Shown here piece after piece: positions 1 through 64,000 of a stretch of DNA of 64,000 bases. The notes below the pieces were generated by a model. It saw only the letters and a list, made by a program, of their open reading frames with translations, was not told the origin of the DNA and did not search any database. Numbering within the stretch: position 1 is the stretch's first letter; every line of letters begins with the position of its first letter. Source of the DNA: Holophagaceae bacterium (GTDB taxonomy: Bacteria; Acidobacteriota; Holophagae; Holophagales; Holophagaceae); the NCBI GenBank assembly GCA_009783055.1, contig WRHW01000001.1, forward strand, positions 62,001 through 126,000. Reading direction: 5' to 3'. Both the position numbers and the translations under genes were made by a program.

Positions 1-97
1 TTCTTATCTCAGAAACAGGCATAATCTGTGATGAAGATTGACAAAAAACAGGAACTGCCAATAGCAATGCCAAAAATGTATGTGTTAGAACACTCAT
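1..97 (-). CDS. 5' end of a secreted protein, cut by the window edge
   Basis: Reading the minus strand from an ATG at 97, 32 codons stay open to the window edge. They encode a short basic start, a hydrophobic core rich in Leu, Ala and Val (residues 8-18), then FCQSSSQ, which looks like a signal-peptide cleavage region. The ending resembles the signal ends of the exported proteins starting at 13883 and 21771. The mature protein lies outside the window, so no function can be given. It is divergent from ymdB. Confidence 0.5.
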   Translation of the reverse strand, partial: MSVLTHTFLALLLAVPVFCQSSSQIMPVSEIR

Positions 98-229
98 GAT
101 ATGACCATCCAGTATTATCAGACTATCAGGATATTGGCGGTAATGACACAGTAAGCCCCAACATATAATGCCATAGCGAGTATTCAGGTTCCCACAAAAG
201 CAAGTTGTGCTGAAATGTATGAGCCCTTT

Positions 230-269
230 TCAAAGCCCGTTAGGGTTTTGAAACAACGGAGTTGGTAGG
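230..269 (+). repeat. Hairpin plus conserved flank, dispersed repeat copy 1
   Basis: The 364 bases between the left-edge gene and ymdB hold no convincing gene. They contain a stem-loop with arms at 230-238 and 243-251 (TCAAAGCCC / GGGTTTTGA, loop GTTA, one G-T pair). It is followed by AACAACGGAGTTGGTAGG. Bases 244-269 recur on the opposite strand at 17499-17524 with 25 of 26 identical, again next to a hairpin. The CAACGGAGTTG core is also present inverted at 36232-36242, and a looser relative starts at 63376. Confidence 0.6.
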
Positions 270-461
270 CTGTGCCCGAAATGTAGCCGAATCCTGCGTA
301 ACACTGTATTATTTCATACTTTACAGTCGTTTAGCTGGAAACGGTGGTTATGAAGGCGTTGACGACCAATAAGGTTTTGAAACTACCTCATATGTCAACA
401 GAGTTTGAAATTTCTAAAGAGGATTCTTTTTTTACTCATGCTGTCTTGTTAGTGTTAAATA

Positions 462-1235
462 ATGCGAATTTTGATGTTAGGAGATATCGTAGGCGAACCA
501 GGGAGGAGATTGCTCGAAAGATTTCTTCCAGAGCTACGACACAAATTAAGTGCTGATTTTGTGATCACTAATGGTGAAAACGCCGCCCACGGAAATGGAA
601 TAAATGAAAACATCGCCAGACACTTTTTTGGTAGTTTGGGTGTTGATGCAATAACAACAGGCAATCATGCTTTTGATGTCAAGGGTATCTCTGCATATTT
701 TCAACACGAACCGAGGATACTTCGTCCAGCGAACTGGCCTCCTGGTACTCCAGGCAAAGGATATCTGAAGGTCCATACAGCAACCAATGAGGAATTGCTA
801 ATCGTAAATCTAATCGGCAGGGTAGGTATGCAGGCAGTTGCCGACTGTCCTTTTCGCACTATTGATGCAGTACTGGCTAAAGAACGGGCAGATATAGTTG
901 TAATTGATATTCACGCCGAAGCCACCAGTGAGAGGCAAGCCCTTGGCTGGTATTTGGATGGAAGGGCATCAGCAGTCCTGGGCACCCATACACATGTCCC
1001 TACAATGGATGAGAAAATTTTGCCAAATGGCACTGCTTTTGTTACAGATATTGGGATGGTTGGACCCTATGGTGGCGTTATAGGAATGGACAAAAACTGT
1101 AGCCTCAGCCGATTTCTTAATGTGAAGGGCGAAAGATGGAAGGTTGCGGAAAGCGACTTGCAACTACATGGAATATTGATAGAAACACAAGGCCGAAAGA
1201 CTATCCGCCTTGAAAGAGTTTTCAGAAAGTTGTGA
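462..1235 (+). CDS. ymdB: YmdB-family metallophosphoesterase
   Basis: A 257-residue protein matching the YmdB/TIGR00282 family over its whole length. Family landmarks in order are GDIVGEPGR with metal ligand Asp8, NGENAAHG, TTGNHAFD, a DIHAEATSE segment, and GTHTHVPT followed by GTAFVTDIGMVGPYGG. In Bacillus subtilis the family member is a cytoplasmic phosphodiesterase acting on cyclic nucleotides and affecting biofilm and RNA metabolism; that role here is by homology only. No strong ribosome-binding site precedes the ATG, but the start matches the usual MRIL-type family N-terminus. The stop lies only 3 bases before the next gene, so the two are probably co-transcribed. Confidence 0.9.
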   Translation: MRILMLGDIVGEPGRRLLERFLPELRHKLSADFVITNGENAAHGNGINENIARHFFGSLGVDAITTGNHAFDVKGISAYFQHEPRILRPANWPPGTPGKGYLKVHTATNEELLIVNLIGRVGMQAVADCPFRTIDAVLAKERADIVVIDIHAEATSERQALGWYLDGRASAVLGTHTHVPTMDEKILPNGTAFVTDIGMVGPYGGVIGMDKNCSLSRFLNVKGERWKVAESDLQLHGILIETQGRKTIRLERVFRKL

Positions 1236-1238
1236 GAA

Positions 1239-1583
1239 ATGAGGGAAAAAAAGGGAAGGCATGAAAAAGAAAGACTGTCGCCAATAGGTCACATAATCAG
1301 TAAAAATTCTGCCGAATTAATAAAATTGGAGCAACTAAAGAATGCTTGGTCATATTTTGTTGGGCATGGAAACAGCAAAATAACTTATCCAATTTCAATT
1401 AGGAATGGATTGTTGGTTATTGGGTGCCACAACATGTCTGTACTTGAAGATTTAAGAAAAAGTGCAATAAAAACATGGCCTGATCTATGTGACAGGATCA
1501 ATTCCATTCTCAAACTACATCTGGATAGCCTTGAAATAGTTCCATGTGATCCCGAGCCAGAGGTTACAAACCAAACAAACTGA
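1239..1583 (+). CDS. DUF721/DciA-like small protein
   Basis: A 114-residue protein that starts 3 bases after ymdB. The order of elements, a basic N-terminus, a LEQLKNAWSYFVG helix, an ISIRNGLLVIGC strand and a LEDLRKSAIKTWPDL helix, fits the DUF721 fold. DciA, the DUF721 protein that helps load replicative helicase DnaB in bacteria lacking DnaC, belongs there. The match is by pattern, not by a catalytic motif, since the family has none. The C-terminal tail of about 20 residues is acidic and polar and probably disordered. A tRNA gene follows on the same strand. Confidence 0.55.
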   Translation: MREKKGRHEKERLSPIGHIISKNSAELIKLEQLKNAWSYFVGHGNSKITYPISIRNGLLVIGCHNMSVLEDLRKSAIKTWPDLCDRINSILKLHLDSLEIVPCDPEPEVTNQTN

Positions 1584-1654
1584 AAAATAGAGGTATACCC
1601 CGATTCCCTTGTAGCAGTATTGGAATATTACAGAAGAGCAAATTCAATAAATAG

Positions 1655-1682
1655 TAGACACAGCGATTAATAATAATATAAA
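1655..1682 (+). promoter_or_regulatory. Probable sigma-70 promoter of tRNA-Pro
   Basis: TAGACA at 1655-1660 and TATAAA at 1677-1682 are separated by 16 bases, each matching 5 of 6 consensus positions. The expected start would fall near 1690, a few bases before the tRNA 5' end at 1694, which suits a stable-RNA promoter with a short leader. This is inference from sequence only. Confidence 0.45.
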
Positions 1683-1691
1683 ATCAAGCAC

Positions 1692-1771
<80 letters not shown>

Positions 1772-1924
1772 TATGTTTGCTCAAAAAAGTTTTATCACAC
1801 AGTTCTATGATCGCAGAAAGTCTAGGTTGGCATTGAAGACGCCTCTAATAGAAAAATTATCTGGAATTATTTTTTTTTGGTGCTAGAATACATATTCTGC
1901 ATGACCTAAACCCAAATGGGGAAC

Positions 1925-1970
1925 GGGGCTTGGCATTACAAGCACCCTGGCCGAGACAGGTTTTCGGCCT
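1925..1970 (+). promoter_or_regulatory. Two-hairpin structured leader before rplI
   Basis: Two stem-loops sit side by side in the roughly 100-base leader of the L9 gene. Hairpin 1 pairs GGG-GCTTG (1925-1932) with CAAGC-A-CCC (1939-1947), with one bulged A. Hairpin 2 pairs GGCCGA (1949-1954) with TCGGCC (1964-1969) across a 9-base loop. Upstream, TAGAAT near 1882 could be the -10 element. The region is more G+C rich than its surroundings and is open in the rplI frame, but the canonical L9 start lies downstream, so it is more likely an RNA element. Many ribosomal-protein genes are autoregulated by such leaders; whether this one is known cannot be told here. Confidence 0.45.
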
Positions 1971-2025
1971 AACCAAAAGGGGACAACGCAAGCGCGCTGG
2001 CCATACGTTATCGGAGTTTCCACAA

Positions 2026-2475
2026 ATGGAAATCTTGTTGATTGAAAATGTCACAAACCTAGGCATCAGGGGAGATGTTGTAAACGTCAAAGATGGCTAC
2101 GCTCGCAATTTTTTGCTTCCCCGCAAAAAGGCACTTCCTGTCACATCAGGTAACAAGCGCCAGATTGAGCTAGAAAAAGAGCGCAATATTAAGCTCCGAG
2201 CCAAGGAACTTGCAACTGCCCAAGAACTGAAAACTCGCCTAGACGCAATTTCTCTCAGTATTTCAAAAAAATCTGGGGAAAATGGGCAACTATTTGGTTC
2301 TGTAACTAATGCAGACGTTGCAGAGTTGCTAAAAGCCAAAGGTTTTGAAATTGAACGCCACTCCATTTCACTGCCTCATGTAAAAGCTACTGGCACATAC
2401 GAAGTGCTGATACGGCTTTATACAGATGTTCACTCAAAAATACAGCTGACTGTATCTGCTCAGTCGGCGGAATAA
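2026..2475 (+). CDS. rplI: 50S ribosomal protein L9 (bL9)
   Basis: From ATG 2026 the product is 149 residues, the normal bL9 length. It begins MEILLIENVTNLGIRGDVV and carries the N-terminal-domain signature GYARNFLLPRKKA. A charged linking helix (about residues 40-75) and the C-terminal RNA-binding domain follow. The frame is open for another 32 codons upstream, but that part has no L9 similarity and forms hairpins, so the internal ATG is chosen. L9 is usually encoded behind rpsF and rpsR; here neither is adjacent, and a tRNA and a structured leader precede it instead. HU follows 80 bases downstream. Confidence 0.95.
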   Translation: MEILLIENVTNLGIRGDVVNVKDGYARNFLLPRKKALPVTSGNKRQIELEKERNIKLRAKELATAQELKTRLDAISLSISKKSGENGQLFGSVTNADVAELLKAKGFEIERHSISLPHVKATGTYEVLIRLYTDVHSKIQLTVSAQSAE

Positions 2476-2555
2476 TTTTTACCCCAAACCTGAGATACTT
2501 TCGTTATGGCAGAGTGCAGAGCATGGTGTCTCACTAATCGTATAAGGAAACAATA

Positions 2556-2852
2556 ATGACAACAACTCAAAAGCCTGAAGCTATCGGTATTCCAGAATTG
2601 GCTACATTGCTGGCAGATCGACATGATCTTACAAAAGCAAATGCCAAAAACATACTTGATGACCTCCGCGACCAAATCGTTTCTTCCATACTGGATGGCA
2701 AGCGCGTTGGCCTGTTTGGTCTTGGTACATTTGAAGTGAGGCCTACCAAAGAAAAGATGGGTCGCAACCCCAAAACTGGCGAACAAATCAAAATACCAGC
2801 CGGTCGTAAGGTAGTGTTCAAGGCCGCAAAAGGCATTAAAGACAAAATGTAA
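2556..2852 (+). CDS. HU/IHF-family DNA-binding protein
   Basis: A 98-residue nucleoid protein, slightly longer than the usual 90 because of about eight extra N-terminal residues. The helical dimerisation half is followed by FGLGTFEVRPTKEKMGRNP and TGEQIKIPAGRKVVFK, the HU/IHF arm signature. It includes the Pro of the GRNP turn that inserts into the DNA minor groove. AAGGAAAC lies a few bases before the ATG as ribosome-binding site. It probably acts as a homodimer bending and compacting DNA. A strong intrinsic terminator follows 20 bases after the stop, so it ends its transcription unit. Confidence 0.93.
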   Translation: MTTTQKPEAIGIPELATLLADRHDLTKANAKNILDDLRDQIVSSILDGKRVGLFGLGTFEVRPTKEKMGRNPKTGEQIKIPAGRKVVFKAAKGIKDKM

Positions 2853-2871
2853 TATTTTCTTGCCCTCTTTT

Positions 2872-2895
2872 AGCCCAGCACTGCTGGGCTTTTTT
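2872..2895 (+). terminator. Intrinsic terminator after HU
   Basis: A perfect 8-bp stem, AGCCCAGC (2872-2879) with GCTGGGCT (2883-2890), has a 3-base ACT loop and runs straight into T residues at 2891-2895. It is the clearest rho-independent terminator in the window and ends the unit carrying rplI and/or HU. Confidence 0.92.
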
Positions 2896-3170
2896 CGTTT
2901 GGCTTAAACCAAGCTATTGAAAACAACAAAGAAGCTAAAATTACCACCGAACATAGAGCTTGGCTTATTGCCTCCTCGCTCGCCGGAGTTAAATCCAGAG
3001 GGGCAGGTGTGGGGTGAGCTGAGAGAAAAGTTCTTTGGCAATAGGGTTTTCAAGAGCCGTTGAGGGGCTACGTCACTTGGAGGCTTCACCTCAATTGCTT
3101 GCCAGTCACACGCAGAGATCATAGGTGGAAGAAAATTCATTATGAAGTGTTTTGATTGCAATTTAGTATC

Positions 3171-3199
3171 GGCATTCCCTGCCGGTGGCAGAGAATGCC
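3171..3199. other. Long interrupted hairpin downstream of the GH3 gene
   Basis: The 356 bases between the HU terminator and the GH3 stop hold no convincing gene. They contain GGCATTC (3171-3177) pairing with GAATGCC (3193-3199). After a single C/A mismatch, CTGCC (3179-3183) pairs with GGCAG (3187-3191) around a GGT loop. It lies about 50 bases after the GH3 stop and could stabilise or end that transcript. No T-run follows on either strand, so it is not a standard intrinsic terminator. Confidence 0.5.
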
Positions 3200-3251
3200 G
3201 AGAGAATAAAGTTGCGTCCGACAAAATTTTTGGTGACGAAGCAGGAATCAA

Positions 3252-5585
3252 TCATTCGAGTTTTGAAATTTGCTCTCTCATGCGAATATCCTCTGAAGAT
3301 GCACCAACCATGACAGTAAAAATGCTGTCTTCAACCGTTAGCTTCATATGCTGGTCTATAAAGGACAAATCGTTTGGTTCGATAAAGAAGACGATTTCCC
3401 TCTCCTCACCTTTTTTCAAATGCACCCTTGAAAAATGTCTAAGTTGTTGCATAGGCTGGACTACCGATACGTACCTATTGCTTATGTATAATTGAGCCAC
3501 TTCGTCACCATCGCAAGGACCGGTGTTTTTGATATTAAACGATATGCGATAGGTATGCTTTCCTGTTTCTATTACTTTTAGTCGACTGTATTCAAACGTA
3601 GTGTAGCTACGCCCATACCCAAAAGGAAATAATGCAGTAGAGCTCATTTCCACGTAATCATGCGCCTTCGGATTTCTTTTGTTGTAATACACAGGTATTT
3701 GACCTTCGTGGCGGGGGACTGAAATGGGTAGGCGACCGGCGGGGTTATAGTCGCCGAATAGTACATCGGCAATTGCGTTGCCACCTTCCTGGCCAGGATA
3801 CCACGCCGTCAGCAGTGCATCTGCACACTCGCTGGCGAGGTTCATATTCAGCGGGCGACCCTGAATATATATTACTACCAACGGTTTTCCCGTGTCCAAT
3901 AGAGCCTTGATTAGTGTTTCCTGTTTCCCTAGTAAATTTAACGACATTCGGTCGAAGCCTTCACCGCTCTCCATGTCGCTAACACCTTTTTGTGATGCCA
4001 CCGCCGCCCCTGTCTCGATGTACTCCGTCCTAAAATCTCTCGCGCTCGAACCTCCAACCACAGCTATCACTACGTCTGCACGAAGCGCGGCATCAACCGC
4101 ACTGGAAATCTCATCTGAAGTCATATCCCTGATGGCGCATCCCTTTACGTATTCAACGTTAGCAGTGCCTACTTTTTTCTTAATACCCTCCAGGACAGTT
4201 GACACGGTACCATCGTCCTGAGGCGCAGTGTAGTCACCAAGCATGTTGTACACGTTATGGGCGTTTGGTCCGACGACGGCAATTTTATTGACATCCTTTC
4301 TCAAAGGCAGGATATTGTTAGTATTTTTTAGCAGTACTATAGATTCCTGTGCCAATCGACGCGCTAACATGACGTGGTAATCGCTACGTACGTAATTGAC
4401 GGCGGTAGAGGGTTCAACATATGGACGCTCAAAAAGTCCCATCGCGAACTTGTAGTACAACACGCGAGACACAGCCGCGTCTATAAGCGTCTCGTCTATT
4501 TTTCCTTTTCTTACAGCATCTACCAGGTTAATAAAAGCCCTGCCCCCCAAATCCACGTCCACCCCTGCGCTGAGCGAAAGCATCGCCGCGTCTGTATTTG
4601 TTTGTGCAACAAAGTGCTGTGAGCGCAACCCCTCAATACTGCCCAAATCAGAGACAACAAACCCACGAAATCCCCAGTCCTTGCGTAATATATCTGTCAG
4701 CAAATTGCGGTTCGAAGTACAAGGAATACCATCAATAGAATTATAAGCCGTCATCACCGATAGTGCTCCGGCATCTATTGCTACACGGAAGGGCGGAAGG
4801 AAGTTTTCGAGTAGTTCCCGTTCGCCCAGCAGAGACTGGCTACCATTATGTCCACCCTCGGGAACGCCATAACCAGCAAAGTGCTTGAGGGTGGATAACA
4901 TACCCCATCCGCTTGTAAAAACACCGCCGCCCGAACCTTTGACAAAGGCTCGCCCCATCTGTGCTATCAATACATGGTCTTCACCATACGTCTCTTCCAC
5001 CCGCGACCACCTCGGATCACGTGCAAGGTCTAGTATCGGACCATAGCCTATATGTGCGCCCTGCGCTCTCACCTCTTTGGCAATGGCAGTCGCCATTTGC
5101 TCTATCAACAATGGGTTCCATGTAGAAGCCTGACCAATTGCAGTGGGGAATACTGTTGCCCCGATAGCCATGTGACCATGAGGGGACTCTTCGGCAAGAA
5201 AAATAGGAATACCCAGACGTGAATTTTCTATGGCGTATTTTTGCAAAGCGTTACCAGCCATAGCCGCCATTGCCGGATTTAATCCATTGGCAATCGTTTT
5301 TTTAGTCCAAGGATCGGCGCGAAAAGTGGCCCACAACATGCCAATATGTTGTTCGTTTACCAATACCTCAAACTTTGACGACTGCTTTATCCCATCGTCA
5401 CTTTTTTCGTACATTTCCCAGCCCATCTGGCAGAGCAACTGCCCCACCTTTTCTTCCAGCGTCATGCGAGAAATTAAATCCACAGTCCGCGCAGTAGCCG
5501 ACAGAAGCGGGTTTTGATAGGGGAGTTTTTCATCTCCGCCCCAGCCCAAAATAGCCACTAAAGCAAAAATCAAATATTTTTTCAT
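3252..5585 (-). CDS. Secreted GH3 beta-glucosidase-like glycosidase
   Basis: A 777-residue glycoside hydrolase family 3 protein, near the length of BglX. After a short signal peptide comes the N-terminal barrel domain with EESPHGHMAIGATVFP, RDPRWSRVEETYGED and LKHFAGYG. The nucleophile Asp313 sits in GFVVSDLGSIEG; GH3 enzymes usually have SDW here, so Leu replaces Trp at a substrate-contact position. The second domain has ESIVLLKNTNNILPL, and a fibronectin III-like C-terminal domain follows. Expected activity is removal of terminal beta-linked sugars from oligosaccharides in the periplasm or outside; the exact sugar cannot be read. It is divergent from the tandem sulfatase gene. Confidence 0.9.
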   Translation of the reverse strand: MKKYLIFALVAILGWGGDEKLPYQNPLLSATARTVDLISRMTLEEKVGQLLCQMGWEMYEKSDDGIKQSSKFEVLVNEQHIGMLWATFRADPWTKKTIANGLNPAMAAMAGNALQKYAIENSRLGIPIFLAEESPHGHMAIGATVFPTAIGQASTWNPLLIEQMATAIAKEVRAQGAHIGYGPILDLARDPRWSRVEETYGEDHVLIAQMGRAFVKGSGGGVFTSGWGMLSTLKHFAGYGVPEGGHNGSQSLLGERELLENFLPPFRVAIDAGALSVMTAYNSIDGIPCTSNRNLLTDILRKDWGFRGFVVSDLGSIEGLRSQHFVAQTNTDAAMLSLSAGVDVDLGGRAFINLVDAVRKGKIDETLIDAAVSRVLYYKFAMGLFERPYVEPSTAVNYVRSDYHVMLARRLAQESIVLLKNTNNILPLRKDVNKIAVVGPNAHNVYNMLGDYTAPQDDGTVSTVLEGIKKKVGTANVEYVKGCAIRDMTSDEISSAVDAALRADVVIAVVGGSSARDFRTEYIETGAAVASQKGVSDMESGEGFDRMSLNLLGKQETLIKALLDTGKPLVVIYIQGRPLNMNLASECADALLTAWYPGQEGGNAIADVLFGDYNPAGRLPISVPRHEGQIPVYYNKRNPKAHDYVEMSSTALFPFGYGRSYTTFEYSRLKVIETGKHTYRISFNIKNTGPCDGDEVAQLYISNRYVSVVQPMQQLRHFSRVHLKKGEEREIVFFIEPNDLSFIDQHMKLTVEDSIFTVMVGASSEDIRMREQISKLE

Positions 5586-5660
5586 ATATAGCCAAATTCA
5601 AAACTTCCGTCTGATTTTAGCATAATGTAGGCCCCAATGAGCGATGTCCTCTTTTAGAAC

Positions 5661-5669
5661 TGCTATAAT
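5661..5669 (+). promoter_or_regulatory. Extended -10 promoter before the tandem sulfatase gene
   Basis: TGCTATAAT combines an extended -10 TGn with a perfect TATAAT, 46 bases before the chosen start at 5715. No good -35 is seen, as is common for extended -10 promoters. The same nine bases occur before pgi at 43786-43794. Confidence 0.5.
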
Positions 5670-5714
5670 TAAATTTTTGTGGGCGTGGATGCCTAAATGG
5701 AAAGGGAGTTTTTG

Positions 5715-8700
5715 ATGCTCGATAGAAAAACAAAGTGCTTCAACACTGTAGCAATAGTTGCCACGATTTTGACTTTTTTGCTGGGGTGCCATGAGACTAC
5801 AAAAACAAACGACTCTTTGACATCGAAGGAACCGACAACTTTCACCCATGCGATAAATACCGAATATAAAACCACCCTGCCATTCAAAACAGATGTAGCT
5901 GATCTAGCGAGAGCAGAAAGGGGCCTCATTGCTAGAGTTGCCAAGGGAGCAACTGAGCCACTGCGAATACTAAAGGTAGATGGCTCTGTCGTATGGGATA
6001 TGGGTAAATACTCGTACATCGGCGGCAACATTTCTGACACCGACAAGTTCCCAAGTACTGTAAATCCAAGCCTATGGAGGCAGGCCATTCTGAATACCGA
6101 ATATGGCCTCTACGAGGTAGCTTCATCTGAGATAGACGGAGAAACGCGTACTATCTACCAAGTGAGAGGTTACGACATAGCAAACATGGCCTTTGTCGAA
6201 ACCAATAATGGCTTCATTGCAGTAGATGCGCTGAGCTACAAAGAATCTGCAACTGCCGCGGTAAAGCTCTTTTATGACTACCTTCCCCAAGCCAAGCAGG
6301 GCAAATATATCCATACAGTCATCTACACCCACAGCCATGGCGACCATTACGGTGGCATACAGGGTATATTGGAAAGTGGAAAAACTACAGGCACTGTATC
6401 AATAATAGCTCCGGATAGGTTTTTTGAAGAAGCCATCTCTGAAAATGTTACGGTAGGCCCTGCAATGCTTAGACGCGCAAGATGGATGTATGGGTTCCAG
6501 CTCTGGACGATAGATATTCCTGAGGGGAGAGGCCAGGTAAATAATGGGCTAGCAATAGGCTCCGGCAACGGTACTATGGACTTGTTGCCACCAACTGCAA
6601 CCATTGATAAAGATGGCCAAATACCCATTGATGGCACCATTGTAGAGTTTTTGCTGGCACCACACACCGAGGCACCCGCCAGCCTGGCAATGTTTTTCCC
6701 GGAGTACAAATCAATATGTCTGGGAGAGCTTTGTAGCCAGTCCCAACACAACATCCTGACTCCGCGCGGAGCCCAGGTGCGGGATGCAATGGCCTGGAGC
6801 AACGCACTCACCAAGATTCAGCAACAGTGGGTAGATACGAAAGTAGCTGAGTCGGCCTGGGGAATGCACCTCTGGCCACGTTGGGGTAATGCAGAAATTG
6901 CTGAATATGTCGGCAAGCATAGCAAAATGTACCGTAGCCTCCATGATGGAACTGTTGCATTGATGAACGAGGGCAACGACATGCTGGAGTGCGCTGAGCT
7001 ATTTCAATTTCCACCAGAAGTAGCCAGCGAGTGGTTTAATAGGGGCTATTATGGAGCGACAGTCCATAACGTCAAGGCGGTATACCAAAAGTATTTGGGC
7101 TGGTTTGATAACAACCCAGTAAACCTATGGAGGCACCCTGGGAAGGCATCGGCAGATCGCTACGCCAAGTATCTCCCTAAAGCTGGGGGCAACCTCCTGA
7201 AAGCCGCCCAAGCCGCATACGATGACGGCGACTACCGCTGGGCGGTCGAGGCATTGGATTATATACGCTTGGCACCCGATGGCTGGGGAGCCACAGACTA
7301 CAGGTCTGCGTTGATTCTACAGGCTGATGCCTTCGAGCAGATGGCCTACTCCGCAGAGAGCGGTATTTGGAGAAACTATTACCTTACAGGAGCATGGCGA
7401 AACCGACTCGAAGTAGGCACTGTAGCTACTAAAGAGCCTACTGCATTTACAAAATCAGAAAACGCCAAATATAAAAATTTACTGCCATTCAAAACCGACA
7501 CCGCAGACGCACTGAGAGTAAAAAAGGGATTCATAGCCAGAGTTCCAAAAGGAGCTACAGAACCATTGCGTATCGAAAAGGCAGACGGCTCAGTTATTTG
7601 GGATATGAGTAGATATTCATATATCAATGGTGACATTTCCGACACAGATAATTTTCCTGATACGGTAAATCCCAGTCTGTGGAGACAGGCCATACTAAAT
7701 AATGAATATGGACTTTTTGAGGCAGTCACCAGCGAGATAGACGGGGAAATGCGTTCTATCTATCAGGTGCGTGGGTACGACATTGCTAACATGAGCTTTA
7801 TCGAAACCCAAAACGGATTTATTGTAGTGGACGTGACAACTAACGAAGAGTCCGCCGCAATGGCCGTAGAGCTGTTTTATGACTACTTGCCGGAGCATAA
7901 GCAGGGCAAGGCCATCCACACAGTTATTTTTACCCACAGTCACATAGACCACTTCGGTGGCATTCAGGGGGTGCTGAAAAGTGGTAAAACTACAGGAACT
8001 GTGTCGATAGTAGCTCCGGAAAACTTTTTTGAAGAGGCTGTTTCAGAAAACGTGACCGTAGGCCCAGCGATGCTAAGGCGCGCCGGATGGATGTACGGAA
8101 TGCAACTCTGGGCGATCAGCATCCCTGAGGGGCGAGGTCAGGTAAATAACGGGCTTGCAATAGGCTCTGGCAACGGAACTACTTATCTGGAGCCGCCCAA
8201 CGTTATCGTAACGAAAGATGGTCGACTACCCTTCGACGGCACAAATGTAGATTTCATACTTGCGCCCCACACCGAGGCACCTGCCAGCCTTGTAATGTTT
8301 TTTCCGGACTACAAATCAATATGTCTGGGCGAGCTGGTCAACCAAACGCAACACAACATCCTTACCCCGCGAGGTGCGCAAGTGCGTGACACACTGGCAT
8401 GGAGTAATGCCCTCGACAAAATGGCGCAACAGTGGGTCAACACAGGGCTGGCCGATTCGGCATTTGGGTCACATCACTGGCCACGTTGGGGCAAGGAGGA
8501 CGTAGCAGAAATCATCGACATGCAGAGCAAACTATATCGCAGTCTTCACGACGGAACAGTTGCATTGATGAACGCCGGATATGATATGTTGGAGTGCGCC
8601 GAATTATTTGAATTTCCTGCCGAAGTGGCCAACAAGTGGTTTAATAGGGGCTACTATGGTGCGACAGTTCATAACGTAAAGGCCGTTTACCAAAAATACA

Positions 8701-9053
8701 TCGGATGGTTCGACAACAACCCGGCTAACTTGTGGAGGCAACCTGGCAAAGTTTCGGCAGGATATTATGCAAAGTACCTGCCCCAGTCAGGAGGTAGCCT
8801 AGTGAAGGCGGCCAAGGAGGCATACGGAGAAGGAAATTATCGTTGGGTGGTTGAAGTGCTTGACCACGTTCGTTTGGCCCCCACTGCCTGGGGAGAAGCC
8901 GAATACACTGAAGCACTAGCATTACAGGCTGATGCTTTTGAGCAGATGGCCTACTCCGTAGAGAGCGGTATTTGGAGAAACTACTTCCTTGCAGGGGCCT
9001 GGCGAAACAGAGACGAGGGAGTTCGGAACCGTTTGGATGCAGATGTAAACTAA
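5715..9053 (+). CDS. Tandem-duplicated alkylsulfatase-type metallo-beta-lactamase lipoprotein
   Basis: From ATG 5715, with AAGGGAG six bases upstream, the product has 1112 residues. An in-frame ATG at 5697 is less likely. It begins with a lipoprotein signal whose lipobox LLGC gives Cys25. Two full copies of an alkylsulfatase (SdsA1/BDS1-like) unit follow at an exact spacing of 535 codons. Each has a metallo-beta-lactamase metal site (HSHGDHYGG with His206, His208, Asp210, His211; HSHIDHFGG with His741, His743, Asp745, His746). Each also has HTEAPAS and CLGEL-QHN stretches and a helical region like the SdsA1 dimerisation domain. The SCP2-like C-terminal domain of SdsA1 is absent from both copies. 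Known relatives hydrolyse alkyl sulfates such as SDS; substrate here is inferred. Confidence 0.88.
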   Translation: MLDRKTKCFNTVAIVATILTFLLGCHETTKTNDSLTSKEPTTFTHAINTEYKTTLPFKTDVADLARAERGLIARVAKGATEPLRILKVDGSVVWDMGKYSYIGGNISDTDKFPSTVNPSLWRQAILNTEYGLYEVASSEIDGETRTIYQVRGYDIANMAFVETNNGFIAVDALSYKESATAAVKLFYDYLPQAKQGKYIHTVIYTHSHGDHYGGIQGILESGKTTGTVSIIAPDRFFEEAISENVTVGPAMLRRARWMYGFQLWTIDIPEGRGQVNNGLAIGSGNGTMDLLPPTATIDKDGQIPIDGTIVEFLLAPHTEAPASLAMFFPEYKSICLGELCSQSQHNILTPRGAQVRDAMAWSNALTKIQQQWVDTKVAESAWGMHLWPRWGNAEIAEYVGKHSKMYRSLHDGTVALMNEGNDMLECAELFQFPPEVASEWFNRGYYGATVHNVKAVYQKYLGWFDNNPVNLWRHPGKASADRYAKYLPKAGGNLLKAAQAAYDDGDYRWAVEALDYIRLAPDGWGATDYRSALILQADAFEQMAYSAESGIWRNYYLTGAWRNRLEVGTVATKEPTAFTKSENAKYKNLLPFKTDTADALRVKKGFIARVPKGATEPLRIEKADGSVIWDMSRYSYINGDISDTDNFPDTVNPSLWRQAILNNEYGLFEAVTSEIDGEMRSIYQVRGYDIANMSFIETQNGFIVVDVTTNEESAAMAVELFYDYLPEHKQGKAIHTVIFTHSHIDHFGGIQGVLKSGKTTGTVSIVAPENFFEEAVSENVTVGPAMLRRAGWMYGMQLWAISIPEGRGQVNNGLAIGSGNGTTYLEPPNVIVTKDGRLPFDGTNVDFILAPHTEAPASLVMFFPDYKSICLGELVNQTQHNILTPRGAQVRDTLAWSNALDKMAQQWVNTGLADSAFGSHHWPRWGKEDVAEIIDMQSKLYRSLHDGTVALMNAGYDMLECAELFEFPAEVANKWFNRGYYGATVHNVKAVYQKYIGWFDNNPANLWRQPGKVSAGYYAKYLPQSGGSLVKAAKEAYGEGNYRWVVEVLDHVRLAPTAWGEAEYTEALALQADAFEQMAYSVESGIWRNYFLAGAWRNRDEGVRNRLDADVN
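5826..9020 (+). repeat. Two in-frame 1605-bp gene-internal repeats
   Basis: Unit 1 starts at KEPTTFT (5826) and unit 2 at KEPTAFT (7431), an offset of exactly 1605 bases or 535 codons. Long blocks are nearly identical in protein, for example SENVTVGPAMLRRA, IPEGRGQVNNGLAIGSGNG and FNRGYYGATVHNVKAVYQK. Synonymous positions differ often, so the duplication is not recent or has been retained under selection. Confidence 0.9.
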
Positions 9054-9080
9054 CTTCTAGCAACACTTTCAGGATTGATT

Positions 9081-10652
9081 ATGAAAAAATTTGCAAAGCT
9101 ATTATACACGTACTTTTTTGTGGCCTTTCTGAGTAGCGGTGCCTGCGGTCAGCTAAAATCGCAACATCAGTCCAAGCCTCTTCCGCGCATTGGGATTGCA
9201 GGTATTTCCATTGAGTGCAGTACGTTTTCCCCTGCGGTGACACCGTTGTCAGCTTTTCGCCAGCGGGAAGGCGAGGCTCTCCTCCGGAGCTATCCTTACC
9301 TGGGTGCTGATACAGAGATGGGAAAGGGTGCTATATGGCTCCCCGCAATGCTCTCAACCGCCACTCCTGGGGGTATCGTCACTCGGGAAACTTATGAAAC
9401 ACTGGTCGCTAAAACCTTGGGCTTGATTAAAGCCAACATGCCCTACGATGCATTCTTTTACCATATACACGGGGCAATGAGCGTTGTGGGTTTGGATGAT
9501 CCAGAGGGTGATTTTTTGGAAAGAATACGCGGGATAATAGGCAATGATGCCCTTGTTTCTACGTCAATGGACTTGCATGGTAATGTATCCTTGCGCCTTG
9601 CAGAATATACAGACCTGATTACAACTTTCCGCACTGCACCACACGAGGATGCGGCGGAGACTACCCGCCGAGCAATAACAAATCTTTACAACAGGGTTGT
9701 TACAGGTAAGGGGCGACCAGCATATAAGGCCTGGGTTGCAGTGCCGATATTGCTACCTGGTGAGAGAACCAGTACCAGAGTAGAGCCTGGCAAGTCTCTA
9801 TATGAAATGATTCCTGGCATAGAAGCACTTCCCGGCGTATTAGATGCAGGTATTTGGATTGCTTATGCATGGGCAGACGAGCCTCGCAATCAGGGCGTTG
9901 TGATGGTGGTTGGCGATGATCGTGAGCAGGTGGGCAATTCGGCAAAAAAACTTGCCCAAAAATTTTGGGAAGTCCGACACAAATTTGATTTTGAGGCTCC
10001 CACAAAATCACTTGATGAGTGCATGGATATTGCTATCTCAAGCAACAAAAAGCCATTTTTTATCAGTGATATGGGCGATAACCCAACCGGGGGCGGGGCA
10101 GGAGATGTTACTTGGACGCTGGCCAGAATTTTAAAGCGCCCCGAACTGCAATCGCCTAACGGAAAGACTATGATCTATGCTTCGATACCTGGGCCAGAGA
10201 TGATAGCCGAGGCAAAAAAGGTTGGCGTTGGCGGTCATGCCGAAGCAATGGTGGGTGCTATGGAAGACAGCCGTTTTGAGGGACCAGTTAAATTGTCCGG
10301 CATGGTAATGTATTCCAGCGACCGCGAAGCCGTTATCAAGGTTGGTAGTATTTTAGTCATCGTGACCCAAGGCAGAGGGGCTTACCATTACGAGCGGGGA
10401 ATGACCGCCATTGGGCTTGCGCCTCGCGAGGCAGACATTGTAATGGTTAAGCAAGGCTATCTTGTGCCCGATTGGTATAATATACAGGCCGATTGGCTAA
10501 TGGCTCATACCAGAGGCGGAGTAGATCAAGACCTAGTAAACCTGCCCTACAAACGAGTCGTCAGGCCAATTTATCCACTCGATCCCGATATGCCAGACCC
10601 GGAACTCAATGTCCTATTTATCCCTTCCGCCAAACACAAGTATGGTAGGTAG
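9081..10652 (+). CDS. Secreted M81-family (MlrC-like) metallopeptidase homologue
   Basis: A 523-residue protein starting at ATG 9081, six bases after AGGA; a TTG at 9075 is a weaker alternative. A hydrophobic signal (YTYFFVAFLSSGACGQ) marks it as exported, possibly as a lipoprotein. The mature part matches the MlrC/M81 family: GIAGISIECSTFSP, FFYHIHGAMS, SMDLHGNVS and APHEDAAET, which supply the Asp-x-His and His metal ligands of the MlrC type, then DMGDNPTGGGAGD in the C-terminal domain. MlrC cleaves linearised microcystin products, but most homologues act on unknown small peptides or amides. It follows the tandem sulfatase gene by 27 bases, probably in one operon. Confidence 0.85.
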   Translation: MKKFAKLLYTYFFVAFLSSGACGQLKSQHQSKPLPRIGIAGISIECSTFSPAVTPLSAFRQREGEALLRSYPYLGADTEMGKGAIWLPAMLSTATPGGIVTRETYETLVAKTLGLIKANMPYDAFFYHIHGAMSVVGLDDPEGDFLERIRGIIGNDALVSTSMDLHGNVSLRLAEYTDLITTFRTAPHEDAAETTRRAITNLYNRVVTGKGRPAYKAWVAVPILLPGERTSTRVEPGKSLYEMIPGIEALPGVLDAGIWIAYAWADEPRNQGVVMVVGDDREQVGNSAKKLAQKFWEVRHKFDFEAPTKSLDECMDIAISSNKKPFFISDMGDNPTGGGAGDVTWTLARILKRPELQSPNGKTMIYASIPGPEMIAEAKKVGVGGHAEAMVGAMEDSRFEGPVKLSGMVMYSSDREAVIKVGSILVIVTQGRGAYHYERGMTAIGLAPREADIVMVKQGYLVPDWYNIQADWLMAHTRGGVDQDLVNLPYKRVVRPIYPLDPDMPDPELNVLFIPSAKHKYGR

Positions 10653-10661
10653 GAGATACAG

Positions 10662-10704
10662 TCGTTTAGCCTACTCCAAGCACTGCTTGTCACAAGCTAA
10701 ACGA
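10662..10704. repeat. Nested palindromic hairpin, related to 36243-36281
   Basis: This short spacer lies between two genes that end facing each other. TCGTTTAGC (10662-10670) pairs with GCTAAACGA (10696-10704) as outer arms. An inner CAAGCA-C-TGCTTG palindrome sits at 10677-10689. The core CTCCAAGC..TGCTTGTCACAAG is shared with the spacer copy at 36243-36281, while the outer arms differ there but still pair. No T-run follows either side. Confidence 0.6.
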
Positions 10705-10724
10705 TAATGAACGACCATAGCTCC

Positions 10725-12329
10725 TCAAACTTTGAACTTGCGAATCCGATCTTGTAGGTTGCTGGCCAGGTTAGCCAGTTCAGCCGCAGTGCGGGCTACT
10801 TCCGAAGTGGTTGAGGCCATCTCGTTTGCCGCAGAGGCTACGGCGGCAGATTCACTTACGCTTGCCTCCACCTGCTTGGCCACTTCAATGCCTGCGGTGG
10901 ATTGCTCCTGAGTGGATGCCACAGATTCTCTTGTCTGAAGTGCGAACTGATCTAGGCTTGCCCTTATCTTGTGGAGCAATTCCACCGTAGTGGCCACCAT
11001 ATCGCCGCCCTTTTGGACGGAATTTCTGGCCTCTATATTGTGTTGGGCAATCTCTTTAGCTGATGTGGCACTACGTTCTGCAAGTTTTCTTACTTCTTCG
11101 GCCACAACGGCAAATCCCTTGCCTTGCTCACCTGCCTTGGCGGCCTCAATCGCGGCGTTCAGAGACAGCAAATTGGTCTGGTTGGCTATTTCCTGGATAA
11201 CGCCTATTGCCTGGGCTATCCTACCCGTTGTCTGGGTGATGTCATCCATAGCACCCTTGGTTGCCTCGCCTGCCTCATTGCCTTGCTTCGTGGCATTCAA
11301 AGCAGTTTCCAACTGGGATAGTGAGCTCTGGGCACCTTTGCTAACTTCGTCTATAGATGCGGACAGTTCGCTCATAGCCGCGGCCATCCTCTCCGCACCT
11401 CCCCGTTGCGTATCTGCACTACTAGCTATCTGACCTGTAGTGGTAGACATCTCTTCGGCAGAAGCTGATAGTTGGGTAGAACCACTTGCCACGCCATCAA
11501 TGCCCTGGCTAACATCACTTACCAGACCCCTCAGTTCGTTAAGCATGAGCCCCACAGAGTCGGATATCTTTCCCAACTCGTCGTTGTACTCTGCCGTGGA
11601 CGATACCGTCAGGTCGTGCTGGGTAATGGAACCTATGATCATCGCCAACTTCCCTATATTACTTACAAAGTAATTGGATACGATTGTAGCCACAACTATA
11701 GAAAGGACAACAATCGCCAAGAGGCTAATAATCATCTTCATCGTAGAGGTTCTGACGATGGCCTTTGCATTGTCAATGTCATATAAGCATTCATCCCTAA
11801 CGGCCTCAGCGATTATACCTACCTGTTTGCTGACTTCGGTGGCGGTTGCTATCAGGTCGGGGTTTCTCAAATCAGCCATGGCTTCAGGAATTCTGTCAGC
11901 AACAATGTTGTCAATTACTACATCCACATTCTTAAAATAGTTCACCTGGGCGGCTATGAGAGCTTCCGTGAGTTGCATCTTTTCTTTTGGATGTGATTTT
12001 GTGATTTTGGCAATCTCTAACATGCCACCTGATGCCTTCAGACCAGCGGCCTTCTGTTCGTTAAGAGTCGCTTTTAAGGCTCGGCGACGTTCAGGGTTGG
12101 ACTCGGTGAGGGCAGTTCTAAGTGACAGTCTAACCTCATTAAGTTTAATCTCAACGCCACCAGCCAGTGTCTGTAACATAACGCCTTCGTCATACAACAC
12201 TTGAGCGGCACCACCCAGTTTCCGAAGAGAACTCATTCCCTCCAGTCCGATAATTAGTGCTAAGCAGATTACAGTTACAAAGGCAATCGCCAGCTTAGTC
12301 CTGATTTTGAGGTTGTAGAACCAACTCAT
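10725..12329 (-). CDS. Methyl-accepting chemotaxis protein
   Basis: A 534-residue membrane chemoreceptor. A first transmembrane helix near residues 12-28 is followed by a helical sensing domain of about 165 residues. A second helix comes at about 195-218, then a HAMP linker and a long cytoplasmic coiled coil. The signalling tip [20 protein letters not shown] and the following [20 protein letters not shown] are diagnostic; this tip contacts CheA and CheW. The protein ends without an NWETF-like CheR docking peptide. The ligand is not evident. A GAGAAGGA ribosome-binding site lies just before the start. No other chemotaxis gene is adjacent. Confidence 0.93.
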
Positions 12330-12436
12330 TTCCTTCTCCTTAAATTACATTGTAGTACCAGTCAACAATCTGACTGTAATAACTGTATATATAATTGAAC
12401 TCAAAGTCAAAATCTACCATTGATACTGTACAGCCA

Positions 12437-12461
12437 CTTGCAAAATCTATGATTTTGCAAG
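12437..12461. repeat. Perfect 11-bp inverted repeat, partner of 60324-60348
   Basis: CTTGCAAAATC (12437-12447) and GATTTTGCAAG (12451-12461) are perfectly complementary around a TAT loop. An almost identical hairpin with a compensating base-pair change lies at 60324-60348. The 12330-12772 spacer, upstream of both the chemoreceptor and rodA, otherwise contains only the doubtful reading frame at 12447-12743. Confidence 0.65.
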
Positions 12462-12743
12462 TCCCGTGAGTGATACAGAGAGGTTTTTGATTATGAGGGT
12501 GACTGCATCAATAAACCCCAAAGCGATAAAAATGCTGGTCATAGCGGAGATGGTTGGCGTGACTGCCTCGTGTATCCGAGCATTTCCAAGAAGTAGACTA
12601 TGCCTTTCAAAAATTAGGGCGCAGTCATCAACCATTTTGCTGTAATCTATGGGGACAGGGAAGCTCCCAAGAACCTGTAAGGCTTTGGTGCATTCGCCAA
12701 AAAACTTGCACGCTATTGGATTGTTCCTTGAGAAACCCATCAT
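12447..12743 (-). CDS. Doubtful 98-residue hydrophobic-tailed ORF
   Basis: A 98-codon frame between the chemoreceptor and rodA, read on the minus strand. The first half is mixed and contains two Cys; the second half is a hydrophobic helix-like stretch (AMTSIFIALGFIDAVTLII). No ribosome-binding site precedes the ATG, and the last codons fall in the inverted repeat at 12437-12461. It also overlaps the upstream region of rodA. I do not recognise it; it may be a small real protein, a remnant or chance. Confidence 0.2.
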   Translation of the reverse strand: MMGFSRNNPIACKFFGECTKALQVLGSFPVPIDYSKMVDDCALIFERHSLLLGNARIHEAVTPTISAMTSIFIALGFIDAVTLIIKNLSVSLTGLAKS

Positions 12744-12772
12744 TACACATAATTTGTTTCAGGGCTACGAAA

Positions 12773-13873
12773 GTGAAAGAGCGCATCCAGCGATTGGACT
12801 ATTCCTTACTTTTCCCAATGCTTTTGCTCATGGGACTTGGTCTACTCACTTTATACTCAGCAGGTAAAAATTTAAACTCTAATTTTTGGATTAAACAGTT
12901 TGTGTTCTTTTGCATGAGCCTTAGCCTGATGACAATTATTGCGAGTCGCTCTCCGATGCAGTTTTTTCAAAAAAGCCTGTCTCTATATTCAATTGGCATT
13001 TTCCTGTTACTACTAGTTGCCTTTACTCCACTGGGCTTAAAACTTGGAGCCGGGGAAGGCGCAAGGAGGTGGCTAGGCGTTGGTAGCTATAGTTTCCAGC
13101 CAAGCGAACTTGTTAAATGGATCACATTGCTTTTCGTTGCCGATTTTTTAGGCCGGCGCACCTCAGACCAGATAGGATTGCCAGAAATCTTGGTTGTTAT
13201 TTCCGCAGTAATTTTGCCTGCGGCTATTGTCGCCAAACAGCCAGACCTAGGAATGGCAATATCATTTATGCCCATCCTAATATTAATACCCATTATTAAA
13301 GGTCTTAACTGGAAGTGGGTATTGGCATCAATCCTAGCAATTGGCATGGTGGGGACAGTTGCATGGAAAACAAACTTGATCGCCTACCACCAAAAGCAAC
13401 GCATTATTAATTGGCTAAATCCAACTTCTGACCTAAAGGGCAAAAACTATCAGACAAATCAGGCAAAAATAGCAATCGGGGCTGGAAATGTATTTGGGCA
13501 GGGATTAACTGGAGGTACACAGACCCAATTGAATTATTTGCCCATAAAAACTACCGATTTCATTTTCGCCGTATGGTCTGAGGAGCGTGGATTCTTTGGT
13601 GTATTGCTGGCTTTGGGATTATTCGGTCTTTTTTTAAGCAGGATATTAGCGGTGTCCCGAAATGCAAAAACACTTACAGAGAGCTATTTTTGCACAGGTG
13701 CGGCGGCTCTGCTCGGACTAAACATTTTTGTCAATATCGCCATGGCCATAGGAAGTCTGCCAAACAAGGGGATAGTTCTGCCATTCTTTAGTTATGGGGG
13801 CAGTAGCGTAATCAGTTATTTCCTAGGTATTGCAATCGTTATGGGAGTAGCCCATAGAGCAAAAATTCTTTAG
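12773..13873 (+). CDS. rodA: RodA, SEDS-family peptidoglycan polymerase
   Basis: A GTG at 12773, preceded by AGGG eight bases upstream, gives a 366-residue polytopic membrane protein of RodA length. It starts RIQRLDYSLLFPMLLLMGLG and has about ten hydrophobic segments. SEDS landmarks include GARRWLGVGSYSFQPSELVK, KQPDLGMA, GQGLTGGTQTQLNYLP and FIFAVWSEERGF, with FFSYGGSSVISYF near the end. RodA polymerises lipid II glycan strands with a class B penicillin-binding protein during side-wall growth. No mreBCD or pbp2 gene is adjacent. The next gene starts 9 bases after the stop. Confidence 0.92.
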   Translation: MKERIQRLDYSLLFPMLLLMGLGLLTLYSAGKNLNSNFWIKQFVFFCMSLSLMTIIASRSPMQFFQKSLSLYSIGIFLLLLVAFTPLGLKLGAGEGARRWLGVGSYSFQPSELVKWITLLFVADFLGRRTSDQIGLPEILVVISAVILPAAIVAKQPDLGMAISFMPILILIPIIKGLNWKWVLASILAIGMVGTVAWKTNLIAYHQKQRIINWLNPTSDLKGKNYQTNQAKIAIGAGNVFGQGLTGGTQTQLNYLPIKTTDFIFAVWSEERGFFGVLLALGLFGLFLSRILAVSRNAKTLTESYFCTGAAALLGLNIFVNIAMAIGSLPNKGIVLPFFSYGGSSVISYFLGIAIVMGVAHRAKIL

Positions 13874-13882
13874 GGAGGGTTT

Positions 13883-16222
13883 ATGAAGCTAAGTATATTT
13901 ATTCCAGTGATTTTGGTACTGACTATCTTCCAGCCCATGTTTTGCCAATCTGCTTTTGAATTCAACCTCAATAGGGTACATGCCAACAGGATAATTTTAT
14001 TGGGAGAATGGGCTTCGCAGGCCAGAAGCAAATGGAAACAAGTCGTGGACTCAGAAGAAATAAATGACTACGGATTTGTTTTGCTCAATCGTGCAAGCTT
14101 CCAATATAAAACGTATGGGACAACCGCTGTATTTGCTCTCAGCGAAAAAAGTATAGAACCCTTTGAGAAATGGGTACACGGCTTGTACAACCTGGATGCA
14201 AAAACTAAATGGCTTGCGCTAGGTATGGATGGCCAACTGATTACCTCTGGTATTCAAATTCCTGGCTCCAAAGAATTTGAACAACTATTGAAGAAAATGG
14301 GTTATCGAACCCCGTTACAAACAGTCAGAGCGTTCCTGAGAGAAAACCCAGACCACATTGATGCCAAGACAGATTTGCTAAAGGAAGTCCGTCGCAGAGC
14401 CATGTTGAATGAACCGCTAACCTTTGATGAAGACCTAGACGTAGGGCAAGACCTTAGAAAATGGGGAGTCCTTGCTACAGAAACCAATAACGTTTTTCAA
14501 GGCTCATGGCTGGGTATTGAGATTCAATTTTTCAAACCAGAAGAAGATCAACCTGAGCGATACAGCCCTTTAATGCGCGAAGTTTTCCGAAGGAATATTG
14601 GCAAGGTTGAATCTGCCATTAGACAACAGCCCACAAACACAACTCTGTGGAATATCTGGGCATGGATGGCTAGAAGTATACCTGACCATAAATGGGATGC
14701 TTTTATTGATTCAGTTGGAGTATTTACTCCCTTTAGGAGTGCTTACTGTCCTTCTGAGGAAGTATGCGTTTGGCTTGCTTCTGAGGCACGCCTTAAGAAA
14801 GATTGGGAATCTGTAATAAAATTTGCTAGCCAGGCAAAAAGATTTGTAGTGCGCCATAACAACGAACGTTTTGTGCATTGGAGTCCCGGCGGCGGTACAG
14901 CAACCAGCGTCAATTATGTTCCAATAGAAGGCTATCCCGGTAGCTCTGCCTACGCTCCACACCTGGAGGCTCTGTTGATGCTCGGCAGAATTGATGATGC
15001 CAATGATCTTTTTGATGAAATGATTCGTCTGCAGGATGATTTCGATTTAGGCGAATTCATATCAAATTCCACCAACGTGAAACATGCAGTCAGTGCGGCT
15101 CGAATAGCAGGTATGGAAGAAATAGCAAAAATTTGGGAGAAGGGCATGCAGGTTAATAAGGTTCCCTATATTAGTACCGGTTTTTATTCTGGTGAGCCTA
15201 TCTTTGTATTAATGGGGAATTACAACGGCAATTACCATAAAGAATTCGAGGAATTGGTTGCATTGCTAGAAGCAAATATAGTGGTTTACGCTGGGCCTTC
15301 AGAAAAGAACCTCGCCACGCTTGGATGGAAAAGAGATGATGTGGAGCTATGGGCACTCATTGGAGCGGACGGCAGGCTTTTGCATCAGGATAAAGTAATA
15401 CCCGATGTAAGCACCATGAGAAGCATCCTGGCACACCACAAGGTCGAAGCCCCCTATAACTTTGGCAGTTCGTATATTGCTAAACATGGCAACACTCCCG
15501 GAATCGACTTTTATTTGATTGGCAACAACCTGCGTCAATTGTCGAGACAATCATCATCTAAGGAGGTGGTTGAAGATCTCCTTGAAGATACTGCCAGGCT
15601 GTTTAGAAGAATAATGCGGGATAATCAAGACACTTTGGCAACCCCTCATTCTGCGCCAACTGCCTGGGGAACATTAAAGCACTCCTCTTTGCAGGCCTTA
15701 TCCAAATCATATCTGATGGCTATCGAATCATTGCTGGCAAGAAAGCCATCCTCCCTGAACCTCTGGTATCAATGGCTTTTTTGGGCAGAAATTGAAGATG
15801 AAAGTCCCTCAATGGAACCCCTTTTGGATCAGATAAAATTAAGCCCACTCTCTGGGTATGAAACCATACCGCCACCTAACGCCACGTCCCGCTACTATAA
15901 TTATTGCAAAAAAACTGGCAACTGGCACCGAGTGATCGAAATGCTAAAGAGGGCATGGGAAAGGGATTTCCATGAATTCCTCTACCCTGAAGACCTTGAT
16001 ACATTGAGGAAGAGGTACCTCCCTACCGTTGGAGACAGAACGGGTATCCTTTTGATTGATGCCTATCTCAATGGCGAAAAGCCTGACGAAGCTAATAAAA
16101 TTTTTAACACTTGGATGGATTCCGGGGGGACATTTAAGGATATTTCAAAAATAGTTGCATTGGCACGAGAAAAAGACTATGAGTGGCTTGCAAGGGAGTG
16201 GGAGGAAAGGATCAGCCGCTAG
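13883..16222 (+). CDS. Exported two-module protein of unknown function
   Basis: A 779-residue exported protein; GGGAGG sits just before the ATG and a signal peptide ends around FCQS (residues 20-22). It seems built of two similar halves. Each has a domain ending in a strand-turn pattern like KWLALGMDGQLITSG (about residue 107) or ELWALIGADGRLLHQ (about 484). Each is followed by a helical region; the first has TVRAFLRENPDHIDAK. The strand-turn pattern is reminiscent of the thioredoxin-fold C-terminus, but I see no CxxC, and this is speculative. The same architecture recurs in the genes at 19313-20521 and 20491-21771, so these are paralogues. It follows rodA closely; function unknown. Confidence 0.8.
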   Translation: MKLSIFIPVILVLTIFQPMFCQSAFEFNLNRVHANRIILLGEWASQARSKWKQVVDSEEINDYGFVLLNRASFQYKTYGTTAVFALSEKSIEPFEKWVHGLYNLDAKTKWLALGMDGQLITSGIQIPGSKEFEQLLKKMGYRTPLQTVRAFLRENPDHIDAKTDLLKEVRRRAMLNEPLTFDEDLDVGQDLRKWGVLATETNNVFQGSWLGIEIQFFKPEEDQPERYSPLMREVFRRNIGKVESAIRQQPTNTTLWNIWAWMARSIPDHKWDAFIDSVGVFTPFRSAYCPSEEVCVWLASEARLKKDWESVIKFASQAKRFVVRHNNERFVHWSPGGGTATSVNYVPIEGYPGSSAYAPHLEALLMLGRIDDANDLFDEMIRLQDDFDLGEFISNSTNVKHAVSAARIAGMEEIAKIWEKGMQVNKVPYISTGFYSGEPIFVLMGNYNGNYHKEFEELVALLEANIVVYAGPSEKNLATLGWKRDDVELWALIGADGRLLHQDKVIPDVSTMRSILAHHKVEAPYNFGSSYIAKHGNTPGIDFYLIGNNLRQLSRQSSSKEVVEDLLEDTARLFRRIMRDNQDTLATPHSAPTAWGTLKHSSLQALSKSYLMAIESLLARKPSSLNLWYQWLFWAEIEDESPSMEPLLDQIKLSPLSGYETIPPPNATSRYYNYCKKTGNWHRVIEMLKRAWERDFHEFLYPEDLDTLRKRYLPTVGDRTGILLIDAYLNGEKPDEANKIFNTWMDSGGTFKDISKIVALAREKDYEWLAREWEERISR

Positions 16223-16308
16223 TAGCAGGTTGCGGTTTCGGCACTCCTGAAAGGCGGCTGGTCTTTAAGTCATCATTCTTGTTGAATTCCACTCTTAAAT
16301 TTGCCACA

Positions 16309-17022
16309 TTATCCACTATATAGCCTTCCCACCAGTGCTGGCAGTGCTGTTTCGGTGCGGAGAATTCTAGAGCCAAGGCTAACAGTCAGAAAGCCTATTT
16401 TTTCTAATGCGCTTATCTCATCAGGAATAAAACCGCCTTCTGGTCCAAGCACAAGTGTGCAAGGCTCTTGCAGATCGGTAGGGCATGGCTTGATAGCATT
16501 TGGGTGTGCGACAAGGCAAATGCTCTGGGAGACAAGTCTTGGTAATTGATTCTGCAAAAATGGAGTAAAAAATCTAGCCAATTGCAAGTCTGGCAATACT
16601 GTATCACTCGCCTGCTCTAAGCCCAAGATACGCTGGTGCAGTAAGTTCGCCTCATCTAGGCGTGGGCTTTTCCAGTATGACTTTTCTACCTTCCAAGCAT
16701 TGAATAGCACTATCCTAGCCACACCAAGGCTGGTAGCAGAGGCTATAACTCGATTAAGCACTTTTGGCCTAGGAAGTGCGACTATCAAGGTTAAGGGCAA
16801 TTTATGGGGTGGCGGTTGGTCGAGGACCACCTCCATTTCAATTTCATGTTCGTCCGAATCAGTAATAATTCCATGCCCCATCATTTCGTTAAGAAGCCCA
16901 ACCCTCAGGGTATCGCCAACCTTTGCGCGATAAATATTCCTTATGTGTTCTAACCTGCGCCCAGTCAGTCGCACTTGACAGTCTGAAATGAAGTCATCTT
17001 GAAATAATATGACTAGGTTCAT
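16309..17022 (-). CDS. rsmE: 16S rRNA m3U1498 methyltransferase RsmE
   Basis: From ATG 17022 the protein has 237 residues, normal for RsmE; a GTG 16 codons upstream (17070) is possible. The N-terminal PUA-like part contains HIRNIYRAKVGDTLRVG. The C-terminal SPOUT domain has the knot motifs LVLGPEGGFIPDE and SLGSRILRTETALPAL, which bind S-adenosylmethionine. The enzyme methylates N3 of U1498 in 16S rRNA of the assembled small subunit. It is convergent with the exported protein ending at 16222 and divergent from the small gene at 17191. A PrmA gene, often adjacent elsewhere, is not seen. Confidence 0.9.
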   Translation of the reverse strand: MNLVILFQDDFISDCQVRLTGRRLEHIRNIYRAKVGDTLRVGLLNEMMGHGIITDSDEHEIEMEVVLDQPPPHKLPLTLIVALPRPKVLNRVIASATSLGVARIVLFNAWKVEKSYWKSPRLDEANLLHQRILGLEQASDTVLPDLQLARFFTPFLQNQLPRLVSQSICLVAHPNAIKPCPTDLQEPCTLVLGPEGGFIPDEISALEKIGFLTVSLGSRILRTETALPALVGRLYSG

Positions 17023-17190
17023 CGACCGTACCACATATACATCCCCAATATTTGAATATAGCAGTTTCACTATTAGTAACCCCTCAAAGTCACAGAAGAG
17101 TTCAAATTGTAAAAAAATTGTAATTTTTTACGAAATACTTGCGAAAAAGCAAAAAATAAGCGAAAATAAAATTTATTGTTCGGAGGTATT

Positions 17191-17373
17191 ATGCACTCTT
17201 ATGGCTTCAAGCTCCCGGATTTCTTCTTAGAATACGGCCCGATAGTTGCCCAAAACATAGAGGTAGCCAAGAAGATAATCAGAAAAAACTTGGGTATAAA
17301 AAGGCTACCTCACGGTTTCTGTATTTGGGATTTGTCCGAAAGGCCACTTATGCGATGGCGAGTGAGCACGTAG
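17191..17373 (+). CDS. Orphan 60-residue protein with strong ribosome-binding site
   Basis: A GGAGG at 17182-17186, five bases from ATG 17191, makes this short frame likely to be translated. The 60-residue product is basic and mixed, with no signal peptide or membrane segment; notable parts are LPDFFLEYGP, AKKIIRKNLGIKRLP and CIWDLSERPLMRW. I do not recognise the family. Upstream is an AT-rich stretch with a near-perfect palindrome at 17109-17131 and A-rich repeats, which could hold its promoter. The following 200 bases before the IspH fusion contain only the dispersed repeat at 17499-17540. Confidence 0.55.
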   Translation: MHSYGFKLPDFFLEYGPIVAQNIEVAKKIIRKNLGIKRLPHGFCIWDLSERPLMRWRVST

Positions 17374-17498
17374 TAGCTATGAAAAAACAGTCCGGGGAAT
17401 TTTGCAAACGGCTTCGATAAATACACCTCAAGGTACTTATACGAATTACCCCCCCATTGAGCCGTATGGCACAAAGTTGCACCGGACTGAGCCCCCTT

Positions 17499-17540
17499 CC
17501 TACTAACTCCGTTGTTTCAAAACCACAACAGGTATTGAAA
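17499..17540 (-). repeat. Dispersed repeat copy 2, inverted relative to copy 1
   Basis: Bases 17499-17524 are the reverse complement of 244-269 with one mismatch in 26. The adjoining TTTCAAAACC (17515-17524) pairs with GGTATTGAAA (17531-17540) across a 6-base loop with one mismatch. Copy 2 therefore has the same plan as copy 1: hairpin plus conserved flank. It lies 38 bases before the IspH fusion gene. Confidence 0.6.
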
Positions 17541-17577
17541 ATGGCTAATTGTGAGCTAATCTCAAAATGAGGTCTGC

Positions 17578-19284
17578 ATGGAAGTGGTTGTTGCGAGGAC
17601 GGCTGGTTTTTGCTGGGGCGTAAGAAGGGCTATGGATGCCGTGCTAGATGCCTCTGGCAAAAAGCGAGGGCGCGTACAAACCCTTGGGCCTCTAATTCAT
17701 AACCCGCAGGCACTCACTCTACTCAACCAACGCGGGGTGAGCATTGTTGATACTCCTGATGAAGTGAGCAGTGGAACTGTTCTCGTGAGGGCGCATGGGA
17801 TTCCTATTCAGGACTTGAAAAAATTAAAGGCGAGGCAATCAGAAGGGGAAATATTTGTTATTAACGCAACCTGTCCTGAAGTTGCAAAGGTACATAGCCG
17901 TATAAAAAAATGGAGCGCGAGGGGCTATTTCACAATAATCTTAGGCACTCACGGTCATGCCGAAAGCCTGGCTCACCGCAGTTTTGCACAAGCAGGGAGT
18001 GCGATTGTCGCAAACCTATTAGAAGCAAGGGCGATACCCCCCGAACAATTAAAAAAAGTCTTCGTGGTTGCTCAGACAACATTTACTAACAAAGACTTTA
18101 ACTTGATTGTGGATGAGCTAAAGAGTTCCGCAGAAGAAATCGTAGTTGAAAATACCATCTGTGAAGACACAAGGAGACGACAGGAAGAGGCAGAACGAAT
18201 TGCAACAAATGTTGATTATGTGGTTGTTGTAGGTGGGAAAAACAGTAGCAATACCAAGCATCTCGCATTTTTGGCTCAGAAAAATAATAAACCTGTCCAG
18301 TTTGTTGAGATAGCATCCGAAATTGACCTTGGTGCTTTTAGGGGGGATGAAATTGTTGGAGTACTTGCCGGAGCATCCACTCCTACGTGGCTCGTAGATG
18401 ATGTGGTAGATGTCTTGCAACAACATGGAAGTAGACCTGCAAAACTTAGAGAGTTGTTTGAGGAACCGCTTCTTTCACCAATTTTACTCTGCTTGGGCAT
18501 TTCTGTCATGGCCATAGGTATACATACCTGTATGGGGCTTGTTAGAGACTGGACTAGTGTTTTTATCCTATTCGCTTACTCGCTTGCCATGTATCTGGCC
18601 CAACCATATCTCGACCCCTTTGGCCTTGGTTCAAAAGGACCAGCTAGAGGAAGATATTTAGAGCGTCACAGGCGATTGCTGATTTCTCTGGCTGGAATAG
18701 CCTTGCTGGTAGCCGTTGCTCTGGGGATGGCTCAGGGAAGGGGCTATACATTTGCAGTGGTAGGTGCATCTGTCCTTGGACTAAGCTATAAACTGCGAGT
18801 CCAAATTTTTCACAAGTCATACAGCCTGAGGGCAATTCCAGGCTCTAAAGATATATTAATAACACTTGCCTTGGCGATAATCGGAATAGTGTTACCAGCT
18901 TGGCAACAAGACCATTCCTGGGGCTGGCAGAGTATTGGCTCGTTGCTTTTTGCTGGAGCTCTAGTATTTGCCCGGAGCATCATCGTGAGCCTTTCCGATA
19001 TGCAAAAGGATCAGATAATGGGGCATGAAACCCTGCCTATCCTCTTAGGAAGAAATAAATCTCAATTTATGATGTATGCCATGCTAGCGTTTGCACTATG
19101 TTTCAATGCAGTGATGGCCTACCAGACAATGAACATCAAACTCTTGGTGGTGTTGACCATTTGCACTATATACCCAATTGTGTACCACTGGGTTTATCGA
19201 ATTCGCTTTTCCGCAGAACGCCCGCGCTTCGACCCCGGCGTGGAACCAGCCTTTTTCCTGGTAGGGATAATGGCACTAGTGTAA
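17578..19284 (+). CDS. ispH: IspH fused to a UbiA-like membrane domain
   Basis: A 568-residue fusion. Residues 1 to about 285 are a full IspH (HMBPP reductase) with the three Fe-S cysteines in AGFCWGV (Cys12), NATCPEVAKVH and ENTICEDTRRRQEE. LGPLIHNPQ, VRAHGIP, THGHAES, VAQTTF and AGASTPTWLV are also present. It should make IPP and DMAPP in the last MEP step. From about 300 on there are multiple hydrophobic segments and LSDMQKDQIMGHETLP, which matches the second Asp-rich motif of UbiA prenyltransferases. The first motif, normally NDxxDxxxD, is degenerate (LAQPYLDPFG). GAGGT lies four bases before the ATG. Fusion could couple precursor synthesis to prenyl transfer, but activity of the second half is uncertain. 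Confidence 0.85.
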   Translation: MEVVVARTAGFCWGVRRAMDAVLDASGKKRGRVQTLGPLIHNPQALTLLNQRGVSIVDTPDEVSSGTVLVRAHGIPIQDLKKLKARQSEGEIFVINATCPEVAKVHSRIKKWSARGYFTIILGTHGHAESLAHRSFAQAGSAIVANLLEARAIPPEQLKKVFVVAQTTFTNKDFNLIVDELKSSAEEIVVENTICEDTRRRQEEAERIATNVDYVVVVGGKNSSNTKHLAFLAQKNNKPVQFVEIASEIDLGAFRGDEIVGVLAGASTPTWLVDDVVDVLQQHGSRPAKLRELFEEPLLSPILLCLGISVMAIGIHTCMGLVRDWTSVFILFAYSLAMYLAQPYLDPFGLGSKGPARGRYLERHRRLLISLAGIALLVAVALGMAQGRGYTFAVVGASVLGLSYKLRVQIFHKSYSLRAIPGSKDILITLALAIIGIVLPAWQQDHSWGWQSIGSLLFAGALVFARSIIVSLSDMQKDQIMGHETLPILLGRNKSQFMMYAMLAFALCFNAVMAYQTMNIKLLVVLTICTIYPIVYHWVYRIRFSAERPRFDPGVEPAFFLVGIMALV

Positions 19285-19312
19285 TTATTCAGTCCTGCAA
19301 TTTTAACAAGCA

Positions 19313-20521
19313 TCAGTCTTTATATTCTCTACCAAACCGCTCAAATAGTTTTTTTACCTGTGGTTTGCCCTGCTCCCAATTCCTAGTTAGCTTCCAAGAA
19401 TCAAGAAGATTTTTCACCTTGCTTTCATGGTTCAAAAACAAGTGTGCCTCCAGAAGCGGTATGAATTTTACGTTTCCGGCGTTGCTGACATTGGTTTCAT
19501 AGAGTTTTCCGTTGGCAATCATACTCTCCCACCATTTTTCAAGCAGGTCTTCTATGCCCTGCCAATTATTTTCATATCTATGATTTGCTACCAAGTATTC
19601 CAGGATGCCATATGGAGGCAAATTGGATTTATCACCATAGGGCGAAACAACCAGGCCATCCAATAAGTCCCATACTTGTTGACCCTTAGAAGAAATGGCG
19701 GCTAAGAATGCCCATAATTTCCAGTAATCTTTGTTTTCTGGTTGGCTGTTGATGCCATCTGAAATAACTGGCAACAGTTCGTTTGCCAAGGCGTTCATTG
19801 TGGGGCTGTAGTCAAATAGCTTGTATTTTAGCCCATCCAAAAGATACTCAACTTCATTCCCTGGCTCCATTATCAATGGCATACCATAGGGTAGGTAGTA
19901 GTAAAAATTATTCCTGGAATAGTAGTGGACAAGCTCTCTGAACAACCTTGCAAACTCTCCCCAAATCAAAAGATCATCTTCGGAAGAGAGTGCCATCTCC
20001 ACACCTCTAGCCCGACAATCGAGCAATTTCTCCTTTGTTTTTTCAAGGGCTATATCCCGTAGGTGATGTATTAAGGTTACTTTGGCATCATATTGGTTGG
20101 GATATTCCCTAACAAAGCGTTGCAATGACCTTAGTTCTTCATTCTTCATTTCAGAAACCAATTCCTGTAATTCAGCTTTGGAAGGCAGACCTGTGCCAGA
20201 GGAAACCATTTTTAGCTCAGTATTGAATACCGCCCACTTGGGTTCATCTCCATACCATCTCTCCCGTTTCATCATCAATTCAGAAAGGTCTCTATCTAGA
20301 AATTCAGGCCTTAGTAGCTCAATATCGTCAAGCACTAAATGTAAACTTTGCCATTGCTCATAATCCAGAGAAGAATATGTGTTAACAAATATTATCTGCG
20401 GAGAGGGTAGCCATTCAAAAGCCCATGTTGATCTTGATGTCCATAATTTGGCTTCTAAGTCATCGTCCCCTTCTATGCCTGTTTTTATTTTTATTTCGAG
20501 TTTTGACCATCTTGTTGCCAA
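19313..20521 (-). CDS. Second half of a split two-module exported protein
   Basis: A 402-codon frame whose best start is TTG 20521, without a signal peptide or clear ribosome-binding site. It overlaps the end of the upstream frame (20491-21771) by 31 bases. Its sequence matches the second half of the 779-residue paralogue at 13883: KWAVFNTELKMVSSG, then SLQRFVREYPNQYDAKVTLI, then helical repeats. It lies in the -1 frame relative to the upstream frame. One extra A in the run complementary to 20501-20504 would join the two into one protein of about 820 residues. It is probably the 3' part of a frameshifted gene, or the product of recoding. Function unknown. Confidence 0.6.
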   Translation of the reverse strand: MATRWSKLEIKIKTGIEGDDDLEAKLWTSRSTWAFEWLPSPQIIFVNTYSSLDYEQWQSLHLVLDDIELLRPEFLDRDLSELMMKRERWYGDEPKWAVFNTELKMVSSGTGLPSKAELQELVSEMKNEELRSLQRFVREYPNQYDAKVTLIHHLRDIALEKTKEKLLDCRARGVEMALSSEDDLLIWGEFARLFRELVHYYSRNNFYYYLPYGMPLIMEPGNEVEYLLDGLKYKLFDYSPTMNALANELLPVISDGINSQPENKDYWKLWAFLAAISSKGQQVWDLLDGLVVSPYGDKSNLPPYGILEYLVANHRYENNWQGIEDLLEKWWESMIANGKLYETNVSNAGNVKFIPLLEAHLFLNHESKVKNLLDSWKLTRNWEQGKPQVKKLFERFGREYKD

Positions 20522-21771
20522 ATCACCCTGTCACATTTAATGGCTAATTCGGTGGCCTGTATAACAAAATCTGAGAAAAACTTAAACTTGGCCACATTTG
20601 CAATTAGGTATTCTGCATCTTCAATACGATTTGTCCTGATCAGGGCTTCCAGCAGTGGCTGAATAAAATCCTTCATCTGCGGGCTGAGAACTGCGTTATC
20701 AGGGGGAAGTTTCCAAAACGGATATAGACTATAAATTATTCCGTGGCGTTTGTTCCATAGCGAATCTGCCAATTGTTTCCAGTTATTTTGCTTAATGCAC
20801 TCCTCAATAAAAAGACTATAGGCGGCCTTGGGTGGCCAATTTATCTCATTTCCGGGGGTTGGATTAAGCATAGCAATCACTTGTGGCATAGATTGCTGAC
20901 TTCCAGTTACTCCACGCATCCATGAATATAGCTTCCATAATGATCCACTATTCGGCCACTCTTGCAATGCCAATAATACCTGGGGTAATAAACGCTTATA
21001 GACCAATTTCATCAGTGGGCTACATACTTCAACCGGAATTTGATTTACTGGTTCCATAATCTGAACCTGTCTCCATTCCCCAGAATTAAACAGATTGTCT
21101 AATTCCTGGGCGTAGGCACCCCATATTGCAAGGTCCTTACTCTCCTCCAGTTTTTTATTCCCAAAAGCAGATGTGTCAATGTTGTATTTATTAGATAATC
21201 TGCGGTATGCATATTCCTCTTCTTGATTCTGAAATAGCTCTTCGCTCGTTTTTACTTCCAGCTTCAATAATTCGGCGGTTTTAATTTCTGCCTGCTTTCG
21301 TAGTTGTCTCAATAGCAGAATTTTAGCACTCAAGTGATTTGGATTGGCTTTGATAAAATTTCTCAATGTCTCGACAGGGCTGGATATTTTTTTGGACTCT
21401 AGCCCATGTATTATTGTCTCTGCGTTTGGAAATTTGTCGCCTTGCAAAAGCATGTATCCTTGAGAATTTGCTATTGCCCATATTGAGCTTGGATTGAGCG
21501 ACAATTGTCGCTGAACAGTTCTTGCAGACTCCGAGGCAGACCCAAGTATCCTAAACTTAAGTTGAAATTCTACAATCTCAGGAGTCCGAACGAGAACCTG
21601 CAATTCTCCAATTCTGTCCTGCTCACCAAAGTAAACTAACAGTAATGAATATGGAGCTTCGGCACCTTGTAAACCCTGCTTCAAACTATTTTCTGCCCAC
21701 TTTGATTGTCCAAGCATGGGTAGGGCAAGGCTGGCTATAACTAAAAATATCCCTAAGAAACTTTGATTCAT
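20491..21771 (-). CDS. First half of a split two-module exported protein
   Basis: A 426-residue frame starting with a good signal peptide (FLGIFLVIASLALPMLGQS). Its domain order matches the first half of the exported protein at 13883: SIWAIANSQGYMLLQGDK, then SPVETLRNFIKANPNHLSAK, then a helical region. The end, AIKCDRVIWQQDGQ, lines up with the middle of that paralogue (GMEEIAKIWEKGMQ), where the paralogue continues into a second module. Here a stop comes five codons later, while the second module continues in another frame. The gene is therefore likely truncated by a frameshift or joined by programmed slippage. Function unknown. Confidence 0.65.
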   Translation of the reverse strand: MNQSFLGIFLVIASLALPMLGQSKWAENSLKQGLQGAEAPYSLLLVYFGEQDRIGELQVLVRTPEIVEFQLKFRILGSASESARTVQRQLSLNPSSIWAIANSQGYMLLQGDKFPNAETIIHGLESKKISSPVETLRNFIKANPNHLSAKILLLRQLRKQAEIKTAELLKLEVKTSEELFQNQEEEYAYRRLSNKYNIDTSAFGNKKLEESKDLAIWGAYAQELDNLFNSGEWRQVQIMEPVNQIPVEVCSPLMKLVYKRLLPQVLLALQEWPNSGSLWKLYSWMRGVTGSQQSMPQVIAMLNPTPGNEINWPPKAAYSLFIEECIKQNNWKQLADSLWNKRHGIIYSLYPFWKLPPDNAVLSPQMKDFIQPLLEALIRTNRIEDAEYLIANVAKFKFFSDFVIQATELAIKCDRVIWQQDGQNSK

Positions 21772-21944
21772 TAGCCCAATCCAAATATCCTAAACATTAT
21801 TCCTTTGGCGACTTAGCTCGTTACAAGAAATGTGTAAGCAACTTCTCAACTCCTCCAGAATAATCTAGCAGTTTGGCACCCGAAATGCAATAAAGATGGA
21901 CTGTCGGTAGCAAGCCTGGCAGAGTTCCTGTTGTCAAAGGCGTG

Positions 21945-22676
21945 CTAGAACCTGTAGCCAAGGCTATAGCCAAAACCAGATGCAAACACTTTTTCGCCCC
22001 ACTTGGTTTGCGTGTACACTGGATCTAGCAAATCGGCATTGTTAGGTCTAAACTTCTTGCCCTGCAAGCTCAAGTCCATGCCACATTCAAAAACAAACCT
22101 CCAAAATTCCAGGCCTAGGCAAATCCGCAATACCCCAGTTGTAAATTTGATGCTTGTCATTGGCTGATATGTTGTCGTTGCCTCGAATCGACAAGCTCCG
22201 ACTTCTATGGAAACGTACGATCCAATGTTAGAAAGGTTGTCACCAAAATCATATATCCCAAGACCTATGGTTGCCATCGACCGCTTCGCTCGGGCCTTTT
22301 CGTCGTGGACAATCCCCTCTATTGTCTGTTTTCTCCAATCTTCAAATGTAGCCCTGAGTCTGGCAAAGTATGAGGATGGCTTATCAGACTGGGAAGGATA
22401 ACTCCTTAAATCTGCGAATACACCATGACTTGGCTTTCTGTCCGTCAAATTCCCTGAATTGCCCCACAGCAAATTACCTGTATAGCCAAGTGACAGCTCA
22501 AAAGAAGCCTGTAAGGGATTTTTTGGCCTTTTTAGACTCACCCTTTCCTCCTCTTGGGCAAAGCGTGAGCGATCGGTAGCCTGCTGGGGCAACCCGCCCC
22601 TAGCCTCTAGACCCAAGGTCAGAGTTAGTAACAGCACTACCAGCGCAACTCGGCAGAAGATTTTGGATGATGGCAT
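21945..22676 (-). CDS. Predicted outer-membrane barrel protein
   Basis: A 243-residue protein with a signal peptide (VALVVLLLTLTLGLEARGG). The mature part, from about residue 55, alternates polar and hydrophobic residues as in membrane strands: ASFELSLGYTGNLLWG, SMATIGLGIYDFG, YVSIEVGACRFEATTTY, FASGFGYSLGYRF. It ends in Phe, typical of outer-membrane proteins handled by the BAM machinery. AAGGTG sits five bases before the ATG. It is divergent from the metal-efflux gene set. Pore, receptor or structural role cannot be decided. Confidence 0.65.
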   Translation of the reverse strand: MPSSKIFCRVALVVLLLTLTLGLEARGGLPQQATDRSRFAQEEERVSLKRPKNPLQASFELSLGYTGNLLWGNSGNLTDRKPSHGVFADLRSYPSQSDKPSSYFARLRATFEDWRKQTIEGIVHDEKARAKRSMATIGLGIYDFGDNLSNIGSYVSIEVGACRFEATTTYQPMTSIKFTTGVLRICLGLEFWRFVFECGMDLSLQGKKFRPNNADLLDPVYTQTKWGEKVFASGFGYSLGYRF

Positions 22677-22864
22677 AAGTCACCTTTGTGGCTTAATGAA
22701 TTCTACCCCCCTCTCTTTTTTTCAACGGAAAAAAGTTTATATCTAGAAAGGGAAGTAGCTTACTTACTTCGCAACTTCAAAACCCAGAAATATTTAGAAT
22801 AATGGTCCTATGATTTTGACATTTTGCTTATCGTCTTGCGCGTTTCGCGCTATACTCAACAGTG

Positions 22865-23215
22865 ATGACTAAAGTATGCCTTAAGCATGTCGCCACCCTG
22901 CTACTCTCGGTAGTTTGTGCACATTTCGGTCATTTGCTTGCAGAAGGGTTGGCTCACCATGATCCCGGCTCTGCCAGCCAGTTACTCATTATTGTTAGCC
23001 AGCATGAAGACACAGACTTGGGTGGGCACCACCATGAACATGGAATATCTTGTGATCAATGGCTTTGTAGTGGTTTTTCCGGAATAATTTTGGGAACAGA
23101 ATCTGTAATTGGCAATAATAGTATCAGGGAAAAGTCTGCATACTTTGACTATGCAAAGAACGAGAAATTTTTAAGCAGGACTATCGAACCTAGGCCAAAC
23201 CCACCAAGAACATAG
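22865..23215 (+). CDS. Small exported His-rich protein of the efflux cluster
   Basis: A 116-residue protein (ATG 22865; a GTG one codon earlier is possible). A hydrophobic, Cys-containing N-terminus looks like a signal sequence. The mature part has clustered metal-ligand residues: AHHDPGS, HEDTDLGGHHHEHGISC and CDQWLC. No Shine-Dalgarno is visible, and a TATACT (22851-22856) lies only eight bases before the ATG, so the mRNA may be nearly leaderless. Small His-rich proteins often open heavy-metal RND operons, and the adaptor two genes downstream has a similar His-rich tail. I infer metal sensing or binding; the family is not recognised. Confidence 0.6.
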   Translation: MTKVCLKHVATLLLSVVCAHFGHLLAEGLAHHDPGSASQLLIIVSQHEDTDLGGHHHEHGISCDQWLCSGFSGIILGTESVIGNNSIREKSAYFDYAKNEKFLSRTIEPRPNPPRT

Positions 23216-23353
23216 TTGAAGAGTTATCAGAATAAATGCGTATAGCATACTTTATCGGTATTGCTGTTTGCAAAACTTAAGAATTTTTTTCGACCATAGA
23301 TACGACACTTTTTTCGTTCTATTGGGTTGTGGTAAGTTTATTAATTCTTTGTG

Positions 23354-23382
23354 TTTATCAGCGTGTGCTGGCAACTGATAAA
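23354..23382. promoter_or_regulatory. Inverted repeat before the efflux structural genes
   Basis: TTTATCAG (23354-23361) and CTGATAAA (23375-23382) are perfect complements across 13 bases, 50 bases before the outer-membrane factor gene. It could be an operator or an mRNA stem-loop. The remaining spacer from 23216 shows no gene. Confidence 0.35.
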
Positions 23383-23431
23383 ACTACTTTACTGCACAAC
23401 GGTATGACCAACTTTTTTGATGGTGCTAAAC

Positions 23432-24616
23432 ATGAAAACCCTGATATGGATTGCCTTACCATGCTTTCTAGGTGCTGACCCACCGCTTACCTTGGAGGAT
23501 GTGCTATCTAAATCCAGAGTTCCCATTGAACGACTAAATGTATACGCTTCCCTAGCAGAAGTCAGTAGACAGATCAAAGATGCCTCCGGATTGTTGCGAG
23601 AGTCACCATCAGTGTCTGTCAGTGCTGGGCCTCGCACAAACTCAGTGACTCCAACAACAACTGACCAAACGGTGGAGATTGATGCCCCGCTACTGCTCAA
23701 TAGGCGACCAGCGCGACAACTGGCTTCGTCACTAGACTCTGCAACTCCACTGGTCTATACCGCTACTGATTTAGAAAATAGATTGTCAATTCAAAAGGCG
23801 TTTTTGGATACTTGGTTGGCTGAACAAATTGAAGCCATCAGGTCAGAGGATAAAACCCAAGTCAACAACTGGCTTGAGATAGCTCGTATTAGGAGTGAAT
23901 CGGGAGCCGACCCAGCCTTTCAGCTCGAGCTAGTCAAGGGTGAATTTGTCAAGTCTCATCTGGATTGGGAGGAGGCAAAGCGTGCCCATCTCCAAGCATG
24001 GAATATACTAAAATCCCTTGCAGATCTTCCAACTTCTCCTCAGTCGCTTGTTTATAATCAGGGAAAAAACATAGTGCAGAAAGGCGAATTAAGGGCATTA
24101 GAGCTTGAGAGTAGCTATCAAAATGGGGTTTTGCGCCGTTCTGCTATTGCAAGGCAAAGCATCGAGTTGAACCAAATAAACCTTCAGGCGGCTATATCCA
24201 ATAGTCGTTGGAGCATTTCTGGTAGCCATACAAAGGAGAGTGATGACCGCATTACAAAAATTGGCATTGCATATAAATTTCCTCGCTCCGGTGAGATGTC
24301 TGCCATCAAAGCCGAACAACGCTCAAGGACAGAGGTAACAAAGCGAAATACAGAATTAGAACTTTCTGAACTTGACCTGCGCTTTGCGTCAGCCTTGCAG
24401 ACAATCGAATCTAGCGCGCATTATCCAGACATCCCGGATACAACTACTTCTATTGATGCACTGACTATGCGCCTAAAAGAGGGTAAAGACCAACCTTCAG
24501 ATGTTATTCCCATGCGTCGCCAATTCCTTGAAATCCGCATTGCCGAATTGCTCCGCCAGTATTCCCTGTATTTAGCTTATGCTGAATTACAAACCTTGAC
24601 CGCAGGAAATATATGA
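23432..24616 (+). CDS. TolC/CzcC-like outer-membrane efflux protein
   Basis: From ATG 23432 the product has 394 residues and a signal peptide (TLIWIALPCFLGAD), followed by PPLTLEDVLSKS, the usual start of the outer-membrane factor fold. Long amphipathic helices follow, with SPSVSVSAGPRTNS and WSISGSHTKESDDRITKIGIAY-type strand segments. It is short for the family (usually 420-480), as in many CzcC-like members. It should form a trimeric channel and tunnel that docks to the adaptor and RND pump encoded next. Its stop overlaps the start of the adaptor (ATGA), showing translational coupling. Confidence 0.8.
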   Translation: MKTLIWIALPCFLGADPPLTLEDVLSKSRVPIERLNVYASLAEVSRQIKDASGLLRESPSVSVSAGPRTNSVTPTTTDQTVEIDAPLLLNRRPARQLASSLDSATPLVYTATDLENRLSIQKAFLDTWLAEQIEAIRSEDKTQVNNWLEIARIRSESGADPAFQLELVKGEFVKSHLDWEEAKRAHLQAWNILKSLADLPTSPQSLVYNQGKNIVQKGELRALELESSYQNGVLRRSAIARQSIELNQINLQAAISNSRWSISGSHTKESDDRITKIGIAYKFPRSGEMSAIKAEQRSRTEVTKRNTELELSELDLRFASALQTIESSAHYPDIPDTTTSIDALTMRLKEGKDQPSDVIPMRRQFLEIRIAELLRQYSLYLAYAELQTLTAGNI

Positions 24617-25776
24617 TGAAAAAACTTCAAACTCTACCACTATTAACAGCCATGACACTGCCTCTTTTGCTGGCATGTCAAAAAAGAGATGCTCATGGGC
24701 ATGAGGGTCATAACCATGAGCGCGTGGCTTCGACAGCCAGTAACGATGCCCATGACCATGATCACTCCCTACTGACTCCCTTAAGCGATGTTCCCGGTAC
24801 CCGTACCATTGTTGTAGCCCCTGCAAAAGAGTTAAGCATTTGGCTACCTGCAGTAGTTATCGCAGATGAGGCTTCTCAATTTATCCTTTCTAGCCCTATT
24901 AATGGAATTATAGATACATTGCTGGTACCTCCAGGAAAACAGGTCGTGGCTGGAACAGCTCTCGCAGAGGTTAAAAGTCCTGAGTTGGCGCGCATGTATG
25001 CTGACTGGCTTGGCGCAAAGGCTAAGTTGTCTAGGGCGGAATCTGCCTTGGAGAGAGAGAAGAGGCTGGACGCAAAAAAGGCAACTAGCCAAAGGGACTT
25101 AGAGGAGGCCATCAGCGAGGCTTCCATAGCCAAGGCTGAAGAAGAATCTGCAAGGCTTGCCCTAGAATCCTTTGGCATTAGGGCAGAACAGGGAGGAGCA
25201 ACATGGATATTGAAGGCTCCTCGTGCTGGCACTGTAGTCGATTACAAGGTAATGTCTGGCCAAGGGGTCAGTGCAGGTCAGGAATTGGGTTTTTTCCTTG
25301 CGACAGGTTCTGTTGTGGTCAGGATGGAAATGGCTCAGACTAGCTCTAGAGACTGGAAGCTAGGGGATTCCTTTTCGGTAAAGCACTCCAATGGTCAACA
25401 GTGGAGTGGAAAACTAGAAGGCATTGTTCCAGCACTTTCATCAGACACAATGCGACAGTCATACAGGTTGCGGCTTACTGGTAAATCTCTGCCTTTACCA
25501 GGAACCCCCGTGGAAGTTGAAATACAGTTTCCACCTTCAATTACCATCCCCCAAGCGGCTCTCCAGCAAGTTGAGGGGCGTTGGGGTGTTTTTGTATCTC
25601 TTCATGGACATGCCGAATTTCGCCCAGTAGTGCGCGGACAGGATATTAAGGGAGAAGTCGTTATCCTAGATGGACTACGACCAGGGCAAACGATAGTTGC
25701 AGAAGGAGCATACTTACTAAAGGCATATCAAAGAAAACTTGCCCATCCTGACGAGGAGGATGGCCATGTTCATTGA
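24613..25776 (+). CDS. RND periplasmic adaptor with His-rich N-terminus
   Basis: A 387-residue HlyD/CusB-type membrane fusion protein. It has a lipoprotein signal (LPLLLACQK) and a His-rich stretch after the lipid Cys (HGHEGHNHE and AHDHDHS) that probably binds metal ions. The barrel-sandwich half-motifs SPINGIIDTLLVPPGKQV and LKAPRAGTVVDYKVMSGQGV flank a coiled-coil hairpin (about residues 120-180). The protein ends with a membrane-proximal domain (VVRGQDIKGEVVILDGLRPGQ). It bridges the inner-membrane pump and outer-membrane channel. It overlaps the upstream gene by 4 bases and the downstream gene by 11. Confidence 0.88.
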   Translation: MMKKLQTLPLLTAMTLPLLLACQKRDAHGHEGHNHERVASTASNDAHDHDHSLLTPLSDVPGTRTIVVAPAKELSIWLPAVVIADEASQFILSSPINGIIDTLLVPPGKQVVAGTALAEVKSPELARMYADWLGAKAKLSRAESALEREKRLDAKKATSQRDLEEAISEASIAKAEEESARLALESFGIRAEQGGATWILKAPRAGTVVDYKVMSGQGVSAGQELGFFLATGSVVVRMEMAQTSSRDWKLGDSFSVKHSNGQQWSGKLEGIVPALSSDTMRQSYRLRLTGKSLPLPGTPVEVEIQFPPSITIPQAALQQVEGRWGVFVSLHGHAEFRPVVRGQDIKGEVVILDGLRPGQTIVAEGAYLLKAYQRKLAHPDEEDGHVH

Positions 25777-28700
25777 CTCCCAAAAAAACTCAAGGAGTTT
25801 AGCCTCTCGTTGGTTCGGAAATTTATTTTCCAAAAGCGGTTGGATTATCGTTTTGAGCCTGGCCTGGGGATTGGCAGGAGTGCTGACATTCTTCAATTTG
25901 AAGCGCGATTTATTTCCAAATATTAATTTGCCAATAATGAGTATTTTTGTACAAGCACCTGGACTGGCCGCGCCTGAACTAGAATTATCAGTTGCTCAAC
26001 CAGTGGAACAGTCTATGGGAGGAATACCTGGCGTAAAACGTGTAAACACACTTATTATCCCAGAATTAGTACAGGTTGTAGTGACTTTTGAAGGCAATGC
26101 CGACTTGTGGCAATCAAGGCAAATCATGGCAGAGCGACTGTCTAGCGTTGCAGGAAATTTTCCCAAGGGGACACGCCCTCCTCTGCTGACCAGTGCTTCG
26201 GGGAGGCTCCACCAGCTAATTGAAATTGTGGCCGAAGGCAATAGCATTGATCCCATGCGATTGAGAGATTACGTTGAGCAGGTGGTAGCACCAAGGCTAC
26301 AGGCGGTTCCAGGGGTTGCAAGGGTGGACAGGCAGGGAGGCCAAGAAAAGTCATTGCAAATATCTTTGTCTCCAGAAAAGATGAGACTTCTTGGGGCAAC
26401 GCTTGACAATGTTTTGGCATCGCTGGAAGATACACATCAAGATTTTGGTGCTGGAGTATTAGAAATACATGACAAGGCTTGGTATGTTTCTACTGGTAGC
26501 CTTGCCGCCACGCCTGAAGAAGTGAGTCGCCTGCCACTTCAGGTATCAAATGGCTGGATAACACTTGGAGAAATTGCAGATATACGAGAGGCCCCCTGTT
26601 TTCGCAGAGGATTAGTGCGGCACGATGGCCATGAAGATGTAGGTATCAGTATCGTCAAACAGCCAACGGCATCAAGCCTGAACGTGGCAAAAAATGTCAG
26701 GATGATTTTGGATGAGCTTCGAGAAGAACTACCAGATGGCATATCTCTACAATTGATCTATGACCAAGGTAGCCTAGTTGACAGAGCCATTAACGGAGTC
26801 AGTCTAGCCCTGCTCGTTGGAAGCGTTTTTGTGGCATTTGTGCTCATCATGCTATTGGGAAATCTGAGGGGGTCTATAGTGGTTTTGGCAGTATTGCCAG
26901 TGGCCACTTTTGGGGCGGCGATACCGCTCTATTTTGCCAATCTGGGTCTGGATGCAATGACACTAGGAGGGCTGGCAATTGCCATTGGTCTGTTGGTTGA
27001 TGCCGCTGTAATTATGGTAGAAAACCTAGTCCACCGACTGCAAGAAAATCCCAATTCTCACTCTCGCTATCAAGTGATGGTCAAAGCCGCTACTGAAGTG
27101 GCTCTGCCCATATTTACTGCAATCCTTGTAATACTGGCTGTTTTCCTGCCCCTCATTTCTATGGGGGGGCTTGCCGGAAATCTTTATTCTCCGCTGGCCC
27201 TTGCAGTGGCTTCAGCTATGAGCATCAGCCTTGTACTTTCATTTACCTTGGTGCCAGTATTGGTAGATAAATTTATTCCGTCTGGGGCAACTATAGTTGA
27301 ACCCAAGATAGTTGGCCTAATTAAGCGAGTTTATAAACCTGCACTTGTATGGGCATTGCGCCATGGTGCCTTGGTAAGGACATTCGCATTGGCTCTTACG
27401 ATTCCATGTATTTGGTTGGCTATGCACTTGGGGACAAATTTTTTGCCAACCTTGGATGAACGCGCATTTATGCTACTCTCCAAGGTGCCATCCGAAAGCA
27501 GTTTAGATGCGGTAGATCAGGCCAATATATTTTTAGATAAAAAACTAAAGGGAATATCTGGAGTGGAAACGGTTTACAGGAGGACCGGCAGGGCTGATGT
27601 AACCGAAGACCCATGCCCCATTACTGACAGTGAAATCATGGTTATTCTTAAGCCAAACGCCAATGAGCGCGTTTTGAGGGAGGCGATATTTGAAGTCGCT
27701 GAGTCCATGCCATTTCCTGTAGAGGTAAACACACCAATGCAGGAACGCATCGCTGAGGGTATTGGAGGAACACCGGCGGACATTCAAGTAAAAATTTTTA
27801 GTCGCAACCTCGAAAAAATCAGACCATTAGTTGAAGACTTGCGCCTCCACATAGCAGAAGTGACAGGAGTGCAGAGCATCAACCTAGATACTCCTGACCC
27901 GCTACCTAGGTGGCGGGCAGTAATAAATGAAGAGTCTATACGCCGCCTTGGGGTTCCACGAACCTTTGTTGCAAAACACTTGGAAGCCTCCCTCCAAGGA
28001 ATAGAAGCAGGCTTGCGCTTTGATGGGACACAGCCAATTGAAAGAATAGTTCGCTTTGCAGAGCCGGATACATCAAGCCCAGAGACGCTGAAGATGGTGC
28101 CGATTATTTTAGAAGATGGTCGCACAATCAACCTTGGACAATTAATTGAGTTTGAAGAAACCACTACTCCAACTCTAATCCGTCGTGAGTTTAGTCAACC
28201 CTACATTGGCCTAAATATCAGAACTGATGGAGATTTAGGTGGGACTGTAAAGGGCATCAATAACCTGCTCAAAGACATAAAGCTACCGGAAGGTGCACAC
28301 ATAAAATTTGGGGGCAAAATCGAAGAGGCTCGCGAAGCAAACAAGCGACTTACACTTGCTATATGTGCCTCTGCTCTGCTGGTGACAGGACTACTATTTT
28401 TTGCACTACAGCGTTGGAGGGAAGTATTAATAGTGCTTGCAACCCTGCCAGACGCATTTGCTGGCGGCATCCTTGCCTTGTGGCTCTTTGGAGAAACTTG
28501 GAATATTAGTTCTATTGTAGGAATGATAGGTCTCTTTGGAGTAGCCGTGCAAAATAGCCTAGTGTTAATTAGCCAGGCTAAAGGACTGATTGCCCAAGGC
28601 TATGTTTTCCATAAGGCACTCGAAGAGGCAAGTCTGGGGAGGGTCAGGCCAAAGCTCATGACAGCAGGAGCAACTATTTTGGGATTGATACCTATTCTCT

Positions 28701-28867
28701 TAGGCTTTGCAGGATCAGAACTGGAACGACCTCTAGCAGTAGTGATGATAGGCGGACTTATTACCAGTACCCTCTTCACTCTGCTCGCCCTGCCAAGCTT
28801 TTATGCTTGGGTGGGAAATGTGAGGACAGGGGAGCCTAATGCTGAATTGCGTTCAAAAGGAATTTGA
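25766..28867 (+). CDS. RND efflux transporter, CzcA/AcrB superfamily
   Basis: ATG 25766 is chosen because GAGGAGG lies six bases upstream; the product has 1033 residues, standard for RND pumps. The first transmembrane helix is followed by LKRDLFPNINLPIMSIFVQAPG and a porter domain. TM2-6 carry the motif LAIAIGLLVDAAVIMVENLV with the conserved Asp used in proton translocation. A second porter domain and TM8-12 follow, including LGRVRPKLMTAGATILG. Together with the His-rich adaptor and small protein, export of a divalent or monovalent metal is the best guess, but the motif is not the exact heavy-metal-RND signature, so organic substrates are possible. It is the last gene of the efflux set. Confidence 0.9.
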   Translation: MFIDSQKNSRSLASRWFGNLFSKSGWIIVLSLAWGLAGVLTFFNLKRDLFPNINLPIMSIFVQAPGLAAPELELSVAQPVEQSMGGIPGVKRVNTLIIPELVQVVVTFEGNADLWQSRQIMAERLSSVAGNFPKGTRPPLLTSASGRLHQLIEIVAEGNSIDPMRLRDYVEQVVAPRLQAVPGVARVDRQGGQEKSLQISLSPEKMRLLGATLDNVLASLEDTHQDFGAGVLEIHDKAWYVSTGSLAATPEEVSRLPLQVSNGWITLGEIADIREAPCFRRGLVRHDGHEDVGISIVKQPTASSLNVAKNVRMILDELREELPDGISLQLIYDQGSLVDRAINGVSLALLVGSVFVAFVLIMLLGNLRGSIVVLAVLPVATFGAAIPLYFANLGLDAMTLGGLAIAIGLLVDAAVIMVENLVHRLQENPNSHSRYQVMVKAATEVALPIFTAILVILAVFLPLISMGGLAGNLYSPLALAVASAMSISLVLSFTLVPVLVDKFIPSGATIVEPKIVGLIKRVYKPALVWALRHGALVRTFALALTIPCIWLAMHLGTNFLPTLDERAFMLLSKVPSESSLDAVDQANIFLDKKLKGISGVETVYRRTGRADVTEDPCPITDSEIMVILKPNANERVLREAIFEVAESMPFPVEVNTPMQERIAEGIGGTPADIQVKIFSRNLEKIRPLVEDLRLHIAEVTGVQSINLDTPDPLPRWRAVINEESIRRLGVPRTFVAKHLEASLQGIEAGLRFDGTQPIERIVRFAEPDTSSPETLKMVPIILEDGRTINLGQLIEFEETTTPTLIRREFSQPYIGLNIRTDGDLGGTVKGINNLLKDIKLPEGAHIKFGGKIEEAREANKRLTLAICASALLVTGLLFFALQRWREVLIVLATLPDAFAGGILALWLFGETWNISSIVGMIGLFGVAVQNSLVLISQAKGLIAQGYVFHKALEEASLGRVRPKLMTAGATILGLIPILLGFAGSELERPLAVVMIGGLITSTLFTLLALPSFYAWVGNVRTGEPNAELRSKGI

Positions 28868-28891
28868 ACGCAACTTGGTAATGATTGGTTA

Positions 28892-29671
28892 TTACCACTC
28901 ACACTTAGCTGACTGATAATAAATTTGCTCAGTTATAATTTTTTGTGGCGTAAAAGATATTTCGTCCAATGGGTTCAAAACATGTGTCATTCGTGGTGCT
29001 TGAGCTAAATTGCTTACAATAACAAGTGCGTAATTATTGGAATATTCTCTTGCTTTTTCATATTCATTTTTAGTGAATCGAATGCTCCCACCCTTTTCTC
29101 GAATCCCTTTTACTTCTGCCAAATAGTAATCTTCATTTATTGACAGTTGAAAATCATAACCATCACCAAATAGACGAGCATCAGTAATAATTGCCATCTT
29201 AAAAATTTCTATATTTTTATAATTATTTAGAAAAAAATGCTCTGCTTCGATTCCGGTATGCTGCATTTGCTTAAATATTGAACGAATAACAGGACTGGTC
29301 TTTATTTTTATTGTTTCTGGCAAAGGTTTATCTTTGAACAATTCGTTAATAAACATTTTCACAACATCTGCATATTCAAAAACATTTAATTCTCCAAACA
29401 TAGAATCTACATATTCTTTTCGATGCTTATAAGCATCGCCCTTCTGCCACCACCCTTTGCGAGTGGTATATGGATTGAGTCCATCAAAGATGTCCTGTCT
29501 ATTCTTTATAGTATCTATCGTCTGAGCTATACCTATATCAACAAAAAATTGATATAGCGATACTTTTGTTTTATGACCAAATACAGAAACAAATTCTTTA
29601 TCAAATTTTGATAATCCATATCCAATTAAATTTAATATTTCATAATTTTCATGTTTGTTTGATTTTCCCAT
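28892..29671 (-). CDS. Putative restriction endonuclease with DUF3883-like nuclease domain
   Basis: From ATG 29671 (AGGA six bases upstream) the protein has 259 residues. It is clearly richer in A+T and in Lys, Asn, Ile and Tyr than neighbouring genes. The N-terminal part has EILNLIGYGLSKFDKEFV, a helical segment and TRKGWWQKGDAYKHRKEYVD. The C-terminal part shows a PD-(D/E)xK-like nuclease core: YDFQLSINEDYYLAEVKG with the E-x-K pair, then GSIRFTKNEYEKA, as in DUF3883 domains. Directly upstream on the same strand is a cytosine-C5 methyltransferase fragment, which supports a restriction role. It looks horizontally acquired. With the methyltransferase broken, it may be inactive or silenced. 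Confidence 0.6.
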   Translation of the reverse strand: MGKSNKHENYEILNLIGYGLSKFDKEFVSVFGHKTKVSLYQFFVDIGIAQTIDTIKNRQDIFDGLNPYTTRKGWWQKGDAYKHRKEYVDSMFGELNVFEYADVVKMFINELFKDKPLPETIKIKTSPVIRSIFKQMQHTGIEAEHFFLNNYKNIEIFKMAIITDARLFGDGYDFQLSINEDYYLAEVKGIREKGGSIRFTKNEYEKAREYSNNYALVIVSNLAQAPRMTHVLNPLDEISFTPQKIITEQIYYQSAKCEW

Positions 29672-29690
29672 ATCAATTCCTACAATAAGC

Positions 29691-29849
29691 CTATTCCATC
29701 GCAACCCAATCTTCTGGAAATAGTTGAATATCCCAAGTGGAATTTTGTATTTTGATTTTTGATGAAATCGCGCCTAATGCAAGGCCACCGTGGCCACAGA
29801 ACAACTCACCTAACCGGAAAGTAGTGGTAGTTAAGAATGCAGTTCCCAT
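29691..29849 (-). pseudogene. N-terminal remnant of a cytosine-C5 DNA methyltransferase
   Basis: A 52-codon frame from ATG 29849 encodes FRLGELFCGHGGLALGA at residues 11-27. This is motif I of cytosine-C5 methyltransferases, the S-adenosylmethionine loop with consensus LFCGxGG. The rest of the enzyme, including the catalytic Pro-Cys motif IV, is missing: only 25 unrelated-looking residues follow before a stop at 29691. It ends next to the putative endonuclease gene on the same strand. An internal deletion of a once complete methyltransferase is the simplest reading. Confidence 0.65.
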
Positions 29850-29867
29850 AAATTGCAATTGAAAAAA

Positions 29868-31484
29868 CTAAAACCCTCTGGCAAACAGTGCCCAAAAAGC
29901 ATCGCCGAGTTCGATCCACTTCTGCATGGCGGCTCGAGAGAAATTGCCGGAATACTGATTTAGATATTCCTGAACCTTTTTGCGACCTTCAGGTGAGCTG
30001 TCTGCCTTCAGCATATCTTGGACATGTTTTTCTACTCCTGGCACTTCCAGTAGTCCTTTATTTTCAAACTCCATAATCGAACTATTGAGCAAGTCCTTTG
30101 TTTGACCCCATCTCACTTGAGCAAGCTTGTTGGCGCGCCTAAATGCCCAAGCGGCACTGTCCATGCGGAATATCCTCTGAGGGTCAACTTCAAATGGCTT
30201 GGGAAGGCTAGACATTCCAGAAAAGAGAGGGATGCGAGGGCTTTGTCCAGGGTTATCAAAACTGAACCATGCTAGGCCACCAATTTCATCTGGCAACCAA
30301 CCCCTCAGTTGGGTCACGTGGCTGTGGGAACACTGGGGGACTGCAATGGTACGTTGGTTTTGAATCGTGCCCGGCTTAAGTGTGTTGATCAATGTGATCA
30401 TATCACTATTCATCCAAGGATTTACCGCAGGGCTACGAATCGGCTCTGGTTGTTGGCCTTCGGACTGCGCTTGAGAACCTGGCCTTCTGGGCGGAGGTAC
30501 CATTAGGTTTTGAAAGCGGTCATATTCTGTACCCTCATAGGTTTCACGGAAAAAAGCAAAGAGCATTTCTGGACTTACCTTCTTTTCAGGTTTTACTGTA
30601 AATGGCAATTCTTCCATATCCATAGTCAACTTAAGGGATGGAGCCAAATTGCTCAGTATAAAGAACTCCCTTATTGCATAAGGTTTCTGAACACCGCCAT
30701 ACACTTTCCAAAATTTGAATTTTTCCTTTGCAGGGTCATACCAGCCCTTTTCTTGGCCAAGGGAGAAAATATTTGAAGAGGCCATGTAGCGATCTGGCTG
30801 TGAGAGATCAATCTCGCTGATGCGTGGGATATTGGCTGAAACACCTACGTGGTCATCAGGAATGCGCACTGCGGCCCATACTGCTCCAGTTTTACCTGCA
30901 CCCACACCCATTATCTCGAAGTGCCATACTTCCTTGGGGTCAGCAAGTGTAAGACACTCTCCGCTATCGCCATACCCATACTGCTCTGCCAAACTACCCA
31001 TCAACTCGATTGCCTCTCTCGCTGTAGTGCAACGCTCTAGGGCAATTGCTTGTAGCTCTTCAATGACGAATAGCCCTTCCCTGTTAATTAAATCTCGGCG
31101 ACCATTGAAGGTGGTTTCACCCATTGCTAACTTCTTTTCATTCATAAATGGATAACTTGTATTAAAAAATGCAAAGGTCTCTGCTACCTGGGGAATTTCG
31201 CCCTTCTTGGTCATGCCCCTTAAATCGTCTGGTGTTTCAGTGTGCATCTTACCCCACCATACTTCCCGCTTTGAGTTGGGTTCATGCTTTGTCCTAGGCA
31301 CGATATTTAGCCAGGCTCGATAGTTACCATCGCAGGTATGAGAAGTAATAACAGATCCATCCGTGGAGGCGTTTTTGCCAACCATAATACTGGTGCAAGG
31401 ATCAATGTTTTCTTCATGGACTGTCTGGGCTACCAGGGCCACAGGAAACAGGGATAGCAGGATTGCAGGTATGATATTTTTCAT
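29868..31484 (-). CDS. Secreted C69-family dipeptidase
   Basis: A 538-residue protein with a signal peptide (IIPAILLSLFPVALVAQ) and then DPCTSIMVGKNASTDGS. Cys30 is the N-terminal nucleophile of the C69/U34 dipeptidase family, exposed by processing. Family segments include DGNYRAWLNIVPR, EGLFVIEELQAIALERC, GYGDSGECLTLADPKEVWHFE and QCSHSHVTQLRGWLP. It should split dipeptides, probably in the periplasm, fitting a peptide-using lifestyle alongside the M81 protein. It is divergent from pyruvate phosphate dikinase and ends 18 bases before the methyltransferase remnant. Confidence 0.88.
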   Translation of the reverse strand: MKNIIPAILLSLFPVALVAQTVHEENIDPCTSIMVGKNASTDGSVITSHTCDGNYRAWLNIVPRTKHEPNSKREVWWGKMHTETPDDLRGMTKKGEIPQVAETFAFFNTSYPFMNEKKLAMGETTFNGRRDLINREGLFVIEELQAIALERCTTAREAIELMGSLAEQYGYGDSGECLTLADPKEVWHFEIMGVGAGKTGAVWAAVRIPDDHVGVSANIPRISEIDLSQPDRYMASSNIFSLGQEKGWYDPAKEKFKFWKVYGGVQKPYAIREFFILSNLAPSLKLTMDMEELPFTVKPEKKVSPEMLFAFFRETYEGTEYDRFQNLMVPPPRRPGSQAQSEGQQPEPIRSPAVNPWMNSDMITLINTLKPGTIQNQRTIAVPQCSHSHVTQLRGWLPDEIGGLAWFSFDNPGQSPRIPLFSGMSSLPKPFEVDPQRIFRMDSAAWAFRRANKLAQVRWGQTKDLLNSSIMEFENKGLLEVPGVEKHVQDMLKADSSPEGRKKVQEYLNQYSGNFSRAAMQKWIELGDAFWALFARGF

Positions 31485-31552
31485 AAAGACTCCAAAGCAC
31501 TAGTAACTATTGCAACCCAAAGCAGACAGATTGGCAAGGGAAAAGAATAGAA

Positions 31553-31581
31553 TTGTCAACTGAAACCACATAACTTAGTAT
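31553..31581 (+). promoter_or_regulatory. Probable sigma-70 promoter of ppdK
   Basis: TTGTCA (31553-31558) and TAGTAT (31576-31581) are spaced by exactly 17 bases, 57 bases before the ppdK start. A perfect TATAAT also lies closer at 31610-31615 but lacks a -35, so either could be used. Confidence 0.4.
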
Positions 31582-31638
31582 TATTAATCCATAGCCAACT
31601 TATTTTGGTTATAATTACCATCTCACATGAGGTTCAAC

Positions 31639-34359
31639 ATGACAAAGTACGTATACTCCTTCGGCGCCAATCGTAACGAGGGCAACGCAACAATGAGAAA
31701 TACCCTCGGCGGAAAGGGTTGCAACTTGGCAGAAATGGCCGGCTTGGGAGTTCCGGTGCCTCCTGGATTTACGGTTATTACCGATGTCTGCTCAATGTAT
31801 AACCAAGCAGGTAAAAAACTACCCGCACAGGTTGTTGAGCAGGTAAAAGAAGCGCTCCACTGGCTTGAAAAGAATCAGGGGCGCAAACTTGGTGATGTCG
31901 AAAAGCCACTGCTACTCTCCGTCAGGTCGGGTGCTAGGGATTCCATGCCTGGAATGATGGATACAGTGCTAAATCTGGGTCTCAACGACCAAACAGTAGA
32001 AGGTCTGGCCAAGGCAAGCAAAAATCCTCGCTTTGCCTATGATAGCTATCGCCGATTCATTATGATGTATTCGGATGTAGTTTTAGATGTTCACAAAGAC
32101 CACTTTGAAGAAAAAATTGAAGAACTAAAGCATAAAACCGGCAAGAAACTCGACACCGAAATCACCGCCGAAGAGTGGAAAAAGCTATGCTCTCAGTTTA
32201 AGGCTATCGTAAAAGCTAAGCTGGGTCACGAATTTCCCCAAGACCCTTGGGAACAGCTTTTAGGAGGTATCCGCGCAGTTTTCAATTCATGGGATACCGA
32301 GCGCGCAATTATTTATCGCCGCATGAACCGCATACCTGACGAATGGGGAACTGCTGTAAATGTGCAAACAATGGTGTTCGGCAATATGGGCGACGACTGT
32401 GGCACAGGCGTGGCATTTACCCGCGATCCTGGTACCGGCGAACCATATTTCTATGGTGAGTACCTAATTGATGCACAAGGTGAGGATGTGGTGGCTGGTA
32501 TCCGCACACCCCAACCAATCACTAAATACCAAGCCGGCAAGAGTGGCCTAAAGAGCCTAGAAGAAGCCATGCCCGGTGTATATAAAGAGCTGTACGACAC
32601 CTGCCAAAAGCTGGAAAAACATTTCACAAACATGCAAGACCTCGAGTTTACTATCCAACAGGGAAAGCTCTACATGCTCCAGACCCGTAATGGCAAACGC
32701 ACTGCCCTTGCAGGCATACGTATCGCCATAGACATGGTTAAGGAAGGCATGATAGACGAAAAGACGGCTCTGAATAGGATAAACCCAGACGACCTCACTC
32801 AGTTGCTGGCTCCTATTTTTGACGTTAAGGAAAAAGAAACATTCAAAAAAGCCGGCAAACTTATGGCCAAGGGTCTCCCTGCAGGGCCAGGTGCGGCAAC
32901 TGGCATCATAGCCCTGACCGCTGAAGAAGCTCAAGAATTAAAAGCTAAAGATCAGGATGCGGTATTGGTCCGCCTAGAAACATCTCCAGAAGACCTAGCT
33001 GGAATGGTTGCCGCCAAGGGCATATTGACAGGCAGGGGAGGAATGACCTCCCATGCGGCGGTTGTAGCTCGTGGAATGGGCAAGCCTTGCGTATGCGGAG
33101 CTTCTGATCTGATTATTGATACTTCCAAGCGTACGGTCTCTGTGAAAGGCATCACATTAAAGGCTGGTAAGGACTACATCTCGATAGATGGTAGCGTTGG
33201 AGAAATCTATGCTGGCAAACTCAGTGCCTTCCCATCAGAAGTAAACCAAGTACTGATTGACAAGACGATCAAGGCCGAAAAGAGCGAAACATATAAGCGG
33301 TTTGCCACTATTATGTCTTGGGCCAACAGGTACCGCACAATGAAAGTCCGCACCAATGCAGACACCCCCAAAGAGTCCAACGCCGCCAGAGCCTTTGGTG
33401 CTGAAGGTATCGGCCTCTGTCGCACCGAACACATGTTCTTCGAAGGGGAACGCATCATAGCTGTCCGAGAAATGATATTGGCAAATGACGTAAAAGGTCG
33501 CAAAGTAGCCCTCGCAAAGCTCCTGCCAATGCAACGAAAAGATTTTGAAGGCATATTTAAGGCTATGGATGGTCTGCCGGTAAACATTCGACTCATCGAC
33601 CCTCCTCTTCACGAATTTGTCCCACACGACAAAAAAGGGCAAGAAGAAATGGCCAAGGTGCTTGGTCTACCTCTAAAGGAAGTCCAGCAACGAGTTGAGA
33701 AGCTACATGAATTCAACCCAATGATGGGGCATCGTGGTTGTCGCCTTGGCATTACCTATCCTGAAATTATCCGTATGCAGATGCGCGCTATCGCCGAAGC
33801 CGCCATCAATGTTGAAAAGAAGGGCATCAAGGCGATCCCTGAAGTTATGGTTCCGCTCATCGGCACAGTCAAAGAGCTTGCCTTTACAAAGGCAGAGATG
33901 CTGGCTGAAATTGAAGAAATCAACAAAAAGAAGGGGACTAATTTCAGTTGCCCGATTGGCACAATGATTGAGATACCTCGCGCCGCCCTCACCGCCGACC
34001 AAGTGGCCGCCGAAGCAGACTACTTTAGCTTCGGCACAAATGACCTAACCCAGATGGGCTTTGGCTTTAGTCGTGACGACGCAGGTAGCTTCCTCCATGA
34101 TTACGTTGACAAGAAGATACTTGAGGATGATCCATTTCAAACACTCGACCAGCAAGGCATCGGCGAATTAGTGCGAATCGCCTGCGAAAAAGGACGAGCA
34201 ACAAAGAAAGAACTAAAACTAGGCGTATGTGGCGAACATGGCGGCGACCCACGTTCTGTAATGTTCTTCTATAAATGTGGCCTTAACTATGTAAGCTGTA
34301 GCCCATTTAGGGTTCCCATCGCCATAGTTGCCGCGGCGCAGGCGAGTTTGCAGAAATAG
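31639..34359 (+). CDS. ppdK: Pyruvate, phosphate dikinase
   Basis: ATG 31639, with GAGG seven bases upstream, gives 906 residues, typical for PPDK. The N-terminal ATP-grasp domain begins KYVYSFGANRNEGN and contains LLSVRSGARDSMPGMMDT. The swivelling domain carries GRGGMTSHAAVVARGMGKPC with the phospho-carrier His472. The C-terminal PEP/pyruvate barrel ends with LGVCGEHGG (Cys864). It interconverts pyruvate, ATP and phosphate with PEP, AMP and PPi, serving gluconeogenesis or PPi-linked glycolysis. No regulatory protein gene is adjacent. An ABC importer pair follows closely. Confidence 0.97.
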   Translation: MTKYVYSFGANRNEGNATMRNTLGGKGCNLAEMAGLGVPVPPGFTVITDVCSMYNQAGKKLPAQVVEQVKEALHWLEKNQGRKLGDVEKPLLLSVRSGARDSMPGMMDTVLNLGLNDQTVEGLAKASKNPRFAYDSYRRFIMMYSDVVLDVHKDHFEEKIEELKHKTGKKLDTEITAEEWKKLCSQFKAIVKAKLGHEFPQDPWEQLLGGIRAVFNSWDTERAIIYRRMNRIPDEWGTAVNVQTMVFGNMGDDCGTGVAFTRDPGTGEPYFYGEYLIDAQGEDVVAGIRTPQPITKYQAGKSGLKSLEEAMPGVYKELYDTCQKLEKHFTNMQDLEFTIQQGKLYMLQTRNGKRTALAGIRIAIDMVKEGMIDEKTALNRINPDDLTQLLAPIFDVKEKETFKKAGKLMAKGLPAGPGAATGIIALTAEEAQELKAKDQDAVLVRLETSPEDLAGMVAAKGILTGRGGMTSHAAVVARGMGKPCVCGASDLIIDTSKRTVSVKGITLKAGKDYISIDGSVGEIYAGKLSAFPSEVNQVLIDKTIKAEKSETYKRFATIMSWANRYRTMKVRTNADTPKESNAARAFGAEGIGLCRTEHMFFEGERIIAVREMILANDVKGRKVALAKLLPMQRKDFEGIFKAMDGLPVNIRLIDPPLHEFVPHDKKGQEEMAKVLGLPLKEVQQRVEKLHEFNPMMGHRGCRLGITYPEIIRMQMRAIAEAAINVEKKGIKAIPEVMVPLIGTVKELAFTKAEMLAEIEEINKKKGTNFSCPIGTMIEIPRAALTADQVAAEADYFSFGTNDLTQMGFGFSRDDAGSFLHDYVDKKILEDDPFQTLDQQGIGELVRIACEKGRATKKELKLGVCGEHGGDPRSVMFFYKCGLNYVSCSPFRVPIAIVAAAQASLQK

Positions 34360-34376
34360 TCATACAGCTGTTTCGC

Positions 34377-35384
34377 TTGTACCGTCTGCCTACATGGGGC
34401 AAAGCGTTGAAAAAATCCTCTCCCCTCTTTGTCGGCTCTATCCTGATATTGCTGTTTACCATAGTTGCCTCCCTAGCACTTGGGGAGGCAATGTTGTCTC
34501 CATCGGAATTATGGGGCGCAATTTGTGGAGCAGGGGATGATTCCAGTAGAATAATTTTTTTTGATATACGGCTACCCCGCACTATTGTCGGCATATTCGT
34601 AGGTGCAGGGTTGGGTGCTTCTGGCGTTGTAATGCAGGCATTTTTTCGCAATCCGCTTGCAAGCCCTGGGCTGTTGGGAGTCAGTAGTGGTGGTGCCCTT
34701 GGTGCAGTAATTGCGATAGTTTTTGCTACTAGCCTTGGATTATTCACTATACCTTTTGCATCTGTGCTTGGAGCCTTTATGGCCACCGGTGCTGTGATGA
34801 TGCTTGCCCGAAAGGGCGCATCTCCAGAGCATCTTCTTCTCGCTGGAGTAGCACTGAATGCCCTATTTGGAGCGGCCACCAGTTTTTTGTTATCAGCTTC
34901 AGCAACTCATACCCATCTGGGTGCCCAGATATTATTTTGGCTCATGGGTGGTATAGAAAACAGGACATGGGAACATGTTTGGATGGCCGCTCCAGGAATC
35001 CTTGTAGCCTCCGTATTGCTCTTGCCCCTTGGGCGACCAATGAACTTGCTGGCTCTTGGTGATTCTGGAGCACAGAGTCTTGGCGTAAACGTCCGTCGGC
35101 TACGTTGGCAACTGATTGCCCTTTCTACAACCTTGACTGCATTGGCGACAGCTGTAGGGGGTGTAATTGGCTTTGTCGGTCTGGTAGTCCCACACATCTT
35201 CCGCTTGTTGGATGGGCCTAACCATAGACGCTTACTGCCACTTTCCATGATTGGAGGAGCGTCATTGGTATTATTGTGTGATTTACCAACTCGGTTTTTA
35301 GGGTCAGGAATGCGTCTGGGCGTACTCACATCCTTGGTTGGTGGCCCGTTCCTGCTCTGGCTGTTGCGGAGGAGGTCATGTTAG
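34377..35384 (+). CDS. FecCD/BtuC-family ABC importer permease
   Basis: A 335-residue permease with about nine or ten transmembrane segments. Family landmarks are RLPRTIVGIFVGAGLGASG, QAFFRNPLASPGLLGVSSGG, GDSGAQSLGVNVRRLRW and GFVGLVVPHIFRLLDGPNHR. The start is uncertain: TTG 34377 is the longest, and TTG 34407, with GGGGC upstream, is equally credible. Such permeases import iron-siderophore, haem or cobalamin with an ATPase and a binding protein. The ATPase gene overlaps its 3' end by 7 bases, but no periplasmic binding protein gene or TonB receptor is near, so the ligand cannot be assigned. Confidence 0.88.
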   Translation: MYRLPTWGKALKKSSPLFVGSILILLFTIVASLALGEAMLSPSELWGAICGAGDDSSRIIFFDIRLPRTIVGIFVGAGLGASGVVMQAFFRNPLASPGLLGVSSGGALGAVIAIVFATSLGLFTIPFASVLGAFMATGAVMMLARKGASPEHLLLAGVALNALFGAATSFLLSASATHTHLGAQILFWLMGGIENRTWEHVWMAAPGILVASVLLLPLGRPMNLLALGDSGAQSLGVNVRRLRWQLIALSTTLTALATAVGGVIGFVGLVVPHIFRLLDGPNHRRLLPLSMIGGASLVLLCDLPTRFLGSGMRLGVLTSLVGGPFLLWLLRRRSC

Positions 35385-36091
35385 CAGTCACCGGGTTGTC
35401 TGTAGAGAGTCGCCTCAGCAACGTGAGCCTAGAAATACTTCCTGGGGAGTGCGTAGGCATCTTAGGCCCAAATGGTGCTGGCAAGTCAACACTATTAAAA
35501 GCCATGTCAGGACTACTGAAAGCAACTGGAAATGTAATTTGGCAGGGGAGAATACTCGACCACATACCCTTTATAGAGCGTGGGCGCATACTCGCATGGC
35601 TGGGGCAGGAGAGCGCAGTGGAATTTGCGTTCCCCGTAAGAGATGTTGTAGCCCAAGGACGCTTTGCCCATAACGACGATGGCCAGCTTGTAGACGAGGC
35701 AATGGACGCTTTGGACATAGTACACTTAGCAAAGAGGCCAGTCACAGAGCTATCAGGAGGTGAACGTCGCCGTGTTTTTTTGGCTCGCGCACTGGCCACA
35801 GGCGCACCACTGCAACTTTGGGACGAACCAGCCTCTAGCTTAGATGTCCGCCATGCTCTAGAGGTCTACGCCCTAGCCCGCCGCCTGGCTACCAATGGGT
35901 CATCTATATTAGTAAGCCTCCATGACATTCGCGCCGCCTATCGCTTCGACCGTATATTGGTAATGGATCGGGGTAACATCGCCATTGATGGCTCACCCCA
36001 TGAAGTTCTGACAGCTCCCCTAATCCGCCAAGTATTCCGCGTAGAAGCTCACTTTATGACTTCACTCGTCCCAGAATTGCCCAGGGACTGA
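35378..36091 (+). CDS. ABC importer ATPase (FecE/BtuD type)
   Basis: A 237-residue ATP-binding subunit with Walker A GPNGAGKST (about residue 30), Q-loop LAWLGQESAV, signature LSGGERRR, Walker B LQLWDEPASSLD and switch His in VSLHDIRAA. It starts inside the permease gene, so the two are translationally coupled. It should power the FecCD permease at the inner membrane. It ends the unit; a spacer with several stem-loops separates it from the convergent typA. Confidence 0.92.
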   Translation: MLAVTGLSVESRLSNVSLEILPGECVGILGPNGAGKSTLLKAMSGLLKATGNVIWQGRILDHIPFIERGRILAWLGQESAVEFAFPVRDVVAQGRFAHNDDGQLVDEAMDALDIVHLAKRPVTELSGGERRRVFLARALATGAPLQLWDEPASSLDVRHALEVYALARRLATNGSSILVSLHDIRAAYRFDRILVMDRGNIAIDGSPHEVLTAPLIRQVFRVEAHFMTSLVPELPRD

Positions 36092-36114
36092 GCAAAAATA
36101 TCGCTTCATACCAA

Positions 36115-36281
36115 GTTGCATTTAATCCCAATTAAACGCAACCTAGTTCAAGGCTGTCTTTACAGCCTCAGTCGTCCACAATTACTAAGGGATTTCCCAC
36201 CAGACGCTCGTTACGCTTGCAACGCAGTCTACAACTCCGTTGGTTTGACTTGCTCCAAGCGTTGCTTGTCACAAGTAAAAC
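36115..36281. repeat. Cluster of four stem-loops in a convergent spacer
   Basis: Four hairpins lie in a row. (1) GTTGC-A-TTTAAT with ATTAAA-C-GCAAC, 36115-36142. (2) AGGCTGT with ACAGCCT around CTTT, 36151-36168. (3) AGAC..CGTT with AACG..GTCT, 36202-36230. (4) GTTTGACTTG with CAAGTAAAAC, one mismatch, enclosing CAAGC-GTT-GCTTG, 36243-36281. Hairpin 4 is a relative of the element at 10662-10704. The CAACTCCGTTG at 36232-36242 matches the core of the repeat at 254-264 in inverted orientation. No gene is evident here. Confidence 0.55.
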
Positions 36282-36312
36282 GAACCATGAGTTGTTATAT
36301 TTAGCGGATATT

Positions 36313-38145
36313 CTAGTTCTGTCCATCCAGTCGTTTTTCGCTCTTCTTGCGTTCATGCACATCTAATATTCTTTTCCGTAGTCTGATAAAACTTGGCGTG
36401 ATTTCTACTAGCTCATCATCGTCAATAAATTCAATAGCCTGCTCAAGGCTCAAAACACGCGGCGGGGTCAAACGTGTTGCTTCATCGCTTCCGCTTGCGC
36501 GCATGTTTGTCAGTTTTTTGCTTTTTGCAACATTAACAACCAGGTCATTGTCCCTCGCATGTTGTCCAACCACCATCCCCTCATAGCATTTTGTACCGGG
36601 CTCGATAAAGAAAATGCCCCTATCTTCTAAATTCATTATGGCAAATCCAACTGCTTCACATTGATCCATTGAAATTAACACTCCGTTTTTGCGTCCGGGT
36701 AACTCCCCCTTATAGGGGCCATAATGGCTAAAAATGCTATTGAGTATTCCTTCACCCCTTGTGTCTGTAAGAAATTCGCTCCGGTAGCCAATTAGCCCTC
36801 TACTGGGTATCTTGAAATGCAGTCTAACGCGTCCTAGCTCCTGGGACATATCCTGCATTTCAGCCTTGCGGGAACCCAGTTTTTCCATGACCACACCCAT
36901 GTAAATATCTGGTACATCAACGGTTACATCTTCAATTGGCTCCTCTTTTTCGCCAGTGGCGGGGTTTATTCTGGTAATTACCTCTGGTCGACTAACACAT
37001 ATTTCAAACCCTTCCCGTCGCATCGTTTCAATAAGCACTGATAAATGCAACTCGCCTCGACCAGAAACTTTCCAGCGTTCTGGTGAGTCGGTATCCTCTA
37101 CACGAAGGGCAACATTGTGCTGTAGCTCTTTGTTCAAGCGTTCGCGAATACGTCTGCTTTGTGTATATTTTCCATCCTGGCCGACAAATGGTCCATCGTT
37201 TACTTGAAAAATCATCGAAATAGTTGGTTGGTCGATGTCTATATATGGAATTGCCACTGGAAATTGGGGGCTTGCAATTGTTTCTCCTACGCGAATGTCT
37301 TGGATACCAGAGATTGCAACTATTTCGCCTGCCCCTGCTGTCTCTTTAGCGATGCGTTGTAGGCCGTCAAAACCATACAGTGAAGTAATTTTGTGGTTTT
37401 CGATTGTGCCATCTCGCTTGACAAGGGCAACTTGGTCGCCAATAGAGATTTTGCCGTTAAATATGCGCCCAATACCTATCTGACCAACATAATCGTTAAA
37501 ATCCATAAGTGTTACAAGCATTTGGGCTGGCTGGTCTATGCTCCCCTTGGGGTGAGGGCAATGGCGAATAATGGCATCAAAGAGGGGGTCGAGTGTTTCA
37601 GAACCGTCATTCACGTCTAGGGTTGCATATCCTAGCTTTGCAGATGCGTAGACGCTTGGGAAATCTAACTGTTCGTCCGTAGCACCCAGTTCAATTAATA
37701 ATTCAAAAATTTGATCCTGCGTCCAGAGAGGCCGTGCCCCAGGGCGGTCAACTTTGTTAATAACAACAATTGGACGCAAGCCAAGGGCAAGAGCCTTGCG
37801 GGTTACAAATTTGGTTTGAGGCATCGGTCCATCAAAAGCGTCTACCACCAATAGCACAGAATCAACCATGCTCAATACACGCTCGACTTCTCCCCCAAAA
37901 TCGGCATGTCCCGGCGTATCAACGATATGAAAGCGAAAGCCCCCCCAATGTATTGATGTGCATTTTGCCAAAATGGTAATTCCACGCTCTCTTTCCTGGT
38001 CGTTAGAATCCATAGCCCTTTCTGCGACCCGTTGATTATCACGAAAAACATGAGCTGTCTTAAACAGAGCGTCAACCAAAGTAGTCTTACCATGATCAAC
38101 GTGAGCAATAATGGCAATGTTTCGTATCTTTTCGATAGGTGTCAT
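36313..38145 (-). CDS. typA: Ribosome-associated GTPase TypA/BipA
   Basis: ATG 38145, preceded by GGGAG, gives 610 residues, the usual TypA length; 20 further codons upstream are open but lack similarity. GTPase motifs are AHVDHGKTT (P loop), [12 protein letters not shown] (G3) and [10 protein letters not shown] (G4). They are followed by EF-G-like domains and the TypA-specific C-terminus ([20 protein letters not shown]). TypA binds ribosomes and supports assembly and translation under stress or cold. It is transcribed alone, convergent with the importer genes and divergent from pilT. Confidence 0.96.
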
Positions 38146-38411
38146 GGGGCTCCCACTGCCCTCTGGGACGAATAACATCAAGAAATGAGTGTCATCAATG
38201 GGCAAACCGACTATTCTATCATGTGGATGTAAAATTTGAAAGAAGTGATTATGAGATGATAGGGTTCAAAAGTCCATTTCACCAAGTAGTTTTCTACAAG
38301 CAATAACAGCGAAAACTTTCAGATTGCAATAAATCTTAACTTGCCATTAGTATTCTGCTCCAGATAAGGCTAAACTAAGGGGTAACTATTTGCTTAATGT
38401 ATGGAGTTGGT

Positions 38412-39647
38412 ATGCACATCAATGACTTGCTTACTACCATAGTGGAACTAGGTGGCTCTGACCTCCACATAAAGGTCGGCAACTACCCCGTAGCGAGAAT
38501 TAAAGGCAAGCTAACACCCCTCACTCAATTTAGCAAATTGACGCAAGAAGATACTATTGCGATGGCAAATAGTCTCATCACCACAGAAAAGCATCGACAA
38601 AAATTTAAAGATAACTACGATACTGACTTAGCATATTCTCTTCCAGGTAAAGGAAGGTTCCGTTGCAACGTATTCAAGCAACGTGGCACCATTGGGATAG
38701 TCATGCGTGTAATTCCAATGAAGATTTATAGCGTTGAAGATTTGATGTTGCCAAATATCATCAAGACAATATGCGAAGAACAAAGAGGGTTGATATTGGT
38801 GACGGGGACTACTGGTTCTGGTAAGTCCACAACACTGGCGGCGATGGTTGACCACATTAACTCCACTCGCGTAGAGCACATATTAACAATTGAGGACCCA
38901 GTTGAGTATCTCCATCGTGACAACTTGTCCGTTGTTAATCAAAGGGAGGTAGAAGGGGACTGTAAAACTTTTGCCAGTGCCCTAAGAGCGGCCCTCCGCC
39001 AAGACCCAGACGTGATTCTGGTAGGTGAAATGAGGGATCATGAAACAATTGAGACTGCTATTAATGCCGCAGAAACAGGGCATTTAGTGCTTTCAACCCT
39101 TCATACCCTTGATGCCACTGAGACCATTAACCGCATCATTGGCACTTTTCCGCCCCACCACCAAAAACAAATACGTCTCCAATTGGCATCTGTACTGAAG
39201 GCAGTGGTTAGCCAAAGGCTAGTTCCGACAGCTACAGGCGTAGGGCGCGTGCCGGCGGTAGAAATATTAATTTCAACTGAAACCGTGAGGAGCTGTATAG
39301 AAGATAAAGATAAAACCAAGTCCTTGAGAGACGTAATTGCCGCAGGGACTAGCCAATATGGTATGCAGACATTTGATCAGAGTCTGTATTTTTTGCTTAC
39401 GCGCGGGTTGATTACAGAAGAAGAAGCCCTCAAGCGCGCAACCAACGTGGGCGAATTTAAGCTGAAGCTAGAGGGAATCATGTCTACAGCGGATACTGCT
39501 AGGAGTAAAATGGATCAGAGAATGAATATTACCGCAGGAAGTGGTAGAGAGTCTGATGGTTCATCTGGGGTAGCACAAACTGCACAGCCAACTGCGCCTG
39601 TAGTTCCGCCGGCTGATTCAGGCTTAACAATTCAACTTGCAAGGTGA
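38412..39647 (+). CDS. pilT: Type IV pilus retraction ATPase PilT
   Basis: ATG 38412 lies five bases after GGAG and gives 411 residues. The core is PilT: MHINDLLTTIVELGGSDLHI, Walker A GTTGSGKST, TIEDPVEYLH, Walker B VILVGEMRDHETIETA, and HLVLSTLHTLDATETINR. It is 40-60 residues longer than typical PilT because of a polar, Ser/Gly/Pro-rich tail after about residue 360 that is probably disordered. It powers pilus depolymerisation for twitching or DNA uptake. No other pilus genes are next to it; an FHA-GAF protein follows by 38 bases. Confidence 0.94.
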   Translation: MHINDLLTTIVELGGSDLHIKVGNYPVARIKGKLTPLTQFSKLTQEDTIAMANSLITTEKHRQKFKDNYDTDLAYSLPGKGRFRCNVFKQRGTIGIVMRVIPMKIYSVEDLMLPNIIKTICEEQRGLILVTGTTGSGKSTTLAAMVDHINSTRVEHILTIEDPVEYLHRDNLSVVNQREVEGDCKTFASALRAALRQDPDVILVGEMRDHETIETAINAAETGHLVLSTLHTLDATETINRIIGTFPPHHQKQIRLQLASVLKAVVSQRLVPTATGVGRVPAVEILISTETVRSCIEDKDKTKSLRDVIAAGTSQYGMQTFDQSLYFLLTRGLITEEEALKRATNVGEFKLKLEGIMSTADTARSKMDQRMNITAGSGRESDGSSGVAQTAQPTAPVVPPADSGLTIQLAR

Positions 39648-39685
39648 TATTGTATTTGAGACAAACAATTTAGTTCAGGCAAGTT

Positions 39686-40798
39686 ATGGCACAGAGATAT
39701 GCACTCCGCATTCAAGACAGGAATGGATTTGAGAGGAAAGCACCTCTGGGGAATGTTGCAGTCTTAGGCCGACAACAACAATGCGATGTGGTTCTATCTG
39801 ATGAAATGGTTAGCCGTGTGCATTTAAGAGTGGAGTGCAATGGTGGCCAGTATTGGGCAGAAGACATGGGTTCTTCCCACGGTACATTTAAAGATGGAGT
39901 AAAGATAGGCAGAATAAAGTGGGAGCCAACAGCAGTTCTTGTAATAGCGGATGGGGCTTATCGATTGTCACTGGTGCCTGAACGTGTAGGGGCTTCAGAA
40001 TCTAATATGTATGCCATTCTATCCACTGCCCAGCAACTTGCAGGTGAGTTTGACCTAAAACCCTTGCTACAGGTATCAATTGACCACTTACTCCGCTTGT
40101 CTGGTCAAGATAGGGGCATGATATTGATTGAGGATAATGGAAAGTTAGATGTATTTGTCCAACGTAACGTCATCCCTGATTCAGGCGAAGACCGCAACTT
40201 TTCTATGTCAAGTGCCAATAATGTTTTTTATACAGGCGAGGCGATATGGATTTCAGATATTTCTACAAATGAAGCACTGAAAACCCATCAATCAATTGTT
40301 GACATGCAAATAAAAACAATAATATGTATGCCTCTGTCTGTAAGGGGAAAGAATATTGGTGTTGTTTATTTAGATAGCAACCACACGATGGAGGAGTCTA
40401 TCGATCGCTCTGCTTTTGAGGCTATTGTGGAGTTGTGTGCGCTTGCAATTCAACGGACAAGGCTCTTTGAAGAAGACCAACGTATTTATATCCAGGCTTC
40501 GGTTGGAGCAATGGAACCTACGCTTGCACACGAGTTCAATAGCATTGTTTCTGAAATAGAAGGCCATGCAGAACTTATATCAAGACTAGGCGCAGACCCT
40601 GAAATGCAGTACCACGTGGGGCAAATAAAAACTGCCGTTGGACATCTCTCTGAATTGAGTTCAAAGATTATTGGTTTGGGGGGTGTGAAGGATACAGAAA
40701 ATATAGCTTCTGAGTTGATGTCAATTATTCAGACTGCCTCAATTTCCGATACCGAAAATGAAACGCTACATGGCCACCGCTCGGTGGTGCCAACATGA
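39686..40798 (+). CDS. FHA-GAF signalling protein with kinase-like tail
   Basis: A 370-residue cytoplasmic protein. Residues 1-98 form an FHA domain (GRQQQCDVVLSDEMVSRVHL, then GSSHGTFKDGVKI) that should bind phosphothreonine. Residues about 110-265 form a GAF domain (TAQQLAGEFDLKPLLQVSID to IGVVYLDSNHTMEESI). A helical tail contains LAHEFNSIVSEIEGHAEL, which resembles the phospho-His helix of histidine kinases, but no ATPase domain follows. It may therefore be a scaffold or sensor rather than a kinase. Placed between pilT and ispF, and overlapping ispF by 4 bases, it could link a phospho-signal to pilus activity; that is inference. Confidence 0.85.
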   Translation: MAQRYALRIQDRNGFERKAPLGNVAVLGRQQQCDVVLSDEMVSRVHLRVECNGGQYWAEDMGSSHGTFKDGVKIGRIKWEPTAVLVIADGAYRLSLVPERVGASESNMYAILSTAQQLAGEFDLKPLLQVSIDHLLRLSGQDRGMILIEDNGKLDVFVQRNVIPDSGEDRNFSMSSANNVFYTGEAIWISDISTNEALKTHQSIVDMQIKTIICMPLSVRGKNIGVVYLDSNHTMEESIDRSAFEAIVELCALAIQRTRLFEEDQRIYIQASVGAMEPTLAHEFNSIVSEIEGHAELISRLGADPEMQYHVGQIKTAVGHLSELSSKIIGLGGVKDTENIASELMSIIQTASISDTENETLHGHRSVVPT

Positions 40799-41295
40799 AT
40801 AGGGTGCAATCTAGGTCTGGCATTGGATTTGATGTTCATCGATTTTCCGACCTGTCTGACAATCGCCCGCTGGTTCTTATGGGCATTACTATTCCTTTCG
40901 GTAGTGGTTTGTTGGGGCATAGCGATGCGGATGTAATGATCCATGCTCTTATTGATGCCATGTTGGGAGCGGCATGTCTTGGAGATATTGGACAATTATT
41001 CCCTGACAGCGACCCTGCATATAAAAACATTGCCTCGACAAAATTGCTTCAACAAACAGTTCAAAGCCTTCATTCAAAAGGCTGGCGGGTGGTTCACGCT
41101 GATGTGGGGCTAATCGGTGAGCAACCTAAGATAGGGAAATACAGAGATGCTATGAGGGAACGCATAGCACCGATATTAGGAATTTCTAAAGATGTGTTGA
41201 ATGTTAAAGCTACTACAACTGAAAAATTGGGATTTATAGGCCGTTGCGAAGGGTTGGCCGCCCAAGCTATTGTTACTATTGAATTGCATGATTAA
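40795..41295 (+). CDS. ispF: MEP-pathway cyclodiphosphate synthase IspF
   Basis: A 166-residue protein with all IspF signatures: GIGFDVHRF (Asp and His metal ligands), LLGHSDADVMIHALIDAMLG, FPDSDPAYKN and ATTTEKLGFIGRCEG. It converts CDP-ME 2-phosphate to the 2,4-cyclodiphosphate as a trimer with zinc or manganese, and with the IspH fusion gene shows the organism uses the MEP route. It begins inside the end of the FHA-GAF gene (ATGA) and is likely translated by coupling. IspD, often fused or adjacent, is not here. Confidence 0.96.
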   Translation: MNRVQSRSGIGFDVHRFSDLSDNRPLVLMGITIPFGSGLLGHSDADVMIHALIDAMLGAACLGDIGQLFPDSDPAYKNIASTKLLQQTVQSLHSKGWRVVHADVGLIGEQPKIGKYRDAMRERIAPILGISKDVLNVKATTTEKLGFIGRCEGLAAQAIVTIELHD

Positions 41296-41323
41296 TTCAC
41301 TCCTTATAGCTATGGAACAAGAT

Positions 41324-42442
41324 ATGACAAAAATTTCTGAGCCGATTCAAATAAAGTCATTACAGCTAAAAAATCGCATCGTCATGGCACCAATCGTCAC
41401 AGGCTTGGCAATTGATAATCGAGTTACGGAAGCCTGTATCAGATGGTACGAAGCTCCGGTGCGCGCAGGAGTTGCGTTGGTTGTATTAGAAGCATCCGCT
41501 GTGGATTCGATGGGATTGATAGTGCCAAACCAGTTTGGAATTTGGGATGATAGCTTTATTGCTGGACTAAAGCAGTTAGTAGATTCGATACATCGCAATG
41601 GTGCAAAAGTTATTATCCAGCTAGTCCACAGCGGAGGCAGGGCGTGGAGGGCAGAGGGTGATAATACTCTGAGATTGTCGCCATCAGGCGTATGCCTCAT
41701 GTCAGGCCCAGATTCAAAGGAAATGAACGAGGCAGAGATTCAAGCAGTGATCGACAGCTATACTGCATCTGCAATAAGGGCAAAACAGACTGGATTTGAT
41801 GGAATAGAAATTCATGCCGCCCATTATTATCTTTATTCTCAATTTCTTTCACCCTTGACAAATCGTCGCCAGGATAAATGGGGAAAAGACATTGAAGGTA
41901 GGGCACGCATTGTTGTTGAAACTATTAAGGCAATTCGTAATGTCGTTGGCAAAGACTTCATTATTTCATGCAGAATGCACGCTGTGGAGCTATTTGATGG
42001 AGGTATGTCCACAGATGATTCAGCCCAGATAGTAAAACTCCTTGAGACTGCTGGGGCAGATATAATAAATGCCTCTGCCATAGGCTCAGGTTCTTGGGAA
42101 ATTGTAGATGGGAAGCAACAACTCCAAACCACCTCTGTACCGCCTCCAACTGGAAAACCTGGGATATATATTCCCTATACAGCAAAACTAAAGAGTGCCT
42201 GTAATATCCCTGTAATTGCCGTTGGACGGCTGGCTGAACCTGGTGTAGCAGATGTAGCAATGGATAGCGGTATAGACCTGATAGCAATTGCTAGGCAAAT
42301 CATCGCCGATCCTCAAACTCCAAAAAAAATGCTGGAAGGCCGTTACTCAGATATTAACCCATGTAAAAAATGTCTAAATTGTTTCAAAACCATGCGTACA
42401 GGCGGGATAAGGTGTCCGGTGAATGTTGGATGGGATGGGTAA
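41324..42442 (+). CDS. Old yellow enzyme-family NADH:flavin oxidoreductase
   Basis: A 372-residue barrel flavoprotein (ATG 41324; ATG 41312 also possible). Landmarks are SLQLKNRIVMAPIVTG, IIQLVHSGGRA, GIEIHAAHYYLYSQFLSP, TNRRQDKWG, GRARIVVETIKAIR and IAIARQIIADPQ. Near the C-terminus, PCKKCLNC...GIRCPVN gives the cysteines of a [4Fe-4S] cluster as in 2,4-dienoyl-CoA reductase relatives. The protein stops soon after, so the second NAD(P)H-flavin domain of those larger enzymes is absent. It should reduce activated C=C bonds; the natural substrate is unknown. It follows ispF by 28 bases and is convergent with the next gene. Confidence 0.87.
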   Translation: MTKISEPIQIKSLQLKNRIVMAPIVTGLAIDNRVTEACIRWYEAPVRAGVALVVLEASAVDSMGLIVPNQFGIWDDSFIAGLKQLVDSIHRNGAKVIIQLVHSGGRAWRAEGDNTLRLSPSGVCLMSGPDSKEMNEAEIQAVIDSYTASAIRAKQTGFDGIEIHAAHYYLYSQFLSPLTNRRQDKWGKDIEGRARIVVETIKAIRNVVGKDFIISCRMHAVELFDGGMSTDDSAQIVKLLETAGADIINASAIGSGSWEIVDGKQQLQTTSVPPPTGKPGIYIPYTAKLKSACNIPVIAVGRLAEPGVADVAMDSGIDLIAIARQIIADPQTPKKMLEGRYSDINPCKKCLNCFKTMRTGGIRCPVNVGWDG

Positions 42443-42451
42443 GAGCTACTA

Positions 42452-43651
42452 TTACCCCTTATTGTTATCAATTATTTCATGCCCTGCCACATATATATCA
42501 CCGCTCGATACGAAAATCGATTTTGCTTCTGAGATGACAACTGCTTCAATATTATGTTGATGGATGACTTTGCCATTTTTCCAAACGGTAGTAGCCCATC
42601 TTCCACTTGCGTTTCTATCACGCCCAGCCACGTATACATCTTCACCTATCACGAAGATGGAATTAGCCAACCCGCTATATTTTTCTGCACTTAGACGTTG
42701 AGTTTCAAAAGATATTTGCTGAGTATTTTGTCCTGCTTTTTTCAATTCTTGTGAAGGTATTTTCCAGAGCATCGCGGCAGTGTCACCAAGACCACCACCC
42801 TCGTTATACTCATAGCCAACTGCATACACAATGTTTTTTGTTGCAATAACCTCACTTATACTAGCCTCCCTTTTTCCATCAGTTAGGTAAAAATGTTGTG
42901 TGCCATTCTTCCACAGTGTGGCCGCTTGAGAACCAGGTGAGCGTTTTTTTATCTGATTGCCAGCCACATATACGTTGCCGTCTAGCTGAAAAACGGAACT
43001 TGCATGTTGTCTTTTTAGGCTATCTTCATCATATAGAAATTGTGGTTTGCCATTTTTCCAGAGTATACCGAAGTCATCATATCCATTTTTTGTGTCTATG
43101 ATAGTTGCGGTTCCCGCTACGTATACATCTTTGCCAGAAACGTAGACAGAGTTCGCTTCCACATAAAAACTTTTGCCAGAAGCTATGTTTTTTACACTGG
43201 ATTGTTGAAGATCTTGGGGTTCACCGTTTTTCCAGAGTATTGCATCTCCGTTATCGCCATATCTCCCTACACTTCCAGCCACGTACACGTCTTTGCCAGA
43301 CAAGAAAACAGAAGTGGCTTTATACGAATAACCATACTTCCTTTCTTGTTTTAGGTGTTGAGGTTTGCCATTTTTCCATAGCATGGCAGAATCCTCTTCA
43401 TAACCGGCTACATAAACGTCCTTGCCTGACACAAAAACAGACAATGCGTCTGCCCGATAAGAGTTTTTTTCACTCCAATTACCCTTACAATCACTTAATC
43501 GTTGGGGTTTGCCGTTAATCCAAAGGGTAGGGACTGTTCTGTTGCTTATAACGGGAGAATTCGCATCTGTGTCACCACTAGTTGGGGCAAGAAATAATAT
43601 TCCTGAAAAACATAACAGAATGGTCATATAGCTTCGTTTCAGGTCGAACAT
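42452..43651 (-). CDS. Exported VYVAG-repeat, propeller-like protein
   Basis: ATG 43651 lies six bases after GGAGG and gives 399 residues with a signal sequence (MTILLCFSGILFLAP). The rest is made of about seven imperfect repeats of 45-65 residues, each with a GKDVYVAG-type strand pair followed by LWKNGKPQ. This pattern suggests a beta-propeller whose blades carry the two strand motifs. I cannot name a function; similar repeat proteins occur as secreted or surface proteins in several diderm groups. It is divergent from pgi, with about 195 bases between. Confidence 0.7.
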   Translation of the reverse strand: MFDLKRSYMTILLCFSGILFLAPTSGDTDANSPVISNRTVPTLWINGKPQRLSDCKGNWSEKNSYRADALSVFVSGKDVYVAGYEEDSAMLWKNGKPQHLKQERKYGYSYKATSVFLSGKDVYVAGSVGRYGDNGDAILWKNGEPQDLQQSSVKNIASGKSFYVEANSVYVSGKDVYVAGTATIIDTKNGYDDFGILWKNGKPQFLYDEDSLKRQHASSVFQLDGNVYVAGNQIKKRSPGSQAATLWKNGTQHFYLTDGKREASISEVIATKNIVYAVGYEYNEGGGLGDTAAMLWKIPSQELKKAGQNTQQISFETQRLSAEKYSGLANSIFVIGEDVYVAGRDRNASGRWATTVWKNGKVIHQHNIEAVVISEAKSIFVSSGDIYVAGHEIIDNNKG

Positions 43652-43785
43652 GGGATGCCTCCAACGCAATTGTATATAGCTTTGTTCGTTTTGGCTAATT
43701 GATTAATGGCGACCATATCTTTTCCAGCCTGTCAGAGGGCAATACAGTTGTAATCTGAGCGGATGCCAAGAAAGTAATTTTGACT

Positions 43786-43794
43786 TGCTATAAT
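43786..43794 (+). promoter_or_regulatory. Extended -10 promoter before pgi
   Basis: TGCTATAAT provides an extended -10 and a perfect TATAAT, 53 bases before the pgi ATG. TTGACT abuts it but is too close to be its -35. The same nine bases precede the tandem sulfatase gene. Confidence 0.5.
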
Positions 43795-43847
43795 TTGTCC
43801 CTGTAGAGGGCATACTTAAACTTAGGTTAATTTCTAGGAGACTGAAA

Positions 43848-45467
43848 ATGACTTCCCTTTCGCAAACCACTTCATGGAAGGCACTTGTAGCACATGCTGA
43901 AAGTGTTAAGCCAAAGCACTTACGCGATTTATTCAGTTCTGACCCAACACGAGGCGAGCGTCTACCCTTTGTGGCCTGTGGCATTTATTTTGATTTTTCA
44001 AAGCATAGAATCACTGATGAGACTCTACGGCTATTGGTAGCTCTGGCAGAGGAGCGTGGATTAAAAGATGCGATTGAGGCCATGTTTTCTGGCAGAAAAA
44101 TCAATATCACTGAGGGCAGGGCGGTACTTCATACTGCGCTTCGATCCCCAAAGGACGAGGTGGTAACTGTGGATGGTCGCAATGTGATACCGGATGTTCA
44201 TGCTGTACTTGAAGAGATGGATGTGTTTGCAAATAAAGTGCGAAGTGGCGAATGGAAGGGCTATACTGGCAAACCAATCAAGGCGGTTGTCAATATCGGT
44301 ATAGGCGGTAGCGACCTAGGGCCTGTTATGGCATACGAAGCGTTGAAGCCATACTCCAAGCGGGACATAGATGTGGTTTATGTTTCCAATGTGGACGGCA
44401 CAGACATTGCCGAATCCTTACGCGATCTAAACCCCGAGACAACTTTGTTCATAGTATCCAGCAAGACCTTTACTACTCAAGAAACCATGGCTAATGCTAT
44501 GTCGGCTCGGAGTTGGCTGTTAGAATCGCTGAAGGATGATGCTTCTATTGCCAAACACTTTGTGGCAGTTTCTACCAACGCTGAAAAAGTTACCCAATTT
44601 GGTATTGATAAGGCCAACATGTTTGGTTTTTGGGATTGGGTTGGTGGGAGATACAGCATGGATAGTGCCATCGGGTTATCAACCATGATAGCCGTTGGGT
44701 CAGAGGTATTCCGCCAACTATTAAGTGGTTTCCACGCAATGGATGTCCATTTTCGCTCTGCACCTTTCGACAAAAACATGCCCGTCCTCATGGCGTTGTT
44801 GAATATCTGGTATACAGATTTCTTTGGTGCAGAAACCCATGCAGTCTTACCCTATGACCAATACTTACACCGTTTTCCTGCCTATTTGCAACAGTTGATA
44901 ATGGAGAGCAACGGAAAGCAAGTGACGTTGGAGGGCAACCCCGTTGATGTCCCAACCAGTGCAGTTATTTGGGGTGAGCCTGGTACAAATGGTCAGCACA
45001 GTTTTTATCAGTTGATCCACCAAGGAACAAGGTTGATTCCGGTTGACTTTATTTGCTTTGCAAAATCCCATAATCCAATTGGACAGCATCACCAACTGCT
45101 TATGTCTAATGTTTTTGCACAAGCAGAGGCGTTGGCATTTGGCAAGACAGAGGCAGAGGTACGAGCAGAGGGCGTTGAGGAGTCCCTAGTTCCTCATAAA
45201 GTATTTGAGGGCAATAGACCATCCAGCGTATTAATGGCTCAAAAGCTTACACCGGAAATACTTGGTAGCCTGATTGCCTTATACGAGCACATCACTTATA
45301 CACAGGCAGTAATCTGGGGCATCAACGCCTTTGACCAGTGGGGAGTTGAATTGGGCAAGGCTTTAGCCAATAAAATTTTGCCAGAATTAGACCAAGAGAG
45401 TGGTGCGCCTCTGAACCATGACAGTAGCACCAATACGTTGATTAAGAGATTTAAGGAATTACAGTAA
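43848..45467 (+). CDS. pgi: Glucose-6-phosphate isomerase
   Basis: A 539-residue enzyme of normal length, with TAGGAGACTG before the ATG. Signatures include [70 protein letters not shown] and the C-terminal Lys region ending [10 protein letters not shown]. It interconverts glucose-6-phosphate and fructose-6-phosphate in the cytoplasm. mutL begins 44 bases downstream. Confidence 0.97.
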
Positions 45468-45511
45468 GTATTTGAGGGAACTATCAAAAAGCGATACACC
45501 AGAGATTAGAA

Positions 45512-47317
45512 ATGAGTAATTCCCCTCGCATTCGTGTTCTTTCAGACCAAGTTGTAAACCAAATTGCCGCTGGCGAGGTTGTCGAGCGTCCTGCATCAAT
45601 TCTCAAAGAACTCGTAGAAAATTCTTTGGATGCCGGTGCTACTTCTTTGGATATTGCTTGGGAAGAGGGTGGAAGAAAGTTTTTAGAAGTAGCCGACAAC
45701 GGCTGTGGAATGGCAAGAGATGACCTCTATATGGCTCTGGAGCGACATGCTACCAGCAAGATAATTTCATCACAGGATTTACAAGCATTAGGCAGTTTTG
45801 GCTTTCGGGGTGAGGCGTTGCCAAGCATTGCAAGCGTGACGCGTTTTGAAATAAATAGTGCGCAGAGCGATGGCCTTGGCTATATTCTCCGGTCTGATTT
45901 TGGAGTGATAAAAGGTGTTACACCGGCTCCAAGAGCAAAGGGGACAACAGTATCCATCAGGGATATTTTTTTACAACTGCCAGCCCGTAGGCGATTTCTT
46001 AAGTCAGCAGAAACAGAACATGCCCATCTCTGGAGCACCATCACGCGCATGGCCTTGGCAACTCCAAGCACTCAGTGGAGGATACGATCAGATAGGTCTG
46101 GTGAGCTTATCTTGCCAGTCGTTACAGACCTCAGACATCGGATCGCGCCGTTGCTGGGTGAAAAGACGTCAAAACTGGCTACATTTAGTGACGGTGCGCC
46201 CCCTTGGAAGCTACATGGATTTATTAGTCCGCCAGATTTGAGCTACCGAAATCGCAACCATTTATACCTGTTTGTCAACGGCAGGCCAGTGAGAGATAGG
46301 CTGATTCTTTCGGCTCTGGCGACTGGTTGGGAAGGCTTTTTCCCAAAGGGTGCATATCCTGTGGTAGTGCTGTTTTTGGAAGTACCTCCAGAGGCAGTTG
46401 ACGTAAATGTGCATCCTACAAAAGCAGAAGTCAGATTTCATCAACCCCAACGCATTTTTCCATGGATTAGTAGCGCGACACGAGAGGCTTGGGGTGCAAT
46501 AAAAACAGAACTGCCAAGCGTGTCTGGTTTGCCACCCAGACAAACCAACAAGGGCTTTGACCGACCGAAGCAGAGTCCATTTGCGGCTCCAGAGCATCCT
46601 CAGCTATGGGCGAACAGTAAAGAAGTACTAAAATCGTTACAACAGGCATTTTCCTCTAGCTTGGATAGCCCCTATTCTGCCATTAGCACGGAGACTAGGG
46701 CCGCTGAGGCATCTTTGTCAAATTATTTTTCTGCAATGACTATCCGATATTTGGGGTCATTCTCTAATACCTATCTCTTGGCTGAAGTTCGGATGAATAA
46801 TCAGCCGGAGTTATGGATTGTGGATCAACACGTAGCCCATGAACGTGTGCTATATGAGCAATTGTTCATACGAAAAACCCAACCTGCGATCCAACCATTT
46901 TTGCCGCCAAAAGTCATCCACATTGGTCATGCGATGATGGCAAAACTAAGCCCATACATTGGGGAACTTTGTAGCATTGGCGTGGAAGTCGAACCTATGG
47001 GTGAAGATGCTATTGCTGTAAGGGCACTCCCTGATTTTTTGGTGGATCGTTCGCCAGATTTGTTGCTAGAGGACCTGGTGAAAAGAATCGAATCAAACAA
47101 AGGAAATGATTTAGAATATTTCCGAAAAGATTTGAATGCAGAGCTCGCTTGTCGCTCGGCAATTAAGAAAAATCATGCCCTAGATTCTGTTCAGGCTCAG
47201 GCACTACTAGATTCTCTTGTCAATTGTGATAATCCTCTAACGTGTCCACACGGCAGACCCGTGATGAAAAAAATGACACTGGTAGAGCTAGAGAGAAGTT
47301 TTGGACGACGGAGTTAA
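45512..47317 (+). CDS. mutL: DNA mismatch repair protein MutL
   Basis: A 601-residue MutL. The N-terminal GHKL ATPase has NQIAAGEVVERPASILKELV, DNGCGM and FGFRGEALPSIASV. NVHPTKAEVRF marks the end of the ATPase region and is followed by a polar linker. The C-terminal dimerisation domain contains VDQHVAHERVLYEQL, which fits the nuclease metal-binding motif DQHA-x2-E-x4-E except for Val in place of Ala. ACRSAIKKNHAL and CPHGRP also follow the endonuclease type. It should nick DNA during MutS-directed repair in an organism without MutH. No mutS is in the window. Confidence 0.95.
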   Translation: MSNSPRIRVLSDQVVNQIAAGEVVERPASILKELVENSLDAGATSLDIAWEEGGRKFLEVADNGCGMARDDLYMALERHATSKIISSQDLQALGSFGFRGEALPSIASVTRFEINSAQSDGLGYILRSDFGVIKGVTPAPRAKGTTVSIRDIFLQLPARRRFLKSAETEHAHLWSTITRMALATPSTQWRIRSDRSGELILPVVTDLRHRIAPLLGEKTSKLATFSDGAPPWKLHGFISPPDLSYRNRNHLYLFVNGRPVRDRLILSALATGWEGFFPKGAYPVVVLFLEVPPEAVDVNVHPTKAEVRFHQPQRIFPWISSATREAWGAIKTELPSVSGLPPRQTNKGFDRPKQSPFAAPEHPQLWANSKEVLKSLQQAFSSSLDSPYSAISTETRAAEASLSNYFSAMTIRYLGSFSNTYLLAEVRMNNQPELWIVDQHVAHERVLYEQLFIRKTQPAIQPFLPPKVIHIGHAMMAKLSPYIGELCSIGVEVEPMGEDAIAVRALPDFLVDRSPDLLLEDLVKRIESNKGNDLEYFRKDLNAELACRSAIKKNHALDSVQAQALLDSLVNCDNPLTCPHGRPVMKKMTLVELERSFGRRS

Positions 47318-47361
47318 GCTAATGTTTGTATTGAATGAGCCAATTTGAGAAAAGGATATAT

Positions 47362-48180
47362 ATGGGCACTACCGATTCTAGCTCTGTCATTTTTGTTGTT
47401 CCGGTTTACTTGCCCCAGCTTCCGGATTTGGATTTATTTTCGCTAAAACATTCGGTGGATGTATTAAATCCAGAACGCAAAATTGCATTTATCTGCCAGC
47501 AATCTCTTGATACCAGCTACTATTCAAATTTATTTCCCAATGTCGAATTTATTACCTTCGATGACAACTATTTTCTATCTGTAGAAAATTATAGTCGGCT
47601 ATTGCTGAGCGAATTTTTCTACCAAAAATTTGATAATTTTGAATTTGCTCTCATATCACAAACTGATGCGATTCTTTTAAGAGATGAATTGGATTATTGG
47701 GTAAGCCAAGATTATGATTACATAGGTGCTCCATGGCCTACATCGCTAAGCATCGTTGTAAATACAGATATTTATAAAGGACAAGAAAAAAAGGTTTACA
47801 GTTCGGTTGGTAATGGTGGGCTGAGCCTAAGACGGGTAAAAAAGTGTATTAAGTTGCTAAACGAATTTCCGGAGGCTGTCACCAACATGTCAAATGCTGG
47901 TATTCACGAGGATTTGTTTTTCAGCGTGTTTGGTCAGTTATCAAATGATTTCTCGATACCAGATAAAATATCGGCATCTAAATTTTCGATGGAGATATCT
48001 GCAGATTATTTTCTATATTTGAACGGTGGTCATCCTCCGATGGGCGGTCATGCATGGTGGAGATATCATGCTGATTTTTGGCTAAACTTGCTAGGAAATT
48101 CTGCAGACCCTATAAGAGACTTGGCACTAAAAACTCATGCGATAGAAATAGCTAAAATAAAAGCAGGGGAATTTCGCTAA
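47362..48180 (+). CDS. DUF5672-type glycosyltransferase-like protein
   Basis: ATG 47362, seven bases after AAGG, gives 272 residues without signal or membrane segments. It resembles DUF5672 proteins, a glycosyltransferase-like group: VIFVVPVYLPQ, FALISQTDAILLRDELDYW (with a QTD element like a DxD site), YDYIGAPWP, VGNGGLSLRRVKKC and a late IHEDLFFSV. The layout suggests a GT-A fold that uses a nucleotide sugar. It may act in surface glycan synthesis, and galE lies two genes on, but substrate and partner are unknown. Confidence 0.65.
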   Translation: MGTTDSSSVIFVVPVYLPQLPDLDLFSLKHSVDVLNPERKIAFICQQSLDTSYYSNLFPNVEFITFDDNYFLSVENYSRLLLSEFFYQKFDNFEFALISQTDAILLRDELDYWVSQDYDYIGAPWPTSLSIVVNTDIYKGQEKKVYSSVGNGGLSLRRVKKCIKLLNEFPEAVTNMSNAGIHEDLFFSVFGQLSNDFSIPDKISASKFSMEISADYFLYLNGGHPPMGGHAWWRYHADFWLNLLGNSADPIRDLALKTHAIEIAKIKAGEFR

Positions 48181-48202
48181 ATATTTCAGGCTATATTTGG
48201 CA

Positions 48203-49063
48203 TTATTTTTTATTCGCTCCCCATACTCCAAGGAGGATCAGTACTGCTCCGGTGGCTTGCAATGGTCCAAAAAACTCTCCCCGGATAATAACGCCCGCCG
48301 CAACGGATACTGCGGTAGAGATATTTGAAAAAACTGAAGATTGACTGGCCTTCAATCTGCTCAAATTGAAATTAACTAGTAAGAATGCCACTACAGATGA
48401 CAGTCCGCCCAGATAAACAATTGAGGGGAAAACCGAAACAGCCCTATGGATTATTGCTGGCTCTCCTTTTATCAGTGCGAGAAAGCCGAAAACCAGAGTC
48501 CCAGAAATCATCATGGCAAACGTTGTTTCCAAGGGAGTAAAGTTTTTACTGGATCTTCTCGAAAACACATTGTAAAGGCTTGCAGAGGCCATAGCACCGA
48601 ATAGTAGTAGCAAGCCAAACACTGTATTGTCGCCACCTTGAAGAGTTATTGCAATGAATCCGACACCCCCCAAAGAAATCAATAGACTTACCATCCGCAT
48701 TATCGTTGGCTTTTCATCTAGAATGAACCAGGCTAAAAAGGCCACAGTGACAGGAACTGCACCCAACATCAGACCAGCCGCAACCGTTGAGCATTCGGTG
48801 ATGCCAAATGTTTCACAGGTGAAATATAGCACTGGTTGGAAAAGGCAGACAGGTAATAACTGAACCAATGGCTTTCCATGGTAAGAAAGTTTAATGGCTC
48901 CGCAAGAGACAAGTACGACAAAAATGAGAGTGGCAAAAGAGAACCTTAAAAACAGTAGCTCAAAAGGATTTACATTCTCCAAGGCACTCTTGGTTGCCAA
49001 GAAAGAAAAACCAAAAATGGTCGAATATCCAAGGCCGGCAAAAATGGGGGCGTATCGTTTCAT
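48203..49063 (-). CDS. EamA/DMT-family transporter
   Basis: From ATG 49063 the product has 286 residues with ten predicted transmembrane helices in two EamA repeats. The first begins GLGYSTIFGFSFLATKSAL and the second lies around YNVFSRRSSKNFTPLETTFAMM. PVTVAFLAWFILDEKPT and GVIIRGEFFGPLQATGAVLI are typical ends of the repeats. The family exports metabolites such as amino acids or nucleobases; substrate unknown. It is convergent with the DUF5672 gene and divergent from galE. Confidence 0.85.
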   Translation of the reverse strand: MKRYAPIFAGLGYSTIFGFSFLATKSALENVNPFELLFLRFSFATLIFVVLVSCGAIKLSYHGKPLVQLLPVCLFQPVLYFTCETFGITECSTVAAGLMLGAVPVTVAFLAWFILDEKPTIMRMVSLLISLGGVGFIAITLQGGDNTVFGLLLLFGAMASASLYNVFSRRSSKNFTPLETTFAMMISGTLVFGFLALIKGEPAIIHRAVSVFPSIVYLGGLSSVVAFLLVNFNLSRLKASQSSVFSNISTAVSVAAGVIIRGEFFGPLQATGAVLILLGVWGANKK

Positions 49064-49187
49064 AACAATAAAGTTTACGATGTATTGACTAGTAGAATAA
49101 ACTATAAATTGACATCGCTTAAAGTTGAGAACGCAGGACACTGATTTATGGCTTTGCGCGGGTCAGATGATATTGATGAGGTACTGC

Positions 49188-50174
49188 ATGCACATTCTTG
49201 TTACAGGGGGCGCGGGTTTCATTGGAAGCCACACCGTTGACCTGTTGATAAATGGGGGCTACAAAGTTACAGTCCTTGATAATTTGGTAAAGGGCTATAG
49301 AGAAGCAGTGCACAAAGATGCAAATTTTATCCAAGGTGACAGCGGTGATCAAAAGCTGTTAGACCAATTATTTACCTCCGAAAAAATAGATGGAGTCTTT
49401 CACTTTGCCGCACTCATTGAGGCAGGCGAAAGTATGGTAAATCCAGGCCGTTTTTTCGTCAACAATACTTCTAAAGCTTTAGCATTACTAGATAAGATGG
49501 CGGCACATTCGGTGAAATATTTTATTTTTTCGAGTACAGCCGCTACTTATGGAGACCCAGAGTACACTCCCATTGATGAAAACCACCCACAAAAGCCTAC
49601 AAATGCCTATGGATATTCCAAGCTATTAGTCGAAGGGGCACTTAAGTGGATGTGCCAATTGCGTGGTATGTCTTGTATTTCACTGAGGTATTTTAATGCC
49701 GCTGGGAGTTCGGCTCACTTAGGAGAATGTCACAATCCAGAAAGCCATTTGATTCCCATTGCATTGGATGTAGCACTTGGTAAATTGCCTCATATCAAAA
49801 TTTATGGAACAGATTATCCTACTTTTGATGGCACCTGTATCCGAGATTATATTCATGTTGAGGATTTGGCCTATGCTCACTTGCTGGCATATAAAAAGCT
49901 AATAACAGAAAAGCCGTCGCAATTGCTGGCCTACAATTTAGGCAATGGTCTAGGATACAGTGTGCGACAAGTTATTGACGAGGCACGCAGGATTACAGGC
50001 CACACTATCCCTGTGGAGGAAGAAGCCAGGCGACCTGGCGATCCGGCTGTGCTTGTTGCTTCCAGTGAAAAGGTAAAGGCCGATTTAGGGTGGTTTCCAA
50101 TATATCCTGGGTTGGAAGAAATTATTAATAGTGCATGGATTTGGAGAAAAAATCATCCCAACGGATATTCTTGA
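49188..50174 (+). CDS. galE: UDP-glucose 4-epimerase
   Basis: ATG 49188, six bases after GAGGT, gives 328 residues, a standard GalE length. It has the NAD-binding VTGGAGFIGSHTVDLL, FHFAALIEAGESM, the catalytic SSTAATYG and YGYSKLLVE (Tyr-x3-Lys), LRYFNAAG and RDYIHVEDLAYAH. It interconverts UDP-glucose and UDP-galactose, feeding surface polysaccharides. It is monocistronic as far as can be seen. Confidence 0.93.
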   Translation: MHILVTGGAGFIGSHTVDLLINGGYKVTVLDNLVKGYREAVHKDANFIQGDSGDQKLLDQLFTSEKIDGVFHFAALIEAGESMVNPGRFFVNNTSKALALLDKMAAHSVKYFIFSSTAATYGDPEYTPIDENHPQKPTNAYGYSKLLVEGALKWMCQLRGMSCISLRYFNAAGSSAHLGECHNPESHLIPIALDVALGKLPHIKIYGTDYPTFDGTCIRDYIHVEDLAYAHLLAYKKLITEKPSQLLAYNLGNGLGYSVRQVIDEARRITGHTIPVEEEARRPGDPAVLVASSEKVKADLGWFPIYPGLEEIINSAWIWRKNHPNGYS

Positions 50175-50337
50175 GGATAATTCAGTAAATTTTTTGGTTT
50201 TCGATGCCATAACCATTCACAATAACATGATTTACAAATGCCTCACTTGAAGCGAAAATCTTTGCCGAACTATGAATCAAACCTCCTATAATAAGGATTG
50301 GTTTGTCTTTTTCTCAATCATTTATTTTGGAGTAGCT

Positions 50338-53300
50338 ATGTCCAGGTCATTCGGTAGAGTTTTATCTGGGGTTCTGACCCCCCTAGCTTTAGTTATTGGA
50401 GCGTTGCCCGCTACTGGGCAGAGTGCCTTAAAGCCTGAGGATCTCAATCAATTTTCTTGGCGATGGGTTGGGCCAACAACTTTTCAGGGTCGCCTCACTG
50501 CCTTTTCTGTCCCAGCTGGACAAAACAAAGTGTATTACGCTCTATCTGCAAGCGGGGGGCTATGGAAAACAGAAAACGCCGGGGCAACTTTTGAACCAAT
50601 TTTCGAAAAATATGGCAACCAGAGCATGGGATGGTTGGCCATTGCTCCCTCCGATAGCAATATTCTGTATTTAGGAACAGGTGAGCCAATGCACGCAAGG
50701 TCAAGTGCTCATGGCAATGGAGTTTGGAAATCCACAGATGCCGGTAAAACATGGACTCATGTTGGGCTTGCAAAGAGCCACTATATACCAAGAATAGAAA
50801 TTGATTCAAAGAACCCTGACATCGTTTATGTTGCAACTGAAGGTGCTTTGTATGACAACAATAGCGATACTGAGCGTGGCCTGTTTAAGACCACGGACGG
50901 CGGAAAAACATGGGTAAATGTCTTTCCGATGAAGGACCGTGGGGTAGGCGATTTCGTGATTGACCCAAAGAATTCAGATATAGTTATTGCGGCGGCCTAT
51001 AAGACATTTAGAAGAACTTGGACTTATCTGGATAGACATGTTGATAATGATATGTACAAGTCTACTGATGGTGGTAAAACATGGAAAAAACTAACATCAG
51101 GGCTTCCTGTTGGTAGTGAAATTGGTCGTACCGGGCTTACAATTTACGAAAAGAATCCACGGATAATTAGTGCCCGTATCGATGAAGGGGTCAATCTCGG
51201 CCTACTACAAACAGAAGATGGAAACATTTTCAGAGCCGGACAAATATATAAAGGTACCAATAACTTGGATTCTTTCAAAAAACATTCTATTAACCCTGAA
51301 TTGGCCAAACTAGTAAAATATGTGCCACCGAAAGTAGAAAGGGAAGCCGATTTAGTCAACGAACTAAACAACCAAATCAAGGATAAAGAATTTTTGACCA
51401 AAAATGGGATTGATATACAAAAGTTGCAACAAGTGGCCAAGAAGCTGTATCCAAAGGATGAAGCACTGCAAACATCAATAACAGAAGTTGAAAAAATGCA
51501 AAAAGAGCCTGAATCAGATGCCACAAAAGGCAGGTATCAGGTGATAAATCGAAATGCACTTGAAATTCTCTATGCCGATGTCCTCAGGAATATGGCTCCG
51601 GTGATTAGAAATGGTGTTGTATATAGGTCGGAGGACCAAGGAGAAACATGGAAGCGAATGACAGAGTACAAGCATTCCGGTGGCAGTACCCAAGTCAACC
51701 AGACAGAAGGCGGATACTATGGTCGCATTATTTTTGATCCGAACAATGACCAAATACTGTATTGTGGCGACACCAATACTACCATTTCAAAGGACGGCGG
51801 AAAGACATTCCAGCTTACTGGTTGGCGTGGGCCGCACGTAGATCACCGATCAATTTGGATTGATCCTCTTGATTCTGATCATATCCTAAGTGCCAATGAT
51901 GGTTCTGCCAGCGAAAGCTGGGATGGTGGAAAAACTTGGACAGAAAAATATTCTCTCAACGTGCAACAGTTCTATAACATCTCTGTTGATAACGAATTGC
52001 CGTACAACGTCATGGGTGGAACTCAGGACAATGGTGCTTGGCTTGGACCCTCCCAAACCAGGAACCAGTACGGAATATATCCATCGGACTGGAAGTACTT
52101 CCAAACTGGAGATGGATTCTATGTAGTACGTGACTGGTGGAATCCAGACTTTGTCTACTATGAAAGCCAATTTGGAGCCTCTAGTCGAATCAATATGAGC
52201 AATGGCGAAGTTCAGTCATTGGTTAGGCGCACCACCCCTGAAGAAACTGCAAAAGGAGTCCCTGCACAACGCTATCAGTGGGATGCGCCGATCGTTCTTT
52301 CACCTCATAACCCAGGGATTGTATATATTTGTTCACAATTCGTCCATAGATCATTTAGTCGTGGCACGACAGGAACTTTTGAGACAATAAGCCCGGACTT
52401 GTCGAAAAACATGACAGACAGAATCGAACTTTCCAAAAAAACCAATCTGCAGTACGGAGCCATTTATACCTTTGCCGAATCGCCGAAGAAACCCGGAATA
52501 TTTTGGGCTGGCACAGACGATGGCAACGTTCAGCTATCCACAAATTTTGGAAACACATGGACAAATATTACAGACCAGTTCTACGATTCGAAAGGGAATC
52601 TTAAAAAGGATGTTAGAGGAACTGTGATTCCATACGATAGATGGGTGAAAAGGGTTGTGCCGAGTAAGTTTGACGCAAATACATGCTATGTCGCTTTTAG
52701 CGGGTATAGGACGCATAGCGAAGACAACACCTACATATATGTCACAAAAGACCTTGGCAAAACATGGGAAGATATTTCGGGAGGGATGAACGTACCCGTT
52801 TTCGATCTCAAAGAAGACCCAGCAAATCAGGATGCTCTCTATATTGGTACAGAATGTGGGGTTTACCTTACTATCGACCGCGGAAAAAATTGGATTCCAT
52901 TTTCTACAACCGCCCCTGATACCTTAGTCAAAGAAATTGCTGTTCAAGAGCGTGATCGTGATTTAGCTATTGGGACGTATGGGCGTGGTATTTACGTTGC
53001 CGACATTTATCCAATCAAGGAGTTTAAGCCAGAGATATTTGAGAAAGCAGTACACTTCTTTGAGCCAGAGCCTGGCATTAAGTGGAACAGGTTTGAACGC
53101 AGAGGTGATACCGCTGGGGTGCCCAACAGGGCTGTCAACCCACCGGTTGGTGTAAATTTGTATTACTACATCAAATCTGAAGCCAGTAAAGTAAACCTGG
53201 TTATCAAGGATTTTGAGGGAAATGTTTTACAAACACTGACCGGCACCGCAAAAGCTGGCCTCCAAAAAACATTTTGGGGATTTACGCGTGACGCAGGCCA

Positions 53301-53460
53301 AGGAGCCACAACAGTCAGCAGGGGAGCAGGTGGTGGTGGAGCACGCTTTGGGCGAGCCCCAATGCTAGACCCTGGTGTTTATAAAGTTACTCTTTCTGTC
53401 GATGATAAGGAAATTACGACTCACAAAATAACAATACAGCCCGACCCGATGTTTAAGTAA
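50338..53460 (+). CDS. Large secreted sortilin/VPS10-like BNR-repeat protein
   Basis: ATG 50338, six bases after GGAG, gives 1040 residues with a signal peptide (LTPLALVIGALPATGQS). The body has repeated BNR/Asp-box elements such as STDAGKTW, TTDGGKTWVN, SKDGGKTF, SWDGGKTW, STNFGNTW and TKDLGKTWED, spread over two ten-bladed-type propellers as in sortilin-like bacterial proteins. A helical insert of about 130 residues (around residues 310-420) interrupts the first part. Near the C-terminus, after a beta-sandwich-like segment, comes a Gly-rich RGAGGGGARFG. Such proteins are often annotated glycosyl hydrolase or sortilin, but enzymatic activity is not established. The role may be binding or degradation of extracellular polymers. 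Confidence 0.8.
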   Translation: MSRSFGRVLSGVLTPLALVIGALPATGQSALKPEDLNQFSWRWVGPTTFQGRLTAFSVPAGQNKVYYALSASGGLWKTENAGATFEPIFEKYGNQSMGWLAIAPSDSNILYLGTGEPMHARSSAHGNGVWKSTDAGKTWTHVGLAKSHYIPRIEIDSKNPDIVYVATEGALYDNNSDTERGLFKTTDGGKTWVNVFPMKDRGVGDFVIDPKNSDIVIAAAYKTFRRTWTYLDRHVDNDMYKSTDGGKTWKKLTSGLPVGSEIGRTGLTIYEKNPRIISARIDEGVNLGLLQTEDGNIFRAGQIYKGTNNLDSFKKHSINPELAKLVKYVPPKVEREADLVNELNNQIKDKEFLTKNGIDIQKLQQVAKKLYPKDEALQTSITEVEKMQKEPESDATKGRYQVINRNALEILYADVLRNMAPVIRNGVVYRSEDQGETWKRMTEYKHSGGSTQVNQTEGGYYGRIIFDPNNDQILYCGDTNTTISKDGGKTFQLTGWRGPHVDHRSIWIDPLDSDHILSANDGSASESWDGGKTWTEKYSLNVQQFYNISVDNELPYNVMGGTQDNGAWLGPSQTRNQYGIYPSDWKYFQTGDGFYVVRDWWNPDFVYYESQFGASSRINMSNGEVQSLVRRTTPEETAKGVPAQRYQWDAPIVLSPHNPGIVYICSQFVHRSFSRGTTGTFETISPDLSKNMTDRIELSKKTNLQYGAIYTFAESPKKPGIFWAGTDDGNVQLSTNFGNTWTNITDQFYDSKGNLKKDVRGTVIPYDRWVKRVVPSKFDANTCYVAFSGYRTHSEDNTYIYVTKDLGKTWEDISGGMNVPVFDLKEDPANQDALYIGTECGVYLTIDRGKNWIPFSTTAPDTLVKEIAVQERDRDLAIGTYGRGIYVADIYPIKEFKPEIFEKAVHFFEPEPGIKWNRFERRGDTAGVPNRAVNPPVGVNLYYYIKSEASKVNLVIKDFEGNVLQTLTGTAKAGLQKTFWGFTRDAGQGATTVSRGAGGGGARFGRAPMLDPGVYKVTLSVDDKEITTHKITIQPDPMFK

Positions 53461-53500
53461 AAATAATAGATATATTTACAATAATTTGTGGGGCATTACT

Positions 53501-55711
53501 ATGTTTAATATCGAAGCATGTTTCGACCAGCAGATTCTTGAAACGAATAGGGAAAGGCCCACGGTCATATTTCCGGAAGCACTGGATATACGAGTAATTG
53601 AGGCGGTCTGTCACCTTACTAGATTTGTCCACCCTGTATTGCTGGCATCTGAGAAAGATGTAAGGGCAGTGCTGGCTGATCAAAAGAATAATTTTGATAT
53701 AGATCGCGCTGACTTTGCATTTTCAGAATGCGCCTTTGTTGATATTAGTGAGAGAAATGACCTAGTTGAAGAATATGCCGACCTACTCGTTAAGTGCTTT
53801 GCTGAAAAAGGAGAAGTATTTGAAAACGAGGAGGCTCGAAAACGGGTGTTACACCCAACTTGGTTTGCTCTTATGGCAATACAGGCTGGTCATGCGGATT
53901 CAGTGATAGGTGGTGCCCAGCTCGATCCAAAAGATTATTTCCGACCAATGATAATGGTTTTGAAAGATAGTGAAGTTGCCGTGGAGGCTGGAATAATTGT
54001 TTTTCCAGATGATGATCCTCAGCCCCTCTTTCCGCATAATATCCTTGTGCTAGGGGATGCTGGCGTAAATACTACGATGGATGCCAAAACCCTCGCGGAA
54101 GTGGCGGTTGGCACATGTGTCATTGCGCGAGATATTTTGCCAGAGACTCTGTTGCCAACCATCAGAGGGACAATGCTCAGCTATTCTCACCATGGTTCAG
54201 ATGAGGGAAGGGGAGCCGACCGTGTGTATCAGGCAACGCAGATTCTTCCCGAAATTCTTGCAAAACGTGTCGAATCTGAAGAACGGTACTCGACAATCAA
54301 TATACAAGGTGGAGTCAAAGTTAGTGCCGCTCTAAACAAACGCTCAGCAATGTATTTTCAGAATCATGGTTTTGATACTAGCCCCAACGTGTTAGTTTGC
54401 CCGAATCTGGATACTGGCAACTTGCTTTTCTATCTTTTTGCTACTCAATACCCACGCGCAAAAAAATTCGCCGCAATTTTTGGCGTAGGTTTCAAAGGAA
54501 TGAGTTTGGCAAAAGATTGTACTGCTGAGGATATTCGATTGACCGTAAAGGCCAACACATTGCGAATTCATAAACATGCCGCCTTGCACCGAAAACATAC
54601 TGATGTATTCTTCAAACATTATAAAATCCTTGCAATCAATCCAGGCTCGACATCCACGAAAATCGCTATATATGAAGGCGACCTTGAACTGTTTTCAAAG
54701 GAAATACAGCATACTCAAGAAGAACTGGCTCCATTTGAAGGCAAATCAATCACGGCACAATTTCAATTCCGAAAAGATGCAATAGAACAGTTCATGGCCT
54801 CGCATGGGTTTTCAATAAATAGCCTTGACGCTGTTTCTGGTCGTGGAGGGCTTCTGCACCCAATGCAACATGGAACTTTTTTTGTAAATGACAGGATGGT
54901 TGCAGACCTAAAAACGGGTGTTTCGGGGGAACATGCTTCAAATTTGGGAGGATTAATTGCTCGTGATTTGGTTGGTGATTCAGGTATTCCAGCCTTTATT
55001 GTTGATCCTGTGGTTGTAGATGAAGCGGCGGAGAGGGTAAAAATTACTGGCGTAAAAGCAATTCGGCGAAAAGTAATAAGCCATGCTTTGAATCAAATTG
55101 CCACAGCACGCAGGTATGCTGACGACAACGAAACCTTTTATGAACGTTTGAATCTTATCGTTTGTCACATGGGAGGTGGAATCTCTATTGGGGCACATAA
55201 AAAGGGTAGGTATATAGATGCAAATGATGCTCTCGACGGTGAAGGTCCTTTTACTCCCCAGCGAAGCGGTAGCTTGCCAGTGGGTGCTTTTTTGAAGCTG
55301 GCTATAAGTGGCGCATATTCTACTGATGAGCTAAAGCAATTAATCAAGGGAAAAGGGGGCCTTATTGATTTGCTAGGCACATCTAACCTTATGGAATTGG
55401 AAAAACGTTATAACCAGGGCGATGAGCAAGTCAGGTCGGTATTGGATGCCCAAGCATATCAGATAGCAAAATGGATTTGTTCAATGCTTCCAGCTTTTGA
55501 TGGAGAATGCGTTGATCAAGTGTTGTTGACCGGTGGGATGGCTAGGGCTTCATTCCTCGTGACTGAAATTCGGAGACTATTAAGAAGTTTCGGTTGCAAG
55601 ATATCTGTATATCCCGGAGAAAATGAAATGCTGGCTTTGGCCAAGGGTGCAATGAGAGTTTTATCAGGCAAGGAAAAAGCGCAGGAATATGCTCCCTTGG
55701 TTTCTGAATAA
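53501..55711 (+). CDS. Phosphotransacylase-butyrate kinase fusion
   Basis: From ATG 53501 the product has 736 residues. Residues 1 to about 365 belong to the phosphate acetyl/butyryltransferase family (RPTVIFPEALDIRVIEAV, GHADSVIGGAQLDP, VLGDAGVNTTMDAKTLAEVA, NVLVCPNLDTGNLLFYLF). From residue 376 there is a complete butyrate kinase: ILAINPGSTSTKIAIYEG, SGRGGLLHPMQHGTFFVND, EHASNLGGLIARDL, IPAFIVDPVVVDE, CHMGGGISIGAHKKGR and LLTGGMARA. The pair would convert acyl-CoA to acyl-phosphate and then to the acid with ATP formation, or the reverse. In most bacteria these are separate genes. The kinase half is of the butyrate rather than acetate type, so the likely substrates are butyryl or branched-chain acyl groups. 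Confidence 0.88.
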   Translation: MFNIEACFDQQILETNRERPTVIFPEALDIRVIEAVCHLTRFVHPVLLASEKDVRAVLADQKNNFDIDRADFAFSECAFVDISERNDLVEEYADLLVKCFAEKGEVFENEEARKRVLHPTWFALMAIQAGHADSVIGGAQLDPKDYFRPMIMVLKDSEVAVEAGIIVFPDDDPQPLFPHNILVLGDAGVNTTMDAKTLAEVAVGTCVIARDILPETLLPTIRGTMLSYSHHGSDEGRGADRVYQATQILPEILAKRVESEERYSTINIQGGVKVSAALNKRSAMYFQNHGFDTSPNVLVCPNLDTGNLLFYLFATQYPRAKKFAAIFGVGFKGMSLAKDCTAEDIRLTVKANTLRIHKHAALHRKHTDVFFKHYKILAINPGSTSTKIAIYEGDLELFSKEIQHTQEELAPFEGKSITAQFQFRKDAIEQFMASHGFSINSLDAVSGRGGLLHPMQHGTFFVNDRMVADLKTGVSGEHASNLGGLIARDLVGDSGIPAFIVDPVVVDEAAERVKITGVKAIRRKVISHALNQIATARRYADDNETFYERLNLIVCHMGGGISIGAHKKGRYIDANDALDGEGPFTPQRSGSLPVGAFLKLAISGAYSTDELKQLIKGKGGLIDLLGTSNLMELEKRYNQGDEQVRSVLDAQAYQIAKWICSMLPAFDGECVDQVLLTGGMARASFLVTEIRRLLRSFGCKISVYPGENEMLALAKGAMRVLSGKEKAQEYAPLVSE

Positions 55712-55730
55712 CGACTACTGCGCAGAAGCA

Positions 55731-56189
55731 CTACTCTACAACTATCCAAATCTTTCGATTGTCTTTTGAGTATTGACCAAGGTTTATCATAGCTTCACTT
55801 AGTGGCTGAGTGATTACTCCGCCATCTGCAAAATCCACGATAGTAATTTTCCCAGCTTGCTCACAAATTGGCAGACAAACACCGCGGGGTATTATCTTTG
55901 ACTTTCGACTATCCTCGCCCCTATTCGGTGATGTAGGTATTGCGAAATTTTCACCATTTTCTAGTGCTGAAACTGTAGTCCTAAATAAAGCCGCCAAGGA
56001 AAGCAGGGCTGAACCAGACGGCTTGATCTTGTCCCTTTCCCAAAAAGAAATGGACGCTTGGTCTACCCTTAAAATATCGGCCATATCTTCCTGCGCCCAC
56101 TTCCACGCCAGCCGCACAGCTTTAATGCGCTCTCCCATCGTCGACAGCACAGCAGGCTTTTGTTCAAGCATGTTATCTGCGGGTTTCAT
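55731..56189 (-). CDS. XRE-family helix-turn-helix regulator
   Basis: A 152-residue protein. Residues about 18-78 form an XRE helix-turn-helix (RIKAVRLAWKWAQEDMADIL, then VDQASISFWERDKIKPS). The C-terminal half has RGVCLPICEQAGKITIVDFADG and no recognised ligand domain. GGAG lies about 11 bases before the ATG. It is a likely DNA-binding repressor or activator of unknown target, convergent with the acyl kinase fusion. It lies 85 bases downstream of the PTPS-like gene on the same strand, so the two may be co-transcribed. Confidence 0.85.
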   Translation of the reverse strand: MKPADNMLEQKPAVLSTMGERIKAVRLAWKWAQEDMADILRVDQASISFWERDKIKPSGSALLSLAALFRTTVSALENGENFAIPTSPNRGEDSRKSKIIPRGVCLPICEQAGKITIVDFADGGVITQPLSEAMINLGQYSKDNRKIWIVVE

Positions 56190-56274
56190 AATGACAGTGT
56201 CTCCAAAGGCAAAGAGAGCAATTCTCCCTTTCTGATTTCTAACAGAAATGATACTAGATTACAAATGCAGAATA

Positions 56275-56619
56275 TCATCTGCCACTTTGTAGAGAGCAGG
56301 ATGCCCAAAAGTTTGGCTTTTCTCGTATTCTTACTTTGATTGGGAAAAGACCGTAATTTTCCAAAAAGTGGAACAGATATTCTGCCAATACTTCTGCTGT
56401 GGGGTTTCGTCCTTTGAGGTCAAGTAGGTCATTCAAAAGAGAATAATCAATTTTTTTTAACCAAGCTTCAAGTATTAAGTTCAATGTAGACGAACTAGTA
56501 TCTCGAATAGTTACTTCTGCTTGCCAGTTATGACCATGGCGGGGTTCGGAAAAATTCGGCAGGGAGTGGTAGTGGTCTGCGACAAATTGTATGGATTCTG
56601 TCACCAAAACATTATTCAT
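56275..56619 (-). CDS. PTPS/QueD-family homologue lacking catalytic Cys and His
   Basis: A 114-residue protein of the 6-pyruvoyltetrahydropterin synthase fold, at normal QueD length. The zinc ligands are present: His16 in FVADHYH and His28 and His30 in RHGHNW. The catalytic Cys expected four residues before His28, as in QueD, is Ser24. The His of the LDH catalytic pair is replaced by Tyr59 in KIDYSLLN, though Asp58 remains. NPTAEVLAEYL and an IREKPNFWAS segment follow family order. Dihydroneopterin or sepiapterin-type substrates need such residues, so the canonical reaction is doubtful. AGGA lies close to the ATG. No other queuosine or folate gene is adjacent. Confidence 0.75.
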   Translation of the reverse strand: MNNVLVTESIQFVADHYHSLPNFSEPRHGHNWQAEVTIRDTSSSTLNLILEAWLKKIDYSLLNDLLDLKGRNPTAEVLAEYLFHFLENYGLFPIKVRIREKPNFWASCSLQSGR

Positions 56620-56719
56620 AATTTCCTAGTTTATCTGTTATCGTTTCGCAATGCCTACTAATTTCAGCTACATAATGCTGTTACAATATTCATGATCTGC
56701 TAGTAACTCTGGAGTTCAA

Positions 56720-58537
56720 ATGTCTGTGAATAGAACAGTGATATGCTTTCTGGCTCTGATTGGCTTTTTGCCACTATTGGGTCAGGACTTTGACCCCGAA
56801 AGAGATATTACGGCTTCCTACAGGAATGGTGCGGTGATATTAAATGTGCCTTTTGAGGCTCATGCGTCTGGAATTACCGTTAGTCTCAAACCAGGCCAAC
56901 CTGGTAAGCTGGTGGTAGGAGATCTTCCGTCACCTTCTGGAGTAGATTCTCTAGATAGTCCTTACTGGAGTGGAAACATTAGGATTCCGGTTAAGGGTGA
57001 AGGGTTAAAAACCCCGGTTGTTCTCATTGTTTCGTTTCTGAGCTGTATGGAGGGTGAAGGAGGCCAATGTTTTCCACCTGTCGATTTGGAGCTCTCAGCT
57101 AAGGCCGAGGATATACCTAGTGACTCCAAAGCTAAATCAGAACCTCCTATCCAGCAAGTGCCTTCCGTAAGCCAACAACCTGCTTCCAACGCTCACACTA
57201 GTGGGAGTCCTTCGGCTTTCCAAAACTCTAAAGAGGTAATTGATACAAACGAAAATCATCCAAACAGTGCCCCAGGTCTAGACGCGATAGTAGAAAATGA
57301 CTCCAATCTTGTGCCCCCCCCAAAGCCAAAGGATGGGCTGGTTATAATCCTGATATTATTTTTCCTGGGTGGGATAGGTGCGAGTTTAACCCCATGTGTG
57401 TTGCCGATGATTCCCATTACCATGGCCGTTATTGGAGCCAAGGGAGCCAGCAAGGCAAGAGGAGCATTACTAGGGATAGTTTTAACGCAAGGCATGGCAC
57501 TGACTTATACCATCCTGGGTGTAATTGCGGCTCGGACTGGCTCTGTATTTGGGCAATTTGCCCAACAACCCGTTTTTCTTATACCTGTGAGCGTTATTTT
57601 TGCATTATTCGCGATCAGCCTTTTTGGTGCCTTTGAGATAAAACTCCCGGATTCGCTATCAAACAAACTTCAGGGTAGTGGCCAACGCAAAGGTTTTTTG
57701 GGAGCTTTTGTAACTGGCCTGGTGCTCGGCCCGCTTTCTGCCCCTTGCGTAGGCCCTCTGATTGGATCAGCGATTATGGACATAGGTCTTAATGGCCAAG
57801 TCTTTGAAGGTGCGTTAAAAATGTTTATTTTTGCCCAAGGCATGGGCGTACTTTTCATCATAGGTGGCATATCGGTTTCAGCCCTACCAAAGAGTGGCGA
57901 TTGGCTGACTCGGTTTAAGCAAACACTTGGCCTGATTATTTTGGCATTTGCCGCATGGAATATTCGATTAATTGTCCCAGAATGGACGAATCACTTTATG
58001 TGGGCGATTGTATTGCTATTTGCTTCTGGTGTGTATGGAGCATTTGAAGTAGCAACTGGCCTAATAGGGCATATTCGCAAGGGAATAGCACTGCTTTCGC
58101 TTGCAATGGCTATTTTGCTGGGTATCCGTGCAACAGAATTATACTTGGATTTATCCTTGCTACCCAAAGGTGGTTCAGCCTCTGGTTTGCTATCAGACGA
58201 TCCTCACAGTCTTTGGATCGAGCATGACTTTGAAGAGGCAAAAGACAAAGCCGCAAAACAGGGCAAGCTAGTATTGGTTGATACGTTTACGTCTTGGTGC
58301 GCTCAATGCAAAGAGTTGGATGAAAAAACATGGCCAGACCCTACGATCGTAGACTGGATCAGGAAAAACGCCGTTGCTGTAAGAATTGACACAGAAAAAG
58401 TCAGACCTGATTTGGCAAAGCCTCTCGGCATCGTTGCTTATCCAACTGTTGTCCTGATGGATGCAAATGGTAGAGAATTACGCAGACTAAATGGTTTTCA
58501 CCGGCCGGCAAAAATGCTGGAGTGGCTGAACCAGTAG
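56720..58537 (+). CDS. dsbD: Thiol:disulfide interchange protein DsbD
   Basis: A 605-residue protein with the three DsbD parts. After a signal peptide (VICFLALIGFLPLLGQ) comes the periplasmic domain with the CMEGEGGQC cysteine pair. A Pro/Ser-rich linker follows, then an eight-helix membrane domain with LTPCVLPMIPITMAVIGA and LSAPCVGPLIGSAI. The C-terminal thioredoxin domain has TSWCAQCKELDEKTW (Cys527, Cys530). All six working cysteines are present. It carries electrons from cytoplasmic thioredoxin to periplasmic proteins for disulfide isomerisation or cytochrome c assembly. GGAG precedes the ATG by five bases. It is convergent with nth. Confidence 0.95.
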   Translation: MSVNRTVICFLALIGFLPLLGQDFDPERDITASYRNGAVILNVPFEAHASGITVSLKPGQPGKLVVGDLPSPSGVDSLDSPYWSGNIRIPVKGEGLKTPVVLIVSFLSCMEGEGGQCFPPVDLELSAKAEDIPSDSKAKSEPPIQQVPSVSQQPASNAHTSGSPSAFQNSKEVIDTNENHPNSAPGLDAIVENDSNLVPPPKPKDGLVIILILFFLGGIGASLTPCVLPMIPITMAVIGAKGASKARGALLGIVLTQGMALTYTILGVIAARTGSVFGQFAQQPVFLIPVSVIFALFAISLFGAFEIKLPDSLSNKLQGSGQRKGFLGAFVTGLVLGPLSAPCVGPLIGSAIMDIGLNGQVFEGALKMFIFAQGMGVLFIIGGISVSALPKSGDWLTRFKQTLGLIILAFAAWNIRLIVPEWTNHFMWAIVLLFASGVYGAFEVATGLIGHIRKGIALLSLAMAILLGIRATELYLDLSLLPKGGSASGLLSDDPHSLWIEHDFEEAKDKAAKQGKLVLVDTFTSWCAQCKELDEKTWPDPTIVDWIRKNAVAVRIDTEKVRPDLAKPLGIVAYPTVVLMDANGRELRRLNGFHRPAKMLEWLNQ

Positions 58538-58573
58538 AGCCGTTTCCAAAATCCACCGGAGCTTGAGAATGAC

Positions 58574-59230
58574 TTATTTGTTATGTGGGTCTTTTTTTGC
58601 TCCGGAACTAGTTGTGCAAACACTTGCTAGGCTACATTCTTTACAATTAGGTTTTCTTGCCATACAGACCAATCGTCCATGCCAAATTAATTGGTGGTGT
58701 ATTGTAATCCATGCTACTTTTGGAAAGTGGTTGCATAGGTCTGTTTCTACTTTTTCTGGAGTAGTTGCTTCAGAGAGTCCTAAGCGTCTGGATACTCTAT
58801 AAATGTGAGTATCTACAGCCAGTGCTGGTATTCCAAAAGCATTTGCGAGTACCACGTTGGCCGTCTTTTGGCCAACCCCAGGGAGTGTTTGCAGTGAATC
58901 AAAAACATTAGGCACTTTGCCATCGTGTTGTTTTACTAAGGCAGAGGCCATTCCTATTAGATTTCGTGCCTTATTTCTAAAAAAGCCTGTTGGCCGTATT
59001 ATCAATTCCAGTTCTGCAATATCTGCATTTGCTAGTGCGGTGGCACTTGGATATTTTTCAAATAATGATGGAGTTATCTTGTTTACGCGCTCATCGGTAC
59101 ACTGCGCGCTTAGAATAGTTGCCACAATTAGTTGAAATGGATCTCTGTATTCAAGTCCACAACTGGCGTTCGGATGCGCGGAATCCAGCAGAGCCATCAA
59201 TTTTTTTATCTTAGGTTTTGGCCACTTCAT
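58574..59230 (-). CDS. nth: Endonuclease III
   Basis: A 218-residue DNA glycosylase/AP lyase. The helix-hairpin-helix region has LQTLPGVGQKTANVVLANAF with the catalytic Lys, followed by AVDTHIYRVSRRLGL with the catalytic Asp. The C-terminal cysteines CMARKPNCKECSLASVC match the CX6CX2CX5C [4Fe-4S] cluster. It removes oxidised pyrimidines in base excision repair. The last 12 residues form a polar tail. It is convergent with dsbD and divergent from the SpoU methyltransferase. Confidence 0.96.
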   Translation of the reverse strand: MKWPKPKIKKLMALLDSAHPNASCGLEYRDPFQLIVATILSAQCTDERVNKITPSLFEKYPSATALANADIAELELIIRPTGFFRNKARNLIGMASALVKQHDGKVPNVFDSLQTLPGVGQKTANVVLANAFGIPALAVDTHIYRVSRRLGLSEATTPEKVETDLCNHFPKVAWITIHHQLIWHGRLVCMARKPNCKECSLASVCTTSSGAKKDPHNK

Positions 59231-59379
59231 AGAATATTGTCCATAATAGATTTGACTATGCCATATTTACGCAGGTTTTGTGCAAAAGAGTGCACAATTG
59301 TTTGATTGCTTCCGATTGTGTAATAGTTTTCAGACCGTTTTTCCGTGGCGAAAATTCCAATAAGCGTAAAATATTGGTT

Positions 59380-60174
59380 ATGAACATTGATATAAGGGCA
59401 ACCGACTTGATACCGTATCAAGGCCTTCATGGAGGGGGCGTTGCAAACCATCCTGACATTGGTTCATGTTTCATTTGTGAGGGACGGTTTCTTGTTGAAG
59501 ATGCAATAAAGGCATCCATGCAAGGCCATTTGCGAATAATTTCGCTACTGTGTAATGCAAATCAGCAGGGTGAATGGGAAACCAAAATTCCACATCAAAC
59601 AAGGTTAATCTCTCTTGATTCCAGCAAGTTGGATACATTAGTAGGCTTCCAATTTCACAGAGGCGTACTCTGTTGTTGCGAGATACCCAGAGAACCAACC
59701 GAAGCAACTATAATCCAATCCAAACGACTCCTTGTTTTGCCTCAGATAGAAAATGTAGACAACCTTGGTCAGCTAATACGTACTGCGACTGGTCTTGGCG
59801 TTTCTGCCATTCTATTGGGCAAGGGTCCAAGCCCTTTTACACGGAAATGTGTTCGGGTTTCTATGGGGGCGATATGGAAGATACCTATCTATAAAACTGA
59901 AAATCTAGGCCAAATTTTAGACATGTGGTTACAACGGTTCCCAGATAACACCGCAGAAATTGTTGGTACTGCAGTGACGGACAACGCAGAGTCAGCATGG
60001 CAATGGCAACCCAAGCCAATGTCTGCCCTAGTGCTGGGTTCGGAGTCGTATGGTCTTGATGATACATGGCGACGCAAATGTAATCGACATGTAAGAATTC
60101 CAATGACAGATCAGGTCGATAGCTTAAATCTCTCTGCCGCTGGAGCAATTCTGATGAGCAAGTTGTTTTGTTGA
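59380..60174 (+). CDS. SpoU/TrmH-family RNA 2'-O-methyltransferase
   Basis: From ATG 59380 the product has 264 residues. The frame is open further upstream to 59278, but similarity begins after the chosen Met. An N-terminal substrate-binding part (ICEGRFLVEDAIKA) is followed by the SPOUT motifs: QIENVDNLGQLIRTATGLG, LVLGSESYGLDD and IPMTDQVDSLNLSAAGAILM. These form the knot that binds S-adenosylmethionine. The target, rRNA or tRNA ribose, cannot be fixed. The ribosome-binding site is weak. A spacer of 282 bases with an inverted repeat follows. Confidence 0.88.
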   Translation: MNIDIRATDLIPYQGLHGGGVANHPDIGSCFICEGRFLVEDAIKASMQGHLRIISLLCNANQQGEWETKIPHQTRLISLDSSKLDTLVGFQFHRGVLCCCEIPREPTEATIIQSKRLLVLPQIENVDNLGQLIRTATGLGVSAILLGKGPSPFTRKCVRVSMGAIWKIPIYKTENLGQILDMWLQRFPDNTAEIVGTAVTDNAESAWQWQPKPMSALVLGSESYGLDDTWRRKCNRHVRIPMTDQVDSLNLSAAGAILMSKLFC

Positions 60175-60323
60175 TACATTTTTTTGAGCCTCAAGCAAAA
60201 CCCAGCCGTAAACCTGCCGTCCTCCGCCGCACCGTCTCCAGCTTGGTGTTTACAATTATTGCAAAGACGACATGCTCCGCTGGATTCGGTTGCGCTTTGG
60301 GTACAGCTTATCACCTTTGGTGT

Positions 60324-60348
60324 CTTGCAAAACCATAGGTTTTGCAAG
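60324..60348. repeat. Perfect 11-bp inverted repeat, partner of 12437-12461
   Basis: CTTGCAAAACC (60324-60334) and GGTTTTGCAAG (60338-60348) pair perfectly across ATA. Compared with the hairpin at 12437-12461, one base pair differs by a compensating change (T-A versus C-G) and the rest of both arms is identical. It lies in the 282-base spacer after the SpoU methyltransferase; no gene is seen there, and no T-run makes it a clear terminator. Confidence 0.65.
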
Positions 60349-60456
60349 AGGCTCTTTTAGCTTGGAATGTTATTGGTAGAAAATTTGAGGTGCAGTCTTG
60401 ATGAATGTATGAGAAACTGAAAGGTCATATTAATTTTGCATCAAGGCTCCAATTTT

Positions 60457-62370
60457 ATGGGAATGAATTATTTTCAGCTACTCTCACAATGTTCAGAAGA
60501 GCAACTGAAACGTATTTGTGAGCGACGAAGGCTTCCTGTACCAAATAGTTGCAACGGATCTGATGATGGAAAGTATCGTCTTGTTAAAACGATGGAGTTT
60601 CATTTAGACGACAACAAAAGGCTTATTAATGCTATTGCAGACTTGCCTTCTAGTGGCCTGATAGCACTGAAGTCTATGGTAGCTGAAAAAAAATTACCCG
60701 AAGATAGTTTGACGCGTGAGCTCTTTGATTTAGGCCTTATTTTTCCTTGTTCTGATGGTTGGGTAGTGCCTGATCGCGTTGGTGATTCGTTGGCAGACTT
60801 TGACAATGGAGCACTTAGTTTCCAAGCCGGGGAAGGAATTACTCTGCATCATGTTGTTAAGTTTGGTTTTTCATTAGCCTTAACATCAGTACTTTTACGT
60901 TGTGTAAATGGAATAAGGGTACTAAAGGGCGGGCTTCCAGCCAAAAAGGAATTAGCCCAGTTATTGAATTTTAATGCTTTCATAACAGATGAAAGGGATG
61001 CCACTTTAGTATTTGCACTTTTGCACAGAATGGGATTGCTGTGGAGTAGGGAAGGTTGTGTTGATACATTGGTTCCCGCAGTTGTGGCTCACCCTCCACG
61101 ATGGGTTGCTGAAAGGGCATTTGCAAAACTGTTAGAGGATGATCTTAAACAGTGGAGATTGCCACCACCTGTAGATAGACGCTTTCTAATGCAACACCTG
61201 CTGGAACGCAAGAACCAAGTATTAGAATTACATCCATTCCTTAGCTTTTTACAGACGCTTCAACCTTTTGATGAATCCCGCACTAAGGCCTCGTTTTTTC
61301 CATTCCTTCTCAGAATGGGATTGGTTGCAACTGATTCGAAGCAAGAATATATCACCCTTACTCAGCATGGAGTTGCATTGGCGCAAGAGTACTTACTCAG
61401 AGATTCTGATGGAACAGAAAACCATTGGGAATCTATGAATCAAGTAGCTCTCTTAATAGCTCAGCCTACCTTGGAGTTACTCACTCCTGTCCTTCAGAAT
61501 CCACACAGGCTATTGAGACTTGCGCAATTGGCCGATGTCGAAGTGATAGATACTATGGTCAGTTTTCGCTTTGCAACTAATACATTGATAAGAGCTTTGG
61601 ATTCTGGTATTTCGTTGGAAGAAGCCCGCAACTTTGTTCAGGATTTGGAAGATGTTGCACTCCCGCAACCTTTCCAAAATCTGTTGCAGGATGTTGGAGA
61701 ACGGTTAGGGGAGGTAGAGGTAGAGCAAGGAGTCAGATTGGTTAAAACTCGCGACTCTAATTTGGCAAACGAGTTATGTGTTCGGCCAGAACTAGCAATC
61801 CTTGAACTACAGCCAATAAGCTCTACCGTCCTGCAGGTAAAGGGGAGTGGCAACGCCTTTGCATTACTCAAACAGGCGGGTTTTATCCCCAGGCCTGCTA
61901 GGTTTTTGCCGGTTAGCATTGATGACAATGAAAACCTCTATACATGGGCATTAGCATGTCTGGCACTGGTTGATGAAAAAGGCATGAATAGCTATTTAGA
62001 ACCTGTCAGGAAAATGATCCACGATGCCATGCAGAGAATCCAGTCAGATGACCCAACCCTTTTTCAAGAGATTAAGCGGCGTGTGCCAATGCTACATGCT
62101 GAGGGCGGTTCACAAGGTGTCGAAGAAACGCAACGCATCCTTGAGTATGCCTGCAAGCAAAACCTAAATGCCGAGATAACCTATATGCCTCTTGCGGCTC
62201 ACCGGTCGCAAGCACGCCGTGTTACACCACGGTCTATTGACGGGGAACACTTGAATGCCTATTGCCATCTTCATCAAGAGGAAATGAGCTTTCGCTTGAC
62301 ACGCATACTTGGTGTTAGACTCCTTAACGAAAAAGGATGGGTGTCTCCTGCATTCCCGTCAGACCCATAA
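60457..62370 (+). CDS. Helicase-associated/WYL-domain protein without helicase core
   Basis: A 637-residue protein (ATG 60457; 60463 also possible). It has no Walker motifs. The N-terminus, MNYFQLLSQCSEEQLKRICE, is SAP-like and helical. The central part, with repeated winged-helix-like segments, and LAILELQPISSTVLQVKG plus LLKQAGFIPRPA resemble the helicase-associated XPB/Ssl2-like domain (Helicase_C_3). The C-terminal segment ILEYACKQNLNAEITYMPL to YCHLHQEEMSFRLTRILGVR fits a WYL domain, which can bind nucleic acid or ligands. In other bacteria such proteins occur near an XPB-like helicase; none is in this window. It may be a DNA-repair accessory or regulator. Confidence 0.65.
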   Translation: MGMNYFQLLSQCSEEQLKRICERRRLPVPNSCNGSDDGKYRLVKTMEFHLDDNKRLINAIADLPSSGLIALKSMVAEKKLPEDSLTRELFDLGLIFPCSDGWVVPDRVGDSLADFDNGALSFQAGEGITLHHVVKFGFSLALTSVLLRCVNGIRVLKGGLPAKKELAQLLNFNAFITDERDATLVFALLHRMGLLWSREGCVDTLVPAVVAHPPRWVAERAFAKLLEDDLKQWRLPPPVDRRFLMQHLLERKNQVLELHPFLSFLQTLQPFDESRTKASFFPFLLRMGLVATDSKQEYITLTQHGVALAQEYLLRDSDGTENHWESMNQVALLIAQPTLELLTPVLQNPHRLLRLAQLADVEVIDTMVSFRFATNTLIRALDSGISLEEARNFVQDLEDVALPQPFQNLLQDVGERLGEVEVEQGVRLVKTRDSNLANELCVRPELAILELQPISSTVLQVKGSGNAFALLKQAGFIPRPARFLPVSIDDNENLYTWALACLALVDEKGMNSYLEPVRKMIHDAMQRIQSDDPTLFQEIKRRVPMLHAEGGSQGVEETQRILEYACKQNLNAEITYMPLAAHRSQARRVTPRSIDGEHLNAYCHLHQEEMSFRLTRILGVRLLNEKGWVSPAFPSDP

Positions 62371-62440
62371 GTGGCTCGTCGCCTTTTATATCCCCACGGA
62401 TTGCAAGGAGTAGCGATAACTTTTTACCGTGATAATCGGC

Positions 62441-63346
62441 TTATGGAACTATGCAAACCCTATTTCTACCACCGTTTTTTGCTGTATAGAGTGCTAAGTC
62501 TGCTTTTGAAATAAAAACATCAAGGGAGTCGTTTTGGGAAGGTGTTTGAGAATTTAATCCAATGCTTACTGTAAGAGTTGTAGGTGCCTCAGGTATCGTT
62601 GAATTCTCAATACTAGATCGCAAGTTTTCGGCAATAGCTGAAGCATTGTTTAGATCTGTTGAAGGCAGTAATACTGCAAATTCTTCACCACCCCAGCGAG
62701 CAACGAAGTCAGTGGGGCGAAAGATATTTCGCTTTAGTACGTCTGCAATAGTTCGTAAAGCTATGTCACCTTGCTGATGTCCATATGTATCGTTGTAATT
62801 CTTAAAATTGTCAACATCAACCATCAATAGACTGAGTGCAGATTTCATCCTGATTGCAGACCGCCACTCCTTATATATTTGTTGATCGAAGCTACGCCGG
62901 TTAGCAATGTCGGTAAGCTGATCTATCATGCTAAATCGTTCTATGATTCGCATTTGATTTACAATTTTTATCTGGTTGCGAACCCTTAGTTTTACAATTA
63001 CATCATGGAAGGGCTTGGTGATGTAATCTTCCGCACCTAAATTCAGCCCTTTTACCTCGTCCTCGTAATCACATAGCCCAGTGATATATATGACTGGAAT
63101 ATCTTTTGTTGTTTCCGATTCTTTCAGTGAGGCTAACACTTCATAGCCGTCGATGTCTGGCATAATAATATCAAGCAAAATGAGATCGGGGGAAAGTTCA
63201 TTAGCTCTTTCAATAGCTTCCACCGCGCCTCTTGCCATATAGATAGTATAGTCCGTACCCAAAATATGATTTAAGTACATGAGATTAGCTTTTTCATCAT
63301 CTACTAATAAAATACTATTTTTTTCATAGTTGATCGTCTGAGCCAT
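62441..63346 (-). CDS. Response regulator with diguanylate cyclase (GGDEF) domain
   Basis: ATG 63346, seven bases after GGGGG, gives 301 residues. Residues about 10-125 are a receiver domain with VDDEKAN and phospho-acceptor Asp59 in LILLDIIMPDIDGYE, plus the switch Lys in EDYITKPFH. Residues about 140-300 are a GGDEF domain with LTDIANRRSFDQQI, VDVDNFKNYNDTYGHQQGD and the active site GGEEF. RPTD five residues before GGEEF is an intact c-di-GMP inhibitory site. It should make c-di-GMP when phosphorylated. The next gene upstream, on the same strand, encodes an HPt domain and may belong to its phosphorelay. Confidence 0.93.
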   Translation of the reverse strand: MAQTINYEKNSILLVDDEKANLMYLNHILGTDYTIYMARGAVEAIERANELSPDLILLDIIMPDIDGYEVLASLKESETTKDIPVIYITGLCDYEDEVKGLNLGAEDYITKPFHDVIVKLRVRNQIKIVNQMRIIERFSMIDQLTDIANRRSFDQQIYKEWRSAIRMKSALSLLMVDVDNFKNYNDTYGHQQGDIALRTIADVLKRNIFRPTDFVARWGGEEFAVLLPSTDLNNASAIAENLRSSIENSTIPEAPTTLTVSIGLNSQTPSQNDSLDVFISKADLALYTAKNGGRNRVCIVP

Positions 63347-63517
63347 TTTCAAGCCCCCATGAGTTTTTGAATTAACCGAGTTGGAAGACTGCACCCAAAA
63401 TAAAGCTGTGAGCTACTCTGGAGTGAACGGCGGAGTGGAGGATGCAGAGATACAACATGGCATTGAAAACACATCAAATGTAAATCCTGTTGAAATTTCA
63501 TTGTATCCACCTGGTTC

Positions 63518-64000
63518 TTAATCAATACCCATGTTTTTTTTCAATATTGATAGTGCTTCTAGGGCCTTGCTAAAATAAAATTCTTCTATCTGTGCAACGA
63601 GTACCTCGCTACCAGGAATTTTGCGGAGGTCGGCGAGGAATTTTAATGACCCAGGGCTACCCTTTCTCAATAGCGGTTCCAGTTCACTGAAAAGTTTCTG
63701 AGCTACTTTTATGTCGATACTGTTGAGGCCATTTCCGGAAGCAGGGGTCACTTCGCCGACGAGTAGCTTCAATTCATCTAAGACCTTGTTTAGTTCGTAT
63801 TGGAGAACATCCAGCTCTTCTCCAACATCTTGTTTGTTCTTTATTGCGTTTGTAAGTGCGTCGGCTGTTTTTTGCAGTTTGGTTTTGCCTAGTAGCCCAG
63901 CATTACTTTTTAATGAATGCATGAGCCTGTATGCCAAGGTGACATCTCCTGAGTCGATTGCTTTAGTGGTTTTATAAAAAACGTCGTGGTTATTTCTAAT
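63518..64000 (-). CDS. C-terminal part of an HPt-domain protein, cut by the window edge
   Basis: The frame is open from the window edge to a stop at 63518, 160 codons. Near its start, VTLAYRLMHSLKSNAGLLG is an HPt motif, with the His of HSLKSNAG as phosphoryl carrier. Helices of the four-helix bundle follow, then about 70 residues of coiled, unrecognised tail. The missing N-terminus probably contains histidine-kinase or receiver domains of a hybrid sensor. It lies upstream of, and in the same direction as, the GGDEF response regulator, suggesting a partnership. Confidence 0.65.
   Translation of the reverse strand: MRNNHDVFYKTTKAIDSGDVTLAYRLMHSLKSNAGLLGKTKLQKTADALTNAIKNKQDVGEELDVLQYELNKVLDELKLLVGEVTPASGNGLNSIDIKVAQKLFSELEPLLRKGSPGSLKFLADLRKIPGSEVLVAQIEEFYFSKALEALSILKKNMGID

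Follow-up and report, generated by a model that had tools for sequence, protein, structure and literature searches.

Organization of the tandem gene

The window analysed is a stretch of 64,000 nucleotides. It contains, on the forward strand, a gene for a lipoprotein with two alkylsulfatase-type units in one chain. Its features are listed below in window coordinates; residue numbers are counted from ATG 5697.

5705-5714, +, Shine-Dalgarno region, AAAGGGAG and spacer, serving ATG 5715 (read in the sequence)
5715-9053, +, tandem SdsA1-type alkylsulfatase lipoprotein gene; 1112 amino acids from ATG 5715, 1118 from ATG 5697
5715-5789, +, lipoprotein signal peptide and lipobox LLGC, from the sequence; predicted lipidation at Cys (codon 5787-5789)
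5817-7412, +, unit 1, metallo-beta-lactamase (MBL) and dimerisation domain, residues 41-572
6174-6809, +, unit 1 metallo-beta-lactamase core, placed by shifting the Pfam match of unit 2 back by 535 codons
6330-6347, +, unit 1 HSHGDH zinc motif; other ligands E325 (6669), E344 (6726), H391 (6867)
6723-6782, +, unit 1 S3 sulfate-binding loop GELCSQSQHNILTPRGAQVR, pattern of PMC5066984
6984-7400, +, unit 1 alkyl sulfatase dimerisation domain, PF14863 (Pfam)
7413-7421, +, junction between the units, where unit 2 has neither a start region nor a signal peptide of its own
7422-9017, +, unit 2, MBL and dimerisation domain, residues 576-1107
7779-8414, +, unit 2 metallo-beta-lactamase core, PF00753 (Pfam)
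7935-7952, +, unit 2 HSHIDH zinc motif; other ligands E860 (8274), E879 (8331), H926 (8472)
8328-8387, +, unit 2 S3 sulfate-binding loop GELVNQTQHNILTPRGAQVR, pattern of PMC5066984
8589-9011, +, unit 2 alkyl sulfatase dimerisation domain, PF14863 (Pfam)
9081-10652, +, secreted M81/MlrC-like protein (PF07364 and PF07171), 27 nt after the tandem gene stop

The first ATG of the frame is located at 5697 (ORF 5697-9053, +). The gene most likely starts at the second in-frame ATG, 5715, because a strong Shine-Dalgarno sequence, AAAGGGAG, is found at good spacing just 5' of it and fits this codon better than ATG 5697. The signal peptide is closed by the lipobox TFLLGC with the Cys codon at nt 5787, and the residue at position +2 is His. 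According to the +2 rule of E. coli, His in this position favours the outer membrane; the sorting rules in Acidobacteriota are less known. The outer membrane is thus the most likely destination of the lipoprotein. The stop codon is at 9051-9053.

The two halves of the protein, exactly 535 codons apart, align over 532 residues with zero gaps. The residue identity between them is 73.5% (391 of 532), and the nucleotide identity is 72%. Pfam finds Lactamase_B twice and PF14863 twice in the chain, the latter both times over the cut-off (142 and 136 bits). No Pfam match to PF14864 (Alkyl_sulf_C) or PF02036 (SCP2) was found in either half. A hidden SCP2 domain 3' of the stop codon is ruled out, since only the 27 nt before ATG 9081 are available and there is no coding room for it. 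A preliminary description of this DNA had started the gene at 5715, and had reported a lipid anchor and two full units at a 535-codon offset, both lacking the SCP2 domain; these points are borne out, the lipidation itself as a prediction from the sequence.

Relation to SdsA1-type alkylsulfatases and the two active sites

In the matches to PDB structures, each unit shows about 40% identity with the SdsA1, PSdsA and YjcS chains over about 500 residues. Membership of the type III (SulfAtlas S3) family is defined by an MBL fold with the motif HxHxDH and by an identity to SdsA1 of at least about 30% along most of the protein, and both are found here, although the identity criterion in PMC5066984 spans about 600 residues and the present comparison about 500 residues per unit. 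The alkyl sulfatase dimerisation domain PF14863 is present twice. The SCP2-like C-terminal domain (PF14864) of the solved members is absent, and for this reason the tandem protein is filed as a variant, outside the three-domain SdsA1 architecture. Zinc ligands, sulfate loop, PF14863 and identity per unit together agree with the SdsA1-type assignment made in the preliminary description. A chance origin of the domain resemblance is excluded by PDB matches reaching E=1e-115 and by a sulfate-loop pattern that occurs twice in the protein but not in shuffled versions.

The structures of SdsA1 (2CFU), SdsAP (4NUR), Pisa1 (2YHE) and YjcS have the MBL and dimerisation domains, the zinc ligands and the sulfate loop in common with the tandem units. 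However, each of these enzymes has one unit followed by a C-terminal SCP2-like domain, while the tandem protein consists of two fused, lipid-anchored units without it. It also differs from them at the specificity positions, where Gly is replaced by Ala and the Tyr is followed by a short insertion.

The AlphaFold model of unit 2 (14 sequences) has a pLDDT of 68. Its best PDB matches are 4nur, Pisa1, 2cfz and 7tl5, and the top 13 matches are all structures of the SdsA1/PSdsA/YjcS type. The TM-scores are only about 0.6, since the domains are loosely arranged in the model. The full-length model, with the alignment rows all on one half, has a pLDDT of 45 and a pTM of 0.30 and is unusable.

The zinc ligands of SdsAP are H192, H194, D196, H197, E303, E322 and H367 (PMC5426288). 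When mapped through the alignment, all seven positions are identical in both halves, and the earlier claim of intact metal ligands holds. The consensus pattern of the S3 sulfate-binding loop, taken from PMC5066984, has one match in each half and none in 20,000 shuffled versions. Primary alkylsulfatases carry Tyr and Gly at the positions corresponding to SdsAP 246 and 263, while the secondary enzyme Pisa1 has Ser and Phe. In the tandem protein the Tyr, which favours primary alkyl sulfates, is kept, Gly263 is replaced by Ala, and the short insertion follows the Tyr; all three features are the same in the two halves.

The value of dN/dS between the halves is 0.07-0.13, with dS saturated (at least 1.3). 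The relative rates of the two halves are symmetric (12 outgroups, chi-square never above 2.2), and a relaxation specific to one half was rejected on this ground. Both halves are strongly constrained. These values bear on the preliminary suggestion that the two sites differ in preference. Such a division of labour, in chain length or in head group, would fit the 141 of 532 positions that differ between the halves, 78 of them across residue classes, and some of these differences lie beside the ligands (HSHGDH in unit 1 and HSHIDH in unit 2, MHLWP and SHHWP, WMYGFQLW and WMYGMQLW). However, the ligands, the conserved sulfate-loop residues and the specificity Tyr and Ala are the same in both, and with symmetric rates and low dN/dS neither half shows a sign of shifting. 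We therefore consider the suggestion unlikely to hold. A modest difference in preference may exist, given the differing ligand-adjacent residues.

A tandem of MBL units produced by internal duplication is known in tRNase ZL (ELAC2), whose N-terminal half no longer has a metal site. By this precedent, one half of the present protein could be catalytic and the other a structural partner. This is improbable for a protein in which both halves keep all zinc ligands and the sulfate loop under equal constraint. The resemblance to tRNase ZL lies in the two duplicated MBL units of one chain; family and substrate are different, and the alkylsulfatase tandem retains both metal sites.

The lack of an SCP2 domain alone is not unique to this protein, because distant single-unit PF14863 members of about 434-463 amino acids are also without it. 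Short proteins of this kind (for example L016, L024 and L035; ORFs of 438-463 amino acids) consist of MBL and PF14863 like the tandem halves. However, they are single units that share only about 22-28% identity with the halves and fall outside the SdsA1-type clade, and several of them do not have the S3 sulfate-loop pattern.

Duplication history and distribution

A tree of the two halves had been proposed in the preliminary description. In the maximum-likelihood tree the halves are sisters with 100/100 support, each being the closest relative of the other, and are located within the SdsA1-type clade. The stem shared by the two halves is long, with a branch of 1.45. Both halves depart at about 25 positions from residues that the remaining members of the clade conserve, and these shared departures are older than the duplication. 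The simplest order of events would be loss of the C-terminal domain and divergence, followed by duplication. The long stem, the insertion after the specificity Tyr and the change of Gly263 to Ala suggest that the substrate may have drifted.

The last 32 or so codons of the units (8922-9017 compared with 7317-7412) have a nucleotide identity of 86%, while it is 61-79% elsewhere. Local gene conversion at the unit ends is possible.

Equal rates, low dN/dS with saturated dS and sister halves at 100/100 speak against one half being dead or a copy made in assembly. The duplication is too old for an assembly copy. It is also conceivable that two separate genes, or the copies of two strains, were misjoined in assembly or binning: the draft source genome comprises 141 contigs and has 4.4% contamination, and the tandem is seen in this genome only. 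We regard such an artefact as highly improbable. The frame is continuous, the offset is exactly 535 codons, unit 2 has no signal peptide or start of its own, and the halves share only 72% of their nucleotides. In addition, the contig is 130 kb long, and the genes flanking the tandem gene have orthologues in genus relatives.

More than 570 genomes, mostly of Acidobacteriota, gave no other protein with tandem PF14863. The sets searched overlap: 77 genomes of the family, 93 of the class, a phylum sample of 396, and two further classes with 193 and 38. In the phylum, class and two further class sets many PF14863 genes are present, all of them single units. In the source genome the tandem gene is the only one with PF14863, and elsewhere in the family nothing exceeds the cut-off except one partial match in a kinase-like repeat protein. 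The closest single-unit relatives are 37-41% identical, and PF14864 is present in all those scanned; a scan of named genomes gave relatives at 40% only. A junction-spanning query found no tandem in the 60 plasmid records listed out of 151 matching, and the matches listed from phage and viral-contig collections were single units only. No tandem or fused alkylsulfatase was found in the open-access literature, and we know of no earlier tandem form of this family. The preliminary view that the form would prove neither common nor already described is in line with these searches. The protein is thus a real architectural variant of type III (SulfAtlas S3) alkylsulfatases, so far in a single genome. 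Within this well-known family of detergent-degrading enzymes it is a rare form, and it does not amount to a new kind of system.

One candidate for a second tandem, in G173:C381, was rejected, as its adjacent PF14863 genes are separate and not fused. The two genes (1598-3926) are arranged head to tail, the frame of one of them has an internal TGA, and they are possibly an unfused tandem pair.

Proposed function and surroundings of the gene

We propose, with a probability of about 0.62, that the gene encodes a two-unit alkylsulfatase lipoprotein formed by in-frame duplication after the loss of SCP2, and that its halves most likely pair within the chain. A type III alkylsulfatase would first have lost its C-terminal Alkyl_sulf_C/SCP2 domain, and an in-frame internal duplication would then have created a lipoprotein with two catalytically competent units. 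This protein would be exported by the Sec system, lipidated at the Cys residue and, from the His at +2, most likely directed to the outer membrane. In each unit a binuclear zinc site would hydrolyse sulfate monoesters of aliphatic alcohols, the activity and substrate expected from the family. Its probable role is that of a tethered outer-membrane enzyme with two sites.

Pairing of the two dimerisation domains inside a single chain is most likely, and it would restore the dimer that is obligate in SdsA1-type enzymes. When units that must dimerise are fused, their high local concentration usually makes them pair with each other, and a built-in intramolecular dimer is plausible. However, the dimer interface of SdsAP involves all three domains (PMC5426288), so the missing third domain counts against pairing of the SdsA1 type. 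The junction is also short (residues about 572-576 and the N-terminal arm of the unit) and might not allow the partner position to be reached. The halves could then pair across chains, so that two tandem proteins would form a dimer or several would line up in a longer chain at the membrane surface. In view of the high local concentration within a fused pair, this arrangement is rather unlikely.

If the halves do pair within the chain, the fusion and the membrane anchor might replace the dimer contacts and the lipid capture that the SCP2-like domain normally provides. In SdsA1 this domain recruits the aliphatic substrate (PMC5066984), and the lipid anchor could instead bring the enzyme to an amphiphilic substrate. 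The complete form of this proposal, a covalently closed, membrane-tethered pseudo-dimer that takes its amphiphilic sulfate esters directly from the surface of the outer membrane, is offered as a tentative possibility.

The solved alkylsulfatases are dimers of two chains with an SCP2-like domain. A natural fused pair without SCP2, with both sites under selection, is a ready test of the contributions of SCP2 and of the dimer. The tandem enzyme also offers a useful scaffold in which one site of a fixed pair can be mutated at a time.

A GH3 glycosidase gene is located upstream of the tandem gene in divergent orientation, across about 130 bp. Downstream, the M81/MlrC-like gene is probably on the same transcript as the tandem gene. 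Its orthologue (81-84%) occurs in two genus relatives, G076 and G074, in other surroundings. These are drafts of 64-69% completeness, and no sulfatase is found beside either orthologue, both of which are near contig ends; a conserved sulfatase-M81 operon was accordingly rejected. In G076 a transposase-like ORF lies at the contig end, at a distance of about 50 nt from the orthologue. A third genus relative, 92% complete, has neither the tandem sulfatase nor the M81/MlrC-like gene. The source genome has one further sulfatase-like match over the cut-off; since this is of type I, the tandem gene is probably its only alkylsulfatase.

Several other observations were made in the window. An HU/IHF-like DNA-binding protein of about 98 amino acids is encoded at 2557-2853 (+), between L9 and the GH3 gene. 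A tryptophanase remnant downstream of L9 was considered and rejected, as the stretch is the HU-like gene. This gene is conserved beside L9 in G075 of the same genus, where tryptophanase comes next. Two long ORFs, at 25739-28867 and 50272-53460, have weak internal repeats with 21-23% identity between their halves. The intergenic stretch at about 12430-12715, between a chemotaxis receptor and rodA, recurs at 74-100% identity in many places in G000, some of them at contig ends, and also in G074; judged by this pattern, it is a putative dispersed repeat or mobile-element remnant.

Follow-up and report, generated by a model that had tools for sequence, protein, structure and literature searches.

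What does a UbiA-like membrane domain with an incomplete first Asp-rich motif do when joined to IspH? The question is posed by one gene in the window, the 64,000-nucleotide stretch of a Holophagaceae bacterium genome analysed here (GCA_009783055.1, contig WRHW01000001.1). A preliminary description, made from the sequence, had read this gene as an IspH-UbiA fusion. Profile searches confirm the reading, recovering LYTB (E 2.6e-78) and UbiA (E 4.1e-8) within one 568-aa ORF, and the arrangement of an N-terminal IspH and a C-terminal UbiA-like half in a single frame is that by which Rao et al. 2015 recognised such fusions. A chance or artefactual ORF was rejected, given the identical architecture in many genomes and phyla. 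The features of the locus are as follows.

17578–19284 (+), ispH-ubiA fusion ORF, 568 aa, ATG to TAA, matched by full-length homologues
17569–17572 (+), GAGG, possible ribosome-binding site 6–9 bases 5' of the fusion ATG, read from the sequence
17578–18429 (+), IspH (LytB) domain, residues 1–284, from Pfam LYTB (E 2.6e-78) and Foldseek matches
17611–17613 (+), C12, cluster cysteine 1, invariant in 43 fusions
17872–17874 (+), C99, cluster cysteine 2, invariant in 43 fusions
18160–18162 (+), C195, cluster cysteine 3, invariant in 43 fusions
18466–19281 (+), UbiA-fold membrane domain, residues 297–568, about nine predicted helices, from UbiA (E 4.1e-8), the structural model and VIA
18601–18648 (+), degenerate first Asp motif and next loop, residues 342–357 (QPYLDPFGLGSKGPAR), from alignment
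18787–18849 (+), loop between helices 4 and 5, residues 404–424, with Y404, P421 and K424, from the alignment of 134 fusions
18997–19050 (+), intact second Asp motif DMQKDQIMGHETLPILLG, residues 474–491, from the alignment of 134 fusions
16309–17070 (-), divergent RNA methyltransferase (RsmE-like), PF04452 E 1.7e-31

The IspH half exceeds the curated thresholds of both TIGR00216 (251.1 bits; cut-off 187.85) and PF02401 (LYTB; 263.4 bits against 24.5, residues 3–280). All cluster cysteines are present, as previously described: C12, C99 and C195 are invariant across 43 aligned fusions, together with H41, H127, E129, T167/T168, S223, N225 and S267, and we take these conserved His, Glu, Thr, Ser and Asn residues to be those of the active site. 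Foldseek places this half on 3dnf_B (E 3.5e-19) and on E. coli 3ke8_A with an rmsd of 1.7 over 290 columns. The window's genome (2.7 Mb, 141 contigs, 95% complete, 4.4% contamination) contains one IspH by profile search, namely the fusion, and also GcpE/IspG, the preceding pathway step; the IspH half should thus be active as an HMBPP reductase.

The membrane half matches PF01040 (UbiA) over residues 368–550 with 33.3 bits, just below the gathering score of 34.2, and the same profile matches 43/43 members of the fusion family at E<=0.01 (best 3.9e-20). AlphaFold2 models built from 43 sequences reach pLDDT 86.4 and pTM 0.75 for the whole fusion, and pLDDT 87.9 and pTM 0.87 for the UbiA half. Foldseek matches the latter to AfUbiA with DMAPP/Mg (4tq4_D, E 2.0e-5), ApUbiA and DGGGP synthase, and lower down to UBIAD1 in the HMG-CoA reductase complex (8djk, E 4.1e-3). 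Comparison by VIA gives Z 18.1 over 249 residues of 4od5, followed by soluble prenyl synthases at Z 14–15.7, a margin of about 2 Z over merely similar folds. The profile search that had been proposed as the refuting test of UbiA relatedness returned E 4e-8, with the predicted fold matching ApUbiA and AfUbiA, and by profile and predicted fold the C-terminal half belongs to the UbiA superfamily. Against the curated MenA, UbiA and DGGGP synthase equivalogs the best score is 30.8 bits, far below the 288 required.

Motif I of the window's fusion reads Q342-P-Y-L-D346-P-F-G-L350 and does not complete the NxxxDxxxD of UbiA-type prenyltransferases: N0 is Q342, D4 is kept as D346, D8 is L350, and the counterpart of NEPxR is KGPAR. 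The register is fixed by the family profile, which aligns gap-free to chlorophyll synthase LNDFYDRDIDAINEPYR with N0, D4, D8 and NEPxR equally spaced; this sub-alignment scores just -1.3 bits alone, and the argument lies in the exact spacing rather than the score. Motif II, correctly recognised beforehand, is intact (D474-MQK-D478 QIMG HETLP) and completes DxxxD, giving the window's fusion three of four metal-binding acids (D346, D474, D478). The preliminary description had also called the first motif abnormal, which holds for Q342 and L350 but not for D346, and the abnormality is common to most relatives.

The extent of this degeneracy emerges from 134 aligned fusions, comprising 104 non-identical sequences of 133 (L071 dropped) and 30 added from Desulfobacterota; one protein occurs twice (L168 = L141), so at most 133 are distinct. 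N0 is Asn in 68, Ser in 30, Thr in 19, Ala in 8 and Gln in one, the window's own, the Asn thus being replaced in 66/134. D4 is Asp in 94 and Glu in 5, and D8 is Asp in 14 and Glu in one. Acids occupy both positions in 6/134, leaving motif I incomplete in 128/134; the six, which read NxxxDxxx[DE] in five cases and HxxxDxxxD in one, all fall among the 30 Desulfobacterota loci L168–L197. Motif II is far better kept (D474 in 116, Q476 in 124, D478 in 130, G482 in 133 and T485 in 129 of 134), as is the 4-5 loop (Y404 in 132, P421 in 132, K424 in 128). As judged from this alignment, the degenerate motif I is a family trait and no peculiarity of the window's gene. Parsimony over 53 rows counts six changes at N0, six at D4 and four at D8, loss and regain being counted alike.

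These patterns bear on the possibility that the UbiA half is an active prenyltransferase of the membrane whose site is unusual; it would use DMAPP/IPP or a derived prenyl diphosphate, and IspH would feed it by proximity. Such an enzyme is compatible with the almost invariant motif II, Y404, P421 and K424, with three of four acids in the window's fusion, with the full NxxxDxxx[DE] of five relatives and the HxxxDxxxD of one more, and with the AfUbiA structure solved with DMAPP; it was also proposed, by a Rosetta-stone argument, in the available part of Rao et al. 2015 (PMC4746011). It has to contend with a motif I that is incomplete in 128/134 fusions and lacks the Asn itself in 66, with relatives devoid of any motif I, and with one of the papers on UBIAD1 (PMC9314443, PMC4374513), the accessible portions of which cite markedly lowered binding and activity when the corresponding Asn of microbial UbiAs is mutated. 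We regard it as possible, if doubtful.

That the membrane half acts on IspH-derived diphosphates in the manner of UbiA-type terpene synthases appears very unlikely. Five fusions of the Desulfobacterota type (L140, L169, L171, L172 and L174) carry a motif I of the form NxxxGxxxD as in those enzymes, which combine it with QDxxDxxxD as motif II according to the accessible part of PMC9835599. The terpene-synthase motif II is absent from the fusions, including these five, and the window's fusion has neither form.

Other Desulfobacterota fusions extend the series further. In L207, L208 and L213 the UbiA domain is recognisable (E 4e-12 to 5e-8) and motif I is missing, from which it follows that the fusion and its membrane part outlive the catalytic acids. 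In L206 and L209 both Asp motifs are missing from the C-terminal membrane domain; the family profile matches L209 at E 2.3e-7 and L206 at E 1.1, the latter not clearly related by score. The E-values for L206–L213 come from an 11-sequence set with three shuffled controls, none of which scored.

Domains of the kind seen in L206 and L209 would suit a pure membrane anchor, whereby the UbiA fold serves only to fix IspH to the membrane, perhaps close to a membrane-linked electron donor, and needs no ligand. In the IspH tree, moreover, standalone and fused IspHs interleave at weakly supported forks, so the UbiA domain seems dispensable over evolutionary time. The tree, from which 13 of 40 standalone-IspH loci that yielded no sequence by pattern were left out, would allow for one or several origins of the fusion. 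The distribution of constraint within the membrane half, however, makes a bare anchor quite improbable, because conservation peaks in the loops lining the site, and an anchor would have no need of that. Mean entropy over 49 diverse rows is 2.03 bits in the cytosolic loops, 2.23 in the membrane helices and 2.94 in the outer loops, with a permutation p of 0.0004 for the contrast favouring the cytosolic loops. These loops, counted as motif I, the 4-5 loop, motif II and the 8-9 loop with limits set manually from predicted helices, hold 35% of positions and 19 of the 30 best-conserved ones.

The UbiA half is maintained by purifying selection, dN/dS lying at 0.03–0.32 in 34/34 pairs; between the window's fusion and its nearest relative synonymous sites are saturated. 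The complete fusion persists in two members of the family whose genomes measure 1.2 Mb. Given the low dN/dS and the concentration of conserved positions in the loops over the UbiA active site, the domain probably still binds a ligand. The pairing of a conserved capping site with a damaged motif I is no harder to reconcile with a binding domain than with an enzyme.

The search for further IspH-UbiA fusions suggested in the preliminary description returned many genomes and phyla, and a kind of protein already published (Rao et al. 2015, PMC4746011). Among named records, 181 encoders were found and 80 loci kept, with both halves in one frame in 79/80, L071 being the exception. An initial scan of named genomes with the window's UbiA half alone gave no matches. 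The named relatives of the window's gene are Geothrix and other Holophagaceae (Acidobacteriota). Across the Acidobacteriota sample, 41/41 Holophagaceae genomes match over residues 3–506 or more; six sister-family genomes and four others bring the hand count to 51/396. A third family of the class Holophagae has standalone IspH in 7/7 genomes. A smaller sample contains 4/41 genomes lacking a match; the four belong to the window's genus or family, and three of them are <85% complete. Desulfobacterota contribute at least about 90 of 247 genomes matching to residue 500 or past (hand count), and further fusion loci occur in Nitrospinota, Brocadiaceae (anammox) and other Planctomycetota, Zixibacteria and unplaced MAGs. 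Within class Holophagae the UbiA half is matched at E<=1e-69 in 63/73 genomes, and each such match sits in a frame of >=570 aa; a standalone member of its subfamily was not found in these 73 genomes, unfused matches being at E 1e-6 or worse except for a contig-end fragment in one genome (G391, E 8e-13). Two genomes (G011 and G303) encode, beside the full copy, a second and shorter IspH-UbiA of 514–516 aa that lacks the last membrane helices (L045 and L046).

Gene neighbourhoods name no acceptor for a prenyl transfer, a further point against an active transferase. Judged by the ORFs of the window, the fusion gene stands alone between the divergent RsmE-like gene and a converging gene, and the divergence of the former means that the two share no operon. 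No neighbour common to fusions across clades was found in the loci compared, where ORF picking was poor in GC-rich loci. Neighbours vary by clade, with RsmE here, a DUF502-like membrane protein in Brocadiaceae, ParA/ParB-like proteins in Desulfobacterota and, in other clades, an MBL-fold protein or a TIM-barrel endonuclease-like protein, names other than RsmE being assigned by eye from sequence.

Three related proteins surround the fusion gene at 13883–16222 (+), 19313–20521 (-) and 20491–21771 (-), with pairwise identities of 18–25% (E 4e-7 to 3e-17). Two have signal-like N-termini and the large one shows faint TPR/PPR matches; the two minus-strand genes overlap by 31 bases, and neither protein has a Pfam family.

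A role of the fusion as MenA or UbiA, which complementation of menA/ubiA mutants had been proposed to address, is unlikely. A separate and far stronger UbiA (E 1e-46 to 1e-55) exists in 11/13 Holophagaceae genomes searched, the two exceptions being the window's genome, in whose assembly it was not found, and a 69%-complete genome with no UbiA match at all. With strong standalone UbiA paralogues beside it in its relatives, quinone prenylation is unlikely to be the job of the fusion, and a MenA/MqnP role is likewise disfavoured by two MqnA/MqnD-type genes in the window's genome. Congeners G002 and G003 have a strong MqnP-type UbiA whose counterpart did not turn up in the assembly of the window's genome (G000) and may lie in an assembly gap. 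The two good UbiA matches in G000 are ChlG-like near-duplicates (L002 on contig C71, L003 on C18) flanked by the same genes on separate contigs, which perhaps reflect a duplication or a MAG (4.4% contamination) that combines two strains. A fourth, weak match (L005) was discarded as a long ORF resembling a solute symporter.

Both roles first suggested for the fusion, a link to a membrane prenylation step and an anchor or regulator of IspH, are live. We tentatively rank first a reading in which a modified UbiA domain keeps IspH at the membrane, acting as tether and ligand-responsive partner, with the unusual transferase as a close rival. An active IspH, converting HMBPP to IPP/DMAPP, would be held at the inner membrane face by a domain descended from UbiA prenyltransferases. 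Its retention of fold, motif II and the cytosolic loops over the active site makes it probable that this domain continues to bind an isoprenoid diphosphate. Given the losses in motif I (Gln for Asn, Leu for the second Asp), it is most likely no standard quinone-type prenyltransferase. It may couple IspH to its own products or to product-using enzymes, and so regulate or place it. The retained D346, D474 and D478, the nearly invariant motif II and the 6/134 fusions with both motif-I acids speak against a tether and ligand-responsive partner, and the literature covered, in the parts accessible, reports no ligand or regulatory effect for any IspH-UbiA. A more specific and rather unlikely version, drawn by analogy, casts the UbiA half as a retired prenyltransferase turned built-in sensor of MEP-pathway products, which would bind a prenyl diphosphate via motif II and adjust IspH.

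Because the sole IspH found in the genome carries the domain, its role bears on the placing or control of isoprenoid supply, in many bacteria including Geothrix and its kin, anammox bacteria and sulfate reducers. The natural series from full through partial to no motif provides material for comparing tether, sensor and enzyme.

Among known systems, the closest are the 47 IspH-UbiA fusions of Desulfobacterales in Rao et al. 2015 (PMC4746011), which the available text describes as all from sulfate reducers and as having two DXXXD motifs, and for which UbiA was proposed to bring IspH to the membrane and use its products. The window's fusion shares their domain order, UbiA-like C-terminal half, separate UbiA/MenA in the host and proposed membrane binding. 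As set against that description, the fusions analysed here differ in extending to Acidobacteriota and more phyla and in a motif I that is incomplete in 128/134. The two DXXXD motifs of that description, hardly a defining trait, are not both present in the window's gene, which completes the second alone, nor in most relatives, and the published idea of an ordinary two-DXXXD prenyltransferase misfits most of the family as sampled here. Beyond that paper and one merely citing it, no literature on the fusion was found in a search mainly of openly accessible journals; the kind of fusion is known, and the same search gave no report of its occurrence outside sulfate reducers, of the tally of motif-I losses or of the series that ends in motif-less relatives. 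The IspH-RPS1 fusions in the available part of the same paper (PMC4746011) likewise join IspH to a large C-terminal extension, which there consists of S1 RNA-binding repeats and includes no membrane domain.

With the UbiA prenyltransferases ApUbiA (4od5), AfUbiA (4tq4), DGGGP synthase (7bpu) and chlorophyll synthase (9sau), the membrane half shares fold, motif II and the exact N0/D4/D8/NEPxR spacing; unlike them, it has lost N0 and D8 and is joined to IspH. UBIAD1 with HMG-CoA reductase (8djk), as described in the accessible portions of PMC9314443 and PMC4374513, is similarly a UbiA-fold protein physically coupled to an enzyme of isoprenoid-precursor supply. Its N102S variant, altered at the motif-I Asn, binds the reductase and resists geranylgeraniol-triggered release (PMC9314443, PMC4374513), and the equivalent N0 is Ser in 30/134 fusions. 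The UBIAD1 system differs in its separate proteins, mevalonate pathway and eukaryotic degradation, so the likeness is one of logic rather than shown descent. If the sensor reading is true, the fusion would correspond in logic to the pair of UBIAD1 and HMG-CoA reductase, as a bacterial version with a covalent link that is spread over several phyla.
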